Assembly: GCF_003048255.1 (NCBI RefSeq)
Contig: NZ_CP028487.1
Span: forward strand, 1,922,001-1,986,000
Length of the DNA stretch: 64,000 nucleotides
DNA from: Yersinia massiliensis
Lineage (GTDB): Bacteria; Pseudomonadota; Gammaproteobacteria; Enterobacterales; Enterobacteriaceae
Direction of reading: 5' to 3'
In this document: in pieces, positions 1 to 64,000 of the stretch
How the letters are laid out: every line of letters starts with the position of its first letter
How positions within the stretch are numbered: position 1 is the first letter of the stretch
The notes under the pieces: generated by a model
What the model was told of the DNA's origin: nothing
Seen by the model: the letters and a program-made list of their open reading frames with translations, nothing else
The model's database searches: none
Position numbers and translations under genes: made by a program

Positions 1-158
1 TATTCCGTGTGCCGGATCAACCATCAATGGATGGCAACACCGTCGATATGGACCGCGAACGTACTAATTTTGCCGATAACAGCCTGAAATATCAGACTGA
101 TTTGACTGTCATTAGCAGCCAAATCAAAGGGATGTTGTCAGTGTTACAACAAGGATAA
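1..158 (+). CDS. flgB: Flagellar proximal rod protein FlgB, C-terminal part
   Basis: The reading frame is open from the window edge to a TAA at 156-158 and encodes the last 51 residues of FlgB. The tail contains the family pattern [18 protein letters not shown], followed by a helix rich in I, S and V that packs in the rod coiled-coil. FlgB is the rod subunit nearest the MS ring and is exported by the flagellar type III apparatus. The 5' part lies outside the window. flgC starts 5 bases after the stop, so both are in one operon. Confidence 0.93.
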
Positions 159-163
159 GACGG

Positions 164-568
164 ATGTCTTTACTGAATATTTTTGATATTGCCGGTTCAG
201 CATTATCCGCGCAATCGCAACGATTGAACGTTAGCGCTAGCAACATGGCAAACGCCGACAGCGTGACTGGCCCAGATGGTCAGCCTTACCGCGCTAAGCA
301 AGTGGTGTTTCAGGTCGCCGCGCAACCGGGGCAAGAAACCGGTGGTGTGCGTGTGGCGCAAGTCATCGATGACCCCGCACCGGATCGTTTGGTGTTTCAA
401 CCCGGTAACCCATTGGCCGATGCCAAGGGGTATGTGCGTATGCCAAACGTGGATGTGACGGGCGAGATGGTCAACACCATTTCCGCTTCTCGCAGCTATC
501 AGGCCAACGTTGAAGTCCTGAATACCACCAAATCTCTGATGCTAAAGACGCTGACACTGGGTCAATAA
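164..568 (+). CDS. flgC: Flagellar proximal rod protein FlgC
   Basis: 134 residues, the usual FlgC length. The N-terminus ([20 protein letters not shown], then [12 protein letters not shown]) is the flagellar rod bb-rod domain. The C-terminus has the conserved [20 protein letters not shown] block shared by axial proteins. It builds the proximal rod with FlgB and FlgF across the periplasm. It sits tightly between flgB and flgD and is probably translated from the same class II transcript. Confidence 0.97.
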
Positions 569-583
569 CAGGAGCCCACATAG

Positions 584-1276
584 ATGGCCATTACCAATTC
601 TTTGACCGATAGCGATTACGGTGTGAACAGTGCCAACGGTGCTAATGCCAACTCGCCGAGTGGCAGCACCAGTCAGGATCTGCAAAACAGTTTCCTTACG
701 CTGTTGGTGGCACAGTTAAAAAATCAGGACCCGACCAACCCAATGCAAAACAACGAGTTGACGACGCAGCTTGCGCAGATCAACACCGTCAGTGGCATTG
801 AAAAGTTGAATACCACTCTGGGCTCTATTTCCGGCCAAATTGACAATAGTCAGTCCTTGCAGGCCAGCAGCCTGATTGGTCATGGCGTCATGATCCCTGG
901 CAACACCATTTTAACGGGGAGTAAAGATGACGTGGTGACCACGACGCCATTTGGTGTCGAGCTGGATCGTGCGGCCGACAAAGTGACGGCGACCATCAGC
1001 GACAAAAATGGTCAGGTGGTTCGTACCATCGAGATCGGCAAGCTAACAGCGGGTGTCCATGCCTTTACTTGGGATGGCTCATTGGATGCCGGTGGTAATG
1101 CACCCGATGGTGCCTACACCGTGGCGATTACCGCCAGCAATGGGAATGAATCACTGGTGACGACACCCCTGAGTTATGCCGTGGTCAATGGCGTCACTCG
1201 TGGTAGTGACGGTGCCAAGTTAGACCTCGGTATGGCAGGCACCATCACCATGGATAAAGTCCGGCAGATTCTGTAA
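584..1276 (+). CDS. flgD: Flagellar hook capping protein FlgD
   Basis: 230 residues. Residues about 30-75 hold the FlgD N-terminal signature (QNSFLTLLVAQLKNQDPTNP, then MQNNELTTQLAQ). The remainder is the Tudor/FnIII-like cap region ending in a DKVRQIL-like segment. FlgD caps the growing hook so that exported FlgE subunits polymerise, and it is discarded when the hook is complete. It lies 15 bases after flgC and before flgE, in the canonical order. A 147-base gap separates it from flgE, where no clear promoter or terminator was seen. Confidence 0.96.
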   Translation: MAITNSLTDSDYGVNSANGANANSPSGSTSQDLQNSFLTLLVAQLKNQDPTNPMQNNELTTQLAQINTVSGIEKLNTTLGSISGQIDNSQSLQASSLIGHGVMIPGNTILTGSKDDVVTTTPFGVELDRAADKVTATISDKNGQVVRTIEIGKLTAGVHAFTWDGSLDAGGNAPDGAYTVAITASNGNESLVTTPLSYAVVNGVTRGSDGAKLDLGMAGTITMDKVRQIL

Positions 1277-1423
1277 GTCAGTGATTCATCTTTAGTAGCA
1301 GTATAACCAACACGATGGTGAGACAAGGATTTGTACCGACTTACCCTCAATTTTAAAAGCAGCATTTGATATGTCATCAATGCTCAAGGTCTTTAACGGA
1401 CCCCAAATCTAACGGAGAAGAAA

Positions 1424-2683
1424 ATGGGCTTTTCTCAAGCAGTCAGCGGTTTGAACGCAGCATCCAGTAACTTGGATGTGATCGGTAACAATATCGCCAA
1501 CTCGGCAACGGCAGGTTTTAAAGCCGGCTCAGTTTCTTTTGCCGATATGTTTGCCGGTTCTCAGACGGGGATGGGCGTAAAAGTGGCGGGGATCACCCAA
1601 GACTTTAACGACGGTACTGCCACTACCACTAACCGTCGTTTGGATTTGGCCATCAGCCAAAACGGTTTCTTCCGGATGCAAGACAGCAGCGGTGGTGTGT
1701 TCTTTGCGCGTAACGGCCAGTTCAAGCTGGATGCAAATCGCAACATCATCAACATGCAAGGTCTGAGCCTGACGGGCTACCCAGCCACCGGTACACCGCC
1801 AACGATCCAACAGGGGGCGAACCCGATTCCGCTGTCTATCCCGCAGGACATGATCCCAGCGAAAGCGACGACTTCCGGTAATATGGTGGCGAACTTGACG
1901 TCAACCCACGATATTGTGCCAACCACGCCAGCATTTGATCCCGATAAGCCGGATACCTATAGCTTTGTGAACAACATGACCACCTACGATACCTTGGGTA
2001 ATCGCCATGAGATCAACGTGTTCTATGTGAAACGTACGGAAAGCTCCACCACAGGTAACTCTTGGGATGTTTATACCCGTGATAGCAGCGCAAATCCGGC
2101 GCAAGTGGCAGCACTACGTGGATCCATGCAGTTTGATACCAATGGCGCGCTGCAAAGTGTGACCAACGGGGCAAACCCACCGAGTACCACTGACTTCACC
2201 TTCACAATCCCTATCGGCGTGGTTAATGGCGCAACAGCCCCAGCGTTTACGCTGAGCGTGGCGGGGACTAAGCAGCAAAATACCGGCACCGATAGCATTG
2301 TGACGCAAAACCAGACCGGCTATGCGGCGGGTGAGTTCACGGGCTTCCAAATCAACAATGATGGTTCGGTGGTCGGCACCTATTCAAACCAGCAGACCCA
2401 ATTGTTGGGCCAAATCGTGATGGCTAACTTTGCCAACCCTGAAGGGCTGTCATCAGAAGGCGACAACGTATGGCGCGAAACGCTGGCTTCCGGTAACCCA
2501 ATGCTGGGCACTGCAGGCGGCGGTGGTTTCGGTACTTTGACCAGTGGCGCGCTGGAATCCTCTAACGTGGATTTGAGTAAAGAACTGGTGAATATGATTG
2601 TGGCGCAACGTAACTATCAGTCCAACGCGCAGACCATCAAAACCCAAGATCAGATCTTACAAACTCTGGTTAACCTGCGTTAA
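1424..2683 (+). CDS. flgE: Flagellar hook protein FlgE
   Basis: 419 residues. It starts MGFSQAVSGLNAASSNLDVIGNNIANSAT-like, the axial-protein N-terminal helix. It ends with the matching C-terminal block (SSNVDLSKELVNMIVAQRNY), which forms the D0 coiled-coil. The middle is the variable surface region of the hook. FlgE polymerises into the universal joint between rod and filament. A GGAG ribosome site (AACGGAGAAGAAA) precedes the ATG. The length fits enterobacterial FlgE. Confidence 0.97.
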   Translation: MGFSQAVSGLNAASSNLDVIGNNIANSATAGFKAGSVSFADMFAGSQTGMGVKVAGITQDFNDGTATTTNRRLDLAISQNGFFRMQDSSGGVFFARNGQFKLDANRNIINMQGLSLTGYPATGTPPTIQQGANPIPLSIPQDMIPAKATTSGNMVANLTSTHDIVPTTPAFDPDKPDTYSFVNNMTTYDTLGNRHEINVFYVKRTESSTTGNSWDVYTRDSSANPAQVAALRGSMQFDTNGALQSVTNGANPPSTTDFTFTIPIGVVNGATAPAFTLSVAGTKQQNTGTDSIVTQNQTGYAAGEFTGFQINNDGSVVGTYSNQQTQLLGQIVMANFANPEGLSSEGDNVWRETLASGNPMLGTAGGGGFGTLTSGALESSNVDLSKELVNMIVAQRNYQSNAQTIKTQDQILQTLVNLR

Positions 2684-2704
2684 TCGCACTGACGGGATAA
2701 GTTC

Positions 2705-3460
2705 ATGGATCACGCAATCTATACCGCGATGGGCGCGGCGCGGCAGTCGCTGGATCAGCAAGCGGTGACGGCAAATAATTTGGCTAACGCTTCTACGCCG
2801 GGTTTCCGCGCGCAGTTGTCTGCCATGCGCGCGGTGCCTATCGACGGGCCGAGTATGGCGACCCGCACTATGGTAGTGGCATCAACCCCCGGTGTGGATA
2901 TCAGTCAAGGGACGATCAATTTCAGTGGTCGCCCGTTGGATGTGGCGTTGCAGCAAGATGGCTATCTGGCGGTGCAACTGCCGGATGGTACAGAAGCCTA
3001 TACCCGCAACGGGAACATTCAGATTTCGCCTGAAGGGCAGATGACGGTGCAGGGTTACCCACTGATGGGCGACAACGGCCCGATCGACGTGCCACCACAA
3101 GCGGCGGTCACCATTGCGGCAGATGGCACCATCTCAGCACTGAATGCCGGTGATTCACCCAATACCATTGCGCAATTGGGGCAGATCAAACGGGTTCGGG
3201 CATCGGCGGGTGAAGTGATGCACGGCGATGATGGCTTATTTCATCTGACACCAGAAACACAGCAGGCGCGTGGCGCGCAGTTGGCGAATGACCCGCTGAT
3301 TAAAATCATGCCGGGTGTGCTAGAAGGCAGCAACGTGAAAGCGGTTGAAGCCATGGCAGACATGATTGCCAATGCCCGTAGTTTCGAAATGCAGATGAAA
3401 GTGATCCACAGTGTGGATGAAAACGAACAGCGCGCGAATCAGCTGTTAGCAATGGGCTAA
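2705..3460 (+). CDS. flgF: Flagellar proximal rod protein FlgF
   Basis: 251 residues, the standard FlgF size. It begins [20 protein letters not shown] with the [15 protein letters not shown] rod motif and ends with a [17 protein letters not shown] block, the conserved C-terminal helix. It is an axial component of the proximal rod next to FlgG. The gene starts 21 bases after flgE and is followed closely by its paralogue flgG. This order and the paralogy with FlgE and FlgG make the assignment firm. Confidence 0.96.
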
Positions 3461-3486
3461 GCGCGCAGGCGCAGAGGAATAAACTG

Positions 3487-4269
3487 ATGATCCGATCATT
3501 ATGGATTGCCAAAACCGGCTTGGATGCACAGCAAACCAACATGGACGTTATCGCCAACAACTTGGCAAACGTCAGCACCAATGGGTTTAAACGCCAGCGT
3601 GCGGTATTTGAAGATTTGCTGTACCAAACGATGCGCCAACCGGGGGCGCAATCCTCCGAACAGACCACCTTGCCATCGGGTTTACAGATTGGTACGGGGG
3701 TTCGTCCGGTGGCAACAGAGCGTTTGCATAGCCAAGGCAACCTGTCCAAGACCGATAACACCAAAGATATTGCTATCAAAGGTGAGGGGTTCTTTCAGGT
3801 GCAGATGCCTGATGGCACTAATGCCTATACCCGCGACGGCTCGTTCCAAGTTGACCAAAATGGTCAGTTGGTGACCGCTGGCGGCTTCCAAGTGCAACCC
3901 GCCATTACCATTCCGGCGAATGCCTTGAGCATGACCGTGGGCCGTGACGGGATAGTCAGTGTCACCTTGCAAGGGCAGACTGCCACGCAGCAAGTGGGGC
4001 AACTGACCCTGACCACGTTCATCAACAACAGTGGTCTGGAAAGCATTGGTGAAAACCTGTATCAGGAAACCGCCAGTTCCGGTGCACCAAATGAAACCAC
4101 GCCGGGCTTGAACGGCGGTGGTTTGCTGTATCAGGGCTATGTTGAAACCTCCAACGTCAATGTGGCGGAAGAGTTGGTCAATATGATCCAGACCCAGCGT
4201 GCCTATGAAATCAACAGTAAAGCGGTTTCAACTTCCGACCAGATGTTGCAAAAACTGACCCAGCTGTAA
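3487..4269 (+). CDS. flgG: Flagellar distal rod protein FlgG
   Basis: 260 residues, identical in length to classical FlgG. The N-terminus ([20 protein letters not shown] and [27 protein letters not shown]) and C-terminus ([20 protein letters not shown]) are diagnostic. FlgG forms the distal rod that passes through the P and L rings. It is preceded by a GAGGAAT ribosome site and followed by a 104-base gap before flgH. Confidence 0.98.
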
Positions 4270-4373
4270 ATCCGCTTTCGGGGGGCCAGCGCGCCCCCTG
4301 ATTGCTGTAGAACAATGAGTATTCGAGGCTAAGCTCGTTCGCCTCCAACCGGTTACAGGACTGAAAATCAGAG

Positions 4374-5087
4374 ATGGACAGAAAGCCGCTGCGCAAATCA
4401 GGTGGATTGAAATGGGTTTGCATGCCATTAACGGCCATGCTACTCAATGGCTGCGCGTATATTCCGCATAAACCACTGGTGGATGGCACAACGTCTGCAC
4501 AGCCGGCACCGGCCAGTGCGCCATTACCCAATGGCTCTATTTTTCAGGCTGCTCAGCCGATGAACTATGGCTATCAGCCGCTGTTCGAAGACCGCCGGCC
4601 ACGTAATGTCGGTGACACACTGACCATTACCTTGCAAGAAAATGTCAGTGCCAGTAAGAGTTCATCGGCCAATGCGAGTCGCAATGGTTCCAGTTCATTT
4701 GCAGTCGCCACCGCCCCGCGTTATTTGCAGGGCTTATTGGGCAATGCCCGCGCCGACATGGATATTGCCGGCGATAACACCTTTGGTGGCAAAGGTGGCG
4801 CAAACGCCAATAACACCTTCAGTGGCACCATCACCGTCACCGTCAATCAAGTGCTGGCGAACGGCAACTTGCATGTCGTCGGTGAAAAACAGATCGCGAT
4901 TAATCAGGGCACCGAATTTATCCGCTTCTCTGGGGTCGTTAACCCACGCACCATCAGCGGTAGCAATACAGTGACCTCCACACAGGTCGCTGATGCACGC
5001 ATCGAGTATGTGGGCAATGGTTATATCAATGAAGCGCAAACCATGGGCTGGTTGCAGCGGTTCTTCCTTAATATCTCGCCGTACTAA
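4374..5087 (+). CDS. flgH: Flagellar L-ring lipoprotein FlgH
   Basis: 237 residues. Residues about 11-27 form a lipoprotein signal with lipobox LLNGC, so Cys27 is the predicted lipidated residue that anchors the L ring in the outer membrane. Downstream, residues about 70-237 hold the FlgH core ([34 protein letters not shown]-like [15 protein letters not shown] and [14 protein letters not shown] at the end). It forms a bushing around the distal rod together with FlgI. The start was chosen because it gives a short basic n-region before the hydrophobic stretch. Confidence 0.96.
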
Positions 5088-5098
5088 GAGGTCCATCC

Positions 5099-6208
5099 AT
5101 GCGTAAACCGTCACTTGTCACACTCTTTATTACGCTGCTCTCGCTGGTGTGGATGCCCGCGCAAGCCGAGCGTATTCGCGATTTGGTGACCGTTCAGGGA
5201 GTGCGTGATAACGCGTTGATCGGTTATGGCTTGGTGGTGGGTTTAGATGGCTCCGGTGACCAAACCATGCAGACGCCATTTACCACGCAAAGCCTCAGCA
5301 ATATGTTGTCGCAATTGGGGATTACCGTACCGCCGGGCACCAACATGCAGCTTAAAAACGTGGCTGCGGTGATGGTCACGGCGAAGTTACCGGCCTTTTC
5401 TCGGGCAGGGCAAACCATCGATGTGGTGGTGTCCTCCATGGGTAACGCCAAAAGCATCCGTGGCGGCACACTGCTGATGACGCCATTGAAAGGGGTAGAT
5501 AATCAGGTTTATGCCTTGGCGCAAGGTAACGTCTTGGTCGGTGGCGCTGGCGCATCATCGGGCGGTAGCAGCGTGCAAGTCAACCAATTGACCGGTGGGC
5601 GTATCAGTAACGGTGCCACTATCGAGCGAGAACTGCCAACCACCTTCGGCACTGATGGCGTGATTAATCTTCAACTGAATACCGAAGATTTCACGATGGC
5701 GCAGCAGGTGAGCGATGCCATCAACCGCCAACGTGGTTTCGGTTCTGCCACGGCGATTGATGCGCGTACCATTCAGGTATTAGTGCCGCGTGGCAACAGT
5801 TCGCAAGTGCGCTTCTTGGCTGATATCCAAAATATACCGGTGAATGTGGATGCCGGAGACGCCAAAGTGATCATCAACTCCCGTACCGGTTCTGTCGTCA
5901 TGAACCGCAATGTGGTGTTGGACTCCTGCGCGGTGGCGCAAGGGAACTTGTCGGTGGTGGTGGATAAACAAAATATCGTCAGTCAGCCGGATACACCTTT
6001 CGGCGGCGGCCAGACCGTGGTCACACCGAACACCCAAATTTCTGTTCAGCAACAAGGTGGCGTGTTACAGCGCGTGAATGCCAGCCCGAATCTTAATAAC
6101 GTGGTTCGTGCCTTGAATTCACTTGGGGCTACACCTATCGATTTAATGTCTATCTTGCAGGCGATGCAAAGCGCTGGCTGCTTACGGGCTAAATTGGAAA
6201 TTATCTGA
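5099..6208 (+). CDS. flgI: Flagellar P-ring protein FlgI
   Basis: 369 residues with a Sec signal peptide ending near AQA-ER (about residue 23). The mature start [20 protein letters not shown] is the FlgI signature. Cys277 and Cys361 (about 254 and 338 in the mature protein) correspond to the cysteine pair known to form a DsbA/DsbB-dependent disulfide in E. coli FlgI. It is the periplasmic P ring around the rod. The stop overlaps the flgJ start, implying translational coupling. Confidence 0.97.
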
Positions 6209-7149
6209 TGAGTGATTTAATGGCGATGTCTGGGGCGGCTTATGACGCCCAATCACTGAATGCGTTGAAGCGTGATGCGGCAAAAGATCCCGAGGGTAAC
6301 CTGAAAAAGGTGGCTCAGCAGGTGGAGGGGATGTTTGTGCAGATGATGCTGAAAAGCATGCGCGCCGCTTTGCCGCAAGATGGCGTGATGAACAGTGATC
6401 AGACCCGGCTTTATACCTCCCTTTATGACCAGCAGATAGCACAACAAATGTCGGTTAAAGGGTTAGGGTTAGCCGACATGATGGTGGAACAGCTTTCAGG
6501 TACCACGTCGCCAAGTGAAACCGCGGGCACCGTGCCAATGGTGCTGGATAACGAAGTCTTGCAAACCTTACCGGCGCAGGCGTTAGAACAAATGGTCAGG
6601 CGGGCCATACCGACTCCGCCAGCCAGCGGTGGGATGTCCTTACCGCAAGGCCCCGGTAATTTCGTGGCACGGTTGTCGATTCCCGCCCAAATTGCTAGCC
6701 AGCAAAGTGGCATACCTCATCAACTAATTATGGCGCAGGCGGCACTCGAATCCGGTTGGGGCCAACGCGAAATCCCGACCGCTGATGGCAAGTCTAGCTA
6801 CAACGTCTTCGGCATCAAAGCAGGCAGTAACTGGGATGGGCCAGTGAGTGAAATTACCACCACTGAATATGAGCAAGGTGTGGCGACAAAAACTAAGGCG
6901 CGTTTCCGTGTTTATGGTTCTTACGTCGAGGCAGTCAGCGATTATGTCAAATTGCTGACCCAGAACCCGCGCTACGCCCATGTGGCGGCAGCACAAAGCC
7001 CTGAGCAGGGCGCACATGCACTGCAAAAAGCGGGCTATGCGACCGATCCGCAATATGCGCAAAAATTGGTCAGCGTCATTCAGCAGATGAAGAATGCGGG
7101 CGATCAAGCAGTGAAAGCCTACAGCAGCGATTTAACCAATCTCTTCTAG
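6208..7149 (+). CDS. flgJ: Rod cap and peptidoglycan hydrolase FlgJ
   Basis: 313 residues with two domains. Residues about 20-110 are the rod-binding/capping part (KKVAQQVEGMFVQMMLKSMR). Residues about 150-305 are a glucosaminidase domain with the catalytic-type motif AALESGWGQRE, Glu at about 181. FlgJ opens the peptidoglycan so the rod can pass and caps rod assembly. The ATG overlaps the flgI TGA. A GC-rich hairpin 30 bases after the stop may end or attenuate the flgB-flgJ transcript. Confidence 0.97.
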   Translation: MSDLMAMSGAAYDAQSLNALKRDAAKDPEGNLKKVAQQVEGMFVQMMLKSMRAALPQDGVMNSDQTRLYTSLYDQQIAQQMSVKGLGLADMMVEQLSGTTSPSETAGTVPMVLDNEVLQTLPAQALEQMVRRAIPTPPASGGMSLPQGPGNFVARLSIPAQIASQQSGIPHQLIMAQAALESGWGQREIPTADGKSSYNVFGIKAGSNWDGPVSEITTTEYEQGVATKTKARFRVYGSYVEAVSDYVKLLTQNPRYAHVAAAQSPEQGAHALQKAGYATDPQYAQKLVSVIQQMKNAGDQAVKAYSSDLTNLF

Positions 7150-7178
7150 TGGGCTAGGTGACGGGCCATGTTGGGATG

Positions 7179-7194
7179 GGGCCGTGCTCGGCCC
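7179..7194 (+). terminator. GC hairpin after flgJ, possible terminator or attenuator
   Basis: GGGCCG-TGCT-CGGCCC is a perfect 6-bp stem with a 4-base loop. There is no T-run after it, so it is not a textbook intrinsic terminator. It lies between the flgJ stop and the flgK promoter and could mark the end of the hook-basal-body operon. Confidence 0.4.
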
Positions 7195-7261
7195 TCATCA
7201 TTAGGATGGCGAGCACGACTTTACTCATTGGATTGATTGACAATAACACCCATATTTTTAC

Positions 7262-7288
7262 TCAAGTTTCTCTCTAACCGGTCGATAA
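7262..7288 (+). promoter_or_regulatory. Sigma-28 (FliA) promoter for flgKL
   Basis: TCAAGTTT, then exactly 11 bases, then GTCGATAA. The enterobacterial FliA consensus is TAAAGTTT-N11-GCCGATAA, so 14 of 16 positions agree with correct spacing. It lies about 100 bases upstream of flgK. This fits the known class III component of flgK and flgL expression after hook completion. Confidence 0.8.
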
Positions 7289-7390
7289 CTAATACAGGCT
7301 GTGCGGGGGCTTAGGTTTCCTCAGGCAGTATCCCAATATTAATCATTGCAGGTACGCGATATTAACCGCCTGCGGTAAAAGGATTTCTTT

Positions 7391-9055
7391 ATGTCCAATA
7401 GTTTAATGAATACTGCGATGAGTGGTCTGAGCGCAGCGCAATATGCCCTGAGCACCGTCAGTAATAACATTACCAATTTCCAAGTGGCGGGCTATAACCG
7501 CCAAAACGCCATTTTTGCGCAAAATGGTGGGACACTCAGCGCCGCCGGTTTTGTTGGCAACGGCGTCACCGTCACTGGTGTGAACCGCGAATATAATGCC
7601 TTTATTACCAACCAATTACGTTCTTCTCAGACGCAAAGCAGTGGGTTAACCACCTATTATCAGCAAATTTCGCAAATCGATAACTTGCTGTCGAACTCCT
7701 CCAATAACCTCTCTGTCACCATGCAGGACTTCTTTAGTAATCTGCAAAATCTGGTGAGTAACGCGGGCGATGATGCGGCGCGTAAAACGGTATTGGGTAA
7801 GGCTGAAGGGTTGGTGAACCAGTTCCAGAATGCGGATAAATATCTGCGTGATATGGACACTGGCGTGAATCAAAAAATCACCGAAAGCGTCACCAAAATT
7901 AATAACTACGCCGAGCAAATCGCGAAGTTAAATGACCAAATTACTCGTTTGCGCGGCAGCAGTGGCAGTGAGCCGAATGCTTTGCTCGACCAACGTGACC
8001 AATTGGTGACTGAGTTGAACCAGATTGTCGGTGTCACCGTGACCCAACAAGATGGTGATGCTTACAACGTCTCCTTTGCCAACGGTTTGCCATTGGTGCA
8101 AGGCCAGACTTCGCACAAAATTGAAGCGATCCCTTCTAGCAGTGATGCTACGCGGCTGACGATTGGCTATAAGTACGGCAGCGGTGAGCTGATGGAAGTG
8201 GATGAAAGCCGCCTGGCGACAGGGAGCCTTGGCGGTACGCTGAAATTCCGCAGTGAAGCGCTGGATAGCGCGCGCAATCAGTTAGGTCAATTGGCCTTGG
8301 CCATGGCCGATAGCTTCAACACGCAACATAAAGCCGGGTTTGATATCAATGGCGATCCCGGTGAAAACTTCTTCAGTTTTGCCCAGCCAAACGTGTTGAA
8401 AAACACGAAAAATCAGGGCGATGCCAACCTGACCGTGGCCTATACCGATACCTCGAAAGTCAAAGCCAGTGATTACAGTGTTGAGTTTGACGGCACCAAC
8501 TGGCAGGTGACTCGCTTGTCTGATAACACCAAAGTACCGGCTAATCCCGTGGTGGATGGCAGTGGTAACACCACCGGTTTGAGTTTCGATGGTCTAAACG
8601 TCAGCATTGATAACGGCGTGAGTGGCCCACAAGCCAAAGATAAATTCTTAGTGAAAACCGTGTCGAATGTCGCGGCTAACTTGCAGGTTGATATTACCGA
8701 TTCCAGCAAGATTGCAGCAGCGGGCACGGCGGATGGCGGTGAAAGTGACAACGTGAATGCGAAAGCATTATTGAATCTGCAAACGTTGAAGCTGGTTGAT
8801 GGCAAAGCCACGCTATCGGGCGCGTATGCAGGGCTCGTCAGTAATGTGGGTAACCAAACAAATACCGCGAAAACCAACAGTGCGGCGCAAGCCAATATTG
8901 TGACCCAGTTGACGGCGGAACAGCAGTCTATCTCTGGCGTGAACTTGGATGAAGAGTACGGCGATCTTCAGCGTTTCCAACAATATTATTTGGCGAATGC
9001 GCAAGTGATTCAAACGGCGTCAACGCTGTTTAATGCCTTACTGGATCTGCGTTAA
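7391..9055 (+). CDS. flgK: Hook-filament junction protein FlgK (HAP1)
   Basis: 554 residues. The N-terminus (SNSLMNTAMSGLSAAQYALS, NNITNFQVAGYNRQN) and the C-terminus (SGVNLDEEYGDLQRFQQYYLANAQ) are the conserved D0/D1 helices of HAP1. The centre is the variable exposed region. FlgK is the first junction zone between hook and flagellin filament. The ATG follows an AAAAGGATTTCTTT ribosome site. A sigma-28 promoter match precedes it and flgL follows, forming a two-gene unit. Confidence 0.97.
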   Translation: MSNSLMNTAMSGLSAAQYALSTVSNNITNFQVAGYNRQNAIFAQNGGTLSAAGFVGNGVTVTGVNREYNAFITNQLRSSQTQSSGLTTYYQQISQIDNLLSNSSNNLSVTMQDFFSNLQNLVSNAGDDAARKTVLGKAEGLVNQFQNADKYLRDMDTGVNQKITESVTKINNYAEQIAKLNDQITRLRGSSGSEPNALLDQRDQLVTELNQIVGVTVTQQDGDAYNVSFANGLPLVQGQTSHKIEAIPSSSDATRLTIGYKYGSGELMEVDESRLATGSLGGTLKFRSEALDSARNQLGQLALAMADSFNTQHKAGFDINGDPGENFFSFAQPNVLKNTKNQGDANLTVAYTDTSKVKASDYSVEFDGTNWQVTRLSDNTKVPANPVVDGSGNTTGLSFDGLNVSIDNGVSGPQAKDKFLVKTVSNVAANLQVDITDSSKIAAAGTADGGESDNVNAKALLNLQTLKLVDGKATLSGAYAGLVSNVGNQTNTAKTNSAAQANIVTQLTAEQQSISGVNLDEEYGDLQRFQQYYLANAQVIQTASTLFNALLDLR

Positions 9056-9188
9056 GTTTTTGCCTGCGGCGCATTCATTGTGCCGCGACTTATTTTATTT
9101 TAGTTGAGTCAGCATGAGTCTTGGGGCCATTCAATTGATGAGGCTGCCCCATGAGCTGGCTGAACAGTGACGACAAGGAACTGACATT

Positions 9189-10169
9189 GTGCGCTTAAGT
9201 ACTAGCATGATTTATCAGCAAAATATGCAGGGCGTCACGAATGCCCAATCACTCTGGATGCAATCCGGTCAGCAGCTTTCCACCGGTAAGCGTGTGGTGA
9301 ATCCATCAGATGATCCGATGGCGGCCTCGCAAGCGGTGATGGTGTCGCAAGCGCAATCGGAAAATAACCAGTACACGTTGGCGCGTAGCTTTGCTCGTAA
9401 TGAACTGTCACAGGAAACCAAAACGCTGGAGCAGGTGACAAGTACCATTCAGTCAATCCAAAGCATCATTATCAGCGCGAAAACCGATATCCTGAGTGAT
9501 GATGACCGAGCCTCTTATGCTACTCAGTTACAGGGTTTAAAAGACCAGTTGCTGAATCAGGCTAACTCCACTAACGGCAACGGTCGCTACACTTTCGCTG
9601 CCTTTAAAAGTGACAAGCCACCCTTCGTGGTCAGTGCCACAGGTGAGGTCACTTATCAGGGCGGAGATGTCACGATTGAGCAAAAGGTTGATGCAAGCCG
9701 TTCAATGACGGTTGGGCATACGGGGACCAGTGTATTTATGGCACTGACCAGCAATGCTAAACCCGAACCTGATGATGCCGGCGGTAATCCGGTCGCGTCT
9801 GAAGCCAATATTTTCAATACCATCGATACCGTCTTAAATTCACTGAAAGTGCCTCTCGAGGGCGCAACTGACGCCGTGAAAGAGCAGGCGCAAGCGGATA
9901 TGGATAAAGGTATTCGCGGCATGGCTAACTCATTGAACAATGTGCTGTCGGTTCAGGCAGAAGTGGGGACTCAACTGCAAGAGTTGGACAATCTTGATAG
10001 CTTGGGCAATGACCGCACGTTGAGCAACAAACAGCGGTTGAGTGACTTGGTGGATGTGGATTGGACGTCAGCCATTTCTTCTTACGTCATGCAGCAGGCG
10101 GCATTGCAAGCGTCTTACACGACATTTACCAATATGCAGGGTATGTCGTTGTTCCAACTGAATAAATAA
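9189..10169 (+). CDS. flgL: Hook-filament junction protein FlgL (HAP3)
   Basis: 326 residues, starting with GTG (RLSTSMIYQQNMQGVTNAQS). GTG is preferred because it gives the family's standard N-terminus and follows AAGGAACTGACATT. The flagellin-like N-terminal helix (GQQLSTGKRVVNPSDDPMAA) and the C-terminal coiled-coil (ISSYVMQQAALQASYTTFTN) are both present. FlgL is the second junction zone and receives the filament. It is the last plus-strand flg gene and is convergent with fliR. Confidence 0.97.
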   Translation: MRLSTSMIYQQNMQGVTNAQSLWMQSGQQLSTGKRVVNPSDDPMAASQAVMVSQAQSENNQYTLARSFARNELSQETKTLEQVTSTIQSIQSIIISAKTDILSDDDRASYATQLQGLKDQLLNQANSTNGNGRYTFAAFKSDKPPFVVSATGEVTYQGGDVTIEQKVDASRSMTVGHTGTSVFMALTSNAKPEPDDAGGNPVASEANIFNTIDTVLNSLKVPLEGATDAVKEQAQADMDKGIRGMANSLNNVLSVQAEVGTQLQELDNLDSLGNDRTLSNKQRLSDLVDVDWTSAISSYVMQQAALQASYTTFTNMQGMSLFQLNK

Positions 10170-10178
10170 GCTGTCTTT

Positions 10179-10218
10179 CATCTGTGGGCCCTATTTTTTT
10201 ACCTGTGGCCCACAGATG
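10179..10218. terminator. Long inverted repeat between flgL and fliR
   Basis: CATCTGTGGGCC (10179-10190) is repeated perfectly inverted as GGCCCACAGATG (10207-10218), a 12-bp stem with a 16-base loop that contains a T-run. It lies in the only gap between two convergent operons, as expected for a terminator of flgKL. Confidence 0.55.
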
Positions 10219-10298
10219 CTCTCCTCGCCATTCTCATCTTAATCAAACGTCAATAGGCAGTAATCATCAATTCGTCGATGGGAATTCGTTGACGGGAT

Positions 10299-11081
10299 TT
10301 AGTGTGCCATCCCGCTTAATACCCCTGCCAGCCGATCAAAGAATTGAGCAAAGAGATTCTCGGAAAACGGTGCGAGCAGCGGCATGGTTAACCCCAATGT
10401 CAGAATGCCGACGGTGAGGGTCAACGGGAAACCGATCACGAACACTGACAGTTGTGGTGTCATGCGGTTGAGCATCCCTAAGGCTAAGTTCAAGGTTAAC
10501 AGCAGGGTAATGAGCGGCAAAGCCAGCATCATGCCACTCATAAAGATTAACGATCCCGCTTGGGTTAAGGCCAGGAAACCGTTGCCATTGAGCGGTTCGA
10601 ATTGAATCGGCAGGGTATGGAAGCTGTCAGCCAGTAACGAAATAAGCCATAAGTGACCATCGAAGGTCAGAAATAGCAGCATCGCCAAGAGGTTAAGTAG
10701 CCGAGCCAAAACCGGCATGTTCGGCCCGCCGGAGGGGTCGAAGAAGGTGGCGAAGGATAGCCCCATCTGCAAGCCAATCACTTCGCCCGCCAGACGAATG
10801 GCGGCAAAGGCAAATTGCATGGTCAACCCAATCGCGACACCAATCAAGACTTGCTGAATGGCGACCCAAACTGCGCCACTGGACACCAACGGGATATTCA
10901 CTGGCGGCAGGGCGGGCGCAATGAGAAAGGTGATTAATACCGCCAAGCCGACTTTCACTTTGCGGTTGATCTGCTTTTCGCTGAGCACTGGCGCGGTGGT
11001 GATCAGCGCCAGCACACGAATCAGAGGCCAGAAATACTGACTGACTAAGGCACTGAGCTGGGTGGTGTCGAGGGAGAGCAT
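10299..11081 (-). CDS. fliR: Flagellar export gate protein FliR
   Basis: 260 residues with several hydrophobic segments and the family features [20 protein letters not shown] and [17 protein letters not shown]. With FliP and FliQ it forms the helical gate (P5Q4R1) of the flagellar type III export apparatus at the inner membrane. It is the last gene of the fliL-fliR block on the minus strand and 10 bases downstream of fliQ. Confidence 0.97.
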
Positions 11082-11091
11082 CTTGAAAATG

Positions 11092-11361
11092 CTAGCCTAT
11101 CAACGTGGGTAGGCTGGTGAACAGGTTACGCATATAGTCCAGTATCAAGCTCAGCATCCACGGGCCCGCGATCACCATGGTGGTGAAAACCGCCAGAATC
11201 TTGGGGATGAAGGACAGTGTCATCTCGTTAATCTGTGTTGCTGCTTGCAACAGACTGACAATCAAACCGCTTATCAGGGCAGCGAGCAATAATGGCGCGG
11301 CCAATGCTAGGGCTATCTTCATTGCCTCGACGCCGAGGGCCATTACCGATTCAGGTGTCAT
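11092..11361 (-). CDS. fliQ: Flagellar export gate protein FliQ
   Basis: 89 residues, exactly the usual size, with two transmembrane helices. The start [20 protein letters not shown] and the [18 protein letters not shown] motif are diagnostic. It is part of the P-Q-R export gate. A 135-base gap separates it from fliP, longer than usual in this block, without an obvious promoter. Confidence 0.97.
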
Positions 11362-11496
11362 AGTGTCTCTGCCTTTCGCCTAGCGAGATGAATAAAGAGT
11401 CAAAATAGCGTCAATACTTCGCGTGGCAGGAAGGCAGTCCACGCAGCGGTCATGTGAAATCTCACGAGCCATTTCCGGCTGGAAGCCGTTTAGTGC

Positions 11497-12249
11497 TTAG
11501 GTATAGAAACTTTGCGCCAGTGACCCCAGTAACAGTTGCCAGCCATCGACCAAGACAAAGAGCATGAGCTTGAACGGCAATGAAATACTGGCCGGTGGCA
11601 CCATCATCATCCCCAGCGCCATCAACACACTGGCGACTACGAGGTCGATAATGAGGAAAGGAATAAAAACGGTAAAACCGATCTGGAAGGCGGTTTTTAA
11701 CTCACTGGTGACATAGGCGGGCAGTAAAATGCGCATCGGCACCACTTCCGGCCCTTCCAGCGGTGGCAGATTGGCTAAACGGGCATACAGTGCCAAGTCT
11801 GATTCGCGGGTCTGGCGCAACATAAATTCACGTAGCGGTTGCGAGCCTTTATCCATCGCCACTTCCATACTGATCTTGTCCTGACTGAAGGGCAGATAAG
11901 CATCCTGATACACTTTGTCGAACACCGGCGACATAATAAAAAAGGTCAGAAACAGCGCCAGTCCGAGCATCACCTGATTCGGTGGCGCGGAAGGGGTGCC
12001 TAATGCGTTACGTAGCAAACCCAGCACAATGATGATGCGAGTAAAACTGGTCATCATCAGTAAGGCAGCAGGCAGGAAACTTAACGTAGTAATAAAGACC
12101 AGTGTCTGGACGGGTAACGACCAGCTTTGCCCACCATTGGCCAATGGCTGGCTGATGATCCCAGGAAGCTGCGCATAGACGGCTGGAGAGCAGAGTAAGG
12201 TTAGCAGCAGCAGGGGGATTTTATTGATAAGCAGGCGGAGTAACGTCAT
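11497..12249 (-). CDS. fliP: Flagellar export gate protein FliP
   Basis: 250 residues with a cleavable signal peptide ([14 protein letters not shown]) and four transmembrane segments. Motifs [20 protein letters not shown] and [20 protein letters not shown] are strongly conserved. It forms the core of the export gate with FliQ and FliR. Its start overlaps the fliO stop by 4 bases, indicating coupling. Confidence 0.98.
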
Positions 12250-12743
12250 GCCGATTTTTCCGGATGTTTCAATTTCTTGCTAAAGAGATGGCTGTTCAGG
12301 AGCTGGCGAAAGTCCGCAGGTTTGGTGCTGTTCGTGGACGAAAGGTCACTCGCAGACGTGTTCTGTGATTCATCCACCGGTGGGCGGGCCAGTGTATGCA
12401 ATGGCGTGACCTGTTGCGCGGTGACGCCCAAGACCAGCCACGTATTATCCACTTCGACGATCACCACACGTTCCCGTTGCCCAACCTGACAACTGGCTTT
12501 CACATTCAATAACTTATTATTGCGTGCTTGCGGCGCAAAACCGAGACGCCGCACCAGCCAAGCGGCGCACAAGATCAGCAACAAAATGCCGCCTAACACA
12601 CTGCCGACTTGCGTCAATATCGAGCCTGGGGGCAGTGCGGGGGCAGTTTGCTGCACCGCCACACCCGGATGGCTGGCCGCAAAGCCGGTTGCTGGCACTT
12701 GTGGTGACGTGGCCGGCGCATCGGCCGTCTGCGCGGCGGTCAT
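12246..12743 (-). CDS. fliO: Flagellar assembly protein FliO
   Basis: 165 residues: a low-complexity Pro/Ala-rich N-terminus, one transmembrane segment ([20 protein letters not shown]) and a cytoplasmic domain with [20 protein letters not shown]. FliO assists FliP assembly. Position between fliN and fliP and single-pass topology support the call. The N-terminal linker is longer than in E. coli. Confidence 0.93.
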
Positions 12744-13159
12744 TAGCGGCTCAGGCGACGCATACGCTCAGATGGCGTAATGATATCGGTAATACGCACG
12801 CCGTATTTATCCTGCACCACCACGACTTCACCCTGAGCAATCAGATAGCCGTTAATTAAGATATCCAGCGGTTCACCGGCCAAACCATCGAGCGATACCA
12901 CGGAGCCTTGTGACAAGCGCAGCAGTTCTTTGATGGTCATTTTGGTGCGGCCCAGCTCAACCGTCAGCTTAACGGGGATATCCAAAATCAAATCGATATC
13001 TTGCAGGTTGCCCAAGGCGTCCGGCGCTTCCAGTGATTTAAATACGCCTTCGGTGGTGGCGGCGGGTTTCTCCATCGCCTGCTGCTCATTAAACGCATCA
13101 GCCCACAGATCGTCCACGGATTCCTTTCCATCGTCAGACGGAAGCTTAGGGTCACTCAT
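12743..13159 (-). CDS. fliN: Flagellar motor switch protein FliN
   Basis: 138 residues from the ATG at 13159, the preferred start because it overlaps the fliM stop and sits behind GAGGAA; an in-frame ATG at 13174 is possible. Residues about 55-135 are the SpoA domain (LILDIPVKLTVELGRTKMTI, KELLRLSQGSVVSLD). FliN forms the lower C-ring and binds FliH of the export ATPase. Confidence 0.96.
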   Translation of the reverse strand: MSDPKLPSDDGKESVDDLWADAFNEQQAMEKPAATTEGVFKSLEAPDALGNLQDIDLILDIPVKLTVELGRTKMTIKELLRLSQGSVVSLDGLAGEPLDILINGYLIAQGEVVVVQDKYGVRITDIITPSERMRRLSR

Positions 13160-14156
13160 TGGGCTGTTCCTCATCTAGAGCATTCAAAATAGGGTTAATC
13201 AAATGTTCAACACGCAGGGCATATTGCCCGTTTAATGTCCCGTACTGACTGGTCAGTACCGGTACGCCGTCGACATGGCCAATCAGTCTGTCTGGTTTAT
13301 CGATGGGTAATACATCGCCGGGCTGTAGCTTGAGTATCTGCGACAGTCTCAGCGGGATATCAACAAAATTAGCCACCAGTTCCAGCTCAGAATGTTGCAC
13401 TTGCTTGACCAAGGTTTCACGCCAATGGGAGTCTTCCTGACGGGAGTTTTCCAGTGGTGGATTGGTCAGCAGTTCACGCAACGGTTCGATCATGGCAAAG
13501 GGGATACAGATATTAAATTCACCGCTCAACGCACCAATCTCGACATGGAAAGGGGTCGAAACCACAATGTCGTTCGGGGAGGTGGTGATATTGGTAAATT
13601 TGACCTGAATTTCTGAACGGACGTATTCCACATCGATCTTGTAGATAGGTGCCCAAGCATCGCGGTAAGCATCCAGCGCCAGCCGTAACATGCGATTAAT
13701 CACCCGTTGTTCGGTATGGGTGAACTCACGACCTTCCACTTTCGTCGGGAAACGGCCATCACCGCCAAATAAGTTATCCACCGCAATAAACACTAAACTC
13801 GGGGCGAACACGAATAACGCTGTACCGCGCAAGGGTTTCAGGTGGATCAAGTTGAGATTGGTGGGCACCGGCAAGTTACGGGCAAAATCATGGTAGGGCT
13901 GAATTTTAATCGGGCCGACCGTGATATCTGGGCTGCGGCGTAACAGGTTAAATAACCCCATCCGGAACTGGCGAGCAAATCGCTCGTTGATGATCTCCAG
14001 CGCATGGAGGCGCTCACGCACCACACGTCGCTGGGTGGTCGGATCATAAGGTTTGACGTCAGTGTCATTACCGGTCACTGCCGTCGGTTCGTCACCGCCG
14101 CTGTCACCGTTTAACAGTGCGTCAATCTCTGCTTGTGAAAGAATGCTATCGCCCAT
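13152..14156 (-). CDS. fliM: Flagellar motor switch protein FliM
   Basis: 334 residues. It starts MGDSILSQAEIDALLNGDSG, the CheY-P binding peptide. The middle domain carries NLIHLKPLRGTALFVFAPSL and LFGGDGR, and the C-terminus carries a SpoA domain that contacts FliN. FliM switches rotation direction. It overlaps fliN and lies 5 bases after fliL. Confidence 0.98.
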   Translation of the reverse strand: MGDSILSQAEIDALLNGDSGGDEPTAVTGNDTDVKPYDPTTQRRVVRERLHALEIINERFARQFRMGLFNLLRRSPDITVGPIKIQPYHDFARNLPVPTNLNLIHLKPLRGTALFVFAPSLVFIAVDNLFGGDGRFPTKVEGREFTHTEQRVINRMLRLALDAYRDAWAPIYKIDVEYVRSEIQVKFTNITTSPNDIVVSTPFHVEIGALSGEFNICIPFAMIEPLRELLTNPPLENSRQEDSHWRETLVKQVQHSELELVANFVDIPLRLSQILKLQPGDVLPIDKPDRLIGHVDGVPVLTSQYGTLNGQYALRVEHLINPILNALDEEQPNE

Positions 14157-14161
14157 AATGA

Positions 14162-14632
14162 TTATCGCAGTATAAATGCGGTAAACAGCACATCGCTGAC
14201 TACCTGATTAGGTTGGCCTTTAACCATTGGCGGGCTAAGTACGTTTTTAATTTCACCGACTAAACGCTGTTTACCTTCTTCATTAGACAGGCTGTCAGCA
14301 GACTGGCGAGAGAGCAGCAACAGCAAGCGGCTGCGCACTTCCGGCAGATAGTCATTGAGTTTGGCGCGAGTGGTATCGTCGGGCAGTCTTAACGTCAATC
14401 CGATATACAGCACACGATCCAGATTGTTATCAGGCGTGATGAGATTGACCGTAAAAGTCTCCAGCGGCATGAATACCGGGATAACAGGCGCCGCTTTAGC
14501 GGTGGTAGGTTTGCTTTTATTGAGCAACCACCAGCTATAACCGCCGCCCGCAGAGGCTGCCACAGCAATCAGCACCAGCAGGATGACCCAGATCGAACTC
14601 TTACGCTTAGCCGGGAAAGTATTTTCAGACAT
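14162..14632 (-). CDS. fliL: Flagellar basal body protein FliL
   Basis: 156 residues from the ATG at 14632, matching the usual length of about 154; an upstream in-frame ATG at 14662 would add ten atypical residues. A single transmembrane segment ([20 protein letters not shown]) is followed by the periplasmic FliL domain ([16 protein letters not shown]). It associates with the stator and MS ring. It is the first gene of the fliL-fliR block. Confidence 0.96.
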
Positions 14633-14680
14633 GGAGAAGACAAATTCCTGTTTCGGTATCAAACCGGTGGATCACGATAA

Positions 14681-14707
14681 TAGCGAGGCGCAAATCACTC
14701 CTCGCTA
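14681..14707 (-). terminator. Inverted repeat between fliK and fliL
   Basis: TAGCGAGG (14681-14688) and CCTCGCTA (14700-14707) form an 8-bp stem with an 11-base loop in the 190-base gap between fliK and fliL. It could end the fliF-fliK transcript. No strong T-run follows on either strand. Confidence 0.4.
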
Positions 14708-14822
14708 TCCGAATTATTACTGATGATTATCCCGCGTATCCTTTCTGCCAATAGGCTGAATAGGTGGCGAAAAACGGCCTAACTTGCCCGTTTGTCACTA
14801 TTTGGCGAAACTCCCATCCCTT

Positions 14823-16184
14823 TTAGGCGAAAATATCAACACCGCCCGAGCCGTTAGCCAACGCTTGCAAGGATGCAGGGGTGACTAATGGTGTGCTGGC
14901 AAGGGCATCGGTCGAGGCGGTCTCACCGTATGCGGGTTGATTGCGTGAAGCAAAACTTTGCTGATTTTGTTGGCTCTGTTGCTGGGCCTGTTGCCACTGT
15001 CCTTCACTGCCGACACTGCTCTGGCCCAGTTGAATGCCACTCTCAGCCAAGGCACTGCGTAAACTTGGCATGGCGGCTTCAAGGGCGGCGCGAACTTGGC
15101 TATGAGCAGAGGCAAAGTGGAGCTGAGCTTGGTTATCTTCCATTTTCAAACTGATCTGCAACGCCCCCAACTCCTGCGGGTTTAAACGCAGCTCGGCAGT
15201 TTGCTGACCATTGCGGCTAAACATCACCACTTGTTGCCCCAGCGATTGTTGCCACTCTTGGCTACCCAGTTGAGCACTTAAATGACCACTCACCGGCGCA
15301 TTCACTAACGTGCTGGTGGGGGTCGCGATCACTGGGCTGGAGACGGGCGGTAACACTGCTGAGGTCGCGGAGGCGCTGACAAAGGTTTTCTCCAGCGCAG
15401 AGGTGGCGGTGACGGCGGTATCAACCTGCGCGGCGAGCGGTGCAACTTTAGCGGTTTGCGCGCTATCGCCACTTTGCGCGGTCAAACGTGCCAACTTATC
15501 TTGTGCCGTTTTGGTTTTTGCGGTGCCGGCTAACAGCGGATCGCTGCTGGCTGTTTTATCATTTTTCCCATTACCGGCCGTGGCGATGGTACTGCCGATC
15601 AGCGCGGCTAAGCCTTTATCTTGCGATGTCAAACTGGTGAGCGCAGCCAACTCTTGTTTAGTGCTGGTTTTACTGCCGCTCAGGCCGTTGCCCTCAGTGA
15701 GTGCTACTTTTTGCCCCTGATTGGCGGAACCTAGTGTGGTCGCGACTTGGTGGGGCAACATCGCGAGTAAGGTTTGCAGTGCGCTCAGGTCGCCTTTATC
15801 TGCGGTTTTATCCTGCGCGCTCTCATCGGCAAGCGTGGTCGCTTTGGTATTTGCCGCGTCACCGGTTTGCCCTGCATGGGTTAATCCTGCTGGCAGAGTG
15901 GCGCTGATGTCGCCCAAGGCGGCTAACAATTGATTCAGTTTGCTGTTACCGGTGCTGGATTTTCCACCGTCAACATCTGCGATGAGATCGGTCTTGGCGG
16001 CCAGAGATGATTTCAAGGCTGAGGCATCAAGGGCAGTCAGTTCTTTACCCAGTTGATCGCCTAGCAGTTTGGCAAAATCAGCCGGCAGCCCTGCGTCAGT
16101 AAAGAGCGCCGCAATTGAGGAAGACGCTGCGGCACCTTCCGTTTCACTGGTTGTCGCAGCGGCAGGCAGTAGGGACAGATTCAT
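14823..16184 (-). CDS. fliK: Flagellar hook-length control protein FliK
   Basis: 453 residues. Residues 1-300 are a low-complexity Ala/Thr/Ser/Lys-rich ruler region. Residues about 310-400 are the conserved C-terminal domain ([40 protein letters not shown]) that switches export specificity through FlhB. FliK is secreted and measures hook length. The C-terminal tail is Gln-rich. Its start overlaps the fliJ stop. Confidence 0.96.
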
Positions 16185-16627
16185 GAATTAAGACTCCTTT
16201 GTGAGGCGCGTTGGGCGAACTCATCCATCAGTTTTTGATCTAAACGGTTTTCCTGTAGGCGCTGAGTGGTTTCAGCGCGCTCTTGCAAGGTTTCAAACGC
16301 GTTTAGCCGTTGCTGCTTTTCTTGCCAATGTTTCACTGCCTGTTCCACTTTGACGTTCCACTGGGCTAACTGATGGCGATGTTGCTCAATGGCCTGTTCA
16401 AGTGTCTGAATAAATTGCTGATAATTTTGCCAACTGGAGGAGGCCATCCCGTTACACAGCGTGTCATTCAAGCGCACGCGATACTCATCCTGATAAGACA
16501 GCAACATCGTGAGTTGCTGCTCAGCATTATGGTAAGACAAGCGCACTTGCCCTAGCTGAGTGGTGGCCTGCTCGACGGCCTTTTGGGCCAGATCGCGCAG
16601 GGTAACGAGAGGTGATTGACTTTTCAT
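16181..16627 (-). CDS. fliJ: Flagellar export chaperone FliJ
   Basis: 148 residues from the ATG at 16627 ([20 protein letters not shown]); an upstream ATG at 16639 is possible. The protein is an almost continuous Gln/Glu-rich coiled-coil, as in FliJ, which forms the central stalk of the FliI ATPase ring. It lies between fliI and fliK in the canonical order. Confidence 0.95.
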
Positions 16628-16752
16628 CGTGTTCCTCATTTATCCCCGTCGTCACTAAACCGCGGGGCTGTTGACGATATTCACTGCCCCCGTGCCTGCA
16701 ACGCCAATATCTTGGGGCATACGGCAGGGGCTGCAGCTTGAATCACTGGCAA

Positions 16753-18120
16753 TTAGCCGGGAAACAAGCTCTTAAGGTGCTGGCAGGCATCTTCGTAACT
16801 GCTACGTTCATACATCCCTTGCTGCAAGAAGATTTCCATTTGCGGATAGAGCGCAATGGCTTTATCCAGTAACGGATCACTCCCCGCGGCATAGGCGCCA
16901 ACACTGACTAAATCACGGTTACGCTGGTAACTGGCGAGTAACTGTTTGAACTGGCGAACTTGGCTGTAATGACTTTCATCAATCAGTGCGGTCATGGCAC
17001 GGCTGATGGAGGCTTCAATGTCGATGGCCGGATAATGGCCGGACTCGGCCAAACGGCGTGATAACACCACGTGCCCATCAAGAATGGCGCGCGCGGAGTC
17101 AGCAATAGGATCTTGCTGGTCATCGCCTTCGGTTAACACGGTATAAAACGCGGTGATAGAGCCGCCGCCACTGACGCCGTTACCGGCTCGTTCTACCAGC
17201 GCCGGTAATTTGGCGAAGACGGAAGGTGGATACCCTTTGGTGGCCGGCGGTTCACCGATAGCCAATGCAATTTCACGTTGCGCCATGGCATAACGGGTCA
17301 AGGAATCCATTATCAGCAAAACATGCTGGCCGCGATCGCGGAAATCTTCGGCGATGCGGGTGGCGTAGGCGGCACCTTGCATCCGTAGCAAGGGCGAAAC
17401 ATCGGCAGGGGCGGCAATCACGACGGAACGGGCGCGGCCTTCTGTGCCTAAAATGTTCTCGATAAAATCTTTAACTTCGCGACCACGTTCACCAATCAAG
17501 CCCACTACAATCACATCGGCTTGGGTATAGCGAGCCATCATGCCTAACAGCACACTTTTACCCACCCCAGAACCGGCGAACAAACCCATGCGCTGCCCAC
17601 GGCCGACGGTCAATAACGCATTAATGGTGCGCACGCCGACATCCAAAACCTGCTCAATGGCGGTACGTTGCAAAGGGTTGATTGGCGGGGTGATCAGGGG
17701 GGCGCGATAGCCGGTTTCCGGTGCGGGCAAACCATCGAGAGGTTTGGCGCTACCATCCAGTACCCGACCGAGCAATTCAGGGCCAAGGGGTAATTGTTTA
17801 CTGGCAGAAGCACCGCTGGTGGTGATGCGCGCATAGACTCTGGCGCCTGGCACAATGCCCTCGACCTCTTCCAATGGCATCAAAAACAGGTGTTGGCCGT
17901 TAAAGCCGACGACTTCGCTCTCGACTTCCTGCACTTCACCGTTATCGTGGCGTTCAATCAGACAGGTTGCCCCCAAGGGCAGTTGCAATCCTGTCGCTTC
18001 GAGCACTAAACCGGTTGCACGCGTTAACCGCCCGTAGCGACGGATCGTGGTTGATTGACCGATGCGCTCTTCGAATTTATCTAAAGAGGCTAACCAACGA
18101 CCTAAACGGGCGGTCATCAT
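16753..18120 (-). CDS. fliI: Flagellar export ATPase FliI
   Basis: 455 residues from the ATG at 18120, which overlaps the fliH stop (ATGA); a longer ORF start upstream would be inside fliH. Walker A is [15 protein letters not shown] and Walker B is [15 protein letters not shown]. It also has the F1-beta-like signature [17 protein letters not shown] loop. It energises export with FliH and FliJ. Confidence 0.98.
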
Positions 18121-18842
18121 AATTCTCCCGGCGCAGCCAGACGGCACAATTCATGCCAGCGGGTGGCGAGGCTAGCATCCAGATCACCTTCTTCGGCGCT
18201 GACTTTACAGCCGCCGGGGTGAATGTGGCTGTCACCGAGTAAACGCCAGCCGTTAAGGCTCAACGTGGAGCCTAAACGTTGCTCGACCACGGCCAAATCT
18301 TGCGGGTTGACCCGCAGTTGCGGTTTACCGGCAAACATCGGCTCTTGTTGAATCAATTGCTGGATTTGAGCCAGTAACGCCGTGCCATCACAAATGGCCG
18401 GTTGCCCTAAGATTTGTTTCGCGGCAGCCAACGCCATCTGCATTAACCGTGAGGCGATAACGCTGTCCAATGCATCAAGGGTGCTTTGGAAATCATTCAC
18501 CAGCATTTGCCAATGTTCGGTCATCGGGGCCAGTTCTTTCTGCGCATCGGCCAGCGCCTGCTGGCGACCTTCCTCCAGACCGGTTTGATAGCCTTTATCC
18601 AGCCCCTCTTGCAACCCTTTAGCAAACCCTTGTTGCCGACCTTGTTTCTCGGCTTCGAGTTGCAGATTCATCAACTTCTGTTGCTCGTCTACCTCATTAG
18701 AGATGGGGACATCAGTGCTTGGCTCATCGGTAAACAGCATGCTGATATCCGGCGCTTGAACCGCCGGAGGGGTTTCTGATTGGCTAGCAAAGTCGTTGAG
18801 CGACCAAGGTTGCCAAGGCAGGGAATTAATCCGATCAGACAT
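18117..18842 (-). CDS. fliH: Flagellar export regulator FliH
   Basis: 241 residues from the ATG at 18842, which overlaps the end of fliG; an upstream in-frame start at 18863 lies within fliG. It contains the Gly-rich repeat region [20 protein letters not shown] (GxxxG pattern typical of FliH) and a C-terminal domain like the V/F-type ATPase stator ([24 protein letters not shown]). It binds FliI and anchors it to FliN. Confidence 0.96.
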
Positions 18843-19827
18843 AGATATCCTCGCCACCGCCAATGACTATCTCGCCGCTCTCCGCCAGACGACGGACGAT
18901 AAGCAAGATGGCTTTCTGTTCGTTTTCGACCAGCGACATCCGGACTGGCCCACGGGTGGCCAAATCGTCGCGCAGGATTTCGGCCGCACGTAGTGACATG
19001 TTGCTGAGGAAACGTTCGCGCAGCGCCTGATCGGCCCCTTTCAATGCGACCAACAGGGATTCGTTGTCGATTTCTTGCAGCAAACGCTGAATACTGCGGT
19101 CGTCGACACTGACTAAGTTCTCGAACAGGAACATTTCGTCGATAATCTTCTGTGCCAACTCGCCGTCGTATTCGCGCACGGCTTCCATAACCGTTTCTTC
19201 CTGCTGCGTTTTCATCAGGTTGATAATCTCAGCCGCGGTGCGGATACCGCCCATTTTGCTGCGTTTGAGATTTTGACCATCCAGCAGGTTGTTCAGCACT
19301 TCTGTCAATTCAGCCAAGGCGGTGGGCTGGACACCACCAAAGGTAGCGATACGGAGCATGACATCGTTGCGCAGGCGCTCGTCAAACAGGGCCAAGATAT
19401 CGGCGGCCTGAGCACGTTTTAGATGAACCAAGATGGTGGCGATGATCTGCGGATGTTCGTCGCGGATCAGGTCGGCGGCCATCTGGGGTTCCATAAAGTT
19501 GAGCGTTTCCATGCCGCTGGTGGTTTCGCGCGACTCCAGAATATCTTCCAACAAGCTGGAGGCCCGTTCTTCGCCCAAGGCTTTGATCAGCACCGTACGC
19601 AGGTAGTCGCTGGCGTTAACACTCAACGCCGCATATTGTTCCGCGTCATCTTCAAACTCGGCCAAGACATCAACCAATTGCTGATGAGAAACCTGACGCA
19701 TACTGGCCATGGTGGTACTGAGTTGCTGTACTTCGCGCGAGGAAAGATGCTTAAACACCTCGGCGGCATGGTCTTCACCCAGTGTCATCAGCATGATGGC
19801 GCTTTTTTCAGTTCCGGTCAGGCTCAT
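18835..19827 (-). CDS. fliG: Flagellar motor switch protein FliG
   Basis: 330 residues, the classical length. It has the ARM-like domains with [20 protein letters not shown] and the C-terminal torque helix region with charged residues ([20 protein letters not shown]). FliG couples stator to rotor, binding FliF by its N-terminus. It overlaps fliF by 4 bases and fliH by 8 bases, so the block is translationally coupled. Confidence 0.98.
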
Positions 19828-21539
19828 TGGTCATTACTCATCCATTGACGGATAACCAACGCGACAATACGTGGGTCTTTATCCGCAAGTTCGCGTATAC
19901 GCTGGGCCTGAACCTCAGCACTAACTCGCTGTTGATTCTTCTTACGTAGGGCCAGCTCTTCTTTAGTTTGTTTCACATTTTCCGCAGTTTGAGCGGTTTG
20001 AACGATGTTATTGACCGACGCCGCTGCTTTATCCGCAAGTTGTTTCTTGGTCAGCATTGGGCGCACCAATTTGCGCCACAGGATCCATGCCACCAGTAAA
20101 ATCAGCAGATAGCGACCGGCATTGAGTAATTGATCAAAGAATGACTGCTGCTGCCAGAAGGGCAGGGAACTGCCGCTCATATCATCGGTGGCGTTAAATG
20201 GTGTGTTGACCACATTGAGCGTGTCACCACGGTCAGTGGAGTAACCCATCGCCTCACGCGTCAGTGATTCCACCTGTGCCAATTGATCTTTTGTCAACGG
20301 GACGGGTTTGCCCGCTTTATCACTGCCGTAATTGACGACAACCGCGACAGATAAGCGCTGTACCATGCCCGCTTGCTGTTGGGTATGACGGATGGTGCGG
20401 TCAACTTCGAAGTTAGTCGTTTGGTCGTGACGGCTATTGCTCGATGTCGCGGTCGAACGTGCGGCTGTGGTCGCAGGGCGATTGGCTGCATTGTTCGCTG
20501 CGGCACCTGCGCCAGCAGCACCGGCGGCAGGGGCGGCTTGAGGCACTTCAATCGGCGCCACTGGCGTCGCCGAAGGTTGATTCGATAAGGCACCCGGCAC
20601 ACCACCAACGTTGGTACCACCGAGTTGCTCGCTGCTGCTCACTTGCTGCGAACGTACCGCCCCTTGGTTAGCGGCCTGATTCGGTTTGTACTCTTCATCA
20701 GTCTGTTCGCGGCTAGCAAAATCAACTTGGGCTGTGACCTGCGCATGGACATTGCCATTGCCAACCATCGGCGCAAGGATAGTTTCGATGCGGCGCTGGA
20801 AACGGTTTTCGACTTCATTGGTAAACTTGAGCTGAGCGGCATTTAAATCACGGCCAGCACTGTCGGATTGCGTGAGCAAACGACCTGTTTGGTCCACAAC
20901 CGTCACATTTGCTGGTGGTAAGCCCGCCACACTGCTCGACACCATATAAACGATAGCGTTGATCTGGCCATCATCGAGTGCTCGGCCGGGTTGTAATGCG
21001 AGGGTGACGGACGCCGTCGGGGATTTTTGTTCACGGACAAACAGTGACGGTTTTGGCATCGCTAAATGAACGCGTACATTCATCACTGGCCCAAGCGTAC
21101 CGATGGTGCGGCTAAGTTCACCTTCCAATGCCCGTTGGTAGTTAACCTGCTCACTGAATTGGCTAATGCCGAATTTTTCTTGGTCCAGCAATTCAAACCC
21201 GACTGCGCCGCCTTTCGGTAGACCTTGCTGTGCCAAACGCAGACGAGTTTCATGGACCTTTTCTGCGGGGATCAGTAATGCTCCGCCATTATCAGCGAAG
21301 CGATAAGGGATATTTAATTGCGTGAGTTGCGTAACGATATCGCCACCGTCACGATCACTGAGATTACTATAAAGGACGCGGTAATCAGGGCTTTTCGCCC
21401 ATAACATCAGCGCGACAATAATCGCGACAGCCGCCGCTGCTGCAATCAGCAGTGGGATTTTTGGATTCGCGCGTAGGCGTGCCAGCGTTGTCGTAAAAGC
21501 ATTATCACGATTTTCACCGCCAGTTATTGAGGCATTCAT
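19824..21539 (-). CDS. fliF: Flagellar MS-ring protein FliF
   Basis: 571 residues with transmembrane helices near residues 28-48 and about 455-475. The ring-building motifs are visible ([40 protein letters not shown]). A Pro/Ala/Thr-rich insert (about 300-360) precedes the second transmembrane helix. The C-terminal tail binds FliG. It is the first gene of the minus-strand fliFGHIJK operon, divergent from fliE. Confidence 0.98.
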
Positions 21540-21900
21540 ACACGTCCTTGGCCAAGCTGAACAACGTTTGAGTTAGTATTTTTTATATAATCAGTGTGTT
21601 GGAACAAAACAGACTCCCAATTGCTGTGAGCAATAAAGCATCAATAGCTGTTCTCCCCCTTTTATGGGCATGCCATTATTTGCTGTAAGCCATCAATTCG
21701 ATGGGCCAATAAGCCGATACTTTTGGGTCTATTTAGCCGCTTTAGCGCAAAAATGATGTGTTAGGGTGTCATCCTGAAAATAGTGATATGCAATCAGTCG
21801 TGTATAACGGCACTCGCTCACTCACTTGCCACGTTTTCATTTGTCTTATCGGGATATCTGCCTGATCAGGCGATTGACCAGCTATCTATCGGGGATGAAC
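21540..21900. promoter_or_regulatory. Divergent fliF/fliE regulatory region
   Basis: 361 bases separate the fliF and fliE starts and hold no convincing gene. By homology with other enterobacteria this gap should carry the divergent class II (FlhDC-dependent) promoters for fliFGHIJK and fliE. I could not point to a clear FlhDC box or a clear sigma-28 site by eye. The sequence is A+T rich around 21570-21620. Confidence 0.6.
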
Positions 21901-22212
21901 ATGTCTGTTCAAGGTATTGAAGGGGTGTTACAGCAGTTGCAGGTCACGGCATTACAGGCTTCAGGTTCGGCAAAAACATTGCCAGCAGAAGCGGGATTTG
22001 CCAGTGAATTAAAAGCGGCTATCGGTAAAATCAGTGAAAATCAGCAGCATGCCCGCACTCAGGCCCAGAATTTTGAATTGGGTGTGCCGGGTGTTGGTTT
22101 GAATGATGTGATGGTGGATATGCAAAAGTCATCGGTTTCTTTGCAACTGGGTATTCAGGTGCGCAATAAGTTGGTTGCCGCTTATCAAGATGTGATGAAT
22201 ATGGGCGTGTAA
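21901..22212 (+). CDS. fliE: Flagellar hook-basal body protein FliE
   Basis: 103 residues from the ATG at 21901, giving the family start SVQGIEGVLQQLQVTALQAS. An in-frame open stretch back to 21826 would add 25 atypical residues. The C-terminal half carries the conserved GVGLNDVMVDMQKSSVSLQL and RNKLVAAYQDVMNM. FliE joins the MS ring to the rod. It is the last flagellar gene before the prophage. Confidence 0.96.
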   Translation: MSVQGIEGVLQQLQVTALQASGSAKTLPAEAGFASELKAAIGKISENQQHARTQAQNFELGVPGVGLNDVMVDMQKSSVSLQLGIQVRNKLVAAYQDVMNMGV

Positions 22213-22247
22213 GTGGGTAACGCTATTGAATTATATAGTAAAAGCCA
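22213..22247. other. Presumed left attachment site region (attL)
   Basis: This 35-base gap lies between the fliE stop and the end of the integrase gene, the usual place for a left attachment site. The core cannot be defined because the right end of the prophage lies outside the window. Confidence 0.4.
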
Positions 22248-23537
22248 CTATCCAATTTTCTTATGGGGCATGAGTGGGGCATTTTGAGAAAATTTAGCAT
22301 TGATTAATGCCATTTGTTCATCATTACTGTCTGGCATCCATTCCCCGTAAACAGAGAAAACCATCTGTGCTGATGCGTGGCCCATCTGTGATGCAATGAA
22401 TGATGGGTTTGCCCCAGCAGATAGCAACCAACATGCGAAAGTATGGCGTGATTGATATGGCTTCCTTGACCTGATCCCTGCTCTCCTCAACGCTCCATTC
22501 CATATCTGTCCTAGCGATTCAGTTGAATAGTAGTCACCGCAAAGCTGGTTAGATGATGTAACTCTTGGTTTAAAAACAAAGGTGCAACTATCCTCCCTAG
22601 TCTTTCTCGCTTCTCTTGTATGGATCAGTATTTGATATTGTGGACCCATCCTGGTGTATAGCATTTGACTGCGCAGCGCTTCTTTTGCACTATCCGTAAG
22701 TTGAATAATACGATCAGTTCCCGCATCGGTTTTTGGTAAAGTAAACTGCTTAACTCGGGTAAGATTTCTCCTTACCATGATTGTTCCAGCTTCGAGATCT
22801 ATATCCTCCCATGCAAGAGCACAAAGCTCTCCATGCCGCATTCCTGTATATACAGCGAGTGTCCATAAATTTTTAATTTGCTGATGGGTGCAACCATCTA
22901 GCATTCTAAAAAACTCATCTCTTGTTAGAGGGTCTGGCTGTGGCTTACTCTTTCTTAATCTAACCAAATTTGAGGTTGGATCTGAATCAGAGTATCCATT
23001 CCCAGACGCAAACATAAATGCTGATTTAACACATGCAAGACAGTAGTTAACAGTTGGCACGGACCTCCCCCTCACCGCTGTAATCTGGTGACGCCTAGGT
23101 AGTTGCATCCCATTAAGCAACTCATTTCTCAACTTCAAAATGTCTTCATTTCTTATTGATGAAACCTGCCGTTCAGGGCCAAGCAGAATAGCTGCGGTTT
23201 TCAGTGTTGAGGTATACCTATCGTGGGTGTTTAGAGAAACCTCCGGCTCTTTCAGGGAAAGCCATTTGTTGAACAAATCCTGAACGGTAATACTCCTGAT
23301 TTCTGTGGTTGCATATTGTGATGCATTTGGTGACTCAGGGAACTGTTTTGCATAGTCAAAGGTCCCAGTCTTAATGGCGTACACAATTGAATACCGTAAA
23401 TCAGATGCAATTTTTCTGTTTTTAGGCGTATCAGGAACCCCAAGTGATTCCCTGCAACGCTTCTTTTGATACATAAACCAAATGCGTAGATATCCTCCAT
23501 GATGTTCTACGCCAGTTGGATACTGAGCTTTACTCAT
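22248..23537 (-). CDS. int: Phage tyrosine integrase
   Basis: 429 residues. An N-terminal arm-binding region (HHGGYLRIWFMYQKKRCRES) is followed by a SAM-like core-binding domain and a catalytic domain from about 210. Catalytic residues visible are Arg in YTGMRHGELCALAWEDIDLE, Arg-His in YQSRHTFACWLLSAG, His in MGHASAQMV and the likely Tyr nucleophile in VYGEWM. In box II the usual His of HxxR is Tyr, which occurs in this integrase subfamily. It recombines attP and attB and ends 36 bases from fliE. Confidence 0.96.
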   Translation of the reverse strand: MSKAQYPTGVEHHGGYLRIWFMYQKKRCRESLGVPDTPKNRKIASDLRYSIVYAIKTGTFDYAKQFPESPNASQYATTEIRSITVQDLFNKWLSLKEPEVSLNTHDRYTSTLKTAAILLGPERQVSSIRNEDILKLRNELLNGMQLPRRHQITAVRGRSVPTVNYCLACVKSAFMFASGNGYSDSDPTSNLVRLRKSKPQPDPLTRDEFFRMLDGCTHQQIKNLWTLAVYTGMRHGELCALAWEDIDLEAGTIMVRRNLTRVKQFTLPKTDAGTDRIIQLTDSAKEALRSQMLYTRMGPQYQILIHTREARKTREDSCTFVFKPRVTSSNQLCGDYYSTESLGQIWNGALRRAGIRSRKPYQSRHTFACWLLSAGANPSFIASQMGHASAQMVFSVYGEWMPDSNDEQMALINAKFSQNAPLMPHKKIG

Positions 23538-23570
23538 AAAGTTAGCCTCAATGTATTAGGGGTTCGTAGG

Positions 23571-23831
23571 TTAAGCGCTTTTCTTGAGCTTTGCAGCATT
23601 CGGTTGTCGTTTCGACTGCTGCTCTACCCAGTTATCAATGGCTTCCCTGTTATACATACACTCGCTATTTGGCTTTGGATTATCCTCAGGAGAAAATAAT
23701 AAATACTCCCTCCCTTGCAGCCACGATTTCTCTCTGGCCCGTTTAATTGTTCCGGGGCGAAGGCCGGTTAAAGCAATAAGCAGATCTTCTGTTACCCACT
23801 TATTCGGTACAATTTGAATAACATTATCCAT
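23571..23831 (-). CDS. xis: Phage excisionase
   Basis: 86 residues, small and basic, with the pattern PNKWVTEDLLIALTGLRPGT, then IKRAREKSWLQGREY and NSECMYNREAIDNWVEQQ. This matches the lambdoid Exc/DUF1233 excisionase family, a winged-helix directionality factor. It sits immediately upstream of int in the same direction, as expected. Confidence 0.88.
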   Translation of the reverse strand: MDNVIQIVPNKWVTEDLLIALTGLRPGTIKRAREKSWLQGREYLLFSPEDNPKPNSECMYNREAIDNWVEQQSKRQPNAAKLKKSA

Positions 23832-24057
23832 TTTGGCCTCTTATCTCTTTATCAATCTGACGAACGAAGTAACTCAGCCAGCGTTTAGCTGGGAAAGTGT
23901 TAGGGGGAAGGGCGGTGATTTTTTTTGCGTGGCGGTCGAGGATTTCTGTGATGAGCTTGTCGTGCTCTGAAGTTGGTTTGCCGTCCGTGGCTTGTATTAT
24001 TTCCGTTCTACAACATCGAGCTACTGACCTGATAGCGTTCTCTATTGTTGTTTCCAT
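23824..24057 (-). CDS. Hypothetical early phage protein
   Basis: 77 residues, mixed charge, no membrane segment. The stretch LPPNTFPAKRWLSYFVRQID is conserved-looking but not recognised. It overlaps xis by 8 bases and the next upstream gene by 16 bases, so it belongs to the pL operon. Confidence 0.65.
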   Translation of the reverse strand: METTIENAIRSVARCCRTEIIQATDGKPTSEHDKLITEILDRHAKKITALPPNTFPAKRWLSYFVRQIDKEIRGQNG

Positions 24058-24287
24058 TTCGGCGCAACCTCTTTAGTAGGTACAAGTCGTCGCTCTGCCA
24101 GAATGTCGACACACTCATCAAAGTCAGATGTGTATGCATCAAGCAATTGCTCTTTGTCTTGATATTTCTGCATGCCATCCCACCAGAGTTTTTGTCCCGT
24201 GCCGCGCTGAACGCATAATCGTTTGGCCCAGTGAGGCGCACCGATGAAATCACTAACTGAGCCAGATAAAGTCGTCCAATGCATCAT
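24042..24287 (-). CDS. Hypothetical early phage protein
   Basis: 81 residues, Trp-rich (five Trp), with the segment DFIGAPHWAKRLCVQRGTGQ. No function recognised. The start overlaps the stop of the small membrane-protein gene upstream (ATGA). Confidence 0.65.
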   Translation of the reverse strand: MMHWTTLSGSVSDFIGAPHWAKRLCVQRGTGQKLWWDGMQKYQDKEQLLDAYTSDFDECVDILAERRLVPTKEVAPKWKQQ

Positions 24288-24400
24288 CCGAACATCCCCA
24301 TAACAGCTTCATTCTCAATCGTGTAAATAGTTGCCAGTACCGCCCATGTGATGATGACGACAAAGAACCATATGCCGTCTGATATTTTTGGTAGTTTCAT
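24284..24400 (-). CDS. Small single-pass membrane protein
   Basis: 38 residues (MKLPKISDGIWFFVVIITWA at the start), with one hydrophobic segment at about residues 11-27. Its start overlaps the methyltransferase stop and its stop overlaps the next start, both by 4 bases, which supports real translation. Function unknown. Confidence 0.6.
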   Translation of the reverse strand: MKLPKISDGIWFFVVIITWAVLATIYTIENEAVMGMFG

Positions 24401-24939
24401 GCTGCTTTACTCCCAGATAATATTTCATTGCCAATCGCCTTTAGCTCATCGCGTTTAACTGTGGTGAACATACAGCGAGGTTTAATGAATGGCCGCCAGA
24501 TGAATAGCAGCGATCCTTTGTTATTGCCGTTAATTGGCTTGCCAGTATCAGAACGCAGAAACGATATCCGGCCATCAGTAATGAATCGCACCTCATCGAC
24601 TGATTGCAGTGCTTGGCTAAACCAACCGACAGATGAGTCAGCGGGGACAAGCATCACCACGGTTTGGAGTTGCTGCTTACATTGCTCGGCGGCCTTTGTT
24701 ACCCATGGCGAGATATCGGAGTAGGGGGGATTGCACCAGATGGCTCCATAACTTTCCCATGCACTATTAAGTGCATCGTCTTTCTCTGTGAGGTATCGGG
24801 CGCAGAGGGCGCTTTTGTGACTAGCGGCCGCATCGAGATAAAATCCGAATTCAATATCCAGTGCGGTGAATATGTCGGCTGGTGTCATCCATAAATCTTT
24901 CAGGCTGTCCGGTGTGTGGCTGCCGCCAAAATCACTCAT
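24397..24939 (-). CDS. Phage DNA N6-adenine methyltransferase
   Basis: 180 residues. LWMTPADIFTALDIEFGFYL, LDAAASHKSALCARYLTEKD and the catalytic-type motif IWCNPPYSDISPW (NPPY) define the phage Dam family (DNA N-6-adenine-methyltransferase). It transfers a methyl group from S-adenosylmethionine to adenine, probably protecting phage DNA or marking it. It overlaps the cytosine methyltransferase gene upstream by 4 bases. Confidence 0.9.
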   Translation of the reverse strand: MSDFGGSHTPDSLKDLWMTPADIFTALDIEFGFYLDAAASHKSALCARYLTEKDDALNSAWESYGAIWCNPPYSDISPWVTKAAEQCKQQLQTVVMLVPADSSVGWFSQALQSVDEVRFITDGRISFLRSDTGKPINGNNKGSLLFIWRPFIKPRCMFTTVKRDELKAIGNEILSGSKAA

Positions 24940-25646
24940 GCAGCCTCTCTTAACGCTTTCAGATGCAGAGCGTTGGCTTGGTAAACCGCTTCAGCGAAAC
25001 CTCGGGGTGTGGCGCTTCGAATGTTCTTCACTCGATCTGACTTTCCACCCAATTTAAGGTGCTGAGTTGAATAACCATCAGGAACAGGAACAGGCAACTT
25101 ATCTGGCATAACAAACCCTCCCCCGGTCCATAGGCATGTTTTCTTGGGATAGGCATCACGCGGGGCAATGTAATCGGGGTAGGTTGGATGAACGTCATCA
25201 ACTGGCAGATAGCCGCCGTAGTCGCTCGGATTAAAGATGAAATCTGGTTTCCCGAATATGCCACTGAAAACGCTAATAGGGTTTTCAAAGAACCAGGGAG
25301 CTCCGGTTATTTCGCCAATCATCCGGCATTGTTCAGCCACCAGTGCCGCCTTTGCTTGAAAGTGGATATCAGCTTTGCGTTTCTTTTCAAAGTGGGCGGC
25401 ACCGCTTACTGCCACATCAGTACATGGCGGGAACCCTGCAACAAAAACGATTTTCTCTTTACGGATAACGTCACCCAATGCGCCGGCTGCCGTGAGAACT
25501 GTCTCTGGCCACTTTCGTATTCTTTCCTGGTTACTTTTCTCGATATGCTGAGGGTCAATCAAAATTGCATCATACCCAGCCGTAACCCACGGTCCCGCCA
25601 TAATTCCAGTCAGGTCGCACAGGCAAATAATCGTTCCTCTACTCAT
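24936..25646 (-). CDS. Phage DNA cytosine methyltransferase-like protein
   Basis: 236 residues. The motif AGFPPCTDVAVSGAAHF matches the catalytic PPC loop of C5-cytosine methyltransferases and WFFENPISVFSGIFGKPDFI resembles motif VI (ENP in place of ENV). A truncated target-recognition region follows (CLWTGGGFVMPDKLP). It lacks a long recognition domain and is shorter than classical Dcm. Likely a short phage-type cytosine methylase; specificity unknown. Coupled with the adenine methylase downstream. Confidence 0.82.
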   Translation of the reverse strand: MSRGTIICLCDLTGIMAGPWVTAGYDAILIDPQHIEKSNQERIRKWPETVLTAAGALGDVIRKEKIVFVAGFPPCTDVAVSGAAHFEKKRKADIHFQAKAALVAEQCRMIGEITGAPWFFENPISVFSGIFGKPDFIFNPSDYGGYLPVDDVHPTYPDYIAPRDAYPKKTCLWTGGGFVMPDKLPVPVPDGYSTQHLKLGGKSDRVKNIRSATPRGFAEAVYQANALHLKALREAA

Positions 25647-25846
25647 GCCGAATTCCTTTTTCTGCGCTCATCGATTTCGAAGTCGTCACGGCATCCTTCG
25701 TCACAGAACAGGCCTCTAGTTATTGGCTGGCGACACTCTGAGAAGTGGCAGAATCCGGTGAATGCCATTGCGGGCTTGCGATTGGCGATACCGATTTCAA
25801 TTGTGTGTAATTCGAGGCTTTTGGCTTGGTCTACTTCATCGCACAT
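25643..25846 (-). CDS. Small zinc-finger protein, DksA/TraR-like
   Basis: 67 residues. Four cysteines (CHFSECRQP, LFCDEGCRDDFE) make a C-x4-C...C-x3-C Zn-ribbon, with an upstream IGIANRKPAMA-like segment typical of small phage TraR/DksA-type zinc-finger proteins. Such proteins may bind RNA polymerase, but that is inference here. Overlaps its downstream neighbour by 4 bases. Confidence 0.65.
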   Translation of the reverse strand: MCDEVDQAKSLELHTIEIGIANRKPAMAFTGFCHFSECRQPITRGLFCDEGCRDDFEIDERRKRNSA

Positions 25847-26022
25847 TAAGCCACCTCATTTGCTTGTTGGTTTAGCAATCCAAACTTGACTATCTCCAGC
25901 ACGCCAAGCACTTCACTGAGTCCTATCTCACCTTCATATTCGTGAATAAGGTCATTAATACGGCCCGTTAATTCAGCGGGCAGCGGGAATTTGCGCTCGA
26001 CGGGGAGCATTGAAATAGTCAT
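25846..26022 (-). CDS. Hypothetical early phage protein
   Basis: 58 residues from the ATG at 26022, chosen because GGAGATTCCCT precedes it; a longer frame back to 26142 overlaps the upstream gene. The body (LPAELTGRINDLIHEYEGEI) is helical. No function recognised. Confidence 0.6.
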   Translation of the reverse strand: MTISMLPVERKFPLPAELTGRINDLIHEYEGEIGLSEVLGVLEIVKFGLLNQQANEVA

Positions 26023-26035
26023 AGGGAATCTCCAG

Positions 26036-26191
26036 TTATTTAGATGAAGTCCGTTTCCCTTTGATTGCTTTCTCGCAATCGTTCCATACTGTTTTAGCGA
26101 AGTGTTGACGGGGTATGCTGAGGACGTAGCGGCGTTGTTCACCGTTAGGGCCGATAGGCTCGTTGAGCCACTTTTCGAATGAGTCGCTCAT
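26036..26191 (-). CDS. Hypothetical small early phage protein
   Basis: 51 residues (MSDSFEKWLNEPIGPNGEQR at the start), basic C-terminus. It has GGGAGTAAATC as a ribosome site and fits tightly between neighbours. No function recognised. Confidence 0.55.
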   Translation of the reverse strand: MSDSFEKWLNEPIGPNGEQRRYVLSIPRQHFAKTVWNDCEKAIKGKRTSSK

Positions 26192-26204
26192 GATTTACTC
26201 CCAA

Positions 26205-26231
26205 TAAAAAACCCCGCATTAGCGAGGTTCA
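26205..26231 (-). terminator. Intrinsic terminator, minus strand
   Basis: Read on the minus strand, CCTCGCTAATGCGGGG forms a hairpin and is followed by a run of T. It lies below the 26247-26477 gene. The same stem-loop sequence ends another unit at 60065-60088. Confidence 0.75.
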
Positions 26232-26246
26232 TTGAGGTGGTGACGC

Positions 26247-26477
26247 TTAGTAACTGTTGAACATAAAGTAAGTGTTTAATCCGTTATCTTTCTCTTCCAG
26301 AAGCTTCCAGTTTCTTTCATATCTGACTATGTAGTCGTTAGCCTGTGATGGGCTGTAGTGATGATTAACCTTTTCAAGCTCAGTAATAAATCGAGCGGTT
26401 GTAACAACTTTCCGACCACTTGGCTCAATGACGATTGAGGCTATAAAGGCTATTGGTACATCCTGACGACGCGCCAT
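26247..26477 (-). CDS. Hypothetical early phage protein
   Basis: 76 residues, with SIVIEPSGRKVVTTARFITE and an aromatic C-terminus (GLNTYFMFNSY). No recognised domain. A GGAGGGTAAGCAA ribosome site precedes the start, and an intrinsic terminator lies just downstream. Confidence 0.6.
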   Translation of the reverse strand: MARRQDVPIAFIASIVIEPSGRKVVTTARFITELEKVNHHYSPSQANDYIVRYERNWKLLEEKDNGLNTYFMFNSY

Positions 26478-26516
26478 TTGCTTACCCTCCGCTTACTTTA
26501 TTGGAGTATAGCGCGG

Positions 26517-26687
26517 TTACCGATAGACTTCGCTGCACATGAGCACAGCATCAGGCCTTCGCTCTTTAATTCGCGCTAACATGACTTGGCATTCGGATTG
26601 AGTAGGGTAAATATCTTCGGTAACTGGTAGGGCATCGCAACTATCGTTAAAGCAGGAACTGACGAGAAGAACAAAGCCTATTAGCAT
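26517..26687 (-). CDS. Small putative lipoprotein or secreted Cys-rich protein
   Basis: 56 residues (MLIGFVLLVSSCFNDSCDAL at the start). It has a short hydrophobic segment with LVSSC, which could be a lipobox or a signal segment, then four cysteines in total. The arrangement resembles the small DUF1482-type proteins of lambdoid phages. The stop lies 30 bases upstream of the downstream ORF start. Function unknown. Confidence 0.6.
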   Translation of the reverse strand: MLIGFVLLVSSCFNDSCDALPVTEDIYPTQSECQVMLARIKERRPDAVLMCSEVYR

Positions 26688-26960
26688 TTAGTCACCTGCT
26701 GGCCTTGGCTCCATGAACAGCAATGTGCCATCTTGAAAGTTATCCCAATCAGCCTGGTCATGTAGGCACACCACGCTAACATCGCGTGTGCCGCCTGAAT
26801 TGTAACCGCCGAAAATAACCTGACCGATAGGATCCTGCTGCTTAAGCGCTTCAAGTTGCTCACGCAGCGCTAGCAGTTCAGTGGCCATTTCTGAGCCAAT
26901 ATTTCCGTCAACATCAATTCGCTGTTGTTTTATATTCTCCAATGTTTCTTTACTCAGCAT
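26688..26960 (-). CDS. Hypothetical early phage protein, Ea22-like region
   Basis: 90 residues from the ATG at 26960 (LSKETLENIKQQRIDVDGNI). An N-terminal coiled helix with LALREQLEALKQQ is followed by a C-terminal stretch with PIGQVIFGGYNSGG. This pattern of a heptad helix plus GGYN segment is common in accessory early genes of lambdoid phages (ead/Ea22). Function unknown. Confidence 0.6.
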   Translation of the reverse strand: MLSKETLENIKQQRIDVDGNIGSEMATELLALREQLEALKQQDPIGQVIFGGYNSGGTRDVSVVCLHDQADWDNFQDGTLLFMEPRPAGD

Positions 26961-26984
26961 CTGCATTCCCCTCTGCCAGTTTGC

Positions 26985-27242
26985 TCATCCGCACACCCCC
27001 TCGACGTCATTCGGAAAATCAAGGTCGAATGCTTCATCAAACGCAAGGTCATGGTCGGCTAATACGCCAATGAGGTCACGATGGTCATTCTCCAACCCTT
27101 TATCTTTGAACTGTTTCGCGTCATAAAGCATAACGTTGCTATCGCCGATCGTGTAGAAACCGAGCCGATTTGACGGGCATTTAGCAAGCAATGCATTGAC
27201 CTGCTTAACCCATTTCTTTTCTGCTGCTGTTAGTTCTGCCAC
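26985..27242 (-). CDS. Hypothetical early phage protein
   Basis: 85 residues, acidic (LENDHRDLIGVLADHDLAFD), with an N-terminal helix AELTAAEKKWVKQVNALLAK and a segment GFYTIGDSNVMLYD. Stop overlaps nothing, but the start abuts the upstream stop. No function recognised. Confidence 0.6.
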   Translation of the reverse strand: MAELTAAEKKWVKQVNALLAKCPSNRLGFYTIGDSNVMLYDAKQFKDKGLENDHRDLIGVLADHDLAFDEAFDLDFPNDVEGVCG

Positions 27243-27661
27243 TACTCACCCCCTTCAACCGGATTAATAGGTGCGCGGAACATTTCAACGATGCGAGATA
27301 GTGAATTGAAATTCATAAATGGCACAGCTTGGTGGCCCTTGTCAGATTTAGAGTCAAATTCCATGCGAATACCGCCGGTAACATGCTGAACTGCATCTGC
27401 TAGCGCATCAAAAGATACAGGTTCGCGCGGTTTCACCGCCTCCGATATTCCATCAACACGGCTTTCAATCATGGACCACACGGTTTCATATTCAGGCCAA
27501 TCAGACTCAACTACAACACACTGCAATGGGGGCTTACTCTCAATATCACGCCCTTTTTTAATGCTATTTTCTAGCGTATCCAGAAGTTGAAAATTAAAAT
27601 GACCAAGGTATTTTTCTGCATCAGAACGTTTAATTACGATATAGCGCTCTTCTCTTTCCAT
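27242..27661 (-). CDS. Hypothetical early phage protein
   Basis: 139 residues. The middle has PPLQCVVVESDWPEYETVWS, and the C-terminus FRAPINPVEGGE is typical of phage accessory proteins. No enzymatic motif seen. Overlaps neighbours by one base at both ends, showing tight coupling in the pL operon. Confidence 0.65.
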   Translation of the reverse strand: MEREERYIVIKRSDAEKYLGHFNFQLLDTLENSIKKGRDIESKPPLQCVVVESDWPEYETVWSMIESRVDGISEAVKPREPVSFDALADAVQHVTGGIRMEFDSKSDKGHQAVPFMNFNSLSRIVEMFRAPINPVEGGE

Positions 27662-28116
27662 TATTCATCATCCCAATTATCAATAGGGCAATGTCGTCCG
27701 GTAGCGGTCGGCTCGTTATCACGGATCTGAGGGCAATCTTTGTGATGACACTCACCATCGCGGGCGGCGGCGAACTCTCGCAAATCACGAAATACCATCA
27801 CGCATACGTCATCAAGCTCACCATACTCACCTTCAAGACGTGAAACCTGTTCCTCGACACCCTGCGCCTTTATCTCGTTAATCGCTTGAGTGGTGGCTGG
27901 AGTATTTAGTGCTGACTCAACCGCGCTTTGCGACCTGTCCCAACCAATGCCGTAAATTTCACTTTCACCACCGTTCTGGCGAATCGCTTTCCATCCACTA
28001 AGCATGTCTCTTGCGGCAACTTTCAGTAACATGTTCTCAGCAGCGACAGCTCGATAGTTTTTGTCTAGTTCGATGTACTCAGCCTCTAACGTTTCATAAT
28101 CAGTATTTTCAGACAT
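27661..28116 (-). CDS. Ea22-like phage protein
   Basis: 151 residues. An N-terminal coiled-coil (LEAEYIELDKNYRAVAAENM) precedes the phrase NTPATTQAINEIKAQGVEEQ, which is characteristic of Ea22-like early proteins. C-terminal HHKDCPQ and RHCPIDNWDDE could bind metal. Ea22 function is unknown. Confidence 0.65.
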   Translation of the reverse strand: MSENTDYETLEAEYIELDKNYRAVAAENMLLKVAARDMLSGWKAIRQNGGESEIYGIGWDRSQSAVESALNTPATTQAINEIKAQGVEEQVSRLEGEYGELDDVCVMVFRDLREFAAARDGECHHKDCPQIRDNEPTATGRHCPIDNWDDE

Positions 28117-28159
28117 AGAAAGTCCTCAGCAGACTAGCTGCTTTAAGTGGGGTGGGGGA

Positions 28160-28426
28160 TTAGCCTTGCTTGACAGACCAGCCGATTCCGTAATATTCAC
28201 GATCAATATTGCTTAAAATAATCGGTGCAGGATTGCTTAAGCTGAACGGCTGCCGCTCAAGGGGTAACAAGTGAGCAGGGCAGCGAGGGTGACTCGCCGT
28301 TATCCTGCCTATCGTCCTGATAATCATCTTGTTAAGCCGATCGTGTTCTTCTCCCCGCTTTGCACAATCAAAAGCCGCGAGGCATCCTGCAATTATGTCT
28401 GCATAGTTATTTGTTCTGATTGTCAT
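28160..28426 (-). CDS. Hypothetical early phage protein
   Basis: 88 residues with a helical N-terminus (NYADIIAGCLAAFDCAKRGE) and a C-terminus REYYGIGWSVKQG. No recognised domain. Confidence 0.6.
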   Translation of the reverse strand: MTIRTNNYADIIAGCLAAFDCAKRGEEHDRLNKMIIRTIGRITASHPRCPAHLLPLERQPFSLSNPAPIILSNIDREYYGIGWSVKQG

Positions 28427-28449
28427 GGGATTACCAGCGGGGATGGCGC

Positions 28450-28623
28450 TTAGTGTGAGTTAGAAAATCGCCATTTACTGTCGGTTTCCAAAGTCATACC
28501 AAGCTCTTTGGCCTTGGCATTAGCTTCTGCGAAAGAAAAAATCACTTTTCCATCTGGAAATTTCCACGAGTTTTTATTCGCGTTGTAAAATCGAACAACT
28601 GTTATTTGCTGGTTATTCTCCAT
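28450..28623 (-). CDS. Hypothetical small early phage protein
   Basis: 57 residues from the ATG at 28623 (MENNQQITVVRFYNANKNSW). It has a beta-rich appearance with KFPDGKVIFSFAEANAKAKE. A GAGGTGATAGCT ribosome site precedes it, 10 bases below ssb. No function recognised. Confidence 0.6.
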   Translation of the reverse strand: MENNQQITVVRFYNANKNSWKFPDGKVIFSFAEANAKAKELGMTLETDSKWRFSNSH

Positions 28624-28633
28624 AGCTATCACC

Positions 28634-29095
28634 TCAATATGGTGGTTCTTCTTCGAACATTGGTGGCTCACTCTGTCCAGTAGATTGCCCACTGGATTGC
28701 CGATTCTGGTTTTGCCGTCCTTGGCCCTGTGCTCCCTGCGAATCACCTTGCTTCCCGCCCAGCATCTGCATGGTACCGCCGACATTGACCACTACTTCCG
28801 TTGTGTAGCGATCTTGTCCTGATTGGTCTTGCCACTTCCTTGTTTGTAATGCTCCTTCGATGTAGACCTGAGAACCTTTCCGCAGGTACTCGCCAGCTAC
28901 TTCTGCCAATTTCCCAAACAGCACAATCCGGTGCCACTCAGTTTTTTCCTTTTGCTCGCCTGTCGCCTTGTCCCGCCAACTTTCCGATGTAGCAAGGGTA
29001 ATGCTGGCTACCGCGCCGCCGTTCGGCATATAACGAACCTCAGGATCCTTCCCAAGGTTACCCACCAGAATTACTTTATTTATGCCCTTGCTCAT
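28634..29095 (-). CDS. ssb: Single-stranded DNA-binding protein
   Basis: 153 residues. The N-terminal OB fold ([60 protein letters not shown]) and the acidic tip MFEEEPPY are classical SSB. The Gln/Gly-rich linker joins them. It coats single-stranded phage DNA during replication and recombination. It overlaps the downstream end of the ATPase gene by 4 bases. Confidence 0.96.
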
Positions 29096-29955
29096 GCCGC
29101 TTGCTCCAGTTCGGATTTTCGAATGTCATATACATCTTTCGCTATGGCTTGCTGTTCAGTCCCGCGTAATGTGCGCCATGCCTCTTCAAATGCTGGTTTA
29201 AGCTCTTCAACAGAATTTGCGGATGTTGCTAGGGCGGTGAAATGCTTTAATGCTTCATCATGTGGGTTTACGCCTGATTCAAGCCATTCAATCAATCTCT
29301 TGCCTGTTTCTTCGGAGATAATTACTGGATCAGAATTTGAAAAGAGTTTTGTACGGTCTTTGGTGGCGTTGGCGTGATGTGATTCATGCACCAAATCTAG
29401 AACGGTAGTGAATTCGTATTCCACGCCATCACGCTGTTCTGATTTCATCCCTAACTTAGCCACCTTTTTGCGCCCATTCTCTTCAATCTGAGCGGTTTCT
29501 GTTTTACTTCGCATGGTTGCAATTACATGCATGCCGGTGCTAAGGATCGCATCCAAAAACAAACGATGCCGCGGATTGATTTCACTCCAAGCTGACCATG
29601 AATTTCCACGGAACTTAGCTTTTGCAATCGTATCAACAAGCTCAAGACAGCCACCTACGCCACCCCACTCATGGGTGATGCTGTCGATAATAAGATTGTC
29701 ATAGCCAGCTTGCTCTGCTGCGTGAATGGCTTCTATGAATCGCTCTGGCGAGAATGGTGCATCTAGTTCCAGAACGTCAAAGTCTGAAACGTCTGAATAA
29801 AGCGACGCGCTACCTTTTTCGGTATCAATTACAGCCGTCTTGCCACCAATCCCTTTAGCTATCAGCAAGGCGCTGTATGTTTTCCCTGAACCGCTCGGGC
29901 CTGTAAGCGCCAGCCGTAGCTTGGCTTTCTTTCTCATAGCCTTTTCAAATTTCAT
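29092..29955 (-). CDS. RecA-fold phage ATPase, Sak4-like recombinase
   Basis: 287 residues. Walker A is [20 protein letters not shown] at about residues 15-34, and Walker B-like is [16 protein letters not shown]. The remainder has AAA_24-type features ([20 protein letters not shown]). Phage ATPases of this kind next to ssb act as Sak4-type single-strand annealing or recombination factors, which is family knowledge. It could also be a generic nucleotide-binding protein. Coupled with ssb. Confidence 0.82.
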
Positions 29956-29965
29956 GATTTATCTC

Positions 29966-30142
29966 TCAGTTAAAGTTACCAGCAAACTCACTTAGCGTTA
30001 CTAGTGGAGATGCCTTGGTTGTCCCTTGGTTTCTTGATTCGGTTTCCATCCATGACTCGCCGAGCTCACTTTCAAGTTCTGAGTGCATTAACTCCAGCCA
30101 TTCAGCATCCGTTGCTGGCAGCTTTCCGATTGATACCGTCAT
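29966..30142 (-). CDS. Hypothetical small early phage protein
   Basis: 58 residues (MTVSIGKLPATDAEWLELMH at the start), acidic and Ser/Thr-rich. Its start overlaps the stop of the next upstream gene (ATGA). No function recognised. Confidence 0.55.
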   Translation of the reverse strand: MTVSIGKLPATDAEWLELMHSELESELGESWMETESRNQGTTKASPLVTLSEFAGNFN

Positions 30143-30318
30143 GCTGCATGCTCCACATCTTGTGAGTCATCCCAGCCAAGCCAGATAATTCGGCACCACA
30201 AATAGGCGTCATGAATACCTTTTGCATTATCAGGGAATGACTTTGTGTAACGCTTTTTGAATCCGTTGTGCACCTGAGATGCGGTAACCGTTCCGTCACC
30301 ATTCGGTTTTATTCTCAT
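30139..30318 (-). CDS. Hypothetical small early phage protein
   Basis: 59 residues (MRIKPNGDGTVTASQVHNGF at the start) with an aromatic patch LWCRIIWLGWDD. Overlaps the downstream gene by 4 bases. No function recognised. Confidence 0.55.
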   Translation of the reverse strand: MRIKPNGDGTVTASQVHNGFKKRYTKSFPDNAKGIHDAYLWCRIIWLGWDDSQDVEHAA

Positions 30319-30413
30319 GGTTCACCCAGCTGGTTTAATATCTCAATAAGCCGCTTAGCTGCGTTCTTGGCGTTGCGGAATATACGGTCGAGCAAAGTTT
30401 CAGAGCAGCCCAC
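30315..30413 (-). CDS. Possible tiny phage protein with GTG start
   Basis: A 32-residue frame (start GTG, then GCSETLLDRIFRNAKNAAKR) whose stop overlaps the next start (ATGA). The ribosome site is weak and the length marginal, so it may be only an open stretch. Confidence 0.3.
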   Translation of the reverse strand: MGCSETLLDRIFRNAKNAAKRLIEILNQLGEP

Positions 30414-30463
30414 GCAAGGCCACCCTGCTATACAAAAGGTATGCATGGGATACTCCGGTTTAA

Positions 30464-31513
30464 TTAGTAAGTGATACAAACAGAGGAAATGAGGTTTTTA
30501 GCGATAGCGGCTACACATTTCTGTGCGCAATCTTCTGGCAATCCGTTTGCAATTAAGTCGGCTACCGCTTGGCGGTTGATGGTGCGACGGTGTTCAACAT
30601 CTTTCGCGCGGGCCGCCGCCTCATCAGCAACACGCTTCTCTTCGGCCAAACGTGCTTCTTCTTTTTGCTGATCTTCGCGCTGGATACGGTCAGCGGTTTC
30701 CTGCGCTTTCCGTTGTTCGGCTGCGATAGCTTCCTGCTTCTCGCGCTCAGCTTTAGCGGCTGCATCCTTCTTGTCTTGCTCGGCCTTTTGTTCTGCTGCG
30801 ATACGGTCACGCTCTGCTTGTTCCGCCCGAGCCTTTAACACGGACTCACGATGAGCAGCCTCTTCGCGTTCCAGTTGAATCTTTTCATCAGCATCTCGCT
30901 TCGCCTGCTCTACCGCCAGACGCTTTAACTCTTCTTCGTGAGCGATACGAAGGCGCTCTGCTTCCGATTTTTGCTCCGCGAGGGTTCGGTCGCGTTCATA
31001 GTCGTCCAGTAGGGCTGTTGCGTGGGCCACCTCTATTTGAAGTGCTAGCTCTTTAGCCTTTGCCAAATCGAAAGCGGCATTGTCTTTGTCAGCATCGTCG
31101 CGCATCTTGCTATAGCGTTCAGCCTCAGCCTTTGCTTCTTCCTCTTGGCGAATGCGCTCCTGTTCAGACTCCCAGTCCGTTACCGGCTTTCGGATTGCTA
31201 CTGCAATATTATCCAGCTCATCACGAAACTTTTTTCGATTGGCATCTATCAGGGCGGGGCGTGCTTTTAGTTCAGCAACCAACTCTTTAGCGCGAACCTC
31301 AAATGCTGCTTTGGATTTGCGTACTTGGTCAGCCATCGTGATGTATACACCGCGGCCCTTTGCAGTCTTCAAGTCACCAACTACCGAACCGGCTGTCTTA
31401 CGAACGTTATCAATCAGCTCATCAATGAATTTGTCATTGAGTAAAGCGACCTCTAAATCTGCTTTCTCGACCGGCAGCGTGACGAGTGCCAGTTCCTTTT
31501 TTTCATCTGCCAT
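30464..31513 (-). CDS. Long coiled-coil early phage protein, DUF1351-like
   Basis: 349 residues from the ATG at 31513, whose spacing to AAGGA is better than that of the ATG at 31519. The N-terminal third (DVRKSK-type KAAFEVRAKELVAELKARPA and IAVAIRKPVTDWESEQERIR) resembles DUF1351-type phage proteins. The middle and end form one Glu/Lys/Ala-rich coiled-coil. It is sited just upstream of the ATPase and ssb module, suggesting a recombination-related role by context only. Confidence 0.7.
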   Translation of the reverse strand: MADEKKELALVTLPVEKADLEVALLNDKFIDELIDNVRKTAGSVVGDLKTAKGRGVYITMADQVRKSKAAFEVRAKELVAELKARPALIDANRKKFRDELDNIAVAIRKPVTDWESEQERIRQEEEAKAEAERYSKMRDDADKDNAAFDLAKAKELALQIEVAHATALLDDYERDRTLAEQKSEAERLRIAHEEELKRLAVEQAKRDADEKIQLEREEAAHRESVLKARAEQAERDRIAAEQKAEQDKKDAAAKAEREKQEAIAAEQRKAQETADRIQREDQQKEEARLAEEKRVADEAAARAKDVEHRRTINRQAVADLIANGLPEDCAQKCVAAIAKNLISSVCITY

Positions 31514-31596
31514 GCTCATTTCCTTGTGTTTGTCCCACAGCAAAACACCGACAGTTGTCAGTTATTTACTCTGGGGATTGGTGGGGGTGGGGAGGG

Positions 31597-31803
31597 TTAT
31601 TGCTTTCCGAGCGTGGCGAGAGTATTTAAATACTCATCTTCGCTTATTTTTTTACGTCGTTCTTCTTCCCACTTCATTGCTTCACCGAGCAGGAAACTGC
31701 GATGGGCGATGTCGTTAATCACATCGATATTATCTATGTTAACTGACTCATACCGTTGAATTACTGACGACATCGCTGCTTTTGCATACTCTTCAATTTC
31801 CAT
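31597..31803 (-). CDS. Hypothetical early phage protein
   Basis: 68 residues, charged and helical (YESVNIDNIDVINDIAHRSF, MKWEEERRKKISEDEYL). No function recognised. Confidence 0.6.
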   Translation of the reverse strand: MEIEEYAKAAMSSVIQRYESVNIDNIDVINDIAHRSFLLGEAMKWEEERRKKISEDEYLNTLATLGKQ

Positions 31804-31859
31804 ACATCACCTCATCTAGTGGTCTTATTGCTGCCACCGGTTAAGTGGCAGGGGTAAGG

Positions 31860-31979
31860 TCACTGGGGTTCCGAAATGAAATCTAATACTTCCTGCAAAT
31901 CACCGTCACACAGAGCTACATATCCATCCGCATGCATTCGCTGAAGCCACTCAATGCTTATGTTTCGATATTGACTCAT
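31860..31979 (-). CDS. Hypothetical small early phage protein
   Basis: 39 residues (MSQYRNISIEWLQRMHADGY at the start), acidic C-terminus. A GAGGAATGATG ribosome-site-like stretch precedes the start. No function recognised. Confidence 0.5.
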   Translation of the reverse strand: MSQYRNISIEWLQRMHADGYVALCDGDLQEVLDFISEPQ

Positions 31980-32147
31980 CATTCATTCCTCAGTTACGCC
32001 AATTTAGGCAATAAAAAAGGCCGCCTAAGTGACCTTCTATAATTTGTGCTGGGTTATTTAGCCACGCCCAGCCGTGGTTTCCCTGCTTTCCACAGTCAAG
32101 GAAAATTGATATGTTGGTTATTCCACAGTCAAAATAAGGAATTGAGA

Positions 32148-32318
32148 ATGTCAGAACCCATTTCTGATCCAACAGTTTTACCTGAGAAGGCTGCGCTACA
32201 ACTGGTAGTAGAGTTAATTCGTGGAGATAAAGTGCCAATGCACAGCTCTGGAAATATGGATAATCTGTTAAAAATGTATGACCAAGCTGTACAGCATTTC
32301 AAAAAGGACAAGCAATAA
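32148..32318 (+). CDS. Hypothetical plus-strand phage protein
   Basis: 56 residues (MSEPISDPTVLPEKAALQLV at the start), reading against the pL operon. TAAGGA is well placed before the ATG. A reverse-strand frame over the same bases (31990-32238) lacks these features. It is isolated on its strand, so it probably has its own promoter. The repeated word TTCCACAGTCAA (about 32088 and 32121) lies just upstream. Confidence 0.6.
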   Translation: MSEPISDPTVLPEKAALQLVVELIRGDKVPMHSSGNMDNLLKMYDQAVQHFKKDKQ

Positions 32319-32332
32319 GAAGATATTCCTTA

Positions 32333-32497
32333 TTAATCACTGAGTAATTCTTCAAAAGCAGTGCGGACGGCGGCGGCAATCTCTTTTGCTTTCTCCGTTT
32401 GCACCGTGGTGCAAAGAACTAATTGCTCTTCCAATTGTTTGGTCAAACACTGGGCTGCGACAACCTGAACTGCTACTTCCATATTCTTAATTTTCAT
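32333..32497 (-). CDS. Hypothetical small early phage protein
   Basis: 54 residues (MKIKNMEVAVQVVAAQCLTK at the start), helical, Gln/Glu/Ala-rich with IAAAVRTAFEELLSD at the end. No function recognised. It is convergent with the 32148 gene. Confidence 0.55.
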   Translation of the reverse strand: MKIKNMEVAVQVVAAQCLTKQLEEQLVLCTTVQTEKAKEIAAAVRTAFEELLSD

Positions 32498-32527
32498 AAT
32501 TTCATCACTTAACTATGTGGTGGGCCT

Positions 32528-32875
32528 CTAAATTAACGGTATGCTGTGTCCGCGCTGTTTTTGACGAGCGTTGATTTGCTGGTCAAAGTTACCGCTAATT
32601 TTCATATTTGCGCGCTGGCGCTTCTCTGATGCTTTCTCAGCTAGTGCCACGTAAAACTCAGCGGCTTTCTCTATCTGCGCTCTGTATTCAAAGCTGATAG
32701 GCGTAATGGCGCTTTCTATGCGGCTGTTAGGCTTGCGGTTCAATCGCAGAGTTGGGCGCTTAACTTCGCGTGACTCTGGTTCTACGATGCCGTGTTGAGC
32801 GTTGTATGCTGCTGTCAGAGCTTTGCGCTTATCGTTACGGCGCTGTCTGGCGTTGTCATAACCTTGATGAGCCAT
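32528..32875 (-). CDS. Probable N-like transcription antiterminator
   Basis: 115 residues with an Arg-rich stretch near the N-terminus (NARQRRNDKRKALTAAYNAQ, residues about 8-27), the layout of lambda N and P22 N whose RNA-binding peptide is also N-terminal. It is the first gene of the pL operon, preceded by a strong GGAGGT ribosome site and, further upstream, by nutL with a boxB hairpin. Matching nutR lies beyond cro. Overall sequence similarity to N is not obvious, which is normal for N proteins. Alternative: an unrelated basic early protein. Confidence 0.6.
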   Translation of the reverse strand: MAHQGYDNARQRRNDKRKALTAAYNAQHGIVEPESREVKRPTLRLNRKPNSRIESAITPISFEYRAQIEKAAEFYVALAEKASEKRQRANMKISGNFDQQINARQKQRGHSIPLI

Positions 32876-33022
32876 GGTGTTACCTCCGGTTAATAAGCTT
32901 TGGTGATGGTGTCTGTGCCTATTTCAATCACAGCGCTCTCGATAGCTTTCTCAGTCCCGCAGCATTACCTGTCGTTAGCTCCAGCTATTCACCATCCCAA
33001 AACTCATTAGCTTTGGTACTTC

Positions 33023-33053
33023 GCGCTTTTCAGCGCAGTTATCTTAAAGAGCG
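33023..33053 (-). promoter_or_regulatory. nutL: boxA and boxB of the left antitermination site
   Basis: Read leftwards: boxA CGCTCTTTAAGA (33053-33042), then boxB GCGCTGAAAAGCGC (33036-33023), a 5-bp stem closed by a GNRA-type loop. The same 14-base boxB occurs at nutR. Confidence 0.8.
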
Positions 33054-33274
33054 GTAAGCTCTGGTAACTATCAAACGTAAGCTGTGCCCATGGTGGAACT
33101 CGCCGTGTTACAGAGGATGGAAGCTATCTGCCTTTGTTATTAGCCTTCCAGATAATCGCGCATACTTTGCGATTGGTTCCCTCGGATTCCCTTGCCAACT
33201 ATCCACTTTGTTAACCTTCCCGGTACTAGCCCGCATTCTCATTCAAGATGCTGCGGAGGATTCTTACGTTTGAT

Positions 33275-33286
33275 TGTTAAAGAGCG
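33275..33286 (-). promoter_or_regulatory. Second boxA-like element near the pL start
   Basis: CGCTCTTTAACA read leftwards is nearly identical to the rRNA-operon boxA (TGCTCTTTAACA). It lies about 40 bases after the predicted pL start and has no boxB beside it. Confidence 0.55.
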
Positions 33287-33332
33287 TGCTATCCGTTTCG
33301 TACTTTTGGCGTCCTGCCGTGTCGATGGATTC

Positions 33333-33361
33333 ATAATAGTGCTACTAATTATTAAGGTCAA
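33333..33361 (-). promoter_or_regulatory. Leftward early promoter pL
   Basis: Read leftwards, TTGACC (33361-33356), exactly 17 bases, then TATTAT (33338-33333). This is close to the sigma-70 consensus, and both boxes overlap the operator repeats. Confidence 0.75.
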
Positions 33362-33403
33362 TAGTGCTTCTAATAATTATTTATAGTAGTGCTACTTATT
33401 ATT
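33335..33403. promoter_or_regulatory. Left operator OL, three repressor sites
   Basis: Three related words, AATAGTGCTACTAATTATT (33335), AATAGTGCTTCTAATAATTA (33360) and AGTAGTGCTACTTATTATT (33385), occur about 25 bases apart. The same word, inverted, appears in OR. Tandem triple sites are typical of lambdoid operators. Confidence 0.75.
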
Positions 33404-33516
33404 GATTTATATATGTATTTATTTTTTCAATGTAGTGGTTACCCTCAAACATCCAGCCGAAAAAACGTCGTCAAGTGTGCTAAATTGGGTGAAATTTATT
33501 CTTTGATGGGTGAGAT

Positions 33517-33723
33517 ATGGATAGCGAACAAGAGTTTTTCGAGCAGCAGCGGCCAGAAGTGGCGCAAGTTATCGGTACCGCAGTGATGCAGCTACTAACG
33601 GAAGGTGGGGAAGTGTCGAAGGAGTCGATAGCAGAGATGATAGAAGTGCTGTATCAGGAGGAACAGGTAACTTTAGCCGTCGAGTTAGCTATTGATATTC
33701 TGAGATTACCGCCAGAAGGCTGA
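33517..33723 (+). CDS. Small AriR/YmgB-like protein
   Basis: 68 residues, acidic, all-helical (RPEVAQVIGTAVMQLLTEGG, EVSKESIAEMIEVLYQEEQV). Spacing of hydrophobic residues resembles the biofilm/acid-resistance regulator family of AriR (YmgB). It reads rightwards between OL and the HipA-like/DUF3037 pair, unlike neighbours. The family call is moderate; the gene itself is well supported by its compact frame and ribosome site. Confidence 0.55.
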   Translation: MDSEQEFFEQQRPEVAQVIGTAVMQLLTEGGEVSKESIAEMIEVLYQEEQVTLAVELAIDILRLPPEG

Positions 33724-33733
33724 TTACAGACAT

Positions 33734-33762
33734 AAAAAAGCCCACACGGGACGCGGTGGGCA
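33734..33762 (-). terminator. Intrinsic terminator, minus strand
   Basis: Read leftwards, GCCCACCGCGTCCCGTGTGGGC is followed by TTTTTT. It is the second of two terminators below the DUF3037 gene. Confidence 0.65.
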
Positions 33763-33849
33763 AAGGTAAAGACTAAGTTTATATATTTGTAATCCCTGAT
33801 GTTGTGCTCTTAGCGTAGATGAGTTTCTTTACATAGCAAGTTACAGGCA

Positions 33850-33877
33850 CAAAAAACCCGGCAGCGGGGCCGGGTTA
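33850..33877 (-). terminator. Intrinsic terminator below the DUF3037 gene
   Basis: Read leftwards, AACCCGGCCCCGCTGCCGGGTT followed by TTTTT directly after the DUF3037 stop. It isolates the cI-linked transcript from the pL operon. Confidence 0.8.
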
Positions 33878-33882
33878 GGTGA

Positions 33883-34689
33883 TTAATGAAGCGGGGATGC
33901 GGCGTTCATCATTTTCTCATAATAAACCATCATATCATCGCGACTAAATGCATTTATTAAGTTATCAGTATGCTTTCCCAATAAGTTTAACTGATGTTTA
34001 GCGCTATTTTCTTGGGCCATTGTTTCTGCTGCATAAATTACAAATGAATCTATATTATTACTATATATTTCAACGGCTTTATTTATTGTTAATGCGCTAA
34101 TAGCCGCTTCACCCATCTGCTTCTTTACGTTTTCCGTTCTAAAATCTAGTGTTTCTGTTAAATGATATTTCCCATTCTTTAACAAGAAATCAGCCACAAG
34201 CCCCTCTTCTGCGCTGATCGGGTAATTTGCCACAACCTTATGTTCAAAAATATCCTCACTATATTTTCCAAGGATACCTTGCTTACTGAACATATCCCTA
34301 ATATCAAAGAATATTTTCTTGTTTACGCGTTTATATGGTTTTTTGTGGGGGTTGACCAGTCGATTCATCAATTCATTCAGCTTTGCTTCATAGTTATCGC
34401 TACTACCTACAGTGAAAACGCCAAACTCAGATAGCGATAATGACCCCTTAAAAAGCCGTGGAAGCATTTTTATATCATTAATGGCGCTCGATAAATGAAA
34501 CAGGTTACCCGTCAGTTCTTCAAGATAATTCAGGTCAAGGCTTTTATCTATTGCTCTAAGTTTTGAAACAGAATGCAGCATCCGCACATCGATATCTTCG
34601 TCCAGATATACAATTAGCCCAACATTAATCGTTTCGCCTTTTTCGAGATTTGGCGTTATTCTGATTAAGCTGTACTTAAATGTTTTCAT
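33883..34689 (-). CDS. DUF3037 protein, partner of HipA-like kinase
   Basis: 268 residues. The start KTFKYSLIRITPNLEKGETI, then NVGLIVYLDEDIDVRMLHSV is the DUF3037 signature. It overlaps the kinase gene by 4 bases, so both are coupled. DUF3037 proteins are commonly encoded next to HipA-like kinases; their biochemical role is not known to me. It is A+T rich compared with the flanking phage genes, suggesting recent acquisition. Together with the kinase it occupies the rexAB position downstream of cI. Confidence 0.8.
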   Translation of the reverse strand: MKTFKYSLIRITPNLEKGETINVGLIVYLDEDIDVRMLHSVSKLRAIDKSLDLNYLEELTGNLFHLSSAINDIKMLPRLFKGSLSLSEFGVFTVGSSDNYEAKLNELMNRLVNPHKKPYKRVNKKIFFDIRDMFSKQGILGKYSEDIFEHKVVANYPISAEEGLVADFLLKNGKYHLTETLDFRTENVKKQMGEAAISALTINKAVEIYSNNIDSFVIYAAETMAQENSAKHQLNLLGKHTDNLINAFSRDDMMVYYEKMMNAASPLH

Positions 34690-35531
34690 GAACTTATCTC
34701 CAAGCGTATGGCATTTATTCGTTCTGTTTTACCCTCTCCTGCCCACCATTTTATTAGATAATCTTTATGCATGGGAGGCATCCAGTCTTCTGGCATACCA
34801 TTAAGTATATCAGAGATGGCATCTACACCTATTCTTTCTATCTTGTCAAGAACGTTTAGCCCCACTTTCCTTAGTTCTTCGGTATCACCGATAAACTGTT
34901 TTGCTATACTCCAATTGATACAGGTGCTTGAATCCGTAGGGAGTGTGCTTGTTGTACTTCTTGGCCAGCCAATGACAAATGAACTCAAACTAAAATCAAA
35001 AGTCTTGACGATAACTTGGTCTCGGCTATTTTTCATGTATAGATAATTATTGAAATGTCTATCTATGTTATGCACGAACTGATCGAACGCATAAATAGCC
35101 CACAACTGCTTTTTTAGTGACTCATTCGCGGTGAACAGTATCGATATCCATTGAGCATCATTAAGTCCGCTCTTCCAAGCAGAAAGCTCAATTCTTGACC
35201 CAAAAACATATTCGCCGTCTGATATACATTTCAATACTTTACATACTGGAGTCGCTATACCGCATCTCTCCGCCAAATTTGTACAGAACCATTCTGCCGC
35301 TGGGACTTGAGAGGGGTTCTGAACTGGAATCGTGATATTACTTGTTGAACCTTTTACTGCATATTCCATTTCATCACTGGCGATAGCGAAGCCAGAAAGG
35401 TGCGCAGTCCCGAGGCTTGATGGGGTATAGTCATTAAATTCTAGCTCGAAAAGATTGCCTTGCTCTGGTGCTTCATTCTGGCTTGGATCATCTTCTTTTT
35501 CCAATTTCTTCCCTCCCCACATTGCTGACAT
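34686..35531 (-). CDS. HipA-like kinase
   Basis: 281 residues. It has a kinase-like catalytic loop HNIDRHFNNYLYMKN (Asp at about 157, Asn at about 161) and a downstream VKTFDFSLSSF that would be the metal-binding Asp (about 179). This is the HipA-type NxDRHxxN pattern. The N-terminus has FAIASDEMEYAVKGSTSNIT, a nucleotide-binding-like region. No HipB-like antitoxin lies nearby; the partner is DUF3037. It reads in the direction of cI, 84 bases below it, so it is probably expressed in the lysogen from pRM. Confidence 0.8.
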   Translation of the reverse strand: MSAMWGGKKLEKEDDPSQNEAPEQGNLFELEFNDYTPSSLGTAHLSGFAIASDEMEYAVKGSTSNITIPVQNPSQVPAAEWFCTNLAERCGIATPVCKVLKCISDGEYVFGSRIELSAWKSGLNDAQWISILFTANESLKKQLWAIYAFDQFVHNIDRHFNNYLYMKNSRDQVIVKTFDFSLSSFVIGWPRSTTSTLPTDSSTCINWSIAKQFIGDTEELRKVGLNVLDKIERIGVDAISDILNGMPEDWMPPMHKDYLIKWWAGEGKTERINAIRLEISS

Positions 35532-35615
35532 GGCAACCTCTTAATAAAGTTTATTATGTAAAAACAGCTAACTCTTAGTTAAATATTACCCACCCCTCTA
35601 TGGGCTAGCAGTGGG

Positions 35616-36329
35616 TTAGCTGTCCAAATCTTCCCACGTAGCATCGATAACTTTACCGATGATGCGGCAGTCCTCATCGATTACCGTCAATGGCCAAGAT
35701 GGATTAAGCGGTTTAAGGAAGTGATCCCCCGCGTCCTCAACGTATTTCTTGAAGGTGGCTGCTTTTTTGTTCGTCAAATATGCAACACATAAATCACCAT
35801 CGTGAACAGCCCTGTCAGGGTCAACAAGAATGAGCATGCCCTCTGGGAAGCTAACCCCTACAGGAGCCGTCATTGAGTCGCCTTTAACTTCCAGCCAAAA
35901 TGCGTTATTCCCGGCTCTTTTAGTGGAGTCCACTAACCTGATGGCATCTCTTTCAGTGAATGACCCATCAATCTCGCTAAATGCTCCAGCCTGAACCCAA
36001 CTAATCAATGGGTAACCATAAGCTGGAGTCGGATCCTTATAATTAGTTGTCTGTGCCGTTGCCCTTACATGTGCAAGCAGTGGCCCGATAGATGGATTAA
36101 TTTCCTCCGGTGCTACATCAAGCAGCGCAGAGAATTTGAGGATATTTTCTGTGTTAAGAGAAGTCTTGCCATTAAGGAATTGGCTTATAGCTGCTTGAGT
36201 GCTAAAACCAAGTATTCCCGCCGCCTTTTCCTGGCTAAGTCCTAACTGGTCTTTTTTTCTATCCCAAATTTGCTTTAAGCGATCCGCAATTTTCAAGTCT
36301 TCTTCAGTAATTACATTTTTCTTTGCCAT
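35616..36329 (-). CDS. cI: CI-type repressor with S24 peptidase domain
   Basis: 237 residues from the ATG at 36329; the frame continues upstream only to a TTG at 36365 inside the operator. The HTH is QLGLSQEKAAGILGFSTQAA at about residues 28-47. An Ala-Gly cleavage site is in SWVQAGAFS. The S24/LexA catalytic Ser is in VKGDSMTAPVG and the Lys is in AATFKKYV. It maintains lysogeny by binding OL and OR and is inactivated by RecA-stimulated self-cleavage. Confidence 0.95.
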   Translation of the reverse strand: MAKKNVITEEDLKIADRLKQIWDRKKDQLGLSQEKAAGILGFSTQAAISQFLNGKTSLNTENILKFSALLDVAPEEINPSIGPLLAHVRATAQTTNYKDPTPAYGYPLISWVQAGAFSEIDGSFTERDAIRLVDSTKRAGNNAFWLEVKGDSMTAPVGVSFPEGMLILVDPDRAVHDGDLCVAYLTNKKAATFKKYVEDAGDHFLKPLNPSWPLTVIDEDCRIIGKVIDATWEDLDS

Positions 36330-36420
36330 GCTCGCGACTTTATTCGTATTGCTAATAATTAACAAATAGTGCAGCTATTGCTTTTCTTAATCAGTAGCAC
36401 TAATATTGTCGTATCTAGCA
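36330..36420. promoter_or_regulatory. Right operator OR
   Basis: Three sites related to OL occur here: ATTGCTAATAATT (about 36347), AATAGTGCAGCTATTG (about 36365) and CAGTAGCACTAATATTG (about 36392). The last contains the inverse of the OL word. They lie between divergent cI and cro starts, as required for a lambda-type switch. Confidence 0.75.
36378..36406 (+). promoter_or_regulatory. Rightward early promoter pR
   Basis: TTGCTT (36378), exactly 17 bases, then TAATAT (36401). The -10 box and its upstream part overlap an operator site. It should drive cro, cII and the replication genes. Confidence 0.7.
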
Positions 36421-36433
36421 AATGGAGATAGAT

Positions 36434-36673
36434 ATGAATCTGAATGATTACCTAAAACAGAACGGCATTAGCCAAGCTGACTATGCAGTTGCTGCCGGTG
36501 TTACTCAGGGTTTTGTTAGTCAAGTTATTGCTGGTCGTTACAAACCAAAGGGACGCAAGGCCATTCAATGGTCAGAGGCAACCAATTGGGCGGTAACACC
36601 CCATGAATTAAACAGTGATGACTACCCGAACAAAACTGACGGGTTACCTACAAATCAACTTAACGCCGCTTAA
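36434..36673 (+). CDS. cro: Cro-like repressor
   Basis: 79 residues from the ATG at 36434, preceded by GGAG at a good distance; the ATG at 36422 lacks a ribosome site. The HTH is ISQADYAVAAGVTQGFVSQV, IAGRYKPKGRKAIQWSE, the pattern of Cro/YdaS-type proteins. It would repress pRM and the early promoters. Position directly after pR supports it. Confidence 0.85.
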   Translation: MNLNDYLKQNGISQADYAVAAGVTQGFVSQVIAGRYKPKGRKAIQWSEATNWAVTPHELNSDDYPNKTDGLPTNQLNAA

Positions 36674-36680
36674 TCACCGC

Positions 36681-36711
36681 CGCTCATTAAATCCTCTGCG
36701 CTGAAAAGCGC
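36681..36711 (+). promoter_or_regulatory. nutR: boxA and boxB of the right antitermination site
   Basis: boxA CGCTCATTAAAT (36681-36692) and boxB GCGCTGAAAAGCGC (36698-36711). boxB is identical to that of nutL, and the position between cro and cII is that of lambda nutR. Confidence 0.85.
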
Positions 36712-36770
36712 CCATCAAAACTAAATCCCCAGACCATCGGGGAGGAACAACAACATTCAAATCACAAGGG

Positions 36771-36803
36771 AAGAGTACGCAATGGAACGTGCAAGTAACA
36801 GCA
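36771..36803 (-). promoter_or_regulatory. CII-activated promoter pRE
   Basis: On the minus strand TTGC-TGTTAC-TTGC (36803-36790) is the CII box TTGC-N6-TTGC. The 6-base middle fits the -35, and TACTCT lies 17 bases further (36776-36771). In lambda the pRE box also overlaps the 5' end of cII. Confidence 0.75.
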
Positions 36804-37072
36804 AGAGAATTATGGAAGTTGAATCTGAGCTACGAAGCCGAATGGCTATCAAGGGACAGAGCAAGTTTGCGCGGGAGGCTGGCTGGGCCGAATCAAAGGT
36901 AAGCCGGTTAAACGTACATGACATGGCAGTGACGTTTGTTCTTCTGGAGAAGATATGGGAGACGAGCGTAATAAGGGAAATCGCAAGGCAGGCTGTGATT
37001 GCGGTGACCGGAAAGCAAAAAGCCCCGATGGCAGTCGAGGCTTCAGAACAACAGATAACTATGTCTTTCTAG
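36782..37072 (+). CDS. cII: CII-like transcription activator
   Basis: 96 residues with the plan of lambda CII: ANKR-like start (RASNSKRIMEVESELRSRMA), HTH KFAREAGWAESKVSRL, and a C-terminus ending QQITMSF like the lambda tail. It activates pRE and so favours lysogeny. A direct repeat of the CII target overlaps its first codons. AAGGGAAGAG precedes the ATG. Confidence 0.92.
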   Translation: MERASNSKRIMEVESELRSRMAIKGQSKFAREAGWAESKVSRLNVHDMAVTFVLLEKIWETSVIREIARQAVIAVTGKQKAPMAVEASEQQITMSF

Positions 37073-37084
37073 AGGTAATTATAC

Positions 37085-37246
37085 ATGCGAAAGAAAACTA
37101 ACGCAAAGCAGCGAGAGGTTACTCAGCAGCGATCCGCCAAGCCTGACGAGTTAGTCATGGTCTGCAACGACAATCCACTATTTGATCACAAGTTCGCTGA
37201 GATTTTCCGTGGACTTAAGGCTGATCGGGAGAAAGCCAATGAGTAA
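37085..37246 (+). CDS. Hypothetical small phage protein
   Basis: 53 residues (MRKKTNAKQREVTQQRSAKP at the start), basic N-terminus then acidic. AGAGGTAATT precedes the ATG, and the stop overlaps the next start (ATGAGTAA). No function recognised. Confidence 0.7.
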   Translation: MRKKTNAKQREVTQQRSAKPDELVMVCNDNPLFDHKFAEIFRGLKADREKANE

Positions 37247-38123
37247 CGTCTTAGCGTTTCGTCAACCAGACACAGCAAGGCCGGAGGCAACCGGTAAGGG
37301 GTTTGCCTTGATGCATAGAAAAATAATGGATCTGCCTTTCTACAGGACGGATTCTGAAGCTGTTCACCTGTGGTTCCATTTCATCCTTACCGCCAATCAC
37401 GCACCGGCAATAGTTAGTACTGAGCTAGGTGATGTCATGGTTCGTCGCGGTGAATTTATGACCGGTCGTAATAAGCTGGAATTGGCAACCGGTATCACAG
37501 GAAACCGCATCAAATATCTCATCGGTAAATTTGAAAAACTTGGGATGATCACTAAGTCAACCACCAAGAAATTCTCACTAATTTACGTCACAAAATACGA
37601 CGAATATCAGCCAAATTTAGTGCCAACAGATTACCAACAAAGTGCCATCGCAAACCCGCTGATACCAAGCGCTGGCGGCGAGGTTGTGCCAACAGATTAC
37701 CAACAAAGTGCCACAAACAATGAAGTAACTAATAACTCTATTACTAACGTAATAGAGAGTACCTCTTCAGCCGATAAAGCTGGAAAGAAAAAACCGTCAT
37801 TCAGTTGTGAAGATGTGGTCAATGTTTATCACGACATCCTACCAGAAGCTAAAGGCATCAGAGCACTCAGCGACAAACGCCGTAACCTGATCAAAACTTT
37901 CTGGGTGAAAGCCAGCAAGATAACTAGGCAACTGGACAGCCAGCCATTCACGCTGGAAAGCTGGAAAGCCTACCTGACTTACATTTCCACCAATTGCCGC
38001 TGGATGCTGGAAAACAGACCTGATGCTCGTTCTGGCAAGACGTGGCAGAAAAAGGGGTTGGAATATTTTCTGAACGACGAAACTTACCTGCTAGTCCGCG
38101 AGGGGGCCAAGGATGACCATTGA
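37239..38123 (+). CDS. Lambda O-like replication initiation protein
   Basis: 294 residues from the ATG at 37239, chosen because it overlaps the preceding gene in the usual way; the longer frame back to 37182 runs through it. The N-terminal winged-helix domain contains FALMHRKIMDLPFYRTDSEA and RRGEFMTGRNKLELATGI. The middle repeats VPTDYQQSA twice, and the C-terminus resembles DnaD/O. It should bind iterons inside its own gene and recruit the helicase encoded next. Confidence 0.85.
   Translation: MSNVLAFRQPDTARPEATGKGFALMHRKIMDLPFYRTDSEAVHLWFHFILTANHAPAIVSTELGDVMVRRGEFMTGRNKLELATGITGNRIKYLIGKFEKLGMITKSTTKKFSLIYVTKYDEYQPNLVPTDYQQSAIANPLIPSAGGEVVPTDYQQSATNNEVTNNSITNVIESTSSADKAGKKKPSFSCEDVVNVYHDILPEAKGIRALSDKRRNLIKTFWVKASKITRQLDSQPFTLESWKAYLTYISTNCRWMLENRPDARSGKTWQKKGLEYFLNDETYLLVREGAKDDH
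37620..37757 (+). repeat. Putative origin: two 28-bp direct repeats, inverted repeat and AT-rich stretch
   Basis: A perfect 28-bp direct repeat lies at 37620-37647 and 37686-37713, encoding VPTDYQQSA twice. It is followed by A+T-rich DNA with a perfect 9-bp inverted repeat CTCTATTAC / GTAATAGAG (37736-37757). Lambda and related phages also keep iterons, then an AT-rich element, inside O. Confidence 0.55.
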
Positions 38124-39519
38124 TTATAAATTACCTCCGCACAGCCTTGAAGCTGAGCAGAGTGTCCTTGGTGGGCTGATGATTGACGGCGGTGACACTG
38201 ATCGGTGCCGAGCTGTGTTTTCAATCCTCAAGTCTGAATCATTTTTCAGTCGCCCACACCGCGTTATTTACGAAGGTTTGCGTCGTCTGGACAGTCAGCA
38301 GCAACCGTTAGACTTGATCACGTTATCGGAATCTCTCGGTGATAGCGGTGAGCTGGATACGGTCGGCGGGTTCGGTTATCTGGCTGAGCTATCCAAGTAC
38401 ACACCCAGTGCCGCGAACATTGTCGCTTATGCGAACGTGATCCGCGATCGAGCTATGAAGCGTTACGGAATTGAGAAAGCCAATAAAATCACTGAGCTGT
38501 TCTATGCAAATGACGGCATGACGGCAGAGGAGAAATTCGAGGCGGCTCAATCGCTGTTTTCGCAGATAGCAGATCACGCCAAAACAGGTAATCAGCGAGG
38601 CTTACGCCGGTTCGAAGATGTATTTACGGATTGGGTTGATGTCGTGGAGAAGCGATTTGCTGGCGACCAAAGTGCTATCGGACTAACCAGCGGGATCGCG
38701 TCACTGGATGCCATGCTGGAACCTAAGCGCATTGTGAAGGGGTCGCTATTCGTCGTTGGTGCGCGTCCGAAGATGGGTAAAACCACGTTCTACCTCAACA
38801 TGGCTATCAACTGCGCGATGAATGAGAAGTTACCAGCGCTGGCGTTCAGTCTTGAAATGCCTGATTTGCAACTGGCCGAACGGATGATCACCCAGATATC
38901 CGGCGTATCAAGCAAGAATTTCTATCTTGATGGGTACGACGATAACCGGTTTGCTCTGGCTTCTGCCAAGGGCGTAGAGCTGGCTACTAACGGCAATCTC
39001 TACATCGACGACACACCGGGCCTTTCACTGGCGCACATTGTTTCAGAATGTCGTCGTATTAAGCGAGAGCGTGGCGTTGTCGGCATGGTGTTAGTTGACT
39101 ACCTGACGCTGATGAAAGCCGAGAAAGCTGATCGAAACGACTTGGCTTACGGGATGATCACCAAAGGACTTAAGAACCTCGCTAAAGAACTGGATTGCGT
39201 CGTTGTGCTGCTGACCCAGCTTAACCGTGATTTGGAAAAGCGTACCAACAAACGCCCACTCCCCAGCGACTCCCGCGATACCGGACAAATCGAACAGGAC
39301 TGTGACTACTGGCTCGGCATATACCGCGCTGGTGCTTACGACGATAACGCCAATCAGCATGATACAGAGCTGCTGATGAAGCTTAATCGCCACGGTGAAA
39401 ACGGCGTCGTGTATGTGGAGCAAAGATTCGGGGCAATTTATGACTGTGACCAGACTCAAGCTAGAGCAAAGGCTGATGAATCAGATCGCCGGTCATCCAA
39501 GCAACAAGGTGGTTTCTGA
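38113..39519 (+). CDS. Replicative DNA helicase, DnaB-like
   Basis: 468 residues. The N-terminal DnaB domain starts LPPHSLEAEQSVLGGLMIDG. The ATPase domain from about 185 has Walker A VGARPKMGKTTFYLNMAINC and Walker B-type VGMVLVDYLTLM, and the C-terminal IEQDCDYWLGIYR with DTELLMKLNRHGENGVVYVE. It unwinds phage DNA at the fork. It overlaps the O-like gene by 11 bases. Phages encoding their own helicase do not need a P-type loader. Confidence 0.96.
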   Translation: MTIDYKLPPHSLEAEQSVLGGLMIDGGDTDRCRAVFSILKSESFFSRPHRVIYEGLRRLDSQQQPLDLITLSESLGDSGELDTVGGFGYLAELSKYTPSAANIVAYANVIRDRAMKRYGIEKANKITELFYANDGMTAEEKFEAAQSLFSQIADHAKTGNQRGLRRFEDVFTDWVDVVEKRFAGDQSAIGLTSGIASLDAMLEPKRIVKGSLFVVGARPKMGKTTFYLNMAINCAMNEKLPALAFSLEMPDLQLAERMITQISGVSSKNFYLDGYDDNRFALASAKGVELATNGNLYIDDTPGLSLAHIVSECRRIKRERGVVGMVLVDYLTLMKAEKADRNDLAYGMITKGLKNLAKELDCVVVLLTQLNRDLEKRTNKRPLPSDSRDTGQIEQDCDYWLGIYRAGAYDDNANQHDTELLMKLNRHGENGVVYVEQRFGAIYDCDQTQARAKADESDRRSSKQQGGF

Positions 39520-39701
39520 TGGAACTCACACACGAAGATGAATTAACTATTGAGCAATATATTCGACTTGCTCACAACGGCTATACCGGACCAGTAGTTA
39601 TCTGGCTTGAACGGCTAAAAGAACTTCACATGAAACGCGCGGAGTTGATTGCTTGGACTGCTATCACCTGCGCCAGATACGAATCGAAGAGAGAGGCATG
39701 A
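39519..39701 (+). CDS. Hypothetical small phage protein
   Basis: 60 residues (MELTHEDELTIEQYIRLAHN at the start), starting at the helicase stop. No function recognised. Confidence 0.65.
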   Translation: MELTHEDELTIEQYIRLAHNGYTGPVVIWLERLKELHMKRAELIAWTAITCARYESKREA

Positions 39702-40003
39702 TGGACATAACTAAATCGCGTGAAGAGTTTGAAGCTGAATTCCGCAAGCAACACGCCGGCAATGCATATATTGAAATGCTGCTTAAGATGTACAACCACG
39801 GCACTGATGAAGATCCTGAAATTGATTACTACTCACTTGCTTCCCGCGACGCATGGAAGTGGTGGCAAGTATCCAGACGGGCGATCGAGGTGATATTACC
39901 TCCTGCTATCAATACGGAAGAAATCGGCAAGGCTATCTCAAAAGAGATCACTATGGCTCGCCTTGCAATTGCTGGCATTCGAATCAAGGGAGAGAGTGAA
40001 TGA
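39698..40003 (+). CDS. Hypothetical phage protein
   Basis: 101 residues from the ATG at 39698, which overlaps the previous stop; the longer frame back to 39653 overlaps the upstream gene by 49 bases. Contains EVILPPAINTEEIGKAISKE. Phage proteins with a repeated W-K-W motif (DAWKWWQVSRRAIEV) are common in this region; function unknown. Confidence 0.65.
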   Translation: MMDITKSREEFEAEFRKQHAGNAYIEMLLKMYNHGTDEDPEIDYYSLASRDAWKWWQVSRRAIEVILPPAINTEEIGKAISKEITMARLAIAGIRIKGESE

Positions 40004-40347
40004 GTGACTTAACAGTGACAGAACTTAAATCACGCGGCGAATTTTTTAAAAAAGGCAGCATCATCCCTCAGCGGATACTTAAAGGCCGAAGAAAGGCAAA
40101 GCACTTTGTGGTTTTCGGCTGCGACTCGTGGGTAATTCCAGCGCCTATGGGTTATGTAGTCATGGTCAACTCTGCATATGCTGATTGCGCAATAAGACTT
40201 AGAGGCCCGAGAAAAAATTGCAAACAATTAATCCTTCGTGGATCTCCATATTCCCCCAAGGGCATAACTAAATGGATAGGAAATGCTCTTATTACTGACA
40301 AAGAATGGGCCTCAAGGGTAGCTGTATGGCTGGGAGAAAGGGCATGA
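40000..40347 (+). CDS. Hypothetical phage protein
   Basis: 115 residues, basic (pI high), with GRRKAKHFVVFGCDSWVIPA. No recognised domain. It overlaps both neighbours by 4 bases. Confidence 0.65.
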   Translation: MSDLTVTELKSRGEFFKKGSIIPQRILKGRRKAKHFVVFGCDSWVIPAPMGYVVMVNSAYADCAIRLRGPRKNCKQLILRGSPYSPKGITKWIGNALITDKEWASRVAVWLGERA

Positions 40348-41039
40348 AAGAATTAGACAGTTTTACTGTAGAAGAGATTGAAGAAATTATAAGTTCCTGC
40401 CAGCAAGAGATTCATAACACTCCAACTAGTGATGAAATGCCAGTAAGCCCTCGAGAATTACTTTCCCTAGCCCGAATCGCGTTAGCTGCAAAGAGAGCTG
40501 AGCCTGTTGCTTATTGGAATGACGCTTGTGACTTAGATGATGGAGCGTTCAGTTATGCAAATGATGCCGGTTGCACAAGACCTCTCTACACCACCCCACA
40601 GTTGAACTCTCCGGAGATACCTGATTATAAATCTGCACTTCTTGGCTTGTTAACGAATCGCATATCAAAAGACCATTTAGGATTTTTCACTCTAGCTGGA
40701 ATAAATAAAACAAATCTAGTACGAGCCGTTGAAGTTTCTGAGGCAGCCATAAATTTTGAAAATGTACCACAAGTAGATATTGGTGAATGTTTAATACCTA
40801 ACGGTTGGAAGATAACGCAAGACTGGATTAAATGCAGTGACCGGCTACCTGATAAATCAGGAGACTATTTAGTTGCGTGTCACTACCCTGAATTTTATGC
40901 AAAATGCTGGGTGATGCATGTCATGGATTTCTGCCATACAGCTTATGAAACTCCAGTCATGCGGTGGTACAGCTCAGATAGGGCCCCATATATCAAATAC
41001 TGGATGCCACTCCCTACAGTGCCGGAGAAGCCACTATGA
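40344..41039 (+). CDS. DUF551-domain phage protein
   Basis: 231 residues from the ATG at 40344 (overlap with the previous stop). The C-terminal part (DWIKCSDRLPDKSGDYLVAC, RWYSSDRAPYIKYWMPLPTV) is the DUF551 domain of phage accessory proteins. The N-terminal part SFTVEEIEEIISSCQQEIHN is a helical extension. Role unknown. Confidence 0.75.
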   Translation: MKELDSFTVEEIEEIISSCQQEIHNTPTSDEMPVSPRELLSLARIALAAKRAEPVAYWNDACDLDDGAFSYANDAGCTRPLYTTPQLNSPEIPDYKSALLGLLTNRISKDHLGFFTLAGINKTNLVRAVEVSEAAINFENVPQVDIGECLIPNGWKITQDWIKCSDRLPDKSGDYLVACHYPEFYAKCWVMHVMDFCHTAYETPVMRWYSSDRAPYIKYWMPLPTVPEKPL

Positions 41040-41275
41040 GCGATTACCTAAATGTTGGTTTAGCCTTTGCGGGTTACTTGTTCATCATGTTTAAAACAGG
41101 CGAGTGGATGGCAAGAATCATCTGGAAGCAATGGGATAAACGCAAGAAAGAAGATCGAAAGCAGAAGGTCATTAACGAGCTGTATGACGCTTTCAATCTT
41201 AGTGAATTAACGGAGAGTGGCACGCTAAAAGTAGTAACCAAAAACGGCTTAACCATCATGATGTTTCGGAAGTGA
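41036..41275 (+). CDS. Hypothetical small membrane-associated phage protein
   Basis: 79 residues. Hydrophobic N-terminal segment (NVGLAFAGYLFIMFKTGEWM) followed by a basic helix KQWDKRKKEDRKQKVINELY. No function recognised. Confidence 0.6.
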   Translation: MSDYLNVGLAFAGYLFIMFKTGEWMARIIWKQWDKRKKEDRKQKVINELYDAFNLSELTESGTLKVVTKNGLTIMMFRK

Positions 41276-41277
41276 CT

Positions 41278-41715
41278 ATGGATAAACAAATATTCTTTCT
41301 ACGAAACGAGCAAGTAAGACGAAACCTGATAGCAGCAATAAACCAACTCCCCCTTGATGACCACCACCCCATAACAATCCGCATCACCGACTTTGACCGC
41401 TCCCTACTGCAAAACAGCATGTTCCACGCATTGTGTGGTGACGTGGCTAAGCAGGTTTTGTGGATGGAGAAAGAGCGCAATCTGGTTCAGTGGAAAACGT
41501 TATTCGTATCGGGCCACGCAATGGCAACCGGTATGGGTGCGGAAGTGGTGCCTGGATTAGAGGGCGAGTTCTGCAACATCAGGGAATCGACCGCCAAGAT
41601 GGGTATTAAGCGCATGACGAGCTTAATTGAATACTCGCAAGCATGGGCGGTCGGTAGTGGCGTGAAGTTGCGCGAGGTTCGCTACACCAATGATTATTTT
41701 GGGAGGGCAGCATGA
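41278..41715 (+). CDS. ninB: NinB-like recombination protein
   Basis: 145 residues from the ATG at 41278; a GTG two codons upstream (41272) is an alternative. RITDFDRSLLQNSMFHALCG, DVAKQVLWMEKERN and FVSGHAMATGMGAEVVPGLE match the NinB family (lambda Orf), a mediator that helps RecA or phage recombinases load on SSB-coated DNA. It lies in the nin position. Confidence 0.88.
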   Translation: MDKQIFFLRNEQVRRNLIAAINQLPLDDHHPITIRITDFDRSLLQNSMFHALCGDVAKQVLWMEKERNLVQWKTLFVSGHAMATGMGAEVVPGLEGEFCNIRESTAKMGIKRMTSLIEYSQAWAVGSGVKLREVRYTNDYFGRAA

Positions 41716-41918
41716 TTAACGGAATTATTTTCGGCGTTGCGGTATGCGCATTAGTCTGGGCCTCTTATCGCCTTGGCTGGGAGTCAGCGCATCAGACTGT
41801 AGCAACAGAGTGTCAACGGCTGGGTAAATTCTATGTTGGCAAGAAAACCTATCACTGCATAGTGATTGAGGATAAAGCTGATGAGGCAGATAAGCCCGAC
41901 CCAGATCGCACTAGATAA
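41712..41918 (+). CDS. Hypothetical small membrane protein
   Basis: 68 residues. One N-terminal transmembrane segment (MINGIIFGVAVCALVWASYR) then a cytoplasmic charged tail. Overlaps ninB by 4 bases. Confidence 0.6.
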   Translation: MINGIIFGVAVCALVWASYRLGWESAHQTVATECQRLGKFYVGKKTYHCIVIEDKADEADKPDPDRTR

Positions 41919-42041
41919 TCTCAAATTCAAAGTATCCCACCGAACCAAGCCTAAACCCCCAATCCCCGCCAGCGAAATACCTACATATGACCACATATGC
42001 GTTTTGTTGCGCGCAAAATTCGACAGAGTAAGGAGAACGCG

Positions 42042-42557
42042 ATGAGTGAGCAGTCATTAACTCACGATGAGCTATGCCTGATAGCTGAAAAGTTTCTCAG
42101 GAACAACGGATTTAAAGTGGCATTTCATGATCGCTTTGTTGCCGCCGTATCAACTGGAGAGCAACCAGATGCAATAGGGTTTAGAAATCTGGCGTCTTGC
42201 CTGATTGAAGCTAAGTGCTCCCGCTCTGATTTTTTGGCAGACAAGAAAAAGCGTTTTCGTATTGATCCAGAGCTAGGTATGGGCGACTGGCGGTTCTTTA
42301 TCTGTGAGCCGGGAATTATTAACGCCGCTGACCTGCCGCAAGGGTGGGGGTTATTGCACGTAAAGAACGGACGAGTTTACAAGGTACATGGCTGGCCCGG
42401 TAACGCTCTGTGGTGCTCTACAGCATCAAAGCCGTTCAGAGCCAACAAACAGGCTGAATGCGACTTCATGTACAGCGCCCTGCGAAGAATGCAAATCAGA
42501 GGTCACTTATCTGAAGTCTATGACGGACTGCCAAAGCCGGAGGTTAGCCATGCCTGA
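42042..42557 (+). CDS. Putative PD-(D/E)XK nuclease-like phage protein
   Basis: 171 residues from the ATG at 42042, which follows AAGGAGAACGCG; the frame extends to 41997 without support. The core PDAIGFRNLASCLIEAKCSR, SDFLADKKKRFRIDPELGMG has the D...ExK spacing (PDA...IEAK) of restriction-like nucleases. Family name not certain. It may process phage DNA ends or branched DNA. Confidence 0.6.
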   Translation: MSEQSLTHDELCLIAEKFLRNNGFKVAFHDRFVAAVSTGEQPDAIGFRNLASCLIEAKCSRSDFLADKKKRFRIDPELGMGDWRFFICEPGIINAADLPQGWGLLHVKNGRVYKVHGWPGNALWCSTASKPFRANKQAECDFMYSALRRMQIRGHLSEVYDGLPKPEVSHA

Positions 42558-42693
42558 ACTCCCCCAATCAATATGTATCTTCTGCTTCCTGATGCTTAAC
42601 AAGGGTGAAACCTACGCTCATCAGAAATGCATTGATAAAGCAGCGAAGGAGGTCGGGAATGATAGCCAAGCTCCCAAAGCACCGGAATTGTAA
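42550..42693 (+). CDS. Hypothetical small protein overlapping ninG
   Basis: 47 residues (MPELPQSICIFCFLMLNKGE at the start) with CIFC and HQKC cysteines that could bind zinc. Overlaps the nuclease-like gene by 8 bases and ninG by 35 bases in another frame. Confidence 0.5.
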   Translation: MPELPQSICIFCFLMLNKGETYAHQKCIDKAAKEVGNDSQAPKAPEL

Positions 42694-43267
42694 AGTATGC
42701 AACGATAGGTTTAAGCCAGCCGCGATATACGAGTGGTGGTGCTGCGAAAAGCATAAAGATGAGCACATAAAGCAGTTGGCGAAAAAAGCTCATGATGATG
42801 CGTTAAGAAAATCCGAACAGCGAAGGCGGGAGAAAGAGAAGAAGGAAAGAATAGCGTTAAAAGTCAGGAAAATTAACGCCAAGCCAAAAGCATATTGGAT
42901 TAAGCAGGCACAGCAAGCCGTCAACGCCTTTGTAAGAGCACGAGATTCAAACCTACCCTGCGTATCATGTGGCACTACTTCAGCAGCACAGTGGGACGCT
43001 GGGCACTACAGAACAACCTCAGCAGCACCTCAATTCAGATTCGACCCCCGACAAATACACAAACAATGTTCAGTATGCAACCAGCACAAGAGCGGGAATA
43101 TCGTTCCGTACCGCGTCGAGCTGATCAAGCGTATTGGAATTGAAACCGTTGAGGCTATCGAGAATAACCACGAACGCCGCAGCTATAGCGTTGAAGAGTT
43201 GAAAAGCATTCGTGATTACTACCGGTTGGAGTTGAAGCGGCTTAAAGAAACTCAGGAGGCAGCGTGA
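42659..43267 (+). CDS. ninG: NinG recombination protein (Rap-like)
   Basis: 202 residues from the ATG at 42659, preceded by GGAGG; upstream in-frame ATG codons lie inside the overlapping gene. CKVCNDRFKPAAIYEWWCCE-like zinc pattern at the N-terminus, a basic coiled-coil, then the HNH-like DAGHYRTTSAAPQFRFDPRQ, IHKQCSVCNQHKSGN. NinG/Rap resolves recombination intermediates. Fits between ninB and Q as in lambda. Confidence 0.93.
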   Translation: MIAKLPKHRNCKVCNDRFKPAAIYEWWCCEKHKDEHIKQLAKKAHDDALRKSEQRRREKEKKERIALKVRKINAKPKAYWIKQAQQAVNAFVRARDSNLPCVSCGTTSAAQWDAGHYRTTSAAPQFRFDPRQIHKQCSVCNQHKSGNIVPYRVELIKRIGIETVEAIENNHERRSYSVEELKSIRDYYRLELKRLKETQEAA

Positions 43268-44394
43268 AGCATAAACCATTTACATATTTGGTAGAGCAAG
43301 AAGGCCGAATGGATTGGGCCCTTTTAAAAGAGGCTCTAAAGTACAACCCTGAAACTGGAAACTTTACCAGCGCACTACATTCTGGCGTGAAAGTAAGAGG
43401 GATGATTGCAGAGAATGGTTACCTGAAGGTTTCATTTAACAAACAGGTTTTCTTTGCTCACAGGTTGGCGTGGTTCTATGTACATGGGAAATGGCCAACA
43501 GCAGATATTGACCATATTAACGGCAATCCTTCAGATAATAGACTTTGCAATTTAAGAGAGGCCACTCGAGCAAGAAATACCCATAACCAAAGGTTAGGCA
43601 AGTCAAATACATCTGGTGCCCGCTGCGTAAGTTGGAGTAGGAATGCTAAGAGGTGGGTCATTCAAATAACAAGGTTCGGACATAGATTCAATCTTGGCAC
43701 TCATGCTGATAAAGAAAAAGCAATTGAGATCGCTAATGAATTTCTCCGTAAAAGCGATGGGGAATTTTTCACTGATGTAACCAGTAGACACAACCTTCCT
43801 CAAGATAGGATCGCATTACTGGCTCTCATAAAGAAAAGCAGAGATGTCGATCCGGTAAAGACGCTTGAACCAACAAAAAGGATTTGGGCAAGTCACATGC
43901 TAAGTGGTTGGGGGAAATGGGCTTATAGCGGCTTGGAAGGTAAGACACAAATAAGCCCAATAGGTAGATTCATGGAGTCTGTGTCAGGTCGGGGGGCCAT
44001 AACAGCAGATGGAATCGTTGCAATCATTGAAGGACTACATGATCGCGGTTATTCAGGTGGGGAGCTTATCAATAAATTAGCGCAAATCATTGCAAGTTTA
44101 AAACACACCTCAGCTCCAGAGATAAGCGATGAAGAGGGTATGTTCATGGATCGGGTAATCATGAAAACCCTTGGGGCCGGAACGCCGTTAATGCGAGTTG
44201 CTGTTGATTACTTTGTCTATGGGCATCGCATTGAGACTATATCGCAATATCTAATTCGAATAACAAGCGGGGCGTTAACACCACCTCAAGCAAGGGACAG
44301 GATTAGATGGTGCATTAGAATTATTGAGGCAAAGATATATAACTCAATTCATCGAGAGCTTGAAATGAATGAATCTAATCAAAAAGCCGCATGA
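43264..44394 (+). CDS. HNH/AP2 homing-type nuclease fused to antiterminator-like domain
   Basis: 376 residues starting with GTG at 43264; an ATG at 43309 is the usual HNH start. Residues about 16-100 are the HNH part (YNPETGNFTS, AHRLAWFYVHGKWP, DIDHINGNPSDNRLCNLREA), and about 115-160 are AP2-like (SGARCVSWSRNAKRWVIQIT). Residues about 195-376 (LEPTKRIWASHMLSGWGKWA, RIRWCIRIIEAKIYNSIHRE) look like the DUF1133/Q-like protein normally expected at this place. One open frame covers both. Nuclease half firm, second half moderate. Confidence 0.75.
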   Translation: MKHKPFTYLVEQEGRMDWALLKEALKYNPETGNFTSALHSGVKVRGMIAENGYLKVSFNKQVFFAHRLAWFYVHGKWPTADIDHINGNPSDNRLCNLREATRARNTHNQRLGKSNTSGARCVSWSRNAKRWVIQITRFGHRFNLGTHADKEKAIEIANEFLRKSDGEFFTDVTSRHNLPQDRIALLALIKKSRDVDPVKTLEPTKRIWASHMLSGWGKWAYSGLEGKTQISPIGRFMESVSGRGAITADGIVAIIEGLHDRGYSGGELINKLAQIIASLKHTSAPEISDEEGMFMDRVIMKTLGAGTPLMRVAVDYFVYGHRIETISQYLIRITSGALTPPQARDRIRWCIRIIEAKIYNSIHRELEMNESNQKAA

Positions 44395-44462
44395 ATATAA
44401 TTAATGCAAGGTATTGCATAAAAATTATAAACGTGTATATTTCAGTTAAGTTCGGACGTCAA

Positions 44463-44537
44463 AGGCGAAGAGCGATGAGTCAGGGGATAAGCGGCGGCTC
44501 CTGACTTATAGATACCGCCGAGTTGGTCACTTCGCCT
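44463..44537 (+). ncRNA. Predicted structured RNA with pseudoknot
   Basis: An outer stem AGGCGAAG / CTTCGCCT (44463-44470, 44530-44537) encloses AGTCAGG / CCTGACT (44478-44484, 44500-44506) and CGGCGG / CCGCCG (44492-44497, 44515-44520). The last two stems interleave, which defines an H-type pseudoknot. All pairs are Watson-Crick. Located between the antiterminator-like gene and lysis genes, where lambda has the late promoter and leader RNA. Confidence 0.5.
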
Positions 44538-44584
44538 CAGGGCTGGAACTCCAACTAAGCAAGCTGAGAGGTTTGCAATCAAGA

Positions 44585-44612
44585 AGGCTCAGTTAATCGC
44601 TGGGCCTTTTTG
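44585..44612 (+). terminator. Intrinsic terminator 1 of 3 before lysis genes
   Basis: GGCTCAG-TTAATCG-CTGGGCC followed by TTTTT. Lambda-like phages place a terminator just after the late promoter, to be crossed by Q-modified polymerase. Confidence 0.75.
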
Positions 44613-44706
44613 CTATATAATACTAAGTGGCTAGGGTAGCTCCCGAAAAGCGGCATCGTCACCGCCTGCCTCTTAATCAATGACGAGCAACTAGACGAGG
44701 TTGTAT

Positions 44707-44868
44707 ATGGGAAATCGCAGATACAGCGCAAGAATACTTAAGCAGAAAAAAAACGATGAAGTTATTTTTTCTGCGGTAAATAAACTGTTTAAAGATCTTC
44801 TTGTGCGCGAATCGGTGAAAAATTCTAGCGATAGTCAGAGTGATATTTTCACTAAATTAATAAAGTAA
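44707..44868 (+). CDS. Hypothetical small phage protein
   Basis: 53 residues (MGNRRYSARILKQKKNDEVI at the start), basic. It sits between two terminators. A GACGAGGTTGTAT stretch precedes the ATG. No function recognised. Confidence 0.5.
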   Translation: MGNRRYSARILKQKKNDEVIFSAVNKLFKDLLVRESVKNSSDSQSDIFTKLIK

Positions 44869-44885
44869 TTACCCATCACAAAATT

Positions 44886-44908
44886 AAGGTCGCTAAGGCG
44901 GCCTTTTT
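44886..44908 (+). terminator. Intrinsic terminator 2 of 3 before lysis genes
   Basis: AAGGTCGCTAAGGCGGCCTT hairpin followed by TTTGC-type T-run. Same GGCCTTTTTGC end as the first and third terminators. Confidence 0.7.
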
Positions 44909-45032
44909 GCTTTTCTGCATTCGCATGGGTACTGGGTTGGTTAATCCAATCGTTGTGAAACAGTATCCAGCCGAATGTGGTGAAGCGGTTAAATCCAACA
45001 CTCGCCAAGGCGGGCATCACATCCAAACTTTT

Positions 45033-45058
45033 AAGGCTGCCAATTTGGTGGCCTTTTT
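45033..45058 (+). terminator. Intrinsic terminator 3 of 3 before lysis genes
   Basis: AAGGCTGCCA-ATT-TGGTGGCCTT hairpin and T-run, again ending GGCCTTTTTGC. It lies 120 bases before the holin. Confidence 0.7.
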
Positions 45059-45181
45059 GCATTTAGCTCACCGCCTACACCAATCAACCGCAAACACCCT
45101 CTAGCGAAAAGTGGAAACGGCGGGAGCTATTCCCTACACAACAGCAAATACACGCCCAGGCCAACTGGCAGGGGGAGACAA

Positions 45182-45382
45182 ATGAGAATGGACAAATATT
45201 CAAGCGGCTCATCCTACTGGTTCGGCGGTATAACCACGATGCTCGGTGCAATGTCATTAAACGAGTGGGCGCTTCTTATTGGTATTGCCTGCACCATTGG
45301 AACGTTTGGAGTGAATTGGTACTACAAGCGAAAAGAATATCAACTACGGGAGCGGTCAAATGTTTCCAGCTCTCCGCAATAA
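45182..45382 (+). CDS. Pinholin-like holin with dual start
   Basis: 66 residues. Start region M-R-M (ATG at 45182 and 45188) gives a two-start motif like phage 21 S (M-K-S-M). Then [20 protein letters not shown] and a second hydrophobic segment [20 protein letters not shown], and a basic C-terminus. Two-TM (class II) topology suits a pinholin paired with a SAR endolysin. The extra Arg in the long form may make it the antiholin. Confidence 0.75.
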
Positions 45383-45842
45383 GATAATTGGTGCGTCGGC
45401 CGGTACCGCGCTGGCGATCGCCGTAGTATTGCTTGGTGGTGATGATGGGTTAGAGGGCCGCAAGTATGTAGCTTACTACGATGTCGTCAATGTCCTCACT
45501 GTATGCGATGGCCACACTGGTAAAGACATCATCCCCAACAAAAAATATTCAGATGCTGAGTGCGACGCTTTATTGCAGAAAGACTTGGCCCCAGTACAGC
45601 GAACTGTCGATACCGCAGTAAAAGTTCCGCTGAGCAAATACCAGAAAGCTGCCCTGTACTCATTCACCTATAACGTTGGCCAGAGCGCATTTACTAAATC
45701 CACCCTGCTTAAAAAGCTCAACACTGGCGATATTAAAGGCGCTTGCGATGAGTTACGCCGTTGGACATACGCCGGTGGTAAGCCGTGGAAGGGATTACAG
45801 AACCGACGCGAGATAGAGAGGGAATTATGTTTAGCGGGTTAA
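45360..45842 (+). CDS. SAR endolysin (phage 21 R-like lysozyme)
   Basis: 160 residues. An N-terminal signal-anchor-release segment ([20 protein letters not shown]), then the GH24 core with [20 protein letters not shown] (catalytic Glu in GLEG) and DGHTGKDI. Ends with [20 protein letters not shown] as in phage 21 R. Degrades peptidoglycan after release from the membrane. Overlaps holin by 23 bases and Rz by 16 bases. Confidence 0.95.
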
Positions 45843-46219
45843 AGAACATATTTACCTACTTGCCAGCGCTGCTACTCATCATGCTGGCCGGCTTGTCGAT
45901 TCACTATTACAACCAAGCTGACGAATGGCACAACAAGGCAGATGCAGCAGCAAAAGAGCGTGACGAAGCCCGGTTTATTCTCAGCAACCAAGTCCGCATG
46001 GTTAACATCATCAACGATATTGCCAAGGCCAACGAGAATGACAAACAGAAAATTACTCAAGAGGGTGAGGCTCGCGTTGTTTACATTCGAGAGGCGATTA
46101 AAGGCGACGATTGTACTAATAATCTTGTTCCTGCTGCCGCTGCTGACCTCCTGCGGAAACACGCAAATCAAATACGTTCAGGTGCCACAGGTACCGATAC
46201 CAGCAAGCTTACTTTCTGA
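45827..46219 (+). CDS. Rz-like spanin, inner membrane subunit
   Basis: 130 residues from the ATG at 45827; the upstream ATG at 45785 is inside the endolysin. One N-terminal transmembrane segment ([20 protein letters not shown]) then a coiled-coil ([20 protein letters not shown]). Inner-membrane spanin for fusing inner and outer membranes at lysis. Confidence 0.9.
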
Positions 46220-46364
46220 CTGCATGCCGCCAGAGATACCCGAGGTATTAACTTGGGGTAACAGCCTATTGCTGAATGACACCTTGCTAACGGTGATAGA
46301 GCAGTGCAACGCAGACAAGGCGAGCATTAGGCAAATCGAATCAACCCGACAAGGTGATAAATAG
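46038..46364 (+). CDS. Rz1-like spanin, outer membrane lipoprotein
   Basis: 108 residues from the ATG at 46038, in a different frame from Rz and mostly nested in it; a TTG near 46076 is the alternative. Lipobox [20 protein letters not shown]. The mature protein is Pro-rich near the start and longer than lambda Rz1. It spans from the outer membrane to the Rz partner. Confidence 0.8.
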   Translation: MTNRKLLKRVRLALFTFERRLKATIVLIILFLLPLLTSCGNTQIKYVQVPQVPIPASLLSDCMPPEIPEVLTWGNSLLLNDTLLTVIEQCNADKASIRQIESTRQGDK

Positions 46365-46472
46365 AATTGTTCAACCCCGAAAGGAGTGTGGTCCAAATCT
46401 TAATGGCTGTAATCACAGCAAGTGGTCAAGCAACGTAGAGATACATAGCGAAGACTGCGAACCAGAAATTGA

Positions 46473-46498
46473 AGCTCGACTTAGGTCGGGCTTTTTTA
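46473..46498 (+). terminator. Intrinsic terminator after lysis genes
   Basis: GCTCGAC-TTA-GGTCGGGC followed by TTTTTT. It separates the lysis cassette from the rha transcription unit. Confidence 0.75.
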
Positions 46499-46546
46499 TG
46501 CAGTAAATCCAGCGCCCGCAGCGCACAACCCAAGACCTGTTTGATG

Positions 46547-46614
46547 TAGAGCCTGAGAGGACCAGTTATAGCTGGCGAGCTTCTTGGGGCTAGTTCTCTA
46601 TGCGGCAGGCTCTA
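46547..46614 (+). ncRNA. Structured leader upstream of rha
   Basis: TAGAGCCTG (46547-46555) and CAGGCTCTA (46606-46614) form a perfect 9-bp outer stem. It encloses the hairpin CCAG-TTATAG-CTGG (46562-46575) and a further weak stem, a multibranch layout. It ends 20 bases before the rha start, so it may control translation or be a small RNA. Not matched to a known family. Confidence 0.45.
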
Positions 46615-46633
46615 TTTCAAAAAGGTAATCGCC

Positions 46634-47320
46634 ATGCAATTAGTCGAAATTAAGAAATTTGATTTGGTTACTAACTCCGCCGCTATTGCTGAGGGAGTTC
46701 AAAAAGACCATAAACCAGTTATTCAGCTCATCAGGAAATACAAAGCAGACTTGGAAGAATTCGGAAGGGTGGAATTTGAAATGCGACCCTTTCAAACTGA
46801 TGGTGGTATGCAGAAGCAAGAAGTGGCACTTCTGAATGAGCAGCAAACCACTTTGCTGATAACGTACATGCGTAACAGCGATATCGTTCGTGCATTTAAA
46901 AAGCGACTGGTATCGGAATTCTTCAGGATGCGCGGTGCACTGGCTAGCAAGAAGTTAGATCGCAATACGTCACGACTCGAATACAAGCCAATGACTGACG
47001 CTATTAAGCATGAGCGCGAGGCTTTGGGTAAAACCATATCGCCCCACCATTTCAGTAATGAAGCCGATTTAATCAATCGAATCACTCTGGGTATGACATC
47101 AGCTAAGTTCCGAGTGCATAACGATATAGATAAGAAAGAGTCTATTCGTGACTACCTGACTCCTGAGCAAATCCACTGCATCACAGAACTACAACGTGCG
47201 AACACTGTGTTCATCAGCATGGGGTGGGAGTTCGATCACCGTAAAGAAGTGCTGAAAGGGATGTTTGAGCGAAACTACAAGGCTCCGCTCATTGAAGAGC
47301 AGCACCGGCTGGCGGCCTGA
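46634..47320 (+). CDS. Rha-family phage regulatory protein
   Basis: 228 residues. The N-terminal part HKPVIQLIRKYKADLEEFGR, VEFEMRPF and ITYMRNSDIVRAFKKRLVSE, FFRMR matches phage pRha domains. The C-terminal segment is a helical extension. Rha proteins regulate phage development and are often silenced by lysogeny. A ribosome site AAAAAGGTAATCGCC precedes the ATG. Confidence 0.88.
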   Translation: MQLVEIKKFDLVTNSAAIAEGVQKDHKPVIQLIRKYKADLEEFGRVEFEMRPFQTDGGMQKQEVALLNEQQTTLLITYMRNSDIVRAFKKRLVSEFFRMRGALASKKLDRNTSRLEYKPMTDAIKHEREALGKTISPHHFSNEADLINRITLGMTSAKFRVHNDIDKKESIRDYLTPEQIHCITELQRANTVFISMGWEFDHRKEVLKGMFERNYKAPLIEEQHRLAA

Positions 47321-47511
47321 TAACTTGATGATTTATGGGTTACGTAAAAGTTTTACGCGACCCCTAATCTATGGGTGCCATGACCTGCGCAAAATTGCGC
47401 TCACTGATTTTAAAGACAAATTAGAGAGCCACTTTCACAACGGCTCTCAATCATTACAGATACTGGTGATATAATGCTCAAGCCATAAGGCACAAAAATA
47501 TTGGAGTGAGC

Positions 47512-47838
47512 ATGAAAGACGGAATTTATAAGCTTATTTTTAATACGAACGTTAATCCGAATGGTCAGCTTGATGGGATTGTCACCGTTAGAGATGGGGC
47601 GATTAATGGCGGCGATTATGTGTGTTATTACAAGGGGTCGGTAGTTGGGGGTAAGGCGTCTGTTAAATCTGTCCCGCACAATAATCGTGATACCACGGCA
47701 TTTAATGGGAAGTATCCATTAGACCTTGAGCTATCTATCGAAGACCATGGCAACCATTATCTATTCAAAGGTCACATTAAAGATGATCGATCCCAAACCA
47801 TACATGGGCAGCTAAATTTCCTAAGTGATTTAGCTTAA
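47512..47838 (+). CDS. GrlR-family regulator-like protein
   Basis: 108 residues from the ATG at 47512 (a GTG at 47506 is possible). MKDGIYKLIFNTNVNPNGQL, GIVTVRDGAINGGDYVCYYK, a beta-rich lipocalin-like fold, matches GrlR, the negative regulator of type III secretion in attaching-effacing pathogens. Here it lies between rha and packaging genes. It probably binds a partner regulator; the partner is not evident in this window. Confidence 0.75.
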   Translation: MKDGIYKLIFNTNVNPNGQLDGIVTVRDGAINGGDYVCYYKGSVVGGKASVKSVPHNNRDTTAFNGKYPLDLELSIEDHGNHYLFKGHIKDDRSQTIHGQLNFLSDLA

Positions 47839-47847
47839 GTGTCAAGT

Positions 47848-47870
47848 TAACCGCCTACGGGCGGTTTTTT
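47848..47870 (+). terminator. Intrinsic terminator after grlR-like gene
   Basis: AACCGCC-TAC-GGGCGGTT followed by TTTT, directly downstream of the stop. Confidence 0.8.
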
Positions 47871-48003
47871 ATTGGATGCTATTTATAAAACTCTGCAAAA
47901 GGTGCTAACAAGTGCCTTTGACAGAATCTTATATAGATTTGCAATCATACTGGTCTCGCCATCACCGAGCGGGATACTTTACCAACCAGCGGAATATTCT
48001 GTT

Positions 48004-48639
48004 ATGGCTAATTCAGACACACAAATGAAGCGGCCATATCCACCACTATCATTCGTCAATGAGTTCAGGGCACACATTGAATTAGTTCCCGCCACTGAAG
48101 TGCTTGAGTGGGTTAATAGTCAAATACTCAGTGACGATGGCGAACTACACAATCCTGACCACAGTCACTTAATCGACGCTGACATAAAAATCATGTGGGC
48201 GTCATCTGCATTTGAAAAGCAGGGTCGCACTGTTCTTGGTCAAGCCGAGCAAGTAGCAATGAGAGCCGGCGGCTGGCAAAAGGCCCGAATGGAACAGCAG
48301 ATGTATGAATGGTTCGGTGATGTGCCGACATTCATCATTACTCTGGCTGCTGATTACTGCGCTCAATGCCCTGACCTTGATTTCTGTGCTCTGATAGAAC
48401 ATGAGCTATACCATATTTGCCACGCAAAGGACGAATTCGGCGCGCCCAAGTTTAATAAAGAAGGGCAGCCAGTATTGAAACTGCGCGGCCATGATGTCGA
48501 AGAGTTTGTTGGTGTGGTTCGTCGCTACGGCGCAAGCGTTGAAGTCCAAGAGATGATTGACGCAGCGAATAACAAACCCGAGGTCGGCAATCTCAACGTC
48601 GCAAGAGCGTGTGGGACGTGCCTGCTTAAATTAGCTTGA
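48004..48639 (+). CDS. Phage metallopeptidase-like protein
   Basis: 211 residues from the ATG at 48004; the open frame upstream to 47872 crosses the terminator and is unlikely. HExxH is in ALIEHELYHICHAKDEFG, with GHDVEEFVGVVRRYG downstream, as in the putative phage metallopeptidase domain often found just before terminase. Four cysteines (YCAQCPDLDFC) precede the motif. Role in head maturation or host attack not established. Confidence 0.78.
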   Translation: MANSDTQMKRPYPPLSFVNEFRAHIELVPATEVLEWVNSQILSDDGELHNPDHSHLIDADIKIMWASSAFEKQGRTVLGQAEQVAMRAGGWQKARMEQQMYEWFGDVPTFIITLAADYCAQCPDLDFCALIEHELYHICHAKDEFGAPKFNKEGQPVLKLRGHDVEEFVGVVRRYGASVEVQEMIDAANNKPEVGNLNVARACGTCLLKLA

Positions 48640-48672
48640 TTAGTTACATTACGTTAGTCATGGAGGATACCA

Positions 48673-49152
48673 ATGGCTGCATTAAAACCAGAGGTCAAAG
48701 CCTTCATCGTCCAGTCATTAGCCTGCTATGACACACCGTCGCAAGTAGTCGCCTTAGTGAAACAAGAATTCAGCCTCACGTTAACGCTTCAGCAGGTGTC
48801 GTCATACGACCCGACAAAGGCCATTGCGAAGAATCTCGGACAGAAATGGATAGACCTCTTCAACTCAACTCGTTCCCGCTTTCAAACTGAAATATCCGAC
48901 ATCCCAATCGCCAATCGCGCCTATCGACTTAGAGCGCTCGACCGCATGGCGACGAAGGCTGAGAGTATGAAGAACTTTGCGATGACTGCCCAACTAATGG
49001 AGCAGGCCGCAAAAGAGGTTGGTGATGCTTATAGCAACAAACACAAATTTGAGCACACAGGGAAAGATGGTGGCCCAATTGAGTCGGCAGCATTAACCAA
49101 GGATGAATACAAATTAGCTCGACGGGAGATGCTGGAGGATGACGACTGTTGA
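48673..49152 (+). CDS. Terminase small subunit (DUF2280)
   Basis: 159 residues. KPEVKAFIVQSLACYDTPSQ, VVALVKQEFSLTLTLQQVSS looks like an HTH and matches the DUF2280 family. It would bind pac/cos DNA and hand it to the large subunit. Overlaps the large terminase gene by 14 bases. GGAGGATACC precedes the ATG. Confidence 0.85.
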   Translation: MAALKPEVKAFIVQSLACYDTPSQVVALVKQEFSLTLTLQQVSSYDPTKAIAKNLGQKWIDLFNSTRSRFQTEISDIPIANRAYRLRALDRMATKAESMKNFAMTAQLMEQAAKEVGDAYSNKHKFEHTGKDGGPIESAALTKDEYKLARREMLEDDDC

Positions 49153-50617
49153 GCAAAGAAACTATGCGCGCAAAATAGAGTGTGAAGAAGATGGGCTGTA
49201 TTTCTCCAGGTACTTCTTCAAGCAACGTACTGGCGGCAAGATGATTGTCGCACCACATCATCAAGTCATTAACGATACGTTAGAGCGAGTGGTGAGCGGC
49301 GAGATACAACGCCTGATTATCAACGTTCCTCCCGGATACACAAAAACAGAATTGGCGACGATCAACATGATCGCCCATGGCATTGCTTTAAATGCCCGCG
49401 CTCGCTTTATGCATTTATCTTACTCGCACAACCTTGCATTACTCAATTCCTCCACAGCGCGCGCTATCGTGAAATCGAAAGCGTATCAAGATATGTGGCC
49501 CATGGCGCTGCGTGATGACTCTGACAGCAAGGCTATGTGGTGGACGGAGCAGGGTGGTGGTGTATATGCCTCATCTGCCGCTGGGCAGGTTACCGGATTT
49601 CGTGCCGGGCATATGGAGGACGGTTTTCAGGGCGCATTGATTATTGATGATCCAGTCAAGCCAGACGATGCCTACTCAGAAACAGTGAGGGGGGGAGTTA
49701 ACAACCGGTTCAACGAAACAATCAAATCTCGCCTGGCTGTTGAAACAACCCCGATGATTGTCATTATGCAGCGCATCCACTACCACGATCTGAGTGGTTA
49801 CCTGCTGCGTGGTGGATCTGGCGAAATGTGGCACCACCTCAACCTCCCTGTAATCATCGACAATAGCCAGAGTTACAGCGAGCAATACCCGGATAACACT
49901 CACTCAATCCCAATTGAACACGGATTATCTGATGGTTGGCTATGGCCGTTTAAGCATAACGAATCACACCGAGTAGCATTGTTCTCCCATCGTCGTACCG
50001 CTGAAGCACAGTACATGCAACAGCCGCGCCGGTTTAATGCTGAGGGCGCTTTATGGACTGAGGGAATGATTGCTGCTGCCAGAGAATTAAACATTAGTGA
50101 AAATCTATCGAGAACAGTAATAGCAATTGACCCTCAAGCGACCAACAGTGAAGAGAGTGACGAAACTGGGATTATCGCCGCCAGCGCGTACGGATCGGAA
50201 GACAGGAAGCAATATTCAGCCGATGGCGACTATAGCGGGAAGTATTCTCCTAACGGTTGGGCCACTCGTTCAATGGATGCCTACAAACAGCATGATGCCG
50301 ATGCTATCGTCATTGAAACTAACCAAGGCGGCGATATGGCGGAAGAAACGCTTCGCAACGCCGGTTTCAAAGATCGCATTATCCGAGTTCACGCCAGCAA
50401 GGGTAAGTTTGCCAGAGCAGAACCTATATCGGCTCTGTACGCTCAGGGTCGCGTAGCGCATCGCGGCAACCTCTATCAACTTGAAAATCAGATGATGGAA
50501 TATGTTCCAACCACTTCAAAGAAATCGCCAGATAGGCTTGATGCGATGGTGTGGGCGATGACAGAACTTAGTGGATATCAGCCAGTAGGGATGATGCTTC
50601 CTAGTCGATTGCGTTAG
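49139..50617 (+). CDS. Terminase large subunit
   Basis: 492 residues. Walker A-like IINVPPGYTKTELATINMIA, Walker B ALIIDDPVKPDDAYSE and the C-terminal nuclease domain with VIAIDPQATNSEESDETGII and DAIVIETNQGGDMAEETLRN. Packages DNA into proheads. The end DRLDAMVWAMTELSG is the standard terminase tail. Confidence 0.96.
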   Translation: MTTVEQRNYARKIECEEDGLYFSRYFFKQRTGGKMIVAPHHQVINDTLERVVSGEIQRLIINVPPGYTKTELATINMIAHGIALNARARFMHLSYSHNLALLNSSTARAIVKSKAYQDMWPMALRDDSDSKAMWWTEQGGGVYASSAAGQVTGFRAGHMEDGFQGALIIDDPVKPDDAYSETVRGGVNNRFNETIKSRLAVETTPMIVIMQRIHYHDLSGYLLRGGSGEMWHHLNLPVIIDNSQSYSEQYPDNTHSIPIEHGLSDGWLWPFKHNESHRVALFSHRRTAEAQYMQQPRRFNAEGALWTEGMIAAARELNISENLSRTVIAIDPQATNSEESDETGIIAASAYGSEDRKQYSADGDYSGKYSPNGWATRSMDAYKQHDADAIVIETNQGGDMAEETLRNAGFKDRIIRVHASKGKFARAEPISALYAQGRVAHRGNLYQLENQMMEYVPTTSKKSPDRLDAMVWAMTELSGYQPVGMMLPSRLR

Positions 50618-50639
50618 GAAGCTATTTTAATGCGAGGTA

Positions 50640-50762
50640 ATGATGCAAGTCGATTTCCTTCCAACTTTTGCGCTTGGATTTGCACTCGGACAGAACCCGC
50701 CGTCGCCAAAATCTTTTATGAAACCGGCCGCAACTCCGGAACCACCACCGAAAAAACCTTAA
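50640..50762 (+). CDS. Hypothetical small phage protein
   Basis: 40 residues (MMQVDFLPTFALGFALGQNP at the start), a hydrophobic N-terminus and Pro/Lys C-terminus. Lies between terminase and portal, where such short ORFs are common. No function recognised. Confidence 0.5.
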   Translation: MMQVDFLPTFALGFALGQNPPSPKSFMKPAATPEPPPKKP

Positions 50763-50772
50763 CGGATACAGC

Positions 50773-52149
50773 ATGACAGATAAATTACAGCTTGCTGTTA
50801 ACCATGCATTGCAGATTAACAGCGCAATAAGTGAGTCAGCTATAGCTCGTGCTCGCATGGGCCTGCTCGATGTCGGCATGGGGCTTGACGCTAAGCGTGC
50901 TAACGCATGGTGTGAGTATGGATTCAAGCAAGAGCTAACTTTTTACGATCTCTACAGGCTCTATCGTCGCGGTGGTATTGCTCACGGAGCGGTAAACAAA
51001 CTCGTTGGTACGTGCTGGCTTAGTAATCCAGAGATTATCGAAGGTGAAGAAAAGGATGAATCAGGTGCGGTCACTGCGTGGGAAAAAAGCTTAAAAGCCG
51101 TATTCACTAATCGCTTATGGCAACAATTCGCTGATGCCGACATGCGGCGATTGGTTGGCCGATATTCCGGGATATTGCTTCATGTTCGTGATGAAGCTAA
51201 TTGGAATACACCCGTAGTTAAGGGGAGAGGCCTAGAGAAGATCACGCCAGCATGGGCAGGAACATTGGAACCGGTTGAATGGGACACGGATTTGAATTCC
51301 ACAACATACGGCAATCCGAAGATGTGGCAATACAAAGAAACACTCCCAAGTGGGGCGAGTCGGCGTGTAAAAATTCACCCTGACCGAGTTTTCATCCTCG
51401 GCGACTACAGTAGTGATGCTATCGGATTCCTTGAGCCTGCATATAACGCCTTTGTTAGCCTAGAAAAGGTTGAGGGTGGGTCTGGTGAGTCATTCCTCAA
51501 AAACGCCGCCAGACAGCTTAATCTTAACTTTGAAAAGGAAATAAACTTTATCAATCTCGCCTCCCTTTATGGCGTTAGTGTTGATGAGCTTCAGGATAAG
51601 TTCAACGAAGCAGCTACTGAGATCAACCGGGGGAATGATGTTCTTTTGACAACTCAGGGCGCGAGTGTGACGCCACTTGTCACAGCGGTGGCAGACCCTG
51701 AGCCAACTTATAACGTTAACCTGCAAACTGTTTCATCTGCTGTTGATATCCCTGCGCGAATCTTGGCTATGTCTCAAACCGGTGAGCGGGCGAGTACAGA
51801 AGATAATCGCTACTTCAACACGCGATGCCAGTCCCGCCGCAATCGCGCTCTTTCATTTGATATTGAGGATTTCTGCAACAAGCTAATCTACCTCGGCATT
51901 ATTGATTCGGTATCAATGAAAACGGTTATCTGGGATGAGCTGAACGAGCAAACAGCATCCGAGAAGTTGGATAGTGCTGTGAAGATGTCACAAATCAATA
52001 ACTCATCGATGGCAACTGGCGAGGCAGTATTTAGTGGTGAAGAGATTCGCGTTGCGGCAGGTTATGAACCGGATGGTGTAGAGCCATTAGGAGAGACGAG
52101 CGATGGCGATGAAACCAAAGCCAGCGATAATCCCGAAGAACAAGAGTGA
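50773..52149 (+). CDS. Portal protein (DUF1073)
   Basis: 458 residues. ELTFYDLYRLYRRGGIAHGA, VNKLVGTCW, KIHPDRVFILGDYSSDAIGF and PARILAMSQTGERASTEDNR fit DUF1073 portals. Forms the dodecameric vertex ring for DNA passage. No additional anti-CBASS (Acb1) domain seen. It overlaps the minor head gene. Confidence 0.9.
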   Translation: MTDKLQLAVNHALQINSAISESAIARARMGLLDVGMGLDAKRANAWCEYGFKQELTFYDLYRLYRRGGIAHGAVNKLVGTCWLSNPEIIEGEEKDESGAVTAWEKSLKAVFTNRLWQQFADADMRRLVGRYSGILLHVRDEANWNTPVVKGRGLEKITPAWAGTLEPVEWDTDLNSTTYGNPKMWQYKETLPSGASRRVKIHPDRVFILGDYSSDAIGFLEPAYNAFVSLEKVEGGSGESFLKNAARQLNLNFEKEINFINLASLYGVSVDELQDKFNEAATEINRGNDVLLTTQGASVTPLVTAVADPEPTYNVNLQTVSSAVDIPARILAMSQTGERASTEDNRYFNTRCQSRRNRALSFDIEDFCNKLIYLGIIDSVSMKTVIWDELNEQTASEKLDSAVKMSQINNSSMATGEAVFSGEEIRVAAGYEPDGVEPLGETSDGDETKASDNPEEQE

Positions 52150-53026
52150 TCCGACAGGACTTAATACGTTAGAACGAAAGGCGATGGCAGATTTCGCCAG
52201 GCGCTTAAGGAAGGTTCAAAAAGCCTACATCGACGCATTAGACAGATTCCCAGCCGCACCAGTAGTTAACCGCAGATACGAATACCAACTTGACACGCTA
52301 CTACTCAACATCATCTTGAATGATGCGAGTGTGCTCGTCGATGCCGTTCTCTTAGAGGGTGGGCAAAGCTATCTGTGGTTTTCTGAGGATTATGTCGAGC
52401 CTGCTGCGATACGCGGCACCAACCAGGCATACGTTAATCTTAGCCAGCAATCAGCCACCTATGCTGCAAGTCGTGAATCTCTGCAAGCCATCCTCTTGAG
52501 TACCCCGTATCAGCGCCGCATGGCCCTTACTTATGCGCGAGTATTTGAAGAGATGAAGGGGTTCACCGCTAAGACTAAGCAGCAAATGGCTAGAGTGCTC
52601 ACCGATGGAATAGGTAGAGGACTCAACCCGAAAGAAGTAGCACGTAATCTGCGTGACCAAATCGGGGTTGAAACGCGACGAGCTAATCGTATAGCGCAGA
52701 CCGAAATACCCGGTGCATTAAGGCGGGCGAGATGGGAAGAAGCGGAAGATGCGCAAAGTATCGGACTCAAAACGATGCTCGTTCATATATCTGCATTATT
52801 GCCTACCACGCGCAGGACACATGCGGCTCGACACTCACATCTGTACACCATCGAAGAGGTACGTGACTGGTATGCGGTTAATGGCAACTCAATCAACTGT
52901 CATTGCAGCCAAGTTGAAACGCTGGTTGACGATCGAGGAAAGCCGTTAGCCCCTTCAATTATTGAAAAGCTTAAAGAGGAACGCAAACAAATGGCTGAAC
53001 GAGGCTATCCGTGGGCTGAGGAATAA
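52103..53026 (+). CDS. Minor head protein (SPP1 gp7-like morphogenesis)
   Basis: 307 residues. Central Phage_Mu_F-type region TDGIGRGLNPKEVARNLRDQ, RANRIAQTEIPGALRRARWE and the C-terminal HSHLYTIEEVRDWYAVNGNS, INCHCSQV. Participates in head assembly or DNA injection. Overlaps portal by 47 bases. Confidence 0.88.
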   Translation: MAMKPKPAIIPKNKSDPTGLNTLERKAMADFARRLRKVQKAYIDALDRFPAAPVVNRRYEYQLDTLLLNIILNDASVLVDAVLLEGGQSYLWFSEDYVEPAAIRGTNQAYVNLSQQSATYAASRESLQAILLSTPYQRRMALTYARVFEEMKGFTAKTKQQMARVLTDGIGRGLNPKEVARNLRDQIGVETRRANRIAQTEIPGALRRARWEEAEDAQSIGLKTMLVHISALLPTTRRTHAARHSHLYTIEEVRDWYAVNGNSINCHCSQVETLVDDRGKPLAPSIIEKLKEERKQMAERGYPWAEE

Positions 53027-53029
53027 ATC

Positions 53030-54307
53030 ATGTCAATTCAGGTAAACATCACCACAAGGGTGAATAACAAATCAATTCGGCGTGAGACATACAACGGCAA
53101 AGAGCACTGGGTTTTGCCTAGCTACACGCTTCCGGCCAATGTGGTCATGAATGGCGGGCTGTACACATCAGAACAGATTGATGCTCATTATTCTGGACTT
53201 GAGGGGACATTAGCACCACTCGGCCATCCAGAGGTTAATGGTGCTTTCGTCTCAGCATTCAGCGCTGAGGGTATTAATCAGGGCCATATTGGCGCATGGA
53301 ACCGCAACGTTAAGAAATCAGGCAACCGCATCTATGTAGAGAAATGGGTGGATGTTGAGGTTGCCAAGCGATCTGATGGTGGACGAGAACTTCTGGCTCG
53401 GGTGGAAGCTATCGAACGAGGCGAAGATGTTCCGCCAATTCACAGTAGTGTCGCTGCTTTCCTTAATGAAATTGAGCCGAGTGAACAGCAGCGTGCGCTG
53501 GGGGCTAACTGGGTGGCGGATATTGTTCGCATGGATCATGACGCCATCCTACTGCATGAAGTCGGAGCCGCGACGCCGGAGCAAGGTGTTGGCTTAATGG
53601 TTAACGCTGATCTAGCAACACCATTACAAGTTAATTCTGGCGCACTGATTGGTGAATCATTTCGTGAGCGTGAACGCCGGTTAGAGAAAGCTGCAAAAGA
53701 CCGATTCGCGCCTGGTGATAACGATTATGCATGGATTGCCGACTTCACGGATTCTCAGGCAGTCATCATCAAGAACGGCGGTGATGCGCAAGTCTACGGC
53801 TACAAATCTGAAGGTGGGAAAATTACCTTTTCCGACACAGGAACAGTGGTAACCCGCCAAGAGTCATGGGTTTCCATCATCGCAAACAAAGTTAAATCCC
53901 TTTTTACTCCGCAGGATTCACCTGCAACCAATAGCAATAATACGGAGGGCGACATGCCTTTAACCAAAGAAGAAATGGAACAAATCGGCAGCATGATTGG
54001 TGAGGCTGTGGCTACCAATACAGAAAAGGCATTGAAGCCACTTTCTGACAAGGTTGATGCGCTACAAGCTAACCATAAAACGCTATCAGACACGCTGACC
54101 GCTAACTCACGCGCCGAAGAAGTAACAAAGCGCGCAGAAGTAGCGAAGGTTCACGGTGAAATCGTGGCTAATGCTCTATCGGGCGAGGCTCTGGATGCAA
54201 TGTTTAAGTCGTTAGGCAAAGCCGCGCCGCTTGGTACTAATTCAGCGCAAATTCAGACAGAAACTGGCGCACCTGACCCAGCAACCCATTTCGGAGGTGC
54301 TAAATAA
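53030..54307 (+). CDS. DUF2213 phage protein, protease/scaffold-like
   Basis: 425 residues. The N-terminal part TYNGKEHWVLPSYTLPANVV, MNGGLYTSEQIDAHYSG, LAPLGHPEVN is DUF2213, found before the capsid of many phages and likely a prohead protease. The C-terminal 130 residues are a helical scaffold-like tail (TKEEMEQIGSMIGEAVATNT). The combined architecture suggests a protease-scaffold protein; catalytic residues not assigned. Confidence 0.82.
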   Translation: MSIQVNITTRVNNKSIRRETYNGKEHWVLPSYTLPANVVMNGGLYTSEQIDAHYSGLEGTLAPLGHPEVNGAFVSAFSAEGINQGHIGAWNRNVKKSGNRIYVEKWVDVEVAKRSDGGRELLARVEAIERGEDVPPIHSSVAAFLNEIEPSEQQRALGANWVADIVRMDHDAILLHEVGAATPEQGVGLMVNADLATPLQVNSGALIGESFRERERRLEKAAKDRFAPGDNDYAWIADFTDSQAVIIKNGGDAQVYGYKSEGGKITFSDTGTVVTRQESWVSIIANKVKSLFTPQDSPATNSNNTEGDMPLTKEEMEQIGSMIGEAVATNTEKALKPLSDKVDALQANHKTLSDTLTANSRAEEVTKRAEVAKVHGEIVANALSGEALDAMFKSLGKAAPLGTNSAQIQTETGAPDPATHFGGAK

Positions 54308-54747
54308 TGGCTCGTTATCGTCGCGTTAATATTGACGGTGATTCCCTGTTCAAAACGGAAACCCGTAAAACCGCTGCTGCACTTTATCCAGGCACTTTTA
54401 TTGTGATCAACGGTAGCAAGCTGTTTGCACAGGCAACAACTCCAGTTGGCCGTATGTACGTGCTGGACAATGCATACCATGAAGGCTTGGGTATCACTGA
54501 CCAGATCCCTTCAGGACACTCTGCCATTGGCAACTACTTGGAGGAAGGTCGTGAGTTTGCTGTGCGTGTAGCTGCTGGAACTTATGTCAAAGATCAACCG
54601 ATCACCGTTGTTGCAGGCTTGGCCGCCGCTGTTCCTGCCACCGCAGGCACTTACAAGGTTATTGGCTATTGCCAAGATGCTGTAGTGACTACCGCAGTTG
54701 ACTTTATTCGCATCCGCGTTCGCGCTGACAGCGTTACTGTTTCTTAA
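54307..54747 (+). CDS. Putative capsid decoration protein
   Basis: 146 residues, beta-rich (TFIVINGSKLFAQATTPVGR, YVLDNAYHEGLGITDQIPSG). Position just before the major capsid gene is that of decoration or head-fibre proteins. Name inferred from position. Confidence 0.6.
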   Translation: MARYRRVNIDGDSLFKTETRKTAAALYPGTFIVINGSKLFAQATTPVGRMYVLDNAYHEGLGITDQIPSGHSAIGNYLEEGREFAVRVAAGTYVKDQPITVVAGLAAAVPATAGTYKVIGYCQDAVVTTAVDFIRIRVRADSVTVS

Positions 54748-54757
54748 GGAGAATCAG

Positions 54758-55855
54758 ATGTTTTTTGATGCAAATACGCTGGCTACGAATAGCCGCCTGC
54801 GCGGTCACTGGAATGAGTTGTGGGCAAACCGCAACATGTTCGATGCGCAACACCGTGGCATGATTGCCGCCAACCAAAACATGATGACGCCTGAAATGCT
54901 AACGGCAAACACCTTGCTTGGCGATGGGTTGGGCCGTGACTTTTGGGCTGAGATCGATCGCCAAATTATTCAGTTGCGTGACCAAGAAACGGGTATGGAA
55001 ATCGTCACTGACCTGATGGGTATCCAGACCGTTCTGCCTATCGGCAAAACCGCGAAGCTGTACAACATGGTTGGTGATATTGCTGATGATGTGTCTATCA
55101 GCCTAGATGGGCAGCCGCCATATTCATTCGACCACACCGAGTATTCCAGTGATGGTGATCCGGTGCCGGTGTTTGCCGCTGGTTATGGTGTCAACTGGCG
55201 TCTAGCGGCTGGTCTTAACACCGTTGGTGTAGATCTGGTTCTTGACTCTCAAGCCGCTAAATTGCGCAAGTTTAATAAGCGAATCGTTTCCTACGTTCTG
55301 GACGGCGATAGCACTATTCAGGTGCAGAACTATCCGGCGCAGGGTATGCGTAATCACCGCAACACGATTAAGTTGAATCTTGGTTCGGGATCTGGTGGCG
55401 CAAACATCAATCTCACCACCGCCACTCAAACTGAACTCGCTACGTTCTTCACGTCAGGCGCATTCGGACAATCGGCACGTGACAACTTCGTGGAAGCATA
55501 CGATGTCCTGTGGGTTTCCCCTCAGATTTGGGCCAACTTGATGAAGCCAGCAACTGTGACTATCGGCGGTGATACTCTGCTGTCAGGCGGTACGGTTCTG
55601 AATGTTATCACTGGCTTTATTCCTGCTCGCGCAATCCGTCAGACTTTCGCATTGACTGACAATGAGTTCATCGCCTATCAGCGCCGTCAGGACGTGATCA
55701 CTCCACTGGTTGGCATGGCAACTGGTGTCGTTCCTCTGCCACGTCCTATGCCTCAGTCAAACTGGAATTTCCAGATTATGGCGGCTATGGGTTTACAGAT
55801 TAAGCGAGATGGCGGCGGTAAATCTGGCGTGCTGTACGGCGCTAATCTGGCGTAA
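54758..55855 (+). CDS. Major capsid protein
   Basis: 365 residues from the ATG at 54758, preceded by TTAAGGAGAATCAG; a longer frame to 54698 overlaps the upstream gene. FFDANTLATNSRLRGHWNEL, WAEIDRQIIQLRDQETGMEI and the C-terminal QRRQDVITPLVGMATGVVPL fit HK97-fold capsid proteins of this portal group. No cleavable prodomain is obvious. Confidence 0.88.
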   Translation: MFFDANTLATNSRLRGHWNELWANRNMFDAQHRGMIAANQNMMTPEMLTANTLLGDGLGRDFWAEIDRQIIQLRDQETGMEIVTDLMGIQTVLPIGKTAKLYNMVGDIADDVSISLDGQPPYSFDHTEYSSDGDPVPVFAAGYGVNWRLAAGLNTVGVDLVLDSQAAKLRKFNKRIVSYVLDGDSTIQVQNYPAQGMRNHRNTIKLNLGSGSGGANINLTTATQTELATFFTSGAFGQSARDNFVEAYDVLWVSPQIWANLMKPATVTIGGDTLLSGGTVLNVITGFIPARAIRQTFALTDNEFIAYQRRQDVITPLVGMATGVVPLPRPMPQSNWNFQIMAAMGLQIKRDGGGKSGVLYGANLA

Positions 55856-55864
55856 GGAGTTGCG

Positions 55865-56059
55865 ATGGCTAAGTATGAAGTTATTCGCCCTTGGAATGGG
55901 GTTAAGCATGGCGATGTGGTGGATTTGGATACGCTACATCCGGCGCTTGAAGCTAACGTCCGTCCGCTGTCAGGTGAGGCTTTAGGTGACCTGGCTCCAG
56001 CAACTCCAGAAGCGACATCTGGCAAACGAAAGCAACCGAAAAATGAAGTAACCGAATAA
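55865..56059 (+). CDS. Hypothetical head-region phage protein
   Basis: 64 residues with KYEVIRPWNGVKHGDVVDLD at the start and a low-complexity charged C-terminus (GKRKQPKNEVTE). Such small head-side proteins are common. Followed by a terminator. Confidence 0.65.
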   Translation: MAKYEVIRPWNGVKHGDVVDLDTLHPALEANVRPLSGEALGDLAPATPEATSGKRKQPKNEVTE

Positions 56060-56084
56060 GCCGCCATATTTGAGCGGCTTTTTT
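56059..56084 (+). terminator. Intrinsic terminator after head genes
   Basis: AGCCGC-CATATTTGA-GCGGCT followed by TTTTT. Confidence 0.75.
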
Positions 56085-56122
56085 AATACCCTCTTCGGAG
56101 GGTTTCACTTTAGGGGATCGGT

Positions 56123-56521
56123 ATGCTGACCGCAGAACAGGCAAAAGAGTATCTGGCCACAGTCGGGATATCGCTCCCTTCCTTCGTGCTTGATGCGTTA
56201 GTGGAACAGGCTAACTCGATTCAGGAATGTTTGGACGCCAACTACACGCCAGCAACCGCGCTGCTTATCCAGCTTTATCTGATTGGGTTGATGGGGCTGG
56301 GGCAGGGTGATAAGTACATTAGCTCTCAAACAGCCCCGTCTGGTGCGTCGCGCTCATTTCGGTATCAATCATTCGCTGACCGGTGGAATGGCTCTCTCTC
56401 ATTGCTTAGGAGCCTTGATAAGCACGGTTGCGCCACTGCGATAACGCCATCTAACCCAAGCAATGCCGCCTTTGCTGGGATTTGGATTGGCAAGGGTGGA
56501 TGCATGTGCGGGGATAAATAG
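56123..56521 (+). CDS. Head-tail connector-like protein
   Basis: 132 residues, helical (MLTAEQAKEYLATVGISLPS, EQANSIQECLDANYTPATAL), as in connector proteins of gp6/gp15 type. Position between capsid and tail supports this. Cys-containing C-terminus GGCMCGDK is unusual. Confidence 0.65.
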   Translation: MLTAEQAKEYLATVGISLPSFVLDALVEQANSIQECLDANYTPATALLIQLYLIGLMGLGQGDKYISSQTAPSGASRSFRYQSFADRWNGSLSLLRSLDKHGCATAITPSNPSNAAFAGIWIGKGGCMCGDK

Positions 56522-56522
56522 A

Positions 56523-56807
56523 ATGGCGTCACTAAGAAGCATGCAAAGATCAGTAAGGCTTGATATCGAAGTGCTCTATGACACTGGGTCTGGTGATATC
56601 ACGTTCAAAGATTCCTTATTAGTTGATAAGCATCGATTTCGGTTTTTCTCATATTTGGGATTCGATAACGAAAACCCTCCTGAATTCATGGAGCTTAATG
56701 ATGGCGAATTTATTCGGTCAACCTTCGTGAAGAAGGTGAGGATTCAGCGATTCAAGGAATGTGAAGGTGGTGAGTGCCCAGATCAGTTCGAGGACTATTT
56801 ATCATGA
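56523..56807 (+). CDS. Hypothetical head-tail joining protein
   Basis: 94 residues from the ATG at 56523; the frame back to 56463 is inside the upstream gene. Contains FEDYLS and ECEGGECPDQ. No firm family. Confidence 0.6.
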   Translation: MASLRSMQRSVRLDIEVLYDTGSGDITFKDSLLVDKHRFRFFSYLGFDNENPPEFMELNDGEFIRSTFVKKVRIQRFKECEGGECPDQFEDYLS

Positions 56808-57154
56808 GTAGCGCCGCAAACTGGAGTTACACGGCAGTGGCCACATTGTGGAAAAAGAACGGGAAGCCAGATGAGTACGGTAAACAGGCTTGGCTTCCTC
56901 CGATTCAGATTATGTGTGATTACGGTGGTGATGCTACGGCGAAGCTAGGTGATATCGGTCTGGAGTTCGTTATCAAAAACACACACTGGACTGAGTACGC
57001 TGATGCTGAACGGGGCGACTACATCCTGATCGGCGATTCGGTAGCGATTGACCCGACCAAGGTGGATGGTGCTGATGAGGTGAGGCACATCATTCGTTAT
57101 GCCGACACATTCGAGCGCATTGCAGACGACTACGCAATTATTACAGGAGTCTGA
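56804..57154 (+). CDS. Putative head closure/stopper protein
   Basis: 116 residues from the ATG at 56804, overlapping the preceding stop. ATLWKKNGKPDEYGKQAWLP, EFVIKNTHWTEYADAERGDY is beta-rich as in stopper proteins. Position based. Confidence 0.6.
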   Translation: MSSAANWSYTAVATLWKKNGKPDEYGKQAWLPPIQIMCDYGGDATAKLGDIGLEFVIKNTHWTEYADAERGDYILIGDSVAIDPTKVDGADEVRHIIRYADTFERIADDYAIITGV

Positions 57155-57155
57155 T

Positions 57156-57524
57156 ATGGGCGCGAAAGTTAAAGGCATCAGAGAGGCAAAGGCCAATCTG
57201 GATAGGTTGATCGGGGATATTCAAGGCCGGAAAGCTGTCAGGGCAATCACCAAGGCATTAATCATCGGAGCGTCGCAGGCAGCACTCTATACCCCCATTG
57301 ATACATCAACTCTTATCAACTCTCAATTTCGTGATATCAACGTGAATGGCTCTAGGCTGACCGGGCGAGTGGGCTACTCGGCAAACTATGCCATATATGT
57401 TCATGATCCGAATGTTAAACAAACGTTCCGTAGGGCCACGGCTGAGAAGGAGTTCTTAGTTAAAGGATTTGAGGATACTAAGCACATCATTGATAAAGCG
57501 ATAGCGGAGGAAATGAAGCTATGA
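57156..57524 (+). CDS. HK97 gp10-like tail completion protein
   Basis: 122 residues from the ATG at 57156, following AGGAGTCTGAT. KVKGIREAKANLDRLIGDIQ, AALYTPIDTSTLINSQFRDI and VGYSANYAIYVHDPNVKQTF are the HK97 gp10 plan. Overlaps the next gene by 4 bases. Confidence 0.78.
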   Translation: MGAKVKGIREAKANLDRLIGDIQGRKAVRAITKALIIGASQAALYTPIDTSTLINSQFRDINVNGSRLTGRVGYSANYAIYVHDPNVKQTFRRATAEKEFLVKGFEDTKHIIDKAIAEEMKL

Positions 57525-57904
57525 CTCCATCAATGCATAGGCGTATCAGGGATTATTTTGTCGATGCTGGGTTAACCACTGGCTTCACTACTCAAATGCT
57601 CAAATGGCGTGATACTGACAAGCAGACTGAACAATTCATTGTCTTCCGGCCCAACGGTGGCAGCTCAATTCGCAATGACCTGGGCAGTGAGTTTTATGTC
57701 TTGGTTGATGTGATTGGTGCAGTTAACGAGGACGAGGCGGCAGATAACACGACACAGGCGATAATCGCGCACGTTCAGGCGAATCCGAATCCAAATGACT
57801 GCATTGGCTATATTGAAAACCTAGGCAGTATTCCATCCCCCGTCACAACCACTGAAGGCCGCTTGGTCTACAGACTTCAATTCGCAATTAAATACGGCGA
57901 CTAA
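57521..57904 (+). CDS. Tail terminator-like protein (lambda gpU type)
   Basis: 127 residues. MTPSMHRRIRDYFVDAGLTT, QFIVFRPNGGSSIRNDLGSE, FYVLVDVIGAVNED, IPSPVTTTEGRLVYRLQFAI fits minor tail proteins that cap the tail tube. Order before the major tail gene agrees. Confidence 0.75.
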   Translation: MTPSMHRRIRDYFVDAGLTTGFTTQMLKWRDTDKQTEQFIVFRPNGGSSIRNDLGSEFYVLVDVIGAVNEDEAADNTTQAIIAHVQANPNPNDCIGYIENLGSIPSPVTTTEGRLVYRLQFAIKYGD

Positions 57905-57928
57905 GCCGAACTAACAGAGGTAAAAAAT

Positions 57929-58678
57929 ATGCAAGGTTGCCAAAATGATTACGGCAAGCTGGTTGGTCGCGTCGCCGTTTTACGGATGGCGTTTGGTTGC
58001 CCGGAAACACTACCAGAAGTAGCGGATTGGCAGCGCATGGGTGCGCTAACCACCAAGGGTCTCGACTACTCGATGAATACCATTTCTTCCGACGCGGATG
58101 ACGCAAAGGGGCTGGTAGAGAACTTGGTCACCAACATGGATTTGACGATCTCAGGTGAGGGCGAGTGGCGAAAACGAGCTAAATCAACTGAGGTCGGTCC
58201 GGTGAAAATGTCGAAATACATTTTCGATGAAGTGCAGGCAGGCCGCCAGCCGGGCCTATGGGTTCGCTTTGATTTCCTCGGCGTGGATGATGGCACCTAT
58301 ATTCAGGGTTACTTTAATACCACGTCGTGGAGTTCAGACTTTGGTTCTTCTGACTTTGCTACTTACTCTGGTGAGTGGAAAGTTGCTGATGCAGATTCTG
58401 TCACTTTCGTTGATGGCTCGGCGATTCCGGTTGCTAGTGTAACTGTAGCTCCGGCAACCAGTACTGGCGCGGTCGCCGCAACAGTTCAACTTACCGCCAC
58501 CGTCCTGCCTGCGGACGCTACCGACAAAACTGGCGTATGGACAACCTCTGACGCAACCAAAGCAACGGTTAGCTCAACGGGACTGGTCACCCGTGTAGCA
58601 GTCGGAACAGCGACAATCACATTCACGACGAATGATGGCGCTAAAACCGGAACGAGTAATATCACTATCACCGCGTAA
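57929..58678 (+). CDS. Major tail tube protein with Ig-like domain
   Basis: 249 residues. The N-terminal two thirds is a tail tube protein (RVAVLRMAFGCPETLPEVAD, VTNMDLTISGEGEWRKRAKS). Residues about 170-249 are a bacterial Ig-like (Big_2) domain (VTVAPATSTGAVAATVQLTA, TWTTSD-type WTTSDATKATVSSTGLV). Such domains decorate the tail of many siphophages. Confidence 0.88.
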   Translation: MQGCQNDYGKLVGRVAVLRMAFGCPETLPEVADWQRMGALTTKGLDYSMNTISSDADDAKGLVENLVTNMDLTISGEGEWRKRAKSTEVGPVKMSKYIFDEVQAGRQPGLWVRFDFLGVDDGTYIQGYFNTTSWSSDFGSSDFATYSGEWKVADADSVTFVDGSAIPVASVTVAPATSTGAVAATVQLTATVLPADATDKTGVWTTSDATKATVSSTGLVTRVAVGTATITFTTNDGAKTGTSNITITA

Positions 58679-58752
58679 TTATCACAAAGAGCATCTTATT
58701 GGTGCTCTTGATGATGATTTCTTCGTCAAACACAGTTCTAAAATTAAAATAA

Positions 58753-59358
58753 TTATTTTTTTGTCAAAGTGATGGCATATTGATGCTGTGAAAAATCGTT
58801 ATCCCATTTGCCACTATGTTTTTTTGCTATTACTAACATGACATGGCGTAAAATTTCTCCAAAAATCAAATACAGTTTTAGTCTATTCTTCGGACTTTCT
58901 GATTTAAGCGTTACAGTTTCTTGTTCGTTTCCATTTTCATCAAAAATAGTGATGTAACAGTTATCGAGCGATTTTTCGTTAGTTTTTGCTATGTGATTAC
59001 TTGTTTTAGCCGCAATGCTTTGTATTCTTGAGTCCGGTATTTCCTGTTTACTTACATTATGAGCAATGTCATTTCTCAGTGAGTTTATTACCCCGATAGC
59101 CTCACATATATCACTAGGAAGTCCGAAGTTTTTGGCCATCTCTATTTTAGAACTGCATTCCATCCGCAAACGCTTTGTATCATCTCCAAAAACGTACGCG
59201 TTACCAGAGCATGCACATATCCATGCCTCAACAAGCCGTTCGCAAAGTAAATGAATCCTAAGCGTGGTTCCGGTATCGTCATCAATTGTTGCCGCTTTCA
59301 ACAATAATCCATTCAGATCAATGGACGTGTAGTAGTTCATGAATATTCTTGCGTCCAT
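58753..59358 (-). CDS. HEPN-like (Rx4H) cargo protein, reverse strand
   Basis: 201 residues. LLLKAATIDDDTGTTLRIHL, LCERLVEAWICACSG are helical, and VINSLRNDIAHNVSKQEIPD contains Rx4H (RNDIAH), the active-site pattern of HEPN RNases. DUF4145-like proteins share it. It is the only reverse-strand gene in the tail operon and is A+T rich, as in moron cargo. Function (RNase, toxin or superinfection exclusion) is inference. Confidence 0.65.
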   Translation of the reverse strand: MDARIFMNYYTSIDLNGLLLKAATIDDDTGTTLRIHLLCERLVEAWICACSGNAYVFGDDTKRLRMECSSKIEMAKNFGLPSDICEAIGVINSLRNDIAHNVSKQEIPDSRIQSIAAKTSNHIAKTNEKSLDNCYITIFDENGNEQETVTLKSESPKNRLKLYLIFGEILRHVMLVIAKKHSGKWDNDFSQHQYAITLTKK

Positions 59359-59379
59359 ACAATTTCCTTGAGGTGAAGC

Positions 59380-59577
59380 ATGATAGATTTAGAGAAAATG
59401 ATGATTGTGTTTCTGAGGGACGATGGTGTTTCCTTGCAAATGGGTAGTGATTCTGCCAGTTACTCACATTCCGGTAAAATCCGGTTATATGCAGGGGCAG
59501 GTAAAAAGATGCTTCCATCACATGTCATAATCAAAGACCAAAGAACCGAAACAGATTACTCTGAGATTAAAAAATAA
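59380..59577 (+). CDS. Hypothetical small protein, divergent from HEPN-like gene
   Basis: 65 residues, no membrane segment (MIDLEKMMIVFLRDDGVSLQ at the start). It starts 21 bases from the start of the reverse-strand gene, so the two share a tiny control region. GAGGTGAAGC precedes the ATG. No function recognised. Confidence 0.55.
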   Translation: MIDLEKMMIVFLRDDGVSLQMGSDSASYSHSGKIRLYAGAGKKMLPSHVIIKDQRTETDYSEIKK

Positions 59578-59691
59578 CCAATACTGACAAATGATCAGTA
59601 CTGACGCATTCGTACTCCGGTGGGTTTTTGCGTTGTCTTGCACCATACCCCTGCTATCATGTAACGAACTGTTATGGATGGGGATAGGGAT

Positions 59692-60030
59692 ATGAGAACT
59701 CGCTTTATAGTTTCAATGACAGCTTTATTGTTTACGCCATTTTTAAACGCCGAAGAATACAAAATCACGATCCCTTCAGATTCTAAAGCTGAGTACACAG
59801 TTTTAAGCAAAGGAACCCAAGGAGACCTAAAGACAATCGTAACCAAGAGATCTGGTTCATCTGGTGTCAGTTACTCTGAGCGGGCTTATGATTGCAACAA
59901 TCACACCGTAAAGTATCTTGGGAGTGGTGATACCTTGGAGCAAATGAAAGCATCTGGAGCAGATAAGAATATGGGGGAGATATTTACTGGTTCAATAGCT
60001 GATTTTGTAGGTAGGGAAGCTTGTAAATAG
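59692..60030 (+). CDS. Secreted/periplasmic hypothetical protein
   Basis: 112 residues from the ATG at 59692. Sec signal peptide (RTRFIVSMTALLFTPFLNAE), cleavage likely after LNA. The mature part carries two Cys (YDCNNHTVKYL, REACK). A+T rich. No family recognised. Probably cargo, possibly modifying the host envelope. Confidence 0.6.
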   Translation: MRTRFIVSMTALLFTPFLNAEEYKITIPSDSKAEYTVLSKGTQGDLKTIVTKRSGSSGVSYSERAYDCNNHTVKYLGSGDTLEQMKASGADKNMGEIFTGSIADFVGREACK

Positions 60031-60064
60031 ATATTTATCTTTAACCCTCTACGCTAAACAAATA

Positions 60065-60088
60065 GCCTCGCTAATGCGGGGTTTTTTA
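60065..60088 (+). terminator. Intrinsic terminator after cargo genes
   Basis: CCTCGCTAATGCGGGG followed by TTTTTT. The stem-loop is the same as the minus-strand terminator at 26205-26231. Confidence 0.78.
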
Positions 60089-60111
60089 TTGCCTAAATTT
60101 CAGGATACCCC

Positions 60112-60804
60112 ATGACCCCGATGCTTGATATTGGCGAGATGCTCCTGTCTGACACTGAGTGTCAGCAAGATTATTTCTTCCGCCCATCATTAAAGAACAT
60201 GACAAGAATAGGCGCAGCGACTGAGATTGTCGAAACATACGCAGTGTTGAATGGTTCTGAATTGAATCAGGTTTTGACTCCGGCAATAAATGCCAACCTG
60301 CCAGCATCGTTAATGCCAAGCAAGGCCATAAAACAATGCACAGATCATATTCTTGCCGCCGCTATAAGGGTTATTGAGGCTTGTTGTGACAGACCAGTAA
60401 CGGCGCTTGTGGGTGAATTTAAGGGATGGCGAAATTGCATTGTTTATCGGCCCGGTAAAGTTTCAAAAGAAGTCGTTATTACTATGGCTAGAGAATTAAT
60501 TGAACATGGTGTTATCGGTAAAGCAAAAATAAGAAAGCTGCAAAAAAATGAAGGCAAGAACGAATACAGTTCCGAATTTAACGCAATGGATTACATCAAT
60601 TCTGCAAGAATTCACTTCAACATGCCACGCGACGAAGCCGAGCAGTTAACGATGACCGAGTTCCAGTTATTGCTCAAGGCTAAATACCCAGAAGATAAAG
60701 GTTTCACCCGCGAAGAATACGATGAAATCATGGATGCAGATGATCGTCTGCAAGCGCGTTTAATTGCTGAAGAAGAGGCGAGGTTAGCGAAAAATGGCGA
60801 GTGA
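60112..60804 (+). CDS. Tail assembly chaperone-like protein (DUF6246-like)
   Basis: 230 residues. The N-terminal part FRPSLKNMTRIGAATEIVET, CTDHILAAAIRVIEACCDRP matches tail-associated DUF6246 proteins, and the end MTEFQLLLKAKYPEDKGFTR, EEYDEIMDADDRLQARLIAE is like the lambda gpG-T chaperone tail. Overlaps the tape measure gene by 11 bases. No slippery frameshift site was identified. Confidence 0.72.
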   Translation: MTPMLDIGEMLLSDTECQQDYFFRPSLKNMTRIGAATEIVETYAVLNGSELNQVLTPAINANLPASLMPSKAIKQCTDHILAAAIRVIEACCDRPVTALVGEFKGWRNCIVYRPGKVSKEVVITMARELIEHGVIGKAKIRKLQKNEGKNEYSSEFNAMDYINSARIHFNMPRDEAEQLTMTEFQLLLKAKYPEDKGFTREEYDEIMDADDRLQARLIAEEEARLAKNGE

Positions 60805-63367
60805 ACAACAACTAGGTAATATCGTTTATCAGGTAGAGATGGAAGTCGGTAAGCTAATTGCGGCTCAAAACAAGGTTAATGAGCGACTTGATCAGATGCA
60901 GGGCGGTTTTGATAAGACTACTGCATCATCAGGGAGATTGGAGTCAGGTCTTAATAAGGTGGGAATTGCTATCGCTGGGGCATTCACGATCAGCGCAGCA
61001 AAAAAGCTTATTGATATAGCTGACAATATGAACATGTTGGATGCTAGGGTTAAGAGACTAAGTTCAAGCGTTGAAGAAGCGAAGGCAACCATGGCCTCTC
61101 TTTCAACAATAGCGTCTAATACTGGCAGTAGTTTATCTAGCACTCAGAAGTTGTGGGAGACGCTTACATCTAGCCTGAAAGAAGCAGGGGCAACCAACGG
61201 GCAGGTTTTATTATTGACAGATACTTTGCAGAAAATAGGCACTGTTGGTGGCTCTTCAACAGAGGAAATGTCAAATGCTTTAAGACAATTCGGGCAATCC
61301 ATCGCAGGAGGAGTTGTTAGGGCTGAAGAGTTTAACTCTGTACTTGAAAATATGCCTGAACTTGCGAGACAAATTGCAGCAGGGCTAGGAGTGTCACTAG
61401 GTGACCTTCGTAAAATGATGCTTGATGGAAAATTAACGGCTGAGCAGGCACTGAATGCAATCCAAAATCGAGCCCAGTCAGTAAATATTGAGTTTGATAA
61501 AATGCCGGTTACCGTAGATCGTGCAAAAAACAGCCTTGATGTTGCATTTAAAAATATGATTAGCGACCTAAACCAATCTATTGGATTAACCCAAACCCTT
61601 GCAGGCTTAATGATGTCTGTCTCTAATAATCTTAGTTATTACAATAAGAATATTGGCGACTCATCACGCATGCCAAAACTAATCGAATTACAAAAAAAAT
61701 ATAACGATGAATTAGCTGAAGGGAAGCAATGGTATGAAACGGATACTGTTTTCCAACAAAGGAGAGGGCAAGCTGCATTTGAACTTAAACGTGTAGAAGG
61801 TGAAATTGCTAATATCAGAGCTAAATCAGCCAAAGATGCAGCGATTGCTAATCAACCCATTAAGGTAAAATCAAATGCACAATCCGGCGATGATAAACAA
61901 GACAAGTTATTAAAGAACTCACAAAGAAGAATTGAGTTAACAAAATTGGAAGGCGAAGCGAGAGCTAGGCTTCAAGCTCAGTATGATGCTGAAGATGCAG
62001 GAATGGCAAAGGATGACCCCAGAACAAAAGATTTAGAGAATCAGTATGCTCAGATATATAAAAATTCTCAGGCCACAAAGGAAGGTAATAAAGTATCTAA
62101 TGATGCTGCAAATGCATTAAAAACTCAGCGTGAATCAATCGCCGAACTAAGTACGGGATACGAGGAAGGGAGTTTAGCTCTAGCAAAGTTCAAAGCAATT
62201 CAGGCTCTTGGAGGAAAATCTAGCCCACAGGATACAGCGGCAGCAGAAAAAAACGCAGAGATTCAGTGGAAACTTGAGCAAGAAAAACAGGATAAAATAT
62301 CAGCCAAGGAGATGCAAACGTCTGCAAATATTGCAAAGGTTCGAGATGAAGATCTTGCTCAGGCTAAGCGCCAACTTGACGCTAAATTTATCGATGAAGA
62401 AGCCTACCAGAAGCGCAGGTTAGAAATAGCGGGTGAGTATTCTAAAAAGATAGCTGAAGAGTCAGCAAATAATGCTGTAACCCCACAACAGCAAAACGCC
62501 GCATTAGTTGATCCTGTACAGGCGTTGGCTAATGAGAATGCTCAAAAGTTAGCACTGATTCAGAAATTTGAAGAGGATAAAACGTTAACCGAGCAGCAAG
62601 CGTTAACTCTCCGTAATGCCGCAAACACCCAGTACGAGCAAGCTAGGCTGGCAGCTCAATGGGATATCTGGAGGAATCAGAGTGAGGGAAACCAGTATCT
62701 GGCAAGCTCGCTCGAATCGTTAGGGCAGCGCTCAACCAATATTCTTACCGGCCTAATCATGCAGACACAATCTGGAAAGCAGGCAATGCTTAATCTTGCT
62801 TCAACAATTGCACAAGATGGTATTGGTGCTCTTGTTGATATGGGGCTTCAGTATGTCAAAAACATGATAATGGGACAGGCGGCGGCAACTACTGCTCTTG
62901 CTGCTACGGCCGCACAAGCAACCGCAGCGGCAGCGGCATGGGCTCCAGCGGCGGTTAGCGCCTCTATTGCGACAATGGGAGGAGCTTCTTCGGTCGGTAC
63001 TACTGCTTATGGCACAGCGCTGGCAGCATCGAAGGGACTGGCCTTGGCCGGCGCTCGTAAGAACGGCGGTCCAGTAAATGCTGATTCAATGTACCAAGTC
63101 GGGGAGGGTGGGAAGCCAGAACTACTTAAAGCGTCCAACGGCAAGCAGTACATGATCCCCGGCGACAATGGAAAGGTCATCAGCAATAAGGATATGCAGG
63201 GTGGTAGTGGTGGGGGAACATCACTAAATCAAGTAATGAATATTACTGTGAACACTACTAACGGGCTGGATGATGCCACTATTAAACAGTTAAGGCAGGC
63301 ATGGAAAACGGATACAATGCTTATTCTCAAAGACCAGCAGCGCCCACGAGGGTTGTTGAGCAGGTAG
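60794..63367 (+). CDS. Tail tape measure protein
   Basis: 857 residues. Coiled N-terminus (VEMEVGKLIAAQNKVNERLD), the TP901-type core (GTVGGSSTEEMSNALRQFGQ, SIAGGVVRAEEFNSVLENMP), a long helical Lys/Gln/Ala region and a hydrophobic C-terminal segment (AAATTALAATAAQATAAAAA). Sets tail length and is ejected during infection. The size fits a tail of roughly 130 nm by the usual rule, an estimate only. Confidence 0.94.
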   Translation: MASEQQLGNIVYQVEMEVGKLIAAQNKVNERLDQMQGGFDKTTASSGRLESGLNKVGIAIAGAFTISAAKKLIDIADNMNMLDARVKRLSSSVEEAKATMASLSTIASNTGSSLSSTQKLWETLTSSLKEAGATNGQVLLLTDTLQKIGTVGGSSTEEMSNALRQFGQSIAGGVVRAEEFNSVLENMPELARQIAAGLGVSLGDLRKMMLDGKLTAEQALNAIQNRAQSVNIEFDKMPVTVDRAKNSLDVAFKNMISDLNQSIGLTQTLAGLMMSVSNNLSYYNKNIGDSSRMPKLIELQKKYNDELAEGKQWYETDTVFQQRRGQAAFELKRVEGEIANIRAKSAKDAAIANQPIKVKSNAQSGDDKQDKLLKNSQRRIELTKLEGEARARLQAQYDAEDAGMAKDDPRTKDLENQYAQIYKNSQATKEGNKVSNDAANALKTQRESIAELSTGYEEGSLALAKFKAIQALGGKSSPQDTAAAEKNAEIQWKLEQEKQDKISAKEMQTSANIAKVRDEDLAQAKRQLDAKFIDEEAYQKRRLEIAGEYSKKIAEESANNAVTPQQQNAALVDPVQALANENAQKLALIQKFEEDKTLTEQQALTLRNAANTQYEQARLAAQWDIWRNQSEGNQYLASSLESLGQRSTNILTGLIMQTQSGKQAMLNLASTIAQDGIGALVDMGLQYVKNMIMGQAAATTALAATAAQATAAAAAWAPAAVSASIATMGGASSVGTTAYGTALAASKGLALAGARKNGGPVNADSMYQVGEGGKPELLKASNGKQYMIPGDNGKVISNKDMQGGSGGGTSLNQVMNITVNTTNGLDDATIKQLRQAWKTDTMLILKDQQRPRGLLSR

Positions 63368-63415
63368 AGGTGACACTAAAGTAATCATTAGTTACAAACT
63401 AAAAAGGAGCTTTAA

Positions 63416-63634
63416 ATGCGTTATCAAATTGAAGAGATCGCTGCTTTCGATTATCCGGATGATAATGAATCTGGAATTGTTGGAACGGTAAACTTTATTT
63501 ATGAAGATCATAATCGAAACATTAAAGTTTTCGTTTGTATTCCGCATGATAAGAATTCATCCCTTGCAGTAATTGAACAAAGAATTTTCGAGCAAGCCAA
63601 GAAGCAATTAAAAGAACTGGCATCAGAAATTTAA
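63416..63634 (+). CDS. Hypothetical small tail-region protein
   Basis: 72 residues (MRYQIEEIAAFDYPDDNESG at the start), beta-rich then helical. An AAGGAGC ribosome site precedes it. No function recognised. Confidence 0.55.
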   Translation: MRYQIEEIAAFDYPDDNESGIVGTVNFIYEDHNRNIKVFVCIPHDKNSSLAVIEQRIFEQAKKQLKELASEI

Positions 63635-63658
63635 GTTCTTCCTGTACTAAAATACTAA

Positions 63659-63682
63659 CCCGCTCAGGCGGGTTTTTTATTA
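63659..63682 (+). terminator. Intrinsic terminator
   Basis: CCCGCTCAGGCGGG followed by TTTTTT, downstream of the 63416 gene. Confidence 0.78.
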
Positions 63683-63695
63683 TCCGGAGTACCCC

Positions 63696-64000
63696 ATGCC
63701 AGAAACATTTACATGGAGCCCACAAAAAGGCTTCACGGCTTCCCGCGCGCCAAATGTAGCTGTCGTTAAACTTGGCGATGGCTACGAGCAGAGGCAGGTC
63801 AAAGGCATTAACCCATTGATGGATAGCTATTCTCTGACATTCATGGGAACTGACGGTCAATGCAATAAACCGAATGTAGCAAAGCAAGCAGAAGCATTCA
63901 TTAAGGCGAGAATGGCCGTAGAGGCGTTCTACTGGACACCATCAGATACTGGTGCTCAAGCGCTTTATGTGTGCCGCTCGTGGTCAATGAAAAAGACCGG
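63696..64000 (+). CDS. Minor tail protein, lambda gpM-like (partial)
   Basis: The frame runs from the ATG at 63696 to the window edge (about 101 residues). PETFTWSPQKGFTASRAPNV, KLGDGYEQRQVKGINP and TFMGTDGQCNKPNVAKQAEA match the lambda M family, which is adjacent to the tape measure gene. The 3' end lies outside. Confidence 0.88.
   Translation, partial: MPETFTWSPQKGFTASRAPNVAVVKLGDGYEQRQVKGINPLMDSYSLTFMGTDGQCNKPNVAKQAEAFIKARMAVEAFYWTPSDTGAQALYVCRSWSMKKT

What the first reader, a model, noticed from the sequence alone, without database searches (positions are those of the whole stretch)
33883..35531. HipA-like kinase plus DUF3037 pair in the rexAB position of a lambdoid prophage
The pair reads with cI, 84 bases below it, and ends at two minus-strand terminators just before the pL/OL region. 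This is the slot used by lambda rexAB for superinfection exclusion. The kinase has an NxDRHxxN-type loop, and no HipB-like antitoxin is nearby. The pair is A+T rich relative to neighbours. If it is expressed from pRM in the lysogen it could act as an abortive or exclusion system; this is inference.
Basis: partly seen in the sequence, partly recalled or inferred. Interest (0 to 1): 0.85.

Follow-up and report, generated by a model that had tools for sequence, protein, structure and literature searches.

The report
Kinase toxin–antitoxin cassette beside prophage repressor
A Yersinia prophage carries, right behind its repressor gene, a kinase gene and a partner gene that look like a diverged cousin of the known anti-phage system HipAD, in a slot where related prophages carry other cassettes, several of them defence-like.

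Summary
The pair is real: kinase 34686-35531 (-) and DUF3037 protein 33883-34689 (-), overlapping by 4 nt, 84 nt below cI, ending at terminators before OL. The kinase model matches CtkA, HipA and HipT, with catalytic residues invariant in 35 aligned sequences. Precedent is direct: an E. coli phage record (PV340545) annotates cI-HipA-HipD-Kil-Gam in the same slot, and HipA/DUF3037 pairs (HipAD/DS-6; Retron-Sda1 locus) defend against phage, the kinase acting as toxin and DUF3037 as neutraliser. The window pair is a distant branch: PADLOC's HipAD models score weakly, and the second half of its DUF3037 protein does not align with HipD but resembles a restriction-endonuclease fold (suggestive). New here: in Yersinia prophages the slot is bordered by a constant 21-bp element at the repressor's stop codon and a constant terminator; 36 delimited slots hold 25 cargo types by DNA. 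One genome of the genus has a nearly identical immunity region with a PD-Lambda-2-like system instead; another has a HipAD-type pair there. Fourteen more types lie behind a cI common in E. coli. The slot as a hotspot is already in print. Anti-phage function of this pair is inferred, not shown.

The parts
34686..35531 (-). HipA-like (HipA_2) kinase, 281 aa, predicted toxin/effector
33883..34689 (-). DUF3037 protein, 268 aa, predicted antitoxin/sensor; N-terminal DUF3037 half (about 2-137) plus a different C-terminal half (restriction-endonuclease-like in the model, about 123-268)
35616..36326 (-). cI repressor (HTH_3 + Peptidase_S24), scanned as the 236-aa stretch 35616-36326; upstream co-directional gene
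35532..35615 (-). 84-nt gap cI to kinase; contains the border element and most of a 9-bp inverted repeat (35564-35623) followed by five T (fold z-score -1.2, so not called a terminator)
35589..35609 (-). 21-bp border element GCTAGCCCATAGAGGGGTGGG, 6 nt past the cI stop codon; constant between different repressors and different cargoes
33855..33876 (-). intrinsic terminator and second border of the slot (core AACCCGGCCCCGCTGCCGGGTT)
33742..33756 (-). second terminator-like hairpin
33517..33723 (+). 68-aa ORF (phrog_3946) between slot and OL; not part of the pair
33329..33403 (.). OL-like operator array, three 25-nt direct repeats; pL-like promoter match 33361-33333 on the minus strand
32528..32875 (-). 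N-like antitermination gene (phrog_271, 24.8 bits)
36422..36673 (+). cro-like HTH gene
36782..37072 (+). cII-like gene (Phage_CII)

Best explanation
The pair is a prophage-borne toxin-antitoxin defence cassette, a diverged relative of HipAD. In the lysogen it is transcribed with cI (inferred). The DUF3037 protein binds and holds the HipA-like kinase (inferred from HipAD and Sda1). Infection by another phage disturbs that hold, through the variable C-terminal half of the DUF3037 protein (inferred); the freed kinase phosphorylates a host target, growth stops and the incoming phage is aborted (inferred; target unknown). The cassette was placed behind cI by module exchange between a constant border element and a constant terminator (the pattern is shown by comparison; recombination as its cause is inferred).
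For: Kinase fold and intact catalytic residues. Same gene order and slot as annotated HipA toxin/HipD antitoxin in phage PhiR5_1. In the Retron-Sda1 locus kinase deletion abolished defence against Bas51 and DUF3037 deletion was toxic (passages of PMC12548924); in DS-6/HipAD a catalytic mutation lost defence (passages of PMC13092281). Profile comparison links the window-branch kinases to HipAD-type kinases (E 6e-12) and the N-terminal DUF3037 halves (E 2e-8). Slot neighbours by substitution: a genome of the same genus with cI-cro 97% and OL-orf68-terminators 96% identical has three other genes there, matching PADLOC PD-Lambda-2_A (109 bits), PD-Lambda-2_B (163 bits, over 121 of 402 profile positions) and PD-T4-9_C (49 bits); another genus genome has a HipAD-type pair in the slot (47 and 55% identical to the E. 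coli one). Longest ORF on the repressor strand in 38 of 39 cargo types. 933W's tyrosine kinase, cotranscribed with cI, aborts HK97 (introduction passage of PMC3564112).
Against: I found no experiment on this branch. PADLOC's HipAD models hit it weakly: PDC-M66A 17.2 bits, PDC-M66B 30.5 bits over residues 1-73; the kinase's best PADLOC match is another candidate, PDC-M03A, 27 bits. The C-terminal half of the partner did not align with HipD, so sensing or neutralisation may differ. No match for this branch among 50,697 phage records by tblastn (the cI query matched 399 records; records near the window's genome may be left out by the tool). An inverted repeat with T5 at the cI end could reduce read-through from cI; its fold is not significant. 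Promoter-like sites around the pair are at chance level. Some slot cargo has no PADLOC or Pfam match in the calls made.
Confidence: 0.8

Rival explanations
1. A maintenance (addiction) module or growth regulator of the prophage rather than an exclusion system: the kinase toxin kills or stalls cells that lose the prophage and has no role in phage infection.
For: Toxin-antitoxin architecture; toxicity on DUF3037 deletion in a relative. HicA-type and HigB-type toxins occur in the same slot.
Against: Two homologous pairs defend against phage. The slot also holds matches to BstA (1e-119), PD-Lambda-5_B (1e-121) and PD-T4-6.
Confidence: 0.1
2. A lysogenic-conversion or induction-control gene pair: the kinase tunes host physiology or the induction decision, as 434 Hex does for repressor cleavage.
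For: Hex is encoded on the cI transcript of 434 and protects repressor from RecA-mediated cleavage (title, start of abstract and introduction passage of PMC3564112).
Against: No relation to Hex was tested. The slot's cargo diversity fits competition between phages better than a role tied to one repressor: repressors at least 90% identical to the window's carry four cargo types.
Confidence: 0.06
3. A decayed or silent passenger with no present function.
For: A+T-rich, patchy distribution: window-type DNA in 24 of 5426 E. coli genomes.
Against: Both ORFs intact; relatives at 70-88% identity in other genera keep the catalytic and other positions.
Confidence: 0.04

Closest known systems
HipAD / DS-6 (PADLOC PDC-M66), E. 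coli prophages
   Same: HipA_2 kinase followed by DUF3037 protein; directly behind cI and before kil-gam-bet in PhiR5_1; both types occur behind the same E. coli cI and in the Yersinia slot
   Different: Kinases only 24-30% identical where BLAST links the branches at all; the HipAD kinase by phmmer did not reach the window-branch kinases of L024 and L070; partner's C-terminal half differs; PDC-M66 models score weakly
HipA kinase + DUF3037 in the Retron-Sda1 locus
   Same: Gene pair; kinase needed for defence, DUF3037 deletion toxic (passages)
   Different: Next to a retron RT, not a phage repressor; the paper reports a C-terminal part resembling a retron DNA-binding protein
lambda rexAB and 933W Stk
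   Same: Slot behind cI, expression with cI, exclusion of other phages (passages)
   Different: Different proteins: no Pkinase match for the window pair
BstA
   Same: Abortive defence protein encoded behind the repressor of a lambdoid prophage (passages); one slot representative matches BstA at 1e-119
   Different: Single protein with a DNA self-immunity element; the window pair has no BstA match
PD-Lambda-2
   Same: Like system in the identical slot of a genome with a 97% identical cI
   Different: HigB-type toxin, not a kinase

Membership tests
HipAD / PDC-M66 | HipA-family kinase with catalytic residues | tested here: met
   HipA_2 29.8 bits over cut-off; invariant K59, D156, N161, D178; CtkA/HipA/HipT fold
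HipAD / PDC-M66 | DUF3037 partner directly downstream | tested here: met
   DUF3037 39.9 bits; 4-nt overlap
HipAD / PDC-M66 | Match to the PDC-M66A and PDC-M66B models | tested here: inconclusive
   17.2 bits (E 5.5e-4) and 30.5 bits (residues 1-73 only); PDC-M03A scores higher for the kinase, 27 bits. The E. coli HipAD-type partner scores 57 bits over residues 12-276
HipAD / PDC-M66 | Partner C-terminal half like HipD (reported as DUF1829 for DS-6B) | tested here: inconclusive
   Profile alignment stops at residue 137; no DUF1829 hit for the window protein at E<=1, but none at E<=0.01 for the HipD-type protein either
HipAD / PDC-M66 | Slot behind cI in lambdoid prophages | tested here: met
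HipAD / PDC-M66 | Anti-phage activity; kinase toxicity neutralised by partner | not testable with these tools
   needs bench work
HipBA / HipBST | HTH antitoxin HipB encoded with the kinase | tested here: not met
   partner is DUF3037 with no HTH match; the nearest HTH genes are cI and cro
RexAB | RexA/RexB homology | tested here: inconclusive
   Pfam matches are HipA and DUF3037 families; whether Pfam holds a Rex model was not checked; only position is shared
933W Stk-type kinase | Protein kinase (Pkinase) domain match | tested here: not met
   no Pkinase hit for the window kinase at E<=1; the kinase in slot L185 has one, 152 bits

The most novel reading that the evidence does not exclude
DUF3037 antitoxins are modular guards: a common N-terminal half holds the HipA-like kinase, and the C-terminal half is a swappable reader of infection. 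Whole cassettes of this and many other kinds are swapped behind different repressors through a constant 21-bp linker at the repressor stop codon and a constant terminator, which puts each new defence under the lysogen's own promoter.
Probability: 0.25. Interest if true: 0.8.

Novelty: new variant of a known kind. Interest (0 to 1): 0.55.

Why it matters
It extends HipAD-like systems beyond what the PADLOC models recognise well and shows that two distant HipA/DUF3037 branches occupy the same slot in two host groups. The border pair (21-bp element and terminator) gives a simple DNA handle with which to pull out the contents of this slot: 25 cargo types from 36 delimited slots, several without a known function, each a defence candidate probably under the repressor's promoter. 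If the C-terminal domain is a DNA reader, the trigger question for HipAD-like systems becomes directly testable by domain swaps.

Tried and rejected

Limits of the slot survey. Of 50 element copies scored first (48 viral loci, one genus genome, the window; L222 is the window's own virus), 36 had the terminator core within 5.5 kb at <=3 mismatches and 14 did not; 11 of the 14 had 1.3 kb or less downstream, L189 (5.5 kb), L190 (3.4 kb) and L196 (3.1 kb) had none in the stretch held. With <=3 mismatches the element has further near-copies in the genus (12 of 25 genomes) and the reversed control then finds two. A repressor-type ORF was recognised upstream of 43 of 59 copies; 4 had another ORF, 12 had no ORF of 120 aa within 1.1 kb. 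For the slot behind the E. coli cI only the best 80 of 335 loci were returned, on contigs whose host the tool does not name; with L018 and L019 these are 82, of which 50 were delimited by a terminator pattern that I loosened by hand and 32 were dropped. PADLOC comparison: 51 slot representatives (one per protein family of 75 aa or more) matched 156 models, of which the tool lists 25; 50 flank representatives (the first 50 of 62 families with two or more members; 139 families in all) matched 13 models: HTH_VI, oMTase, PDC-S57, DrmD, MTase_II, PD-Lambda-1, RmrA. Models are redundant, the number of members with any hit is not given, and singletons were kept among slot but not among flank proteins, so the contrast is rough.

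Full report
WHAT IS THERE. The two minus-strand ORFs are as described. The kinase (281 aa) scores above the Pfam cut-off for HipA_2, and the 268-aa partner above that for DUF3037. Both match phage protein families of unknown function over most of their length: phrog_3162 (186 bits, residues 30-278) and phrog_5137 (210 bits, residues 1-263). Upstream lie cI (HTH_3 plus Peptidase_S24), then cro and cII on the other strand; downstream two minus-strand terminators, a 68-aa plus-strand ORF, an OL-like array of three 25-nt repeats and an N-like gene. This is the rexAB position of a lambdoid prophage.

THE PARTNER. In 33 aligned sequences, window included, 13 of 19 invariant columns lie in the second half: H150, K151, G163, A166, L169, L170, N172, G173, H176, E179, D182, T201, N246; D167 is kept in 31 of 33. 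Profile comparison with HipAD-type DUF3037 proteins aligns residues 2-137 only (E 2e-8), while the kinases align from about residue 48 to 254 (E 6e-12). So the N-terminal DUF3037 half is shared and the C-terminal half seems exchanged, or too diverged to align. Its model resembles restriction-endonuclease-like domains (PspGI, BsoBI, Cdn1/Can2, EndoMS, XisH); two residues after E179, where the canonical lysine would be (recalled motif), the rows show L, I or V. That reading is suggestive, not settled. For Sda1 the authors report a C-terminal part resembling a retron DNA-binding protein, and for DS-6B a DUF1829 region and a modelled DNA contact, which fits a swappable C-terminal half.

DIRECT PRECEDENT. 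In phage PhiR5_1 (record PV340545) the order is cI, HipA ('HipA toxin'), HipD ('HipD antitoxin'), Kil, Gam, Bet. The HipAD-type DUF3037 protein that my slot survey found behind the E. coli cI (L107) is 99.6% identical to that HipD. HipAD-type DNA is in 283 of 5426 E. coli genomes (near search), window-type DNA in 24 of 5426 (distant search, 60-80% identity band); the two of the 24 that I opened have the pair directly behind the same cI, before kil, gam and bet. In print, seen as passages: DS-6/HipAD defends and needs its catalytic residue (PMC13092281); in the Sda1 locus the kinase is needed for defence against Bas51 and loss of DUF3037 is toxic (PMC12548924); a tyrosine kinase cotranscribed with cI in 933W aborts HK97 (PMC3564112); the region between cI and n is called a hotspot of mosaic diversity, with rexAB and BstA there (PMC8585504). 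Brenes and Laub 2025, cited in PMC13092281 for HipAD, is not held; I have not read it.

CONTEXT OF THE SUBFAMILY. Of 39 loci with kinases about 39-100% identical to the window's (33 viral contigs, one of them the window's own virus; two E. coli; four other genomes), 38 have the DUF3037 gene at a 4-nt overlap and 36 have a repressor-like gene directly upstream on the same strand, by a profile grown from two Pfam-checked cI proteins. About a third of these are low-scoring (42-53 bits); one of them, checked, is a 131-aa HTH protein with a Phage_CI_repr match and no peptidase domain. The three without are L041 (contig starts 1 kb upstream), L046 and L056; L056 has a SRAP gene there. Of 394 genomes of the window's order, 15 have a DUF3037 match; a repressor lies next to the pair in 3 of the 15 (window, G130, G085), none was recognised for the other 12, read over about 3 to 12 kb.

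BRANCH DISTANCE. BLAST links some kinases of the window's wider family to HipAD-type kinases at 24-30% identity; phmmer with the HipAD kinase did not reach the window-branch kinases of L024 and L070. The window kinase's best PADLOC match is PDC-M03A (27 bits), ahead of PDC-M66A (17 bits); the partner's only one is PDC-M66B (30.5 bits, residues 1-73).

THE SLOT. Comparison with a genome of the same genus (L083) shows the exchange: window 35599-36794 (cI to cro) is 97% and 33298-33878 (OL, 68-aa ORF, terminators) 96% identical, but the pair is replaced by three genes that match HigB_toxin (92 bits) and PADLOC PD-Lambda-2_A, PD-Lambda-2_B (partly) and PD-T4-9_C. A 21-bp piece just past the cI stop codon is constant. 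It occurs exactly in 48 viral contigs, in 11 of 25 genomes of the genus, and in none of the 243 genomes of other genera among 246 tested in the family; the reversed pattern gave none in these two calls. Its 53 distinct contexts (of 59 copies) diverge on both sides; the majority consensus in front, CTAACCCACT, contains the stop codon of the window's cI. The repressors recognised upstream (43 of 59 copies) fall into 19 groups at 80% identity. The terminator core follows within 0.8-2.8 kb in 36 of 50 copies first scored and in 11 of 11 genus genomes at <=2 mismatches. Those 36 slots hold 25 cargo types by DNA; behind one cI common in E. coli 50 delimited loci hold 14 more. Protein families found in both sets are the window-type pair and five other single genes or pairs. 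The longest ORF lies on the repressor strand in 38 of 39 types. Repressors at least 90% identical to the window's carry four different cargo types. A HipAD-type pair occupies the slot in genus genome G572. PADLOC models matched at E<=1e-5: 156 for 51 slot proteins, the 25 listed including BstA, PD-Lambda-5_B, PD-T4-6, PD-Lambda-2, PDC-S42, PDC-M63, PDC-M66 and methyltransferases; 13 for 50 flanking proteins, among them methyltransferases, PDC-S57, PD-Lambda-1, RmrA, DrmD and an HTH model. The contrast is rough, for reasons given under Tried and rejected.

READING. The pair most likely works as HipAD does: kinase toxin, DUF3037 antitoxin, made with cI in the lysogen, freed on superinfection. 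Shown here: anatomy, fold, slot, substitution by other defence-like systems, conservation. Inferred: co-transcription, binding, trigger, toxicity, defence. It is a diverged branch and I do not file it as a plain HipAD member, because the PADLOC models barely see it and the partner's second half could not be matched.

NOVELTY. The slot as a hotspot, a kinase in it and HipAD in it are known. I saw no account of the 21-bp border in the listings of two searches of the held library, on lambdoid boundary sequences and on Yersinia prophage defence hotspots; the papers listed were not opened for it, so this is weak evidence of absence. Overall: a new variant of a known kind.

Noticed in passing
window 35589-35609; L180-L227, L083, L239-L247: 21-bp linker, found in this genus only among the genomes tested, directly behind different repressor genes and in front of exchangeable cargo.
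   Followed up: yes
L184, L185, L189, L198, L217, L218, L221, L242: After the 21-bp element several slots share a second stretch reading roughly AACAAATACAGCGAATCTGGCAAAGACCGGAGCGC, perhaps a second linker or leader.
   Followed up: no
L225: The only slot type of 39 whose longest ORF (339 aa, reads by eye like a ParA-type ATPase) runs against the repressor strand.
   Followed up: no
L083:7115-7342: Between cI and the element copy this genome has an extra stretch of about 130 bp with a small membrane-protein-like ORF and a repeat of part of the border sequence.
   Followed up: no
window 44624-44688 (+): Rfam int-alpA RNA (42.6 bits) inside the prophage.
   Followed up: no
window 1-21539 and 22248-23537: The left part reads as flagellar genes up to a fliF-like ORF, followed by an integrase-like ORF (names by eye), so the prophage lies in or beside the flagellar cluster.
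   Followed up: no
L214:9490-12196: Slot cargo of an AAA_21 ATPase with a gene that reads by eye as a DNA adenine methyltransferase, a possible two-gene defence system.
   Followed up: no
L072 (Yersinia phage vB_YenM_30.14): Slot with three small genes, one with a weak zinc-ribbon match, no PADLOC hit at E<=0.1.
   Followed up: partly
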